Origin: a virus
DNA: 22,460 bases
Reading direction: 5' to 3' (one strand)
Virus record (IMG/VR): IMGVR_UViG_3300029945_000335
Location: 1 to 22,460 of that record
Shown here: positions 1 through 22,460 of the stretch, in pieces
Numbering within the stretch: position 1 is the first letter of the stretch
Layout: each line of letters starts with the position of its first letter
Position numbers and translations under genes: made by a program
The notes under the pieces: model-generated
Told to the model about the DNA's origin: nothing
Database searches by the model: none
The model's input: only the letters and a program-made list of their open reading frames with translations

Positions 1-1
1 C

Positions 2-124
2 GATGTGGTGGATCGCGACTTCGCCGCCATCCTGCGCCATGCGCAGGCGATCGCCGCGCGTCCGGGCATCAAGTCCGTGCGCGTCTGGAGCCAAGGCGGC
101 ACGCTGCTGGCCTCGCTGACATGA
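2..124 (+). CDS. 3' end of an unidentified protein (partial)
   Basis: An open frame runs in from the left edge and stops at TGA 122-124, giving 40 residues that begin DVVDRDFAAILRHAQ and end GGTLLASLT. The stop overlaps the next gene's ATG in an ATGA, the same coupling used all along this operon, which is the main reason to believe the frame. The start and most of the protein lie outside the window. I recognise no domain in the visible tail, so no function is given. Confidence 0.6.
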   Translation, partial: DVVDRDFAAILRHAQAIAARPGIKSVRVWSQGGTLLASLT

Positions 125-387
125 GCGTCTGGAACGTCGGCGATCGGGTGCGCGTCGTCGCGCCGATCGAGATCTATCCGATTGCCACATTTTCCGTCGG
201 GCTGACTGGCACCGTGTCCGAGATCGATACCGACCCTGGCTTTGGCATCCTCGCGATGGTTACCCTCGACGACCACTACGACGGCCTCGACGAATGGAGC
301 AACGCGCTACAGGTCTGGATCGACGGCGCCGGGAGCGATTGCACGCTCGACAAGTTCGAAATCATCACCGACGACGCACATGTCTGA
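121..387 (+). CDS. hypothetical protein, 88 aa
   Basis: Small acidic protein of 88 residues that opens MSVWNVGDRVRVVAPIE. The GDRVRVV start followed by a GLTGTVSEI stretch resembles a small SH3-like beta barrel, but that is only an impression. It has no membrane segment and no Cys cluster. The start is fixed by the ATGA overlap with the preceding stop, and the end overlaps the next gene by 8 nt (ATGTCTGA). It sits in a rightward operon of small phage genes of unknown role. No function can be assigned. Confidence 0.7.
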   Translation: MSVWNVGDRVRVVAPIEIYPIATFSVGLTGTVSEIDTDPGFGILAMVTLDDHYDGLDEWSNALQVWIDGAGSDCTLDKFEIITDDAHV

Positions 388-940
388 CGTCGGCACGCTC
401 GCCTACGAGTTCCCCGACTTCGATGCCGCCACGTTGCCCGCGATCCCCGACAGGTTCGATGCTTCGCATTGGCACAACGAGGCGATGCCGCATTGGGTGC
501 GCCACGTCGCCGACGGCGCCCCTGCCTATCTGGAGCTATGGATTGACTATGCCGACACAGCATTGCGCGATTTCCCCGAGGGACAACGCTTCCTGCTGCG
601 ATGGCGCCGTTCGCCACAGGAAGACCCGTCGCTCGTGCTGGAGCACACGGACGATTGGGCGCTGATCCTGGCTGCGATCGAGCAGGTCGAGGCGCGCGTG
701 ATCGCGGCGCGATGGGTGGCGCGGTTCGGGCTTGGCTTTCATCCCGACACACGCGGACGCGACTACGTTCTCCCGGATTTTGCCCGCTGCCTGACCGATG
801 CCGAGGCCGACGAATACGACACCGAGATCAACCGGCTGTTTGAGCTTGGCGGCGATCCGTATCAGCACGGGCTCGACGCGATGCGCGCGGCTGGCCTGCT
901 CCGCCCGGGCGAGGGCGAGCGAGCACGCGAGGGAGGGTGA
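380..940 (+). CDS. hypothetical protein, 186 aa
   Basis: I start this gene at ATG 380, inside the end of the preceding gene; the frame is open back to 242, but that extension is Ser/Arg/Thr-rich and looks like out-of-frame readthrough. The protein is soluble and rich in acidic and aromatic residues, with segments such as FDASHWHNEAMPHWV and LRWRRSPQEDPSLVLEHTDD. It has no signal peptide or membrane helix. I do not recognise the family. It is a middle member of the rightward small-gene operon, with 3 nt to the next gene. Confidence 0.7.
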   Translation: MSDVGTLAYEFPDFDAATLPAIPDRFDASHWHNEAMPHWVRHVADGAPAYLELWIDYADTALRDFPEGQRFLLRWRRSPQEDPSLVLEHTDDWALILAAIEQVEARVIAARWVARFGLGFHPDTRGRDYVLPDFARCLTDAEADEYDTEINRLFELGGDPYQHGLDAMRAAGLLRPGEGERAREGG

Positions 941-943
941 ACG

Positions 944-1243
944 ATGGCGATACAGCTTGGCGCACTCCGCGACGCGCTGGTGGAGGCCGGCGCATCCCCC
1001 GCCACCGCCGGGCGCGCGAGCGAGGAACTGGCGAGCTACAACGCCGAGTTCACCAGCATCCGCGATGATATGCGGAGCGGCTTCGCGAAAGTGGATGGCG
1101 GCTTCGCGAAAGTGGATGGCGGCTTCGCGAAAGTGGATCAGGAGCTAACGAGGCTTCGCGGCGAGATCAACCTGTTGCGCTGGATGATCGGCACCAACTC
1201 CGCGCTCTGCGTCGCCATCCTGCTCCGGCTGTTCATTCACTGA
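944..1243 (+). CDS. coiled-coil protein with C-terminal membrane anchor and heptad repeats
   Basis: Protein of 99 residues. Residues 1-40 are mostly helical. Then comes a run of seven-residue repeats (FAKVDGG twice, then FAKVDQE), a short coiled coil (LTRLRGEINLLRW), and a hydrophobic C-terminal helix at about residues 79-98. Known phage families with this plan (XhlA-like or DUF1640-like small coiled-coil proteins) are often found near lysis or membrane genes, but the repeat stops me from naming one. It is the first of several proteins in this operon with a coil followed by a terminal membrane helix. A role at the membrane is inference. Confidence 0.7.
   Translation: MAIQLGALRDALVEAGASPATAGRASEELASYNAEFTSIRDDMRSGFAKVDGGFAKVDGGFAKVDQELTRLRGEINLLRWMIGTNSALCVAILLRLFIH
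1081..1138 (+). repeat. 21-bp tandem repeat, about 2.8 copies, inside a CDS
   Basis: Two perfect 21-bp copies (1081-1101 and 1102-1122, each starting cttcgcgaaagtggat) are followed by a third copy that matches for its first 16 bases. Each copy encodes exactly seven residues, FAKVDGG, so copy-number change keeps the frame and adds or removes one heptad. The copies are identical even at third positions, which points to recent expansion. Confidence 0.95.
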
Positions 1244-1256
1244 GGGCTGAGATCTG

Positions 1257-1409
1257 ATGTGGAAAACAACCAAAGAGCAGCGCGAAAACTGGCTCGGCAG
1301 TGCCATTGCCTATGGGATCATTGGCTGGGCGGTGTGGTGCGCGATCGACGTGTTCGGCGCGATGGCCGGGGCGCTGCTCGCTCGCGGCTGCGGCGTTCAG
1401 GCGGGCTGA
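1257..1409 (+). CDS. small membrane protein, 50 aa
   Basis: Fifty-residue gene from ATG 1257 to TGA 1407-1409. The protein starts MWKTTKEQRENWLGS and continues into a hydrophobic helix (AIAYGIIGWAVWCAIDVFGA) at about residues 16-35, then an Ala/Gly-rich tail. This is a charged N-terminus plus one membrane helix. It fits the 13-nt gap after the previous stop, and the next gene starts 2 nt downstream. Size and topology would suit a phage lysis accessory protein or an inner-membrane exclusion factor; neither is shown. No homologue is recognised. Confidence 0.6.
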   Translation: MWKTTKEQRENWLGSAIAYGIIGWAVWCAIDVFGAMAGALLARGCGVQAG

Positions 1410-1411
1410 AC

Positions 1412-1687
1412 GTGAACGTCAACGTCGATACCCTGGCCCTGGCGATACGGCTGGAGGCTGGGGGGTTTACCGTCGAACAGGCCCGCGCGCTCGCCGCCGC
1501 CTTGGGCGATACCGCGCAGGTCGCTGATCTGGTCACCAATACCGACCTGCTGGCGACAAAGGCGGACGTGAAAGCGGATCTGGAGCATCAGCTTGCACTA
1601 CTCGAACAGCGCATGACGATCCGCCTGGGCGGTATGCTGGTCGTCATGACCGGCGTGATCGTCACGCTCAGTCACTACTGGCACTGA
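1412..1687 (+). CDS. DUF1640-like coiled-coil membrane protein
   Basis: The frame is open from further upstream, but the preceding 50-aa gene occupies that DNA, so I start at GTG 1412, giving 91 residues; CTG 1406 is an alternative. Residues about 8-35 (LEAGGFTVEQARALAAALG) match the opening of DUF1640/CCDC90-type proteins. A charged coil with TKADVKADLEHQL follows, then one C-terminal membrane helix (about residues 70-86) ending in SHYWH. Members of this family are common as small phage or prophage genes of unknown function. It shares the plan of coil then tail anchor with the genes at 944 and 2035. Confidence 0.65.
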   Translation: MNVNVDTLALAIRLEAGGFTVEQARALAAALGDTAQVADLVTNTDLLATKADVKADLEHQLALLEQRMTIRLGGMLVVMTGVIVTLSHYWH

Positions 1688-1691
1688 CGCC

Positions 1692-2042
1692 ATGGCGAAA
1701 CCGGCCATCACCTTCACCGAGATCGAGCCCGGCATCGCCTACGAGTACGCCGTCATCCAAAACGGGCGGCGGATCGGTCGCGTGCGCAAGCAGGAGACGA
1801 CGACCTATCCGTTCATCCCGAACGGCCGATGGATCGCCGACGACGGCACGATCCAGCGCGGCGGGTTCACGACGCGGCAGGCCGCCGCCGAGTGGCTCAT
1901 CAAGGCCCCGCCGCCAGCGAAACGGATACCGCCTCCGCTCCCCTATAACCGCACGCGCGAGCCGCCACCACCGCCGCCTGGATACCTGGACGGCAGCGGC
2001 GCGATCAGCGACAACCGACAAGGCAACCTGCTCGATGAGTGA
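1692..2042 (+). CDS. hypothetical protein with proline-rich tail
   Basis: Protein of 116 residues. The first 75 look folded (FTEIEPGIAYEYAVIQNGRR, then RGGFTTRQAAAEWLI, a short pattern of the kind found in small phage proteins). The rest is low complexity with proline runs (PPPAKR, PPPLP, PPPPPPG) ending GNLLDE. The tail overlaps the next start by 8 nt. There is no membrane segment. No family or function is recognised. Confidence 0.65.
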   Translation: MAKPAITFTEIEPGIAYEYAVIQNGRRIGRVRKQETTTYPFIPNGRWIADDGTIQRGGFTTRQAAAEWLIKAPPPAKRIPPPLPYNRTREPPPPPPGYLDGSGAISDNRQGNLLDE

Positions 2043-2268
2043 CACCGCCGACCGCGACCCGCTCGACCTGCGCGCTGAGCTTGCCCGCATCGATCGCGAC
2101 GCCGCCGAAACGCACAAGCTTTTGGCTGAAGTGTTCAAGCTGAACAGTGAGGGGCGAAAGTTCAATCGCGACTGGTGGATCGTGCCACTGACCGTGCTCG
2201 GTGCCATCCTGGCCGCGATCGTCGCCCGCTTGCCCGAGATCCTGCACGCATTCGGTGTCGGCCGATGA
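2035..2268 (+). CDS. small tail-anchored coiled-coil protein, 77 aa
   Basis: Residues 1-45 are highly charged and helical (LDLRAELARIDRDAAETHK), followed by the hydrophobic helix WWIVPLTVLGAILAAIVARL at about residues 47-66 and a short tail. The topology is cytoplasmic coil then a C-terminal membrane helix, as in its neighbours at 944 and 1412. ATG 2035 lies inside the end of the previous gene, and its TGA overlaps the next ATG (ATGA). Function unknown; a membrane-associated partner for its look-alike neighbours is plausible. Confidence 0.7.
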   Translation: MSDTADRDPLDLRAELARIDRDAAETHKLLAEVFKLNSEGRKFNRDWWIVPLTVLGAILAAIVARLPEILHAFGVGR

Positions 2269-2615
2269 AACACTGGAAAGAACCTACTGAGGGCGGCGAC
2301 GCCGCTCTCATCGCGGCCGTCGGCACGATCACCGACCCGCAGGAAATGCTGGAGTGCATCGTCGCCTACGCCAATTACCTCGGCAACGACCCCTACTACG
2401 CCCACCTCAACAGCGCAATGTGGCGGGCGGCCGCACGAGTAGCGACGACGCCGCCTCCGGCGACCGGCTGGGTCATCACCGCGAACGATAGCGTCGAGGC
2501 GATCTGTCTCGGCACCGAGGCCGAGGCCGAGGTCGTGTGCGCCCGGCTGCGCGCCGAAGACGACGAGAAACGGCGGCGAGCATATGGCGATCAGAAAGGA
2601 GACTGGTTCGGATGA
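2265..2615 (+). CDS. hypothetical protein, 116 aa
   Basis: The start at ATG 2265 is chosen because it makes an ATGA overlap with the previous stop; the open frame further upstream is a shadow of that gene. The protein starts MKHWKEPTEGGDAALIAAVG and has an acidic helical middle and a charged tail (EDDEKRRRAYGDQKGDW). It lacks membrane segments and Cys clusters. No family is recognised. Its TGA overlaps the ATG of the DUF29 gene, so the two are probably co-translated. Confidence 0.65.
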   Translation: MKHWKEPTEGGDAALIAAVGTITDPQEMLECIVAYANYLGNDPYYAHLNSAMWRAAARVATTPPPATGWVITANDSVEAICLGTEAEAEVVCARLRAEDDEKRRRAYGDQKGDWFG

Positions 2616-3055
2616 GCGACCTTTACGACCGAGACTTCTACGGCTGGACCAAGGAGCAGGCGATTCTGCTACGCGCCGGCCGGGCCGCGGAACTGGACTG
2701 GTCCAACATCGCCGAGGAAATCGAGAGCATGGGGCGCGGCGCGCAGGAGCAGTTGACCAACCGCCTCGCCGTGCTGCTCGCCCACCTGCTGAAATGGCGC
2801 TACCAACCCAGCCACCGCGGCAATAGCTGGCGTCTGACCATTGTCGAGCAACGTCGACGCATCGCGCGGCTGATCCGTAAAAACCCCAGCCTCAAGGCCG
2901 CTCTCGCCGAAGTCCTGACCGATGCTTACGGCGACGCGCTGCTGATCGCACAGCGCGATACCGGCTTGCCCGAGAGCGCGTTTCCGCCGACCTGTCCGTG
3001 GACCTTCGATCAGGCCATCGGGGACGGCGAAGTCGAGGCCGACGCCGCCACATGA
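2612..3055 (+). CDS. DUF29 family protein
   Basis: At 147 residues this matches DUF29 along its length: LYDRDFYGWTKEQAILLRAG at the start, then LDWSNIAEEIESMGRGAQ, then the family's hallmark HLLKWRYQPSHRGNSWR, RRRIARLI and a terminal FPPTCPWTFDQ. DUF29 proteins are helical, frequent in cyanobacteria, proteobacteria and phages, and have no established activity. I start at ATG 2612, in the ATGA overlap with the upstream gene. The final codons overlap the next ATG. Identification as DUF29 is by recognised motifs; the role in the phage is unknown. Confidence 0.85.
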   Translation: MSDLYDRDFYGWTKEQAILLRAGRAAELDWSNIAEEIESMGRGAQEQLTNRLAVLLAHLLKWRYQPSHRGNSWRLTIVEQRRRIARLIRKNPSLKAALAEVLTDAYGDALLIAQRDTGLPESAFPPTCPWTFDQAIGDGEVEADAAT

Positions 3056-3288
3056 CCCGCGACGACTTCGACGCCGCCCTCGATCTATTGCGCATCTCGC
3101 CCGGGGAGTTCGCGGCTCTGACCGGCCAGAACCCGGCCACTGTGCGCGGCTGGGGGAAGGTCCGCATGTCTGGCGGCGGACAGCGCCGTCTCCAGGATGT
3201 GCCCGGCTGGGTGTCGCCGCTGCTGGAGGCGTGGCAGGCTGCGCCGCGCGCGCTGGCCGCCAGACGTCGACAGCTTGAACCGACATAA
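3052..3288 (+). CDS. small HTH-like protein
   Basis: The ATGA overlap with the DUF29 gene sets the start; the open frame before it is a shadow. The 78-residue protein contains a segment of the helix-turn-helix type, ALDLLRISPGEFAALTGQNP followed by ATVRGWGKV, in which the second helix would be TVRGWGK. This resembles XRE-like or YdaS-like phage HTH proteins ('layer of Thr-Val-Arg-x-Trp' recognition helix). The tail is basic. It probably binds DNA as a small regulator; this rests on the pattern alone. Confidence 0.6.
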   Translation: MTRDDFDAALDLLRISPGEFAALTGQNPATVRGWGKVRMSGGGQRRLQDVPGWVSPLLEAWQAAPRALAARRRQLEPT

Positions 3289-3302
3289 TGGAGGACTGAG
3301 AG

Positions 3303-3653
3303 ATGCAGGACCAGTGGCAAGACCTGATAGACCGCCTCATACCGGCCGGGTATCGAGTGCTCAATGACGGACCCGGCCGCGAGGTTCTGTCCCACGAGAG
3401 CTGGGAGCATGGAATCGTCTACGGCACCGTGTTGGATGCCATCGACGCCGCTCGCCTCGACGCCCGGCGCGACATGGCGATCGAATTTCACGCCGAGGAC
3501 TATGCCGAGGTGCGGACACGGATGGAGCGCGCCATCGACAAGCAGAACGAGCACGACCTTCGCGCCGTGATGTCCAACAACTTCAACATCATTCTGGCCG
3601 CGCTGAAGATCGCCGAAGCCGCGACAGAAGTTCACACTCCGGCATCGGCCTGA
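3303..3653 (+). CDS. hypothetical protein, 116 aa
   Basis: A clear ribosome-binding site (GGAGG at 3290-3294, 8 bases before ATG 3303) supports the start. The protein is acidic and alpha-helical, opening MQDQWQDLIDRLIPAG, with a charged middle (RLDARRDMAIEFHAEDYAEV) and a C-terminal helix. There is no signal peptide, membrane helix or metal motif. The small gap before it (14 nt) is one of the few places in this operon without overlap, which explains the stronger Shine-Dalgarno sequence. Function unknown. Confidence 0.7.
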   Translation: MQDQWQDLIDRLIPAGYRVLNDGPGREVLSHESWEHGIVYGTVLDAIDAARLDARRDMAIEFHAEDYAEVRTRMERAIDKQNEHDLRAVMSNNFNIILAALKIAEAATEVHTPASA

Positions 3654-3658
3654 CGCGG

Positions 3659-3946
3659 ATGTTCAAAGTCCAGGCGCGCGCCTGCCCGACCTGCATCTAC
3701 CGGTCGGACTCCCCGCTGGACATTCGCAAGCTGGAGGCCGACGTCGCCGACAAATACGGCGGCTTCCACGGCTGGCGCGTCTGCCATCACACGCGCGATG
3801 TCTGCTGCGCCGGCTTCTGGGCGCGTCACCGCAACAAGTTCGCACTGGGGCAGATCGCGCAACGTCTTGGCCTAGTCGAGTTCGTCACTGAGAGCGGAAC
3901 GCGCCGCCGCCGTGCGTCCAAGCGTGCAAAGGCTACGCACCAGTAG
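3659..3946 (+). CDS. Cys/His-rich phage protein, possible metal binder
   Basis: The 95-residue protein has C9-x2-C12 (ACPTC), then VCHH at 41-44 and VCCAGFW at 48-54, so up to five Cys and two His could form a metal or redox site. The pattern CPTCIYR, SPLDIRKLEADV, GWRVCHH, CCAGFWARH, LGQIAQRLGLVEFV belongs to a phage protein group I recall from actinobacterial and proteobacterial phages with no assigned function. The tail is basic (RRRRASKRAK), which could contact nucleic acid. It is the last gene of the rightward operon. Confidence 0.75.
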   Translation: MFKVQARACPTCIYRSDSPLDIRKLEADVADKYGGFHGWRVCHHTRDVCCAGFWARHRNKFALGQIAQRLGLVEFVTESGTRRRRASKRAKATHQ

Positions 3947-3980
3947 ATGTAGAAGCACTACGAACAGGACGCGCGGAACC

Positions 3981-5714
3981 TCACGGTCGGCACGCCATCC
4001 AGGCCCGGATAACCTCGGCCGCCGGATACGGATTTATCGCATTCCCGATCGCCCGGAGCTTAAGGACGTCACCCGGCACCCGCCGCGCCAGCGGGAATGT
4101 ATTTACGAGCCTCCAGTCTCGCGTATCAAAACCCAACCTGATGAGACCCTTACTTTCGTTGTCAAGGCGTCTCCATACTTCGCCGACCGGGTGAGATGCG
4201 TATAGCACAGACCCCGCTTGATAGATGGCCGCGCGCAGTGCACGCAATTCACTCGCTGCGTGCCGTTCGCCGTGAAGTTCCGCGAGTGACAGCGACGGTG
4301 ACAGGAGCCGCACAATGTCATGAAGTTCAGCGGGCTGTTGTTCATCGGATCGAGATCCATGTGATGCACATAGAGCCGCCCCTTCGATCGCGCTTTCCCG
4401 CACGCCTCGCACGTTCCTTTTGCGGCTTTCCCTGATTGGACGCGGCTCGTCATGGGCGAGGGGACAGCCCTCATCACTCCCTCCATCGCCGCCGCCATGC
4501 AAGCCCTGTTGCAGTACTTCCGACGAGCAAAGTTCGATCGGTCTTCTAGAACTCGGTTCTCCCACCTTTTGCGCACTAGCGGCGCCCCACACGCCAGACA
4601 GTTCTTCGCGGGGACCGGTAGCGTCGGCGGTGCCATTTACTTCTTCATGCGCGTTGGCAGTGGAGCGCAATCTAACCATGCCGGCGGTATCCCTTGCAAC
4701 CAACCGGACATAAGGGGATTGAGTAGGCCGCCGCTTGCCGTCGCGGCATTCAATCCATTCAAGCTCGCGCCAGGGATGAAGTGCGCGACCTGATGGTTCA
4801 GGTTCTCCCCTTTCTTGCCGCCGCCCCGTTCCTCGTAGGTGTGGTGCGCCGGCGTCCGGTAGTCCCGCGCGTTCGGCGTCGCCCACCCTCGCTGTAGCGC
4901 CCGTTCCAACGATGCTGGCGCATCCTCGGAACCTTTCCGGGCGCTCCATGGCTCGCCGGCCACCAGAAGCTTCGTCGCCGAGTGCAGGTTGTCTGATATT
5001 TTCCCCGCCGCCAGACGCTTCGCCGAAAACCCCGTGCTCTCCACCGTGCGCAGATCCGACCCCGCTCCCCTGGCTTGCGCCGCCTCGCTCGCTCCGGTCC
5101 AGTCGCTTTCCCGGGGCGTCGGCCAGCCTGCCGTGCGGGCGGCATCCGTCAGCGTCTGCCCCGCGTTCGTCGCGCTGGTCCCGCTGCTTTCCGCATCCAT
5201 AGCCGTCGGCGTCGGCCACCCAAAAGAACCGGTGTCGCAGGTTCGGCGCACCGACCCCCGCAGAAGGCAGTACGGCCGCCCCGCAGGTGTAGCCACAGTT
5301 TTCCAGGTCAGCCGATACAACGTCGAGCCAGATCCGGCCATCGACGCTTTCAACCTGCTCCCCAGCGAGGCTGACAGGTCGGCACTGGCGGATGAGCCAA
5401 TGCCACGCGGGCCAGAGGTGGCGATCGTCAGCAAACCCAAGTCTTTTGCCGCTCTGGGAGAAAGGACCGCATGGACAGCTTCCGGTCCAGATGCGGCGGC
5501 CGTCCGGCCATCCGGCCATGCGAAGCGCGAGCGGCCAAATCCCAATGCCTGCGAAGAAATGGCACTGGACGTAGCCGCTGACGTCGCTGGGGCGGACGTC
5601 GCGGATGTCGCGGTCGTCGACATCTCCTGCTGGAATAAGTCCATCTGCGCAGAGATTGCGAAGCCACTGCGCGCAATTCGGGTCATTTTCATTGTAGTAA
5701 ACGTCGCCGCTCAC
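3981..5714 (-). CDS. DNA (cytosine-5-)-methyltransferase, phage type
   Basis: This would methylate C5 of cytosine in duplex DNA using S-adenosylmethionine. From GTG 5714 the product is 577 aa: motif I FFAGIG at 53-58, motif IV SCPCGPFS with catalytic Cys82, motif VI GEQVES at 118-123, motif VIII RHRFFWVAD from 160, and motif X AIGNAINP near 556-562. GTG is chosen because GTGA overlaps the stop of the upstream 57-aa gene and because phage relatives begin just before YYNENDP; ATG 5819 would run through that gene. Motif IV normally reads PCQPFS; here Gln is Gly. Residues about 167-335 are low-complexity because a second frame shares the DNA. Residues about 360-535 are the frame opposite an embedded HNH gene, so whether the full 577 aa is one working enzyme is uncertain. 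Confidence 0.8.
   Translation of the reverse strand: MSGDVYYNENDPNCAQWLRNLCADGLIPAGDVDDRDIRDVRPSDVSGYVQCHFFAGIGIWPLALRMAGWPDGRRIWTGSCPCGPFSQSGKRLGFADDRHLWPAWHWLIRQCRPVSLAGEQVESVDGRIWLDVVSADLENCGYTCGAAVLPSAGVGAPNLRHRFFWVADADGYGCGKQRDQRDERGADADGCRPHGRLADAPGKRLDRSERGGASQGSGVGSAHGGEHGVFGEASGGGENIRQPALGDEASGGRRAMERPERFRGCASIVGTGATARVGDAERAGLPDAGAPHLRGTGRRQERGEPEPSGRALHPWRELEWIECRDGKRRPTQSPYVRLVARDTAGMVRLRSTANAHEEVNGTADATGPREELSGVWGAASAQKVGEPSSRRPIELCSSEVLQQGLHGGGDGGSDEGCPLAHDEPRPIRESRKRNVRGVRESAIEGAALCASHGSRSDEQQPAELHDIVRLLSPSLSLAELHGERHAASELRALRAAIYQAGSVLYASHPVGEVWRRLDNESKGLIRLGFDTRDWRLVNTFPLARRVPGDVLKLRAIGNAINPYPAAEVIRAWMACRP
4103..4636 (-). CDS. HNH endonuclease nested in the methyltransferase locus
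   Basis: 177 residues. An N-terminal zinc-ribbon-like part carries C13-x2-C16 and C42-x3-C46. The HNH core follows: CEACGK at 76-81, HH at 91-92, N104, and CGSCHRRCH at 109-117. A third Cys/His cluster, CVHC at 131-134 with C144 and H147 (GLCYTH), is typical of phage HNH proteins. Such enzymes cut DNA with a single metal ion and many are homing endonucleases. ATG 4636 directly follows the TAA of the open frame at 4637-5692, in the same frame, with GAAGAAG just upstream. Sampled lines here run 50-62 percent GC against 77 percent in a neighbouring line, suggesting a later arrival. Confidence 0.85.
   Translation of the reverse strand: MAPPTLPVPAKNCLACGAPLVRKRWENRVLEDRSNFARRKYCNRACMAAAMEGVMRAVPSPMTSRVQSGKAAKGTCEACGKARSKGRLYVHHMDLDPMNNSPLNFMTLCGSCHRRCHSRNFTANGTQRVNCVHCARPSIKRGLCYTHLTRSAKYGDALTTKVRVSSGWVLIRETGGS
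4637..5692 (-). CDS. overlapping frame resembling a known phage protein family
   Basis: This 351-codon frame shares its DNA with the methyltransferase gene, same strand, different frame. It is not a random shadow. It carries ATSGPRGIGSSASADLSASL, LYRLTWKTVATPAGR, the repeated GWPTPTAMDA, GWPTPRESDW and GWATPNARDY motifs, and the ending GGLLNPLMSGWLQGIPPAWL, which I recall from many annotated phage proteins. The start is uncertain: ATG 5692 is used, but ATG 5644 or 5623 would also serve. The family has no proven activity, is often labelled methyltransferase-associated, and may itself be partly a conserved reflection of the methyltransferase frame. Its TAA is followed at once by the HNH ATG. 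Confidence 0.5.
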   Translation of the reverse strand: MKMTRIARSGFAISAQMDLFQQEMSTTATSATSAPATSAATSSAISSQALGFGRSRFAWPDGRTAAASGPEAVHAVLSPRAAKDLGLLTIATSGPRGIGSSASADLSASLGSRLKASMAGSGSTLYRLTWKTVATPAGRPYCLLRGSVRRTCDTGSFGWPTPTAMDAESSGTSATNAGQTLTDAARTAGWPTPRESDWTGASEAAQARGAGSDLRTVESTGFSAKRLAAGKISDNLHSATKLLVAGEPWSARKGSEDAPASLERALQRGWATPNARDYRTPAHHTYEERGGGKKGENLNHQVAHFIPGASLNGLNAATASGGLLNPLMSGWLQGIPPAWLDCAPLPTRMKK

Positions 5715-5884
5715 GCGCCCTGGGCCGGCGGCCAGCCAGGCTTCATCTGCGGAAACGGGATCTTGCAGAAGCGGCACAAGGCTTGATCGGTCGGCGACTG
5801 TATCGGTCCGTCGCCCCACTTCATCCGCATCCGCTCGCGGATGAACGCCAGCAAGCTTCCCAGCGTCAGGGGCTCCTCCGTCAT
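5711..5884 (-). CDS. small CxxC protein, 57 aa
   Basis: The gene runs from ATG 5884 to TGA 5713-5711. Both ends are in stop/start overlaps: ATGA with the HTH gene before it and GTGA with the methyltransferase after it, which is strong support for a gene this short. The product begins MTEEPLTLGSLLAFIRERMR, then has CRFC at residues 37-40 and a Pro/Gly-rich end (PFPQMKPGWPPAQGA). A single CxxC could bind zinc as a dimer. Function unknown; its tight coupling suggests balanced expression with the methyltransferase. Confidence 0.65.
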   Translation of the reverse strand: MTEEPLTLGSLLAFIRERMRMKWGDGPIQSPTDQALCRFCKIPFPQMKPGWPPAQGA

Positions 5885-6204
5885 GGCCAGCCGCCCCGAT
5901 AAAGCGGCGTCGTCGCCATCTCGGCTTTTGCCGCGGCGATCTCGGCGCGCGTCATTGCATCGATTGCGATCCGGTCTGCGCCTCGCTTCGCTGCGCTCAA
6001 ACGGTCCTGCGCGACCACCGTCGGATCGAGCTTCGGCACCAGCCGCGATGCCTCCTCGCCGCGCGCTCGTGCCAGCGCTCGCTTCGATGCCGAGTAGACG
6101 CCGCCGAGTTTCAGGCCAACGTCCTCGGCAATCGACGCCACAGGCTCGCCGGCATCGATGCGTCGGCGGATCGCCTCATCGCGCTCGCGGTTGTGCGGAC
6201 GCAT
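5881..6204 (-). CDS. HTH-type DNA-binding protein, 107 aa
   Basis: ATG 6204 overlaps the stop of the DUF1376 gene (ATGA). Residues about 8-42 (RDEAIRRRIDAGEPVASIAE, then DVGLKLGGVYSASKRAL) follow the helix-turn-helix pattern 'I-x2-G-x-[ST/P]-x2-x-I-A-x2-[VL]-G-[LV]'. The rest is a charged helical region ending TPLYRGGWP. It sits immediately downstream of replication genes, so a regulator or a replication accessory protein are both possible. No named family is recognised. Confidence 0.65.
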   Translation of the reverse strand: MRPHNRERDEAIRRRIDAGEPVASIAEDVGLKLGGVYSASKRALARARGEEASRLVPKLDPTVVAQDRLSAAKRGADRIAIDAMTRAEIAAAKAEMATTPLYRGGWP

Positions 6205-7343
6205 CAGGCGACCCGCCGGGCGTTGCGAACGGTCGCGTCGAACACCGCGATCGAGCGGACCACCTCGCCGCCCATGCGCTCGGCCTGATGGCGGATGCCG
6301 TACAGCACTGGCTCGGTGATGAAAATATCCTCGCGCATCCAGGCGCCCATGGCGTCCCAGTTGCCCCGCCAGCTTTCCGGCAAGCGGGCGGCGTTGGCGA
6401 TCGTTTCGGCCAGGTCTTCGACGATGAAGCCGTTGATCGACGACATCATCCGCCCGTTGGTGGCGTGTTCGGCGAGGTGCACGTCGGGCTGACGCGCGAT
6501 CCATGCCCGGATGCCGTACGGGTCGGACGGTCCGGCGGAGCCGATTGTCAGCAGCGGCGTCAGGCGCGCCTGGATGCCAGCGGTGATCCAGTCCATCGGC
6601 CCGTCAGGCTGCTCGGTTTCCGCCTTGCGCAGCACCTCCAGCAGCAGGGCGTGATCGCCCCCCGCCACACTCAGCAGGCGGCCAAGCGCCTTACGCGCCC
6701 GATCTTCGGGGTATCGGGTCAGGCGGCGGAAGATACCGAGGCCGTCCCCCCAAAGCTCGATTTTAAGCGCTTCCAGCAGGTCGATCTGTTCGCCCGGCGC
6801 GGCGGCAGCCGGCGCCGAACGAAGTGAGGCGGAATCTTTCTTCCTTTGTGAAGGTGAAGGTGAAGGTGCATCGTTTTGCCATGCGTTTGCCATAGGCGGG
6901 GCGATGGCAACCGCATCTGTTTCGCCATCTTTTCCGGATGCGTTTGCCATCGCCCCGCCATCCTTTTTGGATGCGGTCGCCATCGCCCCGCCATCGTCTT
7001 TTTTGCTCCAGCGCGCGTCGGCCCCGGCCTTCCCGGCGGTTTTCCGTTGATCGACGATCCCTTGCGCGTTGCTTAGTTCCTGGTCGATCCGCTTATGGCG
7101 GAAGGTGTCGCCCGCGCGATGGAAAAACCCCATCAGAACCGGACGCGCCCGCTTCCACTCCGCGCGTTCCATTCTAGCGATGGCGCGCAGTCTTTTTTCG
7201 TCGGCGGGCAGCGCACCGCCGCTTGTCCACGCCTGCATGAGCAGCAGCAGGTAGCCGCCGTGCTCCGCCGCCGTGAGGTGTCCGGTATCGCGCAGATAAT
7301 CGCCGACATAGAGCGGCATCCAGGTATCTGAACGGGTCGCCAT
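6204..7343 (-). CDS. DUF1376 domain protein, probable replication initiation/helicase-loading factor
   Basis: Residues 1-75 match DUF1376: WMPLYVGDYLRDTGHLTAAE, GGYLLLLMQAW, LRAIARMERAEWKRARPVL, FFHRAGDTFRHKRID. Phage proteins with this domain usually sit beside a helicase gene and are thought to act in replication initiation. Residues about 105-175 are a repetitive Lys/Asp/Gly/Ala/Ser linker. The C-terminal half (LEALKIELWGDGLGIFRRLT onward) is folded but unrecognised. ATG 7343 gives a TGATG overlap with the helicase stop; the in-frame TTG just before it is less likely. It is 379 aa. Confidence 0.8.
   Translation of the reverse strand: MATRSDTWMPLYVGDYLRDTGHLTAAEHGGYLLLLMQAWTSGGALPADEKRLRAIARMERAEWKRARPVLMGFFHRAGDTFRHKRIDQELSNAQGIVDQRKTAGKAGADARWSKKDDGGAMATASKKDGGAMANASGKDGETDAVAIAPPMANAWQNDAPSPSPSQRKKDSASLRSAPAAAAPGEQIDLLEALKIELWGDGLGIFRRLTRYPEDRARKALGRLLSVAGGDHALLLEVLRKAETEQPDGPMDWITAGIQARLTPLLTIGSAGPSDPYGIRAWIARQPDVHLAEHATNGRMMSSINGFIVEDLAETIANAARLPESWRGNWDAMGAWMREDIFITEPVLYGIRHQAERMGGEVVRSIAVFDATVRNARRVA
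6848..6868. repeat. GTGAAG hexamer repeat, 3.5 copies
   Basis: Three perfect GTGAAG units plus a final GTG lie inside the DUF1376 gene. Read on the minus strand they encode the Ser-Pro run in its linker. Copy changes would keep the frame. Confidence 0.9.
6936..7003. repeat. two near-identical ~33-bp repeats inside the DUF1376 gene
   Basis: Copies at 6936-6968 and 6969-7003 share ggatgcg and the core gccatcgccccgccatc. On the minus strand they encode KKDDGGAMATAS and KKDGGAMANAS, with a degraded third unit (GKDGETDAVA) beyond. The repeats make up most of the flexible linker. Confidence 0.85.
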
Positions 7344-8938
7344 CAAAACTCTCCCTCTTCGACATCATCCCACCGCCCGACAGGCGGGGCCGTCATCAGC
7401 GACATCTGCCGGGCGGCCGCGTCCTCGCGCCATTCCGTCAGCAGCATGCGCGGGCCGTTGAAGCGCAGCTTGACCGGCGATCCGGTCGGGCCGAACCGGC
7501 GCTTGAGCGCGATGAACTCGGCGACGTCGCGCACCTTGGCGCGCTCCTGCTCCCAGGCGCTCTGCGCGTCGGCCAGCTTTTCCTTGCTCTGCCCCGACGG
7601 AAGCCGGGGCTGCTCCATCGGCATGTAGAGTTCCGGCCGATGCAGCGCGAACACGCCATCTGCCGCCTGGCCGCCGTCATACGGCAGGTCATCGAGCGTC
7701 GGGCGCACTGGCATATCGCCAGACTTCGTCTTGTTGATCTGCGCCAGCGCGATCACCGGACAGTTCGTCGCTTTCGCCAGCGCCTTGAGCTGGTAGCCAA
7801 GATACGGCACCCATTCCGGCAACTGCATGCGTGACTGCTCGCGCCCGCGGCGGACCAGCTCGCGATAGTCGATGCAGATCAGCCGCGTGTGCTTCTGCCG
7901 CTTCACCGCACGAGCCCGCATGACCAGCGCTGGCAGGTCCATCTCCGACGCGTCGTCGATCTCGATCGGCAGGCTTCCGAGTTCCTTCGCGTCGACCGCG
8001 AACTGCTTCCAGGCCGCGCCTGACGCCATCTGGATCGCTTCGTCGTCGTGACGAAAGGCGGGACCGATCTGACCGCCGCGGATCTGGTCGGCCGAGAGGT
8101 CGGTGACGCTTGCCAGGTTGATCGTCAGCAGGTCTTCAGCGGTCATTTCGAGCGAGAACACATGCACGTGCCCGGACGGCTTGCCGGTCGTCGCCGCCTC
8201 GTCGCGCAGCGTGCGGGCGACATTGCGCGCGATCTGCATCATGAACGGCGTCTTTCCGGTTCGGCTTCGCGCCATGACGTAGTAGAGCTGGCCGGGCCAC
8301 AGCCCGTTCCAGACGGCGTCGACAGGGCCGATGCCGGTGTCGAGGCGCCGTTCGCCAGGCGAGCCCTTCCAGGCGGCCAGGGCACGCTGCACCGCCCGTT
8401 CGGCGGCCGTGGCAAAGTCGGTGCCCCGGTTGGCCGCAGCGTTGCCGCCCAGCGCCAGCACCGCCTCGGCGGCGTTGTCGACCATCTTCGTCACGTCAGC
8501 GCCGGGTTCCTCGCCAAACGCCGCGTTGGCAATGTCCTCGCTGACGTTGATGAGCTGGCGCCGCATCCACGTGTCGTAGATCGTCTTGGCGTAGGTGCCG
8601 GTCGTCATCCAGCCGATGTTGGCGTTCAACAGTTGCGCCAGGTAATTCGTGCCGCCGACGTCATCGAGCACGCCAGTATTCTCGAAGTCGCTCTTCAGCG
8701 TCACCGCGTCGGCAAGCTGGCCGGCGGCGATGCGATCCATCGCGCGCTGGAAAATATACGCATGGATCGGATCGGCGAAATGCTCCGCGCGCAGGAACTG
8801 GCAGAGATCCGCCGTCTTTGCGTTGTTCGACAGCAACGAGCCTAGCAGCGCCTGCTCCGCCATCAGGTTGGACGGTGGCACGCGCGGGGCGGCGCCGAAG
8901 ATCGGCGTCTCTCCGCGAAATGGAGCGTTATCGGGCAT
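7343..8938 (-). CDS. DnaB-type replicative DNA helicase
   Basis: 531 aa from ATG 8938. The N-terminal DnaB domain (LMAEQALLGSLLSNNAKTAD, about 25-125) is followed by the RecA-type core: Walker A ARSRTGKT at 223-230, SLEM at 262-265, Walker B RLICIDY at 352-358, and ALAQINK at 397-403. A hexameric 5'-3' helicase that would unwind the phage fork is the expected role. Usual DnaB proteins have GRPSMGKT and IDYLQLM; here the lysine and aspartate are kept while ARSRTGKT and IDYRELV differ. ATG 8938 is chosen over an in-frame TTG 8950; it overlaps the upstream gene by 11 nt. The next gene is DUF1376, a common pairing. Confidence 0.92.
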   Translation of the reverse strand: MPDNAPFRGETPIFGAAPRVPPSNLMAEQALLGSLLSNNAKTADLCQFLRAEHFADPIHAYIFQRAMDRIAAGQLADAVTLKSDFENTGVLDDVGGTNYLAQLLNANIGWMTTGTYAKTIYDTWMRRQLINVSEDIANAAFGEEPGADVTKMVDNAAEAVLALGGNAAANRGTDFATAAERAVQRALAAWKGSPGERRLDTGIGPVDAVWNGLWPGQLYYVMARSRTGKTPFMMQIARNVARTLRDEAATTGKPSGHVHVFSLEMTAEDLLTINLASVTDLSADQIRGGQIGPAFRHDDEAIQMASGAAWKQFAVDAKELGSLPIEIDDASEMDLPALVMRARAVKRQKHTRLICIDYRELVRRGREQSRMQLPEWVPYLGYQLKALAKATNCPVIALAQINKTKSGDMPVRPTLDDLPYDGGQAADGVFALHRPELYMPMEQPRLPSGQSKEKLADAQSAWEQERAKVRDVAEFIALKRRFGPTGSPVKLRFNGPRMLLTEWREDAAARQMSLMTAPPVGRWDDVEEGEF

Positions 8939-9227
8939 CGACGCCGGCAAGCGCCGCCATCTGGCGGATCGCGCTAATCGTGCCGTCGATCTCCGCCGCC
9001 TTGTCAGCTTCTGTCACGTCGGGCGCGGCGAGGATCTGGCCGACGGCGGCGAGGAAGTATCGCCGCTCGACGTCGAACACGGCGGCTTGCGGAACCGGGG
9101 CTTCAGCACGCGCATTCCGGCACGGCTGATACATGCAGTCTTCGTGTCGCTGGCACGAACCGATTGAGCAACTGCGCCACGCGGCAGGCGCGGCGGGCGG
9201 GCGGACGAACGCGATGATGTTCTGCAT
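8928..9227 (-). CDS. hypothetical protein with N-terminal Cys cluster
   Basis: The 99-residue product has four cysteines near its start (CSIGSCQRHEDCMYQPC, residues 21-37), spaced as in small zinc or metal sites. An all-helical C-terminal half follows (VERRYFLAAVGQILAAP then EADKAAEIDGTISAIRQMAA). It overlaps the DnaB-type gene by 11 nt and follows the SF1 helicase with a 9-nt gap. Its place between two helicase genes suggests a replication accessory role; no family is recognised. Confidence 0.65.
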   Translation of the reverse strand: MQNIIAFVRPPAAPAAWRSCSIGSCQRHEDCMYQPCRNARAEAPVPQAAVFDVERRYFLAAVGQILAAPDVTEADKAAEIDGTISAIRQMAALAGVDAR

Positions 9228-9236
9228 GATGAACTT

Positions 9237-10580
9237 TCAGACCCCCGCGAGGATCAGCGACGTCGTCGGGCGGGTCGCGCCGACGTAGCAAAGCTGTTGC
9301 GTCTCCAGCGGATTGTCCCGCGCCCGCTGGCGAATGTCCGGCACATCGAGGAACGTGTGCTTGTGCGTCTCGCCCTGCGCGGTGTGCACCGTCCGCGCGT
9401 AGACCGCCTGGAAGCGGGCGAAGAACTGCTTCATCACGTGCAGGTCGAGCCATCGGCCGCCGGCGCGATCCGCCTCGGCCCTGATCCGGTTCAGCGCCGC
9501 CTCGTAGGCATGCGTGGCGCGCACCATCTGCGCGTCGAATGTCGTCTCGTCATCGCGCCGCAGCGTCATCTTCCACGTCGGGATCGTCTGCGACCATGCC
9601 GGCACGTCCTGACGTTTCTCCACCGTCCAGACGTATTCGTCGTGCTCGATCTCAGTGACGACCGCTTCCTCGTTGGTGTTGGCGATGATCTGCTCGTCAT
9701 CGACGATCGGCGCCCGCAGAAGCGCCCGCTCACCCGGCACGAACGGCGTCAGCAGGTTGTCGCCATACAGCCAGCCGCGCACCTTGGCGTTGACGTCGGC
9801 AACGCGCCGGTTGGTCCAGGCGAGATAGCGGAACGACGTCGGATCGGCAGCAAACTCAGCCGAGGTGAACGCTTTCTGCATCCAGCGGTGCAGCGCATCG
9901 CCGGGAAGGTATACGCCGCCCTGCTCCGTCCTGACGGCGCGGCACCACGACCAGTCGATCGGACCGCCCTGCTGCATGCGGATCTGGTGCGCCGCGGCGA
10001 TGATCGGATTATCGGCGGCCTGACGGACGATGGTGTCGAGGTGGCTGCGGCTGGTGGTGGCGAACGTCTCGCTCGCGTCTTCACCGACCGGGGGAAGCTG
10101 CGCCGGGTCGCCAGAGTAGAGCAGCCCGCGGCCAATCAGGTGCACGCGGATATGGTCCATCACGTCGGACGACACCATGGAGCACTCATCAAGCAGGATG
10201 ACGTCGGCCTCGATCGGCTCTGCGTTCTTGCGGCGCACGAAGACCAGCCGGTCGCCACGCGGTTTCGGCGACAGGCTCAACAGCCGGGCCAGTGTGAGGC
10301 AGGGGATCTCGATGCCCGCCATGCGCATCTTCTTGGCGAGCACACTGACCGCCTGGTGCGTCGGCGCACACATCACGACCTCCAGCTTGCGCGCCAGGAC
10401 GATGATCGCCACCACCTGCACCACCACGGTCTTGCCGACGCCGGCATATCCGGTCAGCAGATGGATGCGATGTTTCTTGATCGCGTCGAGGATTTCGCCA
10501 ACGGCGCGGAACTGCCCGGCATTGAGCACCACGCCCAGAACCTTCGCCGCTTTGGTGATCTCGTCAGTCATCGCGGTCAT
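9237..10580 (-). CDS. SF1 DNA helicase, RecD/Dda-like
   Basis: 447 aa from ATG 10580. It has Walker A GYAGVGKT at 44-51, motif Ia CAPTHQAV at 71-78, Walker B ILLDECS ending at 134, motif III GDPAQLPPV at 157-165, and near the C-terminus the UvrD_C_2 motifs VHTAQGETHKHTF and LCYVGATRP. This is the 5'-3' superfamily 1B set of RecD and T4 Dda, used by phages for fork restart, displacement and recombination. Length suits Dda-like proteins. ATG 10571 is an equally plausible start; the open frame further upstream overlaps another gene. Confidence 0.9.
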   Translation of the reverse strand: MTAMTDEITKAAKVLGVVLNAGQFRAVGEILDAIKKHRIHLLTGYAGVGKTVVVQVVAIIVLARKLEVVMCAPTHQAVSVLAKKMRMAGIEIPCLTLARLLSLSPKPRGDRLVFVRRKNAEPIEADVILLDECSMVSSDVMDHIRVHLIGRGLLYSGDPAQLPPVGEDASETFATTSRSHLDTIVRQAADNPIIAAAHQIRMQQGGPIDWSWCRAVRTEQGGVYLPGDALHRWMQKAFTSAEFAADPTSFRYLAWTNRRVADVNAKVRGWLYGDNLLTPFVPGERALLRAPIVDDEQIIANTNEEAVVTEIEHDEYVWTVEKRQDVPAWSQTIPTWKMTLRRDDETTFDAQMVRATHAYEAALNRIRAEADRAGGRWLDLHVMKQFFARFQAVYARTVHTAQGETHKHTFLDVPDIRQRARDNPLETQQLCYVGATRPTTSLILAGV

Positions 10581-10770
10581 CACGCACACGCGACTGCGCG
10601 CCCGAAGCGCGTTCGATCGCCGGATGATGCGCGGCGCACCACGCCTGTAATGGCACATCTCGCACCGGGCGCGCGGGACGCCCCGCGCATGCCTCTCCGG
10701 GGTGTGCCTCTGCGCCCGGTGCGCACCCGATCCAATCGTCCGACCCGCAGACGCAGCAGCAGATCAGCAC
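10564..10770 (-). CDS. small Cys-rich protein, possible zinc finger
   Basis: Starts at GTG 10770, one base after the previous stop codon, and ends overlapping the helicase start. The 68 residues begin LICCCVCGSDDWIGC, giving a C-x2-C and further Cys at 16, 28 and 46, with HH nearby (CAAHHP), and end in an acidic/basic tail. The spacing and overlaps fit the operon, but the protein is short and Arg/Ala-rich, so it could be a chance frame. No function assigned. Confidence 0.45.
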   Translation of the reverse strand: MLICCCVCGSDDWIGCAPGAEAHPGEACAGRPARPVRDVPLQAWCAAHHPAIERASGAQSRVRDDRDD

Positions 10771-10771
10771 G

Positions 10772-11428
10772 CTATGCGCCTGACCGCCGGGTGAAGTCCC
10801 GCTTGAACGGTGGCTGGCCTAGATGCTCCAGCCGTTCATTCACCGCCGGCAGGTCGTCCCATGTGCGGAAGTTGATGCCGCGCTCGCTCGCCCAGCGCCG
10901 GATCTGCTCGAAGTCCATGCCAACCGGTTCGCGGCCAGCGCCCAGCGAGGCGGCAACCCGGCGGATCGTGTCCATGCGGTTCGCCGGGGGGGCGGTGGCT
11001 GGCGCGACCGGCTTATCATCGTCAGGCCGCTTCAGGCCCATCTTCCCCGCCTGGTGGCCGATCATCTCGATTGTCACCGGCAGGCCCGGCACCGCCCGCA
11101 ACTTCTGGTATATTTCAGCGACCGGCGTGCCCTTCGGCCATTCGTCGGCGATGACGCGGTTGCGCGCTGGGGTGAACGTCTTCCCGACGATAGTCTTGCC
11201 TTCGCTGGTCGTTTCGGCGGGTGGCGCGACGGCCGGCGCGGGCGCGTTCACCAGGGGCGGCGAAACCGGATTGCCGCGCCTGGGCGGCGGGGCGAGCGCG
11301 ACGTTGCCCGCCGTGTAGATCATCAGCGCCGCGTCGACCGCGGCCAGACAACGCTCCAGCGATTTCTTTTCAGCCAGTAAATGCGAAATGAACGCCTGAC
11401 GTTCAGCAGCGAGTTCACCGCTTTCCAT
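10772..11428 (-). CDS. HTH protein with GcrA-like segment
   Basis: 218 aa. Residues about 5-40 form a charged helix (AERQAFISHLLAEKKSLERC), then a Pro/Ala linker, then an HTH-like block: RNRVIADEWPKGTPVAEIYQ followed by IGHQAGKMGLKRP. That block resembles the GcrA/HTH pattern of alphaproteobacterial and phage proteins (W-x3-[GT]-x4-I...A-x2-[LM]-GL-x-RP). A second helical block ends the protein. ATG 11428 makes a TGATG overlap with the resolvase stop. It probably binds DNA; a replication or transcription role is open. Confidence 0.7.
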   Translation of the reverse strand: MESGELAAERQAFISHLLAEKKSLERCLAAVDAALMIYTAGNVALAPPPRRGNPVSPPLVNAPAPAVAPPAETTSEGKTIVGKTFTPARNRVIADEWPKGTPVAEIYQKLRAVPGLPVTIEMIGHQAGKMGLKRPDDDKPVAPATAPPANRMDTIRRVAASLGAGREPVGMDFEQIRRWASERGINFRTWDDLPAVNERLEHLGQPPFKRDFTRRSGA

Positions 11429-11985
11429 CAACCGGCCTTCCTGGTTTTCGGTCGGTCGGCGCGGATGCCCATCTCGAACGCCCAGCCCACAGCGGCATCA
11501 CGCGCGTTGTTGTCGGTGATGTCCCAGCCCCGCGCGACCACCCACGGCTTGACGATCGCCTCCTTGACGTCGATCCGGTCGTCGCTTTCCGCCTCGGTCA
11601 CGCGGCAGCGCCCGCACACCTGCGCCCGCAATGTCTGCGCCGAGCGGCGACGGAACTCGCGCGCCCACCGCCACGTGACGGCCTCGGCCACGCCCGACAG
11701 ACAGATCAGCAGCTCCGCCGTATGTGCACTGCCGACGGCGCCAGCAGCCATCGGCGCCTCAATGCCGACGACTGCTGGCTGATACTCAAAGATGGCGTCG
11801 GCCAGTTCGTTTTCGAACGCGGCCAGTCGCGCGCCAAGCGTGACGCTGACGCCTGACGGTAACTGCCACACGCCCCACACCGGTCCAGCTTCGACATTGG
11901 CCAGCGTCCCATAACAAAAACCGGTCCTGGTGCTTATGTCGAGAAAAAGCACCCCTCCTTTCTCGACCGCCAGCGCCTCGACCAT
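11428..11985 (-). CDS. RuvC-like Holliday junction resolvase
   Basis: The 185-residue protein has the RNase H-fold acidic residues of RuvC-type resolvases: D16 in LFLDIST, E76 in VVGIEAP, and D158 and D163 in DITDNNARDAAVGWA. It would cut branched DNA during phage replication and before packaging. A CGRC motif at about 124-127 is an extra, not usual in RuvC. ATG 11985 directly follows the previous stop with no gap. Phage RuvC-like enzymes often appear in early operons together with helicases, as here. Confidence 0.85.
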   Translation of the reverse strand: MVEALAVEKGGVLFLDISTRTGFCYGTLANVEAGPVWGVWQLPSGVSVTLGARLAAFENELADAIFEYQPAVVGIEAPMAAGAVGSAHTAELLICLSGVAEAVTWRWAREFRRRSAQTLRAQVCGRCRVTEAESDDRIDVKEAIVKPWVVARGWDITDNNARDAAVGWAFEMGIRADRPKTRKAG

Positions 11986-12612
11986 TCAGTGCGCCGCCGC
12001 CGCGACATCCTGTTCAACGCTGGGCGCACGCCGCGCGCGGCTGGTCGATGCGGGCTTGGTTTTCTCGGCGTCCGGCTTGCGTGCCACGCGGTCGGCATGG
12101 CCGTCGTGCCAGCCCTCCAGCCACTTCACATGTGCCTCGGTGCCGGGCGGAACCCGGCAGGCGCCCTTGTCGCCGCCGGCCAGGCCGGTGTTGTAGCCGT
12201 CGGCATGCGCGCGGGCGAGGTTGAGGCGTTCCGCGGCTACCGGCGACGGCTTGGCAACCACCGCTTTCAGACCAGCGGCAAAACTGCCCTGCCCGGTCTC
12301 ACTGAAATCGATGATTTCCAGGATCGCGAGGTACTCGGTTTCCATCCGGACCTGCGCGGCGACGACGTCGGGATCTTTCTGCGCCAGCGCGTAGGCGCGC
12401 TTGATGCCTTTAGACTGCACACCGAGTTTCTCAAACCGGGCGAAGCTAACCGCGATGCGCTGGCCAATGCGCGCGATGTCGCCGCGCATCGAGGCATAGT
12501 CGGTGTAGCAGGCCGCGATGTCGTCGGGATTGACGTTGGTGACCGCCGTCACTTCCCGTTTCGGCCGCCCCGGCTTGCGCGCCGCGCCGTCCGTTGTTTT
12601 CGTTCTTCCCAC
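11986..12612 (-). CDS. GapR-like / RMF-like two-part protein
   Basis: 208 aa from GTG 12612, with GGAG upstream. Residues 12-22 are basic (RKPGRPKREV, AT-hook-like). Residues about 38-100 are a helical block (ARFEKLGVQSKGIKRAYALA) with the look of GapR/DUF2312-type helices. Residues about 134-174 (ARAHADGYNTGLAG, then WLEGWHDG) match the ribosome modulation factor pattern seen in many alphaproteobacterial phage proteins. GapR binds overtwisted AT-rich DNA ahead of forks in Caulobacter; the link here rests on pattern. It opens the replication operon after the Cro-like gene. Confidence 0.65.
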   Translation of the reverse strand: MGRTKTTDGAARKPGRPKREVTAVTNVNPDDIAACYTDYASMRGDIARIGQRIAVSFARFEKLGVQSKGIKRAYALAQKDPDVVAAQVRMETEYLAILEIIDFSETGQGSFAAGLKAVVAKPSPVAAERLNLARAHADGYNTGLAGGDKGACRVPPGTEAHVKWLEGWHDGHADRVARKPDAEKTKPASTSRARRAPSVEQDVAAAAH

Positions 12613-12716
12613 TTGAATACTCCAGAATAAGGAGCCAGCGACCGGCCGGCGCGGTGATCAGACGCAGGCGCGGATGGTCGAAGTCACAATTTCGTTATCG
12701 CGGTCGGCCATGCGGG

Positions 12717-12944
12717 TCAGGCGGCGGCGGCGGCGGCGCGCTCTGCGGGCGTCGATTGGTTGACGAAGTCCTCGGCAGTGACTTCGCCATTTGTGGCCTG
12801 GCGGATCCGCCGGAGATTGATCCGGTTGGGAAATCGAATGCCGTGCCGATAGTTGTGAACGGTTTGTTTCGACGGGATTCCCGCCAACACAGCGAACTCC
12901 GCCGACGTCAGCTTGTTCGTGCGCAAATACTCATCGAGCGTCAT
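12717..12944 (-). CDS. Cro-like HTH regulator
   Basis: 75 aa with an XRE/YdaS-like HTH: MTLDEYLRTNKLTSAEFAVL, AGIPSKQTVHNYRHGIRFPN, then LRRIRQATNGEVTAEDFV, the usual 'genus end' of these Cro-type proteins. The last residues are an Ala run. It is divergent from the cI-like gene across 48 bp with palindromic sites, exactly where Cro sits in lambda-like phages. It should bind those sites and set the balance between lysis and dormancy; it is the first gene of the leftward operon. Confidence 0.85.
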   Translation of the reverse strand: MTLDEYLRTNKLTSAEFAVLAGIPSKQTVHNYRHGIRFPNRINLRRIRQATNGEVTAEDFVNQSTPAERAAAAAA

Positions 12945-12952
12945 GGCATGCA

Positions 12953-12973
12953 GGGTAACGGTATCGGTTACCC
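12953..12973. promoter_or_regulatory. operator: perfect 7-bp inverted repeat between cro-like and cI-like genes
   Basis: GGGTAAC at 12953-12959 and GTTACCC at 12967-12973 are perfect inverted arms with a 7-bp spacer. The site lies between the divergent regulators, 9 bases before the cro-like ATG. It is the obvious binding site for one or both HTH proteins. Confidence 0.8.
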
Positions 12974-12975
12974 AT

Positions 12976-12981
12976 AGTCAA
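12976..12981 (-). promoter_or_regulatory. possible -35 element of the leftward promoter
   Basis: On the minus strand TTGACT matches the -35 consensus. The base string 17 bp further on is TTACCC, a poor -10, so only the -35 is convincing. The 21-bp operator lies directly downstream, where a bound repressor would cover the promoter. Confidence 0.4.
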
Positions 12982-12987
12982 CGGTTT

Positions 12988-12993
12988 GGGTAA
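12988..12993 (+). promoter_or_regulatory. additional operator half-site at the cI-like start codon
   Basis: GGGTAA recurs here, ending on the A of the cI-like ATG. With TTACCC at 12968-12973 it forms an outward-spaced pair. A repressor bound here would block its own gene, as in negative autoregulation. Confidence 0.5.
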
Positions 12994-13586
12994 TGACCGC
13001 CAAGAAGTTTCGGGTGATAACTCGCGAGATGACTAGGACGCCTAAAAAACCCGCCGGCCCGCCGCCCAACCGACTGGCCGAGTGGATGCACAAACAGCAC
13101 ATCGACGATCCGTCGCTGGCGGCCGCGGTTGACACGAACAAGCAGCAGATATGGAAGTTGCGGACAGGAAAAGCGCGATTGACCGCGCGCTGGGCCGAGC
13201 GTCTGGCGCCGCACATCGGGGTTGACTGGCCGCTGCTGATGAACCCCGCCACACCCGAGGCGCGGGCTTTTGCTCCGACACGCGCCGATGTCGACCTCGG
13301 CATTCTGGGAAAGATCGGTCGCCGTATCGTCTGGGGCCGGACGTATCGCGGCTACACCCGCGCTGTCGCGGCAGAGCGGTTCGATATCCCAGTGAACCGA
13401 CTGGCCGCTCTAGAGGCCGGCGCCGAGACGATGACGATCTACGAGGCCATCACAATCACAACAAAGCTTCAGCTTACAACTGACTTTCTGCTCCGTGGGC
13501 AGATCGGCTCCCTGCCGTTCGACGTGGGGGAGGACTACCGCACGGACCACCCTAGCCTATCAGCGCACCAGCAAGACACGGCCTAG
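12993..13586 (+). CDS. cI-like repressor with two HTH domains
   Basis: 197 aa. The first HTH is at about 28-80 (LAEWMHKQHIDDPSLAAAVD, TNKQQIWKLRTGK), the second at about 105-165 (RGYTRAVAAERFDIPVNRLA, LEAGAETMTIYEA). No S24 peptidase domain is present, so this repressor would not be cleaved with RecA help as lambda CI is. ATG 12993 is preceded by no ribosome-binding site and an operator half-site touches it; leaderless translation or a start at ATG 13029 are possible. It diverges from the cro-like gene and probably maintains dormancy. Confidence 0.75.
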   Translation: MTAKKFRVITREMTRTPKKPAGPPPNRLAEWMHKQHIDDPSLAAAVDTNKQQIWKLRTGKARLTARWAERLAPHIGVDWPLLMNPATPEARAFAPTRADVDLGILGKIGRRIVWGRTYRGYTRAVAAERFDIPVNRLAALEAGAETMTIYEAITITTKLQLTTDFLLRGQIGSLPFDVGEDYRTDHPSLSAHQQDTA

Positions 13587-13775
13587 CGCACGGGCACGGT
13601 TCCGGTCGTTCACACAGCATCTCGAACGCGGGGTTTCCCCCTTTTGCCCAGCCGGCAGACGCATGGCTGTCGCCATTATGTTGACTATGGTCATCGATGT
13701 GGTTACCAGCGATAGCAACAGACCCGAGGCGGCGGCGATGCGAAAGAGCGATTTCCAAGGAAGTCCCCCATCCAT
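13560..13775 (-). CDS. possible small membrane protein (weak)
   Basis: A minus-strand frame of 71 residues from ATG 13775 contains one convincing hydrophobic stretch (IAAASGLLLSLVTTSMTIVN) at about residues 13-32 and a basic tail. It has no ribosome-binding site and would overlap both the end of the cI-like gene and the start of the next plus-strand gene. It is listed because the 187 bases between those genes have no better explanation. It may be chance. Confidence 0.25.
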   Translation of the reverse strand: MDGGLPWKSLFRIAAASGLLLSLVTTSMTIVNIMATAMRLPAGQKGETPRSRCCVNDRNRARALGRVLLVR

Positions 13776-14175
13776 GTCGGTGTCACGTGACTGTGATAAT
13801 TGCGCTGAACGAGAGTGGGTTGGCAAGATGAATATCGACCTTCATGGGCCTCGTCGCCTCGACCGGCGCATCCTTGGCGTCGGTGAACATCTCTCCATGA
13901 TGCTCGCAACCGGCGAGATCGCCGGGGCGCCGGCCCAGGCCATTCGTGAACTGCAAGAAATGCCGCTCGCTTTGCTGGATTTGGCGGGTGACGCTACCGT
14001 TTTGCTGCAAAGTCGTCGGCAAGTGGCTGTCCCAACCGTGCTGGCTCTTTCGTGCGCAGCCGGCGCCCTGCTTTTCGCCGGCGCGCAGTCGATCGGCTTC
14101 GGCGAATCGGCACTCGGCAGCGGCGAACTCGTCGTCGCGGCGGCATTGGCGATCTGGGCCTCCACTGGTCCGTAA
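13774..14175 (+). CDS. putative membrane protein, 133 aa
   Basis: AAGGAAG at 13757-13763 stands 10 bases before ATG 13774, which is why this start is preferred to ATG 13828 or 13738. The product has a CDNC pair at 7-10, a helical middle (GEIAGAPAQAIRELQEMPLA) and two hydrophobic segments near the C-terminus (VPTVLALSCAAGALLFAGAQ and LVVAAALAIWAS). It is probably an inner-membrane protein with a cytoplasmic N-terminal part. Location next to the immunity gene would suit superinfection exclusion, but this is only context. No family is recognised. Confidence 0.5.
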   Translation: MSVSRDCDNCAEREWVGKMNIDLHGPRRLDRRILGVGEHLSMMLATGEIAGAPAQAIRELQEMPLALLDLAGDATVLLQSRRQVAVPTVLALSCAAGALLFAGAQSIGFGESALGSGELVVAAALAIWASTGP

Positions 14176-14209
14176 CTGATCCGCCACTAATCCCCGGGAA
14201 CAACGTTAT

Positions 14210-14297
14210 TTGACGGACCGACGTATTGACGTACTGATTTATTGCCGCCAATCATGGTGGGTTATTTACGTCATGACGGAAATAGCTATTAGCGTCA
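14210..14297. repeat. 8-bp unit array A before the recombination operon; candidate partition/operator site
   Basis: Units in an 8-bp phase start at 14210 (TTGACGGA), 14218 (CCGACGTA), 14226 (TTGACGTA) and 14234 (CTGATTTA). Seven periods after 14210 a second block in the same phase starts at 14266: TTACGTCA (reverse), TGACGGAA, an unrelated unit, and TAGCGTCA (reverse). The same words occur around the parA and RHH genes. The array lies before the gene at 14315. Confidence 0.7.
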
Positions 14298-14314
14298 AAC
14301 GAAGGGCTCCCTCC

Positions 14315-14692
14315 ATGAAGCGCCGTGCGGCAGAACCTGCCGTCTACACCACCCTGACGCGGGTCAGCGGTGACGATACCGACGAACTGGACGTGGTGAT
14401 CGCGTTCGAGGTCACCCGTTACAGCCCCGGTTGCCCAGCTTGTTACTACCAAAGGAACGGCGATCCGGGCTGGCCGGCCGAAGCGGCGGAATACGAGACG
14501 GCCATCACAGGCATCTCTCTCGACGGCGCGGTCGATGCTGGCGTCGAGCCGCTGACCGACGCCGAAGTGGCGACGCTTACCGCATGGTTCGAAAGCGACA
14601 AGGCGCACGACGCCACCGATGACGCGGTCCGCGAATATTACGACGACGCATATGACCGTTATTGCGACGAACAGATGGAAAGAAGCCTCTAA
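14315..14692 (+). CDS. hypothetical acidic protein, 125 aa
   Basis: ATG 14315 has GAAGGG at 14301-14306, 8 bases upstream, so I start here; the open frame upstream to 14210 is the repeat array. The protein has an unusual CPACYYQ motif (CPxC near 40) and an acidic helical C-terminal half (ESDKAHDATDDAVREYYDDA). It is the first gene of the recombination operon and is followed by the next gene after 1 nt. Function unknown; the acidity might mimic DNA, but that is speculation. Confidence 0.65.
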   Translation: MKRRAAEPAVYTTLTRVSGDDTDELDVVIAFEVTRYSPGCPACYYQRNGDPGWPAEAAEYETAITGISLDGAVDAGVEPLTDAEVATLTAWFESDKAHDATDDAVREYYDDAYDRYCDEQMERSL

Positions 14693-14693
14693 T

Positions 14694-15146
14694 ATGTCGG
14701 AAACACTGGAACGCGCTGTCGGCGACGCGCTGAGCGTGGTTGACCTCGCGGGGCACTGCTCCGCGCTGGCCGCGCTGGTCTCCCCGTCCGCCTATGTGTC
14801 GCTCAACGTTGCGACGTCCACGAAAGACGCCTATCTCGGGATCTATCCGAGCGGGATGTCCGCGCCAGATTACCATCATTTCCGTGGCGAGACGTGGCAG
14901 CAGGCGCTCGATAGCGCCTACGTCTGGGCACGCGACTACGGCGCAGTGCACCGCGCCACGGTGATCCGCACCATGGCGCTGGCGATCATCGACCTGACCG
15001 ACGAATACGGCACCTGCTCCGCTGGTCTGCTCGCTGGACGGAAGTTTGCCCACGCCGACATCACCAGCTTCGCCAAGGCCGCCTGCGCGCGGGCCAGCGA
15101 GATGACCGGCAACACGCCGTTTGTCGTCCAGGGAATAATACCTTGA
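14694..15146 (+). CDS. hypothetical protein, 150 aa
   Basis: Starts at ATG 14694, one base past the previous stop. The protein is soluble and mixed helix/strand: MSETLERAVGDALSVVDLAG, then SLNVATSTKDAYLGIYPSG, and a C-terminal FAKAACARASEMTGNTPFVV. It has no membrane helix or clear motif. Its stop overlaps the TTG start of the exonuclease gene (TTGA), so it belongs to the recombination operon. No family is recognised. Confidence 0.65.
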   Translation: MSETLERAVGDALSVVDLAGHCSALAALVSPSAYVSLNVATSTKDAYLGIYPSGMSAPDYHHFRGETWQQALDSAYVWARDYGAVHRATVIRTMALAIIDLTDEYGTCSAGLLAGRKFAHADITSFAKAACARASEMTGNTPFVVQGIIP

Positions 15147-16126
15147 TCACCACCGACATCCAGGAACACAGCCCTGAGTGGCATGCGATCCGCTCGCGCC
15201 ATATCGGCGGGTCCGAGATCGCCGGCCTGTTCGGCGTCCAGGCGGAATACCAGATGTCCGCCTACACCCTGTTCATGGTCAAGTCCGGGCGCATCCCGCC
15301 GCCGCCGGTCGATCACTCCCCGGGCTCGCGCGTGTGGTTCGGCACGCGGCTGGAGGCGCAGATCGCGGGGATGGCCGCCGAGATTTACGGCTGGACCATC
15401 AGCAAGGGCGGCTACTGCATCGACGACACGACGCCCGGGATGGCCTGTTCCCTGGATTTCGTGATCGACGAACCCGGCGAGGAGGAGCGCTTGCTGGGGT
15501 TCAGCGGACCCGGCGTGCTCCAGATCAAGAACATCGACATGATCCAGCACAAGCGCGCCTGGAACAGCGACGAACCGCCCTATCCGGTGCTGCTGCAACT
15601 GCAGCACGAGATCGCCTGTCTCGGCGCATCCTGGGGCGTCATCGCCGGCATGGTCGGCGGCAACCAGCTTCCCGCCTACCGCTACGCCGCCCGCCCTCGG
15701 ACGATCGCGCTGATCCGCGAGCGCGTCGGCGAGTTCTGGCAGCGCGTCGCCGATCAGCGCCCGCCCTCGGTCGACGGCTCGAACTCCACCGCCGAGGCAC
15801 TCGCCGTGCTGTATCCGTCGCTGGAGGACAATCTGCCGATCGACCTGTCGAACGACAACGAAATGCCAGAGATCTGCGCCGGACTGCTGGTCGCCACCGC
15901 TGACCGCAAGAGCGCGGAGGCGAACGAGCAGAGCTACAAGAACCGGCTGGCAGAAAAGATGGCCGGGCACAAGCGGGCAATCTGCACCGGCTTTTCGATC
16001 AACGGCGTGTTCACCCAGGCCAATCCGGGCAAGCGCGCCGGCGACCTGCCGGCGGACGAGATCATCGGCAAACGCAAGGCGTCGGTCTGGTACAAGGTGA
16101 AGGAATATCTGGGGGTCGCCGCGTGA
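15143..16126 (+). CDS. YqaJ-type viral recombinase exonuclease
   Basis: A PD-(D/E)xK alkaline exonuclease of the lambda Exo/YqaJ class that would resect duplex ends to leave 3' tails for RecT. 327 aa with HIGGSEIAGLFGV at about 20-32, ACSLDFVIDEP around 110, VLQIKNIDMIQHKRAW near 130-150, and LLQLQHEIACLGASWGVI. The catalytic ExK appears as QIK. The start is TTG 15143, overlapping the previous stop; AGGGAA lies just upstream. The next genes are a DnaQ-like exonuclease and RecT, a full two-component recombination set. Confidence 0.88.
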   Translation: MITTDIQEHSPEWHAIRSRHIGGSEIAGLFGVQAEYQMSAYTLFMVKSGRIPPPPVDHSPGSRVWFGTRLEAQIAGMAAEIYGWTISKGGYCIDDTTPGMACSLDFVIDEPGEEERLLGFSGPGVLQIKNIDMIQHKRAWNSDEPPYPVLLQLQHEIACLGASWGVIAGMVGGNQLPAYRYAARPRTIALIRERVGEFWQRVADQRPPSVDGSNSTAEALAVLYPSLEDNLPIDLSNDNEMPEICAGLLVATADRKSAEANEQSYKNRLAEKMAGHKRAICTGFSINGVFTQANPGKRAGDLPADEIIGKRKASVWYKVKEYLGVAA

Positions 16127-16728
16127 GCACCCTGGTCTGGGACACAGAAACAACAGGTCTGCCCGCGTACGACAAGCGCAGCAACGATCCCGCGCAGCCG
16201 CATCTGGTGCAGCTCGCGCTCGTTCTGCTGGACGACGCCGGCCGCGAGGTCGAGGCCGTCTCGGTGATCGTCCGCCCCGACGGCTGGACCATCCCGCCGG
16301 AGATGACCGCCATTCACGGCATCTCGCACGAGCAGGCGGTGGCCGAGGGCATCCCGGAGCGCGCGGCGGCGATGATGTTCGTCGCGATGCAGTCGGTGGC
16401 GCGGCTGCGCGTGGCCCACAATGAGACTTTTGACCGTCGCATCCTGCGCATCGCCATGACACGCGCCGGTATCGAGCGTGACATGATCGAAGCGATCGAG
16501 GCCCGCGCCTCGTACTGCACCTGCAACGCGGCCAAGCCCATCGTCAACCTGCCGCCGTCGCCGAGGATGCTGGCGCGCGGGATGAAGGGGCCGAAATCGC
16601 CGAAGCTGGCAGAATGCTATCTCCATTTCTTCGGCGAACCTCTGAGCGGGGCGCATGACGCGCTGATCGACGCAAGAGCGTGCGCCCGGCTTTACGGCGC
16701 GCTACAGCAACAAGGAGCAGCAGCTTGA
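16123..16728 (+). CDS. DnaQ-like 3'-5' exonuclease (DEDDh)
   Basis: 201 aa with all the DEDDh residues: D7 and E9 in VWDTETTGLP, D104 in AHNETFDRRI, and H178 and D183 in GAHDALIDARAC. This would remove nucleotides from 3' ends; alone, it could act as a proofreading subunit or trim single strands during recombination. GTG 16123 overlaps the YqaJ stop (GTGA). Placement between the YqaJ exonuclease and RecT suggests a job in end processing rather than polymerase proofreading, but that is inference. Confidence 0.88.
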   Translation: MSTLVWDTETTGLPAYDKRSNDPAQPHLVQLALVLLDDAGREVEAVSVIVRPDGWTIPPEMTAIHGISHEQAVAEGIPERAAAMMFVAMQSVARLRVAHNETFDRRILRIAMTRAGIERDMIEAIEARASYCTCNAAKPIVNLPPSPRMLARGMKGPKSPKLAECYLHFFGEPLSGAHDALIDARACARLYGALQQQGAAA

Positions 16729-18113
16729 GCGACGGACCACCGAACTGGGACGACATCCCGCCGGCTGACTATGGCCAGCCGTCCGGCGGCGGTGGCGGCA
16801 ATCGGGGCGGCAAGAAGCCTCGCCCGCCCGCGATGACGGCGCAGGAGATGGCCACCGCCTCGGGCGACTTCTATGCGTGGCTCGGAACCGCCGCGACGCA
16901 GGCGCAGTTGAAGGTGGTCCTGCCCGATCACGTCGATCTGCCGCTGTTCATCGCGACCGCGAAGACCGCCGTTCTGACCAAGCCGCAGCTTCTGCGCGAG
17001 AACATGCGCCCGTCGCTGCTGGTGGCGATCATGAAGGCGGCCAGCCAGGGTCTGCTGCCCGACGGCAAGCAAGGCGCGCTGGTGCCGCGCTACGACAACG
17101 AGGCCGGCGGCTACATCGTCGCATGGCAACCGATGGTGCAGGGCATCATCAAACTCGGCCGGGAAACCGGCGCGATCAAGTCGATCCGCGCGATGATCGT
17201 CTTCCGCGGCGAGAACTTCCACGTCCTCGGCGGCGAGGAGGACCGGATCCAGCACGAAATCGATATCGACATCGTCGATGAAGCCTACGCAGCGCTGAAC
17301 GGCGGGCGTGACAACCACGGCAACCCGATCGCCCGACCGGCGGAGTTTTTCGCCCGGGTGCGCGCCGCCTACTGCTTCATCACCGGGGTCGATGGGACCG
17401 TGACGCGGCGGTACATGCCGCACCAGCGCCTTGTCAGCCTATGGGAAAGCAGCAAGGCGGCGAACGGCCCGTGGAATTCGCGCTGGATCGACGAGATGAT
17501 CCTGAAGGGCGTGATCCTTTACACGGCGAAATGGATCAACCTCGACAGCGAGAGCGCGCCGGCGAAGCGTTTCAACGCCGCGCTGATGACCGACATGGAG
17601 ATCGATTTCGACCGCCAGGGCCAGCTTACTGCCCCGGTGGCGCAGCCGCAGGCCGCTCTCCCGGCACCCGGGGACAAGCTGTCGACGCTCGAAGACGCCA
17701 TCATGGGGAGGGTGACGAACAAGACGGTCAAGCCGCGCGAGACGGTTGCCAGTGGGTCGAATAATCCCAGCGGGTCGAAGCCGGCGACCGCCAAGCCACG
17801 CGAACCGCCAGCCGGCGATACGGATTTCCTGCCGCGCGTGCTTGCCGTACTCGAGCGCGAGGGGAGCGGACGCGCCTGGATGAACGCGCTGACCGCCGCG
17901 ACGATCGCCTGCCCGACAGCGGGCGAGCTGGGCGAGATCCGCAAGGCGGCGTCAGTGGTGGCCAACCTCAAGGACGCCCCGCCGGAGGTGCGCCCGCAGA
18001 TCGCGGCACTGTTCGTCGCCGCCGCGCAGCGGCTGGCCGAACCGCAATCCGATGGCGCGGAGGACGGCGCCTGGAACGACCCCGCAGCAGAAATCAAAGG
18101 GAAAGCCGCCTGA
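16725..18113 (+). CDS. RecT family single-strand annealing protein
   Basis: 462 aa. Start TTG 16725 overlaps the preceding stop (TTGA) and has AAGGAG at 16711-16716, 8 bases away. The RecT core is at about 45-290: MRPSLLVAIMKAASQGLLPD, GALVPRYDN, AWQPMVQGIIKLGRETGAIK, RRYMPHQRLVSLWESS, ILYTAKWINLDSESAPAKRF. It would coat ssDNA made by the YqaJ exonuclease and anneal it to complement. The final third (beyond about 300) is a flexible Pro/Lys stretch and a small helical end domain, longer than typical RecT (about 270-300 aa). Confidence 0.92.
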   Translation: MSDGPPNWDDIPPADYGQPSGGGGGNRGGKKPRPPAMTAQEMATASGDFYAWLGTAATQAQLKVVLPDHVDLPLFIATAKTAVLTKPQLLRENMRPSLLVAIMKAASQGLLPDGKQGALVPRYDNEAGGYIVAWQPMVQGIIKLGRETGAIKSIRAMIVFRGENFHVLGGEEDRIQHEIDIDIVDEAYAALNGGRDNHGNPIARPAEFFARVRAAYCFITGVDGTVTRRYMPHQRLVSLWESSKAANGPWNSRWIDEMILKGVILYTAKWINLDSESAPAKRFNAALMTDMEIDFDRQGQLTAPVAQPQAALPAPGDKLSTLEDAIMGRVTNKTVKPRETVASGSNNPSGSKPATAKPREPPAGDTDFLPRVLAVLEREGSGRAWMNALTAATIACPTAGELGEIRKAASVVANLKDAPPEVRPQIAALFVAAAQRLAEPQSDGAEDGAWNDPAAEIKGKAA

Positions 18114-18343
18114 TGGCCAAGATCATCGTCCTGAAGATCGAGATCCCGGCCGACGACGACGTGCGGGTCGATGGCGTCAAGGGTGTCGTCCTGGGCGCGC
18201 TCCGCGCGCTCGGGAAGCGCCAGTCGGACCCCGGCGAAGGCCAGTCCACAATCGAACATGCGACGTTCTTCGATGCGGCGTCGGTCAAGTTCTGGACCCA
18301 ACCGACGGCCGCCGAGAAGAAGAAGCCGAAAACGCCGGTGTGA
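18113..18343 (+). CDS. hypothetical small protein, 76 aa
   Basis: ATG 18113 shares its A with the RecT stop (TGATG). The product begins AKIIVLKIEIPADDDVRVDG, a regular beta-hairpin-like opening, then a helix (GVVLGALRALGKRQ) and a Lys/Pro end (AAEKKKPKTPV). It is the last gene of the recombination operon before a terminator. It may serve RecT, but no family is recognised. Confidence 0.65.
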   Translation: MAKIIVLKIEIPADDDVRVDGVKGVVLGALRALGKRQSDPGEGQSTIEHATFFDAASVKFWTQPTAAEKKKPKTPV

Positions 18344-18346
18344 TGG

Positions 18347-18375
18347 CCGCCGCAATTTCGCGGCGGAATTAATTG
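18347..18375 (+). terminator. probable rho-independent terminator after the recombination operon
   Basis: CCGCCGC at 18347-18353 pairs perfectly with GCGGCGG at 18360-18366 around a 6-base loop. AATTAATTGTT follows, which is A/T-rich but not a pure T run. It sits 3 bases after the stop of the 76-aa gene and would separate it from parA. Confidence 0.6.
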
Positions 18376-18407
18376 TTGACGGACTGACGTGGCTACGCGA
18401 GGACGTC
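18376..18407. repeat. 8-bp unit array B upstream of parA
   Basis: Units at 18376 (TTGACGGA), 18384 (CTGACGTG), 18392 (GCTACGCG) and 18400 (AGGACGTC) keep an exact 8-bp phase, ending 5 bases before the parA ATG. The first matches array A's first unit exactly. This is the position of a ParG-type operator and centromere. Confidence 0.7.
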
Positions 18408-18412
18408 ACACT

Positions 18413-19042
18413 ATGAGCCAGACCAGAGTTGTCGCGTTTCTCAGCCAGAAGGGCGGCACGGGCAAGACAACCCTGGCGGTTCACACCGCCGTCGCCGCGC
18501 AAGAGGCCGGCAGGCGTGTCGTCCTGCTCGACACCGACCCGCAGAAATCCGCCGGCGCATGGCGCGACGCGCGCGGCGGTGCGGATCCGGTGGTGGCCAC
18601 GGCCACAGCCTCCGAGATGGACCGGGTAATAGACGCGGCGATGGCCGACCGGATGGATCTGATCATTGTCGATACCGCGCCGCACGCCACACCCGATGCC
18701 GCCAGCATCGCCCGCAGGGCGCATCTCGTGCTGATCCCATGCCGGCCTAGCGCCTTCGACCTTGCCGCCGCCGGCAGCGCCGTGGCGATCGTCAAGGCCG
18801 CTGGGGTCTCCGCGGCCTTCGTGCTGTCCGCATGTCCCTTCCGGGCGCCGGAGATCGCCGAGGCGCGGAAGGCATTGAAGCGTTACGGCATTCCGGTGGC
18901 GCGTGCCGAGATAACCGAGCGACGGGCGTTCGCGCGCGCGGTGGCAAGCGGGCGAGCGGTCACCGAATTTGAAGCCGACGGCCGGGCCGCAGCCGAAATA
19001 CGCGCGTTGTGGAAGTGGATGGAGAAGGAATTGCGGACTTGA
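18413..19042 (+). CDS. parA: ParA-family partition ATPase (ParF-like)
   Basis: 209 aa with the deviant Walker A KGGTGKTT at 13-20, Walker A' LLDTDPQ at 38-44 and Walker B LIIVDTAP at 83-90. There is no N-terminal HTH, which makes it the short type Ib (ParF-like) form that works with a ribbon-helix-helix partner. It would move plasmid-state phage copies by patterned ATP-dependent binding to the nucleoid. ATG 18413 is preferred to the GTG 18389 codon lying in the repeat array. The RHH gene overlaps its stop. Confidence 0.9.
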   Translation: MSQTRVVAFLSQKGGTGKTTLAVHTAVAAQEAGRRVVLLDTDPQKSAGAWRDARGGADPVVATATASEMDRVIDAAMADRMDLIIVDTAPHATPDAASIARRAHLVLIPCRPSAFDLAAAGSAVAIVKAAGVSAAFVLSACPFRAPEIAEARKALKRYGIPVARAEITERRAFARAVASGRAVTEFEADGRAAAEIRALWKWMEKELRT

Positions 19043-19302
19043 CCACGAAACCGAAACCGACCGGGCTGGCGAGCTTCACCACTCTCAAGCCGGTGCCGAA
19101 GCAGGCCGCCGAAGCGGCTGGCGCGCGCAAAAAGCGAGGGCAGGGGGCGACCGTCTCCCTGACTGTGCGGGTGGCGCGGGCCGACTGGGTGCGCCTGCGC
19201 CAGCTTGCCGATGCCGAGGGCACCTCGGTTCAGGAGATTACCATGGAAGGTTTCACAAAAGTCATGGTCGCACGCGGATTGCCGCCGATTGAAGGCTTGT
19301 GA
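19039..19302 (+). CDS. ParG-like ribbon-helix-helix centromere-binding protein
   Basis: 87 aa from TTG 19039, which overlaps the parA stop (TTGA); GAAGGA at 19023-19028 fits as its ribosome-binding site. A basic, probably disordered N-terminal tail (residues 1-37, with KKRGQG) leads into the RHH fold: strand TVSLTVRVARADWVRL, helix RLRQLADAEGTSVQEI, helix TMEGFTKVMVARG. In ParG and omega proteins such a strand pair binds short direct repeats at 7-8-bp spacing and the tail stimulates the ATPase. Repeats of 8 bp at 18376 and 19300 fit this. It likely also represses parA. Confidence 0.8.
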   Translation: MTTKPKPTGLASFTTLKPVPKQAAEAAGARKKRGQGATVSLTVRVARADWVRLRQLADAEGTSVQEITMEGFTKVMVARGLPPIEGL

Positions 19303-19331
19303 CGTCGTGACGTGGTGACGGATTAGCGTCA
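19300..19331. repeat. 8-bp unit array C after the RHH gene
   Basis: Exact 8-bp phase: TGACGTCG at 19300, TGACGTGG at 19308, TGACGGAT at 19316, and the reverse-oriented TAGCGTCA at 19324. The last unit is identical to the unit at 14290, and the array begins inside the stop codon of the RHH gene. Likely partition or operator site. Confidence 0.7.
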
Positions 19332-19607
19332 TGGCGCTTTGGCGTTCTTGGGTTTCCTGGCGGGTCGGGTGGCCGGCTCCTTGAAAACCAGGCCGCGCCC
19401 GACTTGCTGGCGCAGTAGCATGAGCTGCTGCGCGTCTTCGATAGACGCCACCAAGATCAAGTCGGCGTCTGGCGGCAAGAGCGCTTCGACGGCCCGACGG
19501 ATCGATGCCTTGCCGCGTGCTGTCTTGCACCCCTCTGCGATCGCGGCATCGGCCAGACCAGGATCCATCGTCTCGATCATGATCAGCGCCGCAAATTTGT
19601 TAGGCAT
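19329..19607 (-). CDS. hypothetical protein, 92 aa
   Basis: Leftward gene from ATG 19607. The protein begins NKFAALIMIETMDPGLADAA and continues with a helical middle (KASIRRAVEALLPPDADLIL) and a Lys/Pro/Arg tail (RPARKPKNAK). The alternating Ala/Leu and strand-helix order resembles a small nucleotide-binding or receiver-like fold, but no motif proves it. It converges on the par locus and its stop lies in array C. Function unknown. Confidence 0.6.
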   Translation of the reverse strand: MPNKFAALIMIETMDPGLADAAIAEGCKTARGKASIRRAVEALLPPDADLILVASIEDAQQLMLLRQQVGRGLVFKEPATRPARKPKNAKAP

Positions 19608-19650
19608 TTAGGTAATTCCCTTGCGCAAAAAGCCACCCGCGGATTTAGGT

Positions 19651-19869
19651 CTATGGTTCGGCCCGGGAAATGTGCTCCGGGCGCAACGGGCCGGCTTCGG
19701 TCAGCGCCTGATGCGCCACTTGAAGCGTACGGATGATCTCGCCCACCATCGCTGGCGTCGGTAGATCGCTGACCAGAAGGGAAAAATACTCGCCGCCGCA
19801 CAGTGTGCCGCGCAGCATCTCATGCGACGGGAACGATTGTCCTCTGCTATCTTCACGAGCGTCTAACAT
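19651..19869 (-). CDS. hypothetical protein, 72 aa
   Basis: From ATG 19869; an in-frame TTG two codons earlier is possible but less natural. The product starts MLDAREDSRGQSFPSHEMLR and has a helical C-terminal part (MVGEIIRTLQVAHQALTEAG). It lies 43 bases upstream of the other small leftward gene and may share its transcript. It carries no recognised domain. Confidence 0.5.
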   Translation of the reverse strand: MLDAREDSRGQSFPSHEMLRGTLCGGEYFSLLVSDLPTPAMVGEIIRTLQVAHQALTEAGPLRPEHISRAEP

Positions 19870-20025
19870 TGGCAATATCTACCCAAAGTTGTATTTCATG
19901 ATTCTTTCTTACTCATAAGTGATATCGATAGTACCGCAGTTCCACTGCTTAGGCTGTAAAAGCCCGGTGAAACATGACAACCGTCAAATGACGGATCTTT
20001 GGGAGGCGCGACGTTACCGTCTTTG
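19870..20025. promoter_or_regulatory. AT-rich intergenic region, probable promoter for the small leftward genes
   Basis: About 155 bases without a gene, and much richer in A/T (19880-19935) than the rest of the window. It ends to the right at the tail-collar stop. The AT-rich part stands directly upstream of the leftward gene at 19869. No confident -35/-10 pair can be named. A palindrome at 19981-19994 lies at its right side. Confidence 0.35.
19981..19994. repeat. palindrome CCGTCA-AA-TGACGG
   Basis: Perfect 6-bp arms with a 2-bp centre. The half-site TGACGG is the same word as in arrays A, B and C. It may be a fourth site for the RHH protein, or, read leftward as CCGTC-loop-GACGG followed by TTGT, a weak terminator for the tail genes that end 31 bases to its right. 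Confidence 0.5.
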
Positions 20026-20970
20026 TCAGCCGCCGGCAAAGATGATCCAGTTGTCGACCTGCACCGGCGGCATATTCTGCGACGCGCCGGTCAACCCCGA
20101 GGTGACGGTGGTCGTGACCGTCGCCGAAAGCGAGATCCCGGTGTAGCCGGTCGCGGTGGCAAGCGTGCTGCTCGATGGCGCGCTGGTGGTGGCATCCAGG
20201 CCCGAGGTGTGCCCGCCGGTCGCCGCGGTGGCGGTGATGGTGTTGTGGACGTGCCCGGGGTCGGTGACCGCGACGTTCGGTGTGCTGGTGGCGGTCAGCG
20301 TATCCTGCTGGGCGTTCTGGCTTCCGCCGGTGGAGCCGACGACAATCGCATTGACCCCTGACACCGCGTTGGTGACGTTGCCAGCGGCAGACCCGCCCAT
20401 GTTGTCGGCGCCGATCGACGCGCGGCCGCGCTTGTCGGGCACATTGAAGCTGCTCGACCCGTCGCCGTTGCCGTAGGCGGTGCCGATGGCGGCGAACAGC
20501 GGCGCGTAGGCGGTGCGTGAAACCGCCTGGCCGTAGCAGAGCAGCCAGCCAGCCGGCGCCGTCGTACCGCCGTAGGCCATCTGCACGCCGACCGGCACCC
20601 CGCCCAGCGTCGCCTCATACTGCGACAGAGCCGCCAGGATAGCGCTTTGCGGCGAGACCACGTTGTCGATGGTCCAGAACGGATTGGTCGGCGGGTCCGT
20701 ATCGGTCGCTGGCGCCAGGACAAACTTGTAGGCCAGCGTCGGGTCCAGCCACATGCCACAGGACGAGCCGGTGGCGGACGGCGCCACTTCGCCGCGGGCG
20801 TTGAGCACGATCGGGTCGGGCAGGGCGGTGCCACCCGATGCGTCGGTGAATGGCGGCTGCTTCGTCACCGTGCCGGAGGCATAGACGAAGAGCAGGCCGC
20901 CCGAGAGCGGATTGCCGCTGTTGTCGGTGTATTGTTGTACTGGCGCGGGGGCGAGGATCATCGTGGTCAT
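20026..20970 (-). CDS. phage tail collar domain protein
   Basis: 314 aa. The first 75 residues (QQYTDNSGNPLSGGLLFVYA, then FTDASGGTALPDPIVLNARG) match the opening of many phage tail-fibre proteins. The collar domain at about 130-210 reads GGTTAPAGWLLCYGQAVSRT and then SFNVPDKRGRASIGADNMGG, with a C-terminal Ser/Thr-rich part (TATAATGGHTSG) ending VDNWIIFAGG. It likely forms a distal tail fibre or spike that contacts the host. ATG 20970 overlaps the ATP-grasp stop (ATGA). Confidence 0.88.
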   Translation of the reverse strand: MTTMILAPAPVQQYTDNSGNPLSGGLLFVYASGTVTKQPPFTDASGGTALPDPIVLNARGEVAPSATGSSCGMWLDPTLAYKFVLAPATDTDPPTNPFWTIDNVVSPQSAILAALSQYEATLGGVPVGVQMAYGGTTAPAGWLLCYGQAVSRTAYAPLFAAIGTAYGNGDGSSSFNVPDKRGRASIGADNMGGSAAGNVTNAVSGVNAIVVGSTGGSQNAQQDTLTATSTPNVAVTDPGHVHNTITATAATGGHTSGLDATTSAPSSSTLATATGYTGISLSATVTTTVTSGLTGASQNMPPVQVDNWIIFAGG

Positions 20971-22292
20971 GGTTGCATGTCCATCAGGTAGCCGGCGGCG
21001 TGAAATGCCCCGAGGTGGTCCCGGACCTTCTGTCCGATGTCGGTGCGAAACATCCGGTTCGGAAAGCGGATATGGTCGATGGTGCCGTAGACCCGCTCCT
21101 GGGCCTTGCCGACCGTCTTGCCGAGGCCGGTCGCCACCAGCACGTATTCGCCGGCGGTCTGATAGGTCGGCCGCTCGACCACGCGGCCGTCCTCCATCAC
21201 CGGGCCTTTGCCCATCATCGCCTCGACCAGATGCACATCGGCCAGCACGTCCTCGACGCCGGCGATCGGCACCCCCTCGACCAGTTCCGGTGGCGAATTG
21301 TTGTAAGGGTATCGCGGCTGCGCCATGACCACGCCGATCGCCACGTCGTTTGAGACTTTCAGCGTGTCTTTGCCGGCGAGCAAATCCCGCATCCACTTGG
21401 CCGGGTCGCCGCGGTGCGATGCCGACTGGATCCACCACGCGGGGTAACCGCAACGGGCGGTAAATTCGAGCGGCCACGCCTTGCCCTTCTTGTCGAGCAT
21501 GGCGCCGATGGCGAAGTCGCCGCGATGGCCGAGGGTGCGCAGGATCGCCTCGAACGGCAGCAGCATTTCTTCGGCGAGCTTGTCGCGGGTGCAGTATTGC
21601 GTCACCGAACCCTGCTCTCCCGTGGCAGGCCCGACGTCTTCATTCATCAGGGGCTTGTGCTCGATACAGACCTGGAATTTCTCCGGCAGAAACCCCTCCG
21701 GCCCCATCCAGCCCGACACGCCGATCTCTTCCAGCCGGTCGACCTTCTCTTGCAGCATGCACGGGCCTTTGAGCTGCTTGCCTATCCCGATCTGCCGGCG
21801 CAGCCAGCCGACCATATCGGCCGGGTCTTTGGCGACGTAGGTCAGGGTTTTATCCGGCTCTGAACCGAGCGGTTTGTGCGCCCAGGCGCGGTCTGACTTG
21901 CGCGCGAATGCCTCGGCGTCCTCCAGGCTGTTGAAGGTCTGGTAGGGCGGAATATCGATGCCGACCGCCCGCATCGCCTCCATGCCCGCCGCGCGGTCAA
22001 TTTCGAGGCGGGCGGATGCCACCGTCGGCGAGAAAACCTTGAAGCCGAAATCGGTCCGGTAGCGATCCAGCTCCCAGAGATAGCGGTTGTTCGCCGTGTT
22101 GAAGATCAGCCCGTCTTTCGCCCAGGCCATGTGCGGCTTGTAGTCGTCGACCAGGGTTATACCGGCGATGCCCTCGGCGTAGCGGGTCGGCTTTGCAGAG
22201 TAGCGGAACAGCCTGACCTCATGGCCGGCGGCAACGCATCGCATGCAGAAGTCGAGGCCAACCGCGTCAGCGTCGATGACAAGGACGCGCAC
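20967..22292 (-). CDS. PurD-like ATP-grasp ligase
   Basis: 441 aa from GTG 22292, which shares one base with the upstream stop (TAGTG). The N-terminal MRVLVIDADAVGLDFCMRC block resembles PurD's nucleotide-binding start (VLVIGxGGREHA). The ATP-grasp part follows: AWAHKPLGSEPDKTLTYVAK, MLQEKVDRLEEIGVSGW, AIGAMLDKKGKAWPLEFTAR and CGYPAWW. Cellular PurD joins phosphoribosylamine to glycine; the PurD-specific substrate motifs here are changed, so another acid-amine ligation, for example on a structural protein, is possible. It lies in the tail module. ATP-grasp is firm; PurD activity is not. Confidence 0.75.
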   Translation of the reverse strand: MRVLVIDADAVGLDFCMRCVAAGHEVRLFRYSAKPTRYAEGIAGITLVDDYKPHMAWAKDGLIFNTANNRYLWELDRYRTDFGFKVFSPTVASARLEIDRAAGMEAMRAVGIDIPPYQTFNSLEDAEAFARKSDRAWAHKPLGSEPDKTLTYVAKDPADMVGWLRRQIGIGKQLKGPCMLQEKVDRLEEIGVSGWMGPEGFLPEKFQVCIEHKPLMNEDVGPATGEQGSVTQYCTRDKLAEEMLLPFEAILRTLGHRGDFAIGAMLDKKGKAWPLEFTARCGYPAWWIQSASHRGDPAKWMRDLLAGKDTLKVSNDVAIGVVMAQPRYPYNNSPPELVEGVPIAGVEDVLADVHLVEAMMGKGPVMEDGRVVERPTYQTAGEYVLVATGLGKTVGKAQERVYGTIDHIRFPNRMFRTDIGQKVRDHLGAFHAAGYLMDMQP

Positions 22293-22460
22293 TAGCTGAC
22301 TACCCCGTAATCGAACTTGCCGAGGAACAACGCCACCAGATGCTCGACCAGGCAGGCTTGCCTGTGCTGGACACGATACGGCGCGCCCGGGTCGTCGCCC
22401 GGCTCGTCATCGGGGCCGTGCTTGCCAACTTCGCGCTCCGCCTCGAACAAGTTGTCGAAC
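22292..22460 (-). CDS. C-terminal part of an acidic protein (partial)
   Basis: The frame enters from the right edge and ends at TAG 22294-22292. The visible 55 residues run FDNLFEAEREVGKHGPDDEP, then GDDPGAPYRVQHRQACLVEH and LVALFLGKFDYGVVS. It overlaps the ATP-grasp GTG by one base, so both should be co-translated in the late operon. The start and family lie beyond the window. Confidence 0.65.
   Translation of the reverse strand, partial: FDNLFEAEREVGKHGPDDEPGDDPGAPYRVQHRQACLVEHLVALFLGKFDYGVVS

Follow-up and report, generated by a model that had tools for sequence, protein, structure and literature searches.

A candidate homing-type HNH element at the shared 3′ end of two overlapping phage genes

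Organization of the locus

The window, which is the whole stretch of viral DNA that was analysed (virus record IMGVR_UViG_3300029945_000335, 22,460 bases), contains one C5-cytosine methyltransferase (MTase) frame, one HNH endonuclease gene and one further open reading frame, P3 (Table 1). The MTase frame matches phrog_363 (E 3e-61) and PF00145 (46.8 bits); profile matches and model alignment identified both the catalytic motifs and the fold of C5-cytosine MTases. Motifs IV, VI, VIII and X and the catalytic core fold are common to the window MTase and the M.HhaI-type enzymes; different from that type, however, the window MTase has ∼200 extra residues before motif X and is overlapped by a second gene. 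Replication genes (primosomal protein, DnaB-like helicase, Dda-like helicase and RuvC-like resolvase) are located upstream of the MTase, at positions 6204–11985.

Table 1. Features of the MTase locus in the window
Feature	Position	Strand	Remarks
C5-cytosine MTase frame	3981..5819	minus	612 codons from GTG 5819; open through the insert
MTase, shorter version	3981..5714	minus	577 codons (577 aa) from GTG 5714; a start near 5714 is favoured by relatives
P3, 'GWPTP' protein, 351 aa	4637..5692	minus	+1 frame of the MTase; phrog_1008, E 3e-19
Inserted element, 618 nt (P3 cap and HNH)	4098..4715	minus	alignment with HNH-free L003, L004, L006 and L038
P3 C-terminal end (LLNPLMSGWLQGIPPAWLDCAPLPTRMKK, then stop)	4637..4726	minus	gives LRSTANAH when read in the MTase frame
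HNH endonuclease gene, 177 aa	4103..4636	minus	in the frame of P3; phrog_1271, E 5e-12
Second, intact MTase C-terminus (FPLARRVPGDVLKLRAIGNAINP..)	3981..4097	minus	C-terminal helix, pLDDT ∼92 in the model

The initial annotation had described an HNH reading frame inside the MTase frame, in another frame, with one motif X region on each side of it, and these features were all recovered. The first motif, LRSTANAH, is encoded at 4647–4670 of the minus strand (residues 384–391 of the 612-aa frame, 349–356 of the 577-aa version); the second, GNAINP, is encoded at 4029–4046 of the same strand. As had also been proposed, the MTase frame is open across the insert (0 stops observed, 3.4 expected when the codons of the unchanged HNH protein are shuffled synonymously, p=0.014), and the GC content of the insert (0.587) is lower than that of the MTase part upstream of it (0.656). 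Insertion of an HNH element into the MTase gene was borne out as well, and aligned relatives without HNH exist: in HNH-free L003, L004, L006 and L038, PTQS/P passes straight into FPLA..GNAI. The 5′ border of the insert was placed where identity to L003 falls from ∼97% to ∼62%.

P3, which was absent from the initial annotation, is a 'GWPTP' repeat protein. Nearly all relatives encode it, too, in an overlapping +1 frame of the MTase gene, and it is often misnamed or unannotated. It is labelled methyltransferase in PHROGs, and at least one phage record, PhiXhv-18, has both overlapping genes annotated. In one locus (L017, 4004–5575), a repeated GWPTP region, and not HNH, accounts for the extension of the MTase to 525+ codons. 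To estimate the openness of the P3 frame, we shuffled the MTase codons synonymously in 45 related loci, over the region between motif IV and either motif X or, where present, HNH. These loci were found by search with the MTase protein alone, and both frames were kept in them. One translation, P0004, was read in the wrong frame and was left out of the analysis. The P3 frame contains 1 stop, with 97 expected; for the third frame of the same loci, the numbers are 422 and 408, respectively. On account of this depletion, P3 is very probably a translated protein. The predicted model of P3 is poor (mean pLDDT 56), and only one helix and hairpin near residues 100–150 exceed 80.

In HNH-free phages, the end of P3 (LNPxxSxWLMGxPxxW) and motif X of the MTase are read from the same DNA, with GNAI placed 56 nt from the P3 motif in all 32 HNH-free relatives. 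L003, an HNH-free member of the window lineage, encodes PTQS-GLFPLAARHPGDVAKLRAYGNAI in one of the two frames and LLNPDFSRWLQGIPATWPSCAPT in the other. After PTQS, the window keeps the P3 reading and has lost the MTase reading.

HNH genes inside open methyltransferase frames

The window HNH protein contains one N-terminal CxxC pair followed by the HNH motif, and it scores 17.1 bits against PF01844, below the cut-off of 21.4. It nevertheless belongs to the HNH superfamily by its HNH motif, its zinc-binding CxxC pairs and its match to phrog_1271, and it has 27 invariant residues, including C, HH, N and H, in common with four relatives. Searching with a profile of the four relatives' proteins and the window's gave 134 viral candidates, 80 of which were kept, and 12 more in bacterial or archaeal genomes; the HNH is also found in phages phiKX1 and phiKX2 and in Staphylococcus phage CUB-EPI_14. 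In phiKX1 (L055, LC644975.1 12262–13887), the element is present and the MTase is unannotated, only pieces of it being listed as hypothetical proteins. A Staphylococcus phage MTase (L149, ON325435.2 36629–38434), annotated as one CDS, hides the family HNH in another frame.

Among 97 HNH loci, 92 sit in a longer open frame, which has the same relative phase and continues past HNH; in most of them, this frame is a recognisable MTase gene. The other five are two contig ends of one locus, the free-standing genes L129 and L139, and one weak match on an archaeal contig (L147). Holding the HNH protein fixed and shuffling its synonymous codons, we expected 248 stops in the flanking frame through HNH in 56 distinct loci and observed 12. 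Fifty-four of the 56 loci have no stop at all; since all 12 stops fall in the two free-standing genes, L129 and L139 act as negative controls, and the openness of the frame through HNH is not due to chance. Both free-standing relatives (L129, 2980–3318; L139, 3004–3465) are located downstream of a non-C5 methyltransferase-like ORF, as called by reading the sequence. They resemble the free-standing phage HNH endonucleases (phrog_1271 and others), to whose sequence family the HNH belongs; unlike those, the majority of the members identified here are enclosed by an MTase frame.

One could argue that HNH and MTase form a functional pair, either a restriction-modification unit or a self-regulating nuclease, whose overlap reflects operon economy and not mobility. 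The enclosure of at least 92 of the 97 HNH matches in a longer open frame, mostly a recognisable MTase gene, would fit such a pair, as would the fusion of P3 and HNH in six loci. However, most close relatives have no HNH, one empty/filled pair of alleles exists, and two HNH relatives are free-standing. The HNH-bearing MTases also do not form one clade: on a tree built by a quick method from 84 rows and 165 columns, at least 13 changes are needed and a single clade is rejected (p-AU 0.0004). The distribution of HNH among related MTases on this tree is disjunct, and HNH similarity shows only moderate correlation with MTase similarity (rho 0.43). We therefore consider a functional pair improbable.

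Two copies of the gene end

In filled loci, a diverged P3 end comes first, followed by HNH in the same frame and then by motif X. The origin of the two copies is best seen in one pair of alleles, in which a 474-nt insert in L051 (filled) replaces 3 nt of L029 (empty), with both flanks near-identical. Downstream of the insert, motif X and the following sequence are 98.7% identical over 150 nt; given such flanks, motif X on the downstream side belongs to the resident. The first copy of L051, on the other hand, is new and diverged relative to L029.

The same division was observed when conservation was scored at the columns conserved in HNH-free loci. HNH-free loci match these columns well in both the P3 frame (0.91) and the MTase frame (0.93). 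For the first copies, the match is 0.81 in the P3 frame and 0.28 in the MTase frame; for the second copies, it is 0.31 and 0.75, respectively. Thirteen of 30 second copies have stops in the P3 frame; in the MTase frame, all 30 loci have a conserved motif X past the insert, with no stops. Conservation of the first copy is thus limited to the P3 reading and that of the second to the MTase reading, and the MTase frame is open through HNH. In similarity comparisons of 24 loci, for which the cap windows are short (51 nt), similarity of the first copy goes with that of HNH (partial rho 0.54, p=0.001), and similarity of the second goes with that of the MTase (0.37, p=0.0055). Compared with HNH-free ends, the cap is for the most part recoded synonymously, the codons TCC CGC TGG CTC ATG GGG being changed mostly to AGC AGA/CGT TGG TTG ATG GGT. 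Judged from these alignments, the first copy reads as a cap carried by the element, which within the family is the reverse of the initial reading. P3 was not found in L149 and some others, so that the cap is not universal.

The initial annotation had proposed that the HNH element brought a replacement 3′ end of the MTase, leaving the upstream copy as a dead relic of the old end. For the window itself, this view draws on the 5′ flank, which is 98% identical to that of HNH-free L003, whereas both copies and everything downstream differ (67% identity for the second copy). As a family-wide reading it fails at L029/L051, where the downstream end is the resident's, and it does not agree with second copies that track the MTase and first copies that track HNH. 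Nor is the upstream copy a relic, as the P3 frame is conserved in the first copies, where it encodes the C-terminus of P3. Such replacement is accordingly rather unlikely. LRSTANAH is the shadow of the P3 C-terminus, that is, what is left of motif X once only P3 matters. The alignment with HNH-free genes that had been proposed for locating the joins did place the 5′ join, by L003; among the relatives compared, it yielded no empty allele matching the window on both sides, and for this reason co-replacement of the window's own 3′ end is possible. The window cap belongs to its own LQGIP lineage. In L005 (∼4860–5065), one short spacer without HNH parts the P3 end from motif X; its cap, compared by eye, is no nearer to the window's than that of L003, and the spacer might, at a guess, be the scar of a lost insert.

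As to the MTase product, the AlphaFold model of the full protein aligned to M.HhaI with a Z of 14.6 and an rmsd of 2.7 over 170 residues (model residues 38 to 612). The catalytic core and the last helix are confident, and confidence is low across the whole insert and the first copy; the C-terminal helix (pLDDT ∼92) is aligned to residue 323 of M.HhaI. Based on this predicted structure, the second copy is supported as the working motif X and the insert as a loop. It could instead be supposed that the MTase is inactive in filled loci and that the frame is open for some other reason, such as polarity or HNH expression, and 16 loci without a continuous MTase frame (described below) would suit this. 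Yet 30 of 30 loci retain a conserved motif X in the MTase frame past the insert, with no stops, and we regard general inactivity as unlikely.

Phage introns commonly contain HNH genes, and the insertion site here is conserved, as would be expected if the insert were one self-splicing intron or intein with an HNH ORF. However, no Rfam match to group I or group II intron RNA was obtained in the window or in ten other loci. The typical insert of 471–474 nt is filled by the cap (∼84 nt) and HNH (∼372 nt), which leaves no room for an intron core, and the MTase frame is kept open. With no Rfam matches and an insert filled by coding sequence, the intron reading was rejected, and an intron or intein is highly improbable.

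Proposed mechanism and related systems

Translation of HNH appears to be linked to P3. In the window, the HNH ATG directly abuts the P3 TAA, in the same frame, and the HNH start lies 0–6 nt past the P3 stop in 24 of 26 loci with separate P3. Shine-Dalgarno matches of at least 4 nt were found in the last codons of P3 in 20 of these 26 loci, compared to a background of 24%; the match is AGGAGG in L051, and it is weak in the window (GAAGAAGTAA ATG). In six loci (L066, L067, L068, L069, L137 and L138), P3 and HNH form one ORF with no stop between.

We propose, with a probability of about 0.75, that one homing-type HNH element entered the 3′ end common to the MTase (motif X) and P3 (LNPxxSxWLMGxPxxW), splitting the two overlapping genes, with the cap serving P3. 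HNH would cut empty alleles near the conserved dual-coding end, and repair would copy the insert into the cut allele. The cap would keep P3 whole and, being recoded, may escape cutting. Due to its 3n length and lack of stops, the insert would allow the MTase to be made with a loop of ∼200 residues before motif X, and HNH would be translated by coupling to P3, through the Shine-Dalgarno sequence present in the last P3 codons of many relatives. Homing is, we infer, the simplest explanation of these sequence patterns.

The proposed model leaves 16 loci unexplained, in which the MTase catalytic frame differs from the frame running through HNH (L096, L090, L092, L095, L099, L100, L102, L106, L107, L110, L113, L114, L118, L122, L123 and L130). 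In those of the rotated loci where the end of the MTase catalytic frame was examined, this frame terminates close to the first copy, and the frame of P3 crosses HNH into motif X. Such loci might be explained by frameshifting, by an MTase made in two parts or by a dead MTase.

The closest known system is the ShiLan domain, in which an actinophage methylase gene contains an HNH in another frame while its own frame is open; its authors left translation of the HNH open and noted one short repeat between the start of the insert and the residues after it (Arsenault, Gosselin and Gogarten, 2025, PMC11855218). Like ShiLan, the present family has an out-of-frame HNH within a phage methylase gene, no stops in the host frame, patchy distribution, and no intron or intein signature. 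Different from ShiLan, a second overlapping gene gains a new end here, and the HNH start is coupled to that gene; in the sequence of ShiLan gp65 that we examined, the MTase is DPPY-type, HNH is in the +2 frame and there is no P3 ORF. The ShiLan HNH was not among the relatives of the window HNH, as tblastn (E 1e-5) against one phage collection containing ShiLan gave no Mycobacterium match. Since the ShiLan domain is already published, the present case is a variant of out-of-frame HNH insertion.

The other known device is that of the fungal mitochondrial mobile ORFs with C-terminal duplication, in Glomus atp6, atp9, cox2 and nad3 and in Allomyces atp6 (PMC3630166). There, too, the endonuclease ORF brings one diverged, largely synonymously recoded end of the host gene, and the native end lies downstream. 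A diverged copy of a host gene end is likewise carried here, for P3. However, in the fungal ORFs the imported end is used by the gene that was entered, whose native end is then redundant, whereas in the present family the imported end is used by P3, and the native one is still conserved for the MTase; moreover, the fungal endonucleases are LAGLIDADG or GIY-YIG, and here it is HNH. The present family combines both known devices at one dual-coding end. In the literature searched, which left out most subscription papers and bioRxiv, we found no description of the P3/MTase overlap or of an element that enters a gene end coding in two frames and brings a recoded cap.

On balance, we are inclined to regard this family as a natural home-and-rescue element for a dual-coding gene end, in which the recoded cap would rescue one gene and the in-frame insert the other, while both are split. 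If so, the pattern of frame decay in the carriers shows that both overlapping genes are real. Because after insertion one copy keeps only P3 and the other keeps only the MTase, the comparison of these copies provides strong evidence that P3 is a real gene. The stop-start coupling to P3 suggests an answer to how hidden HNH genes are translated. The same event, found in dozens of phages, is a natural experiment on overlapping genes, and the family could serve as a simple system in which to study homing into DNA that is constrained in two frames.
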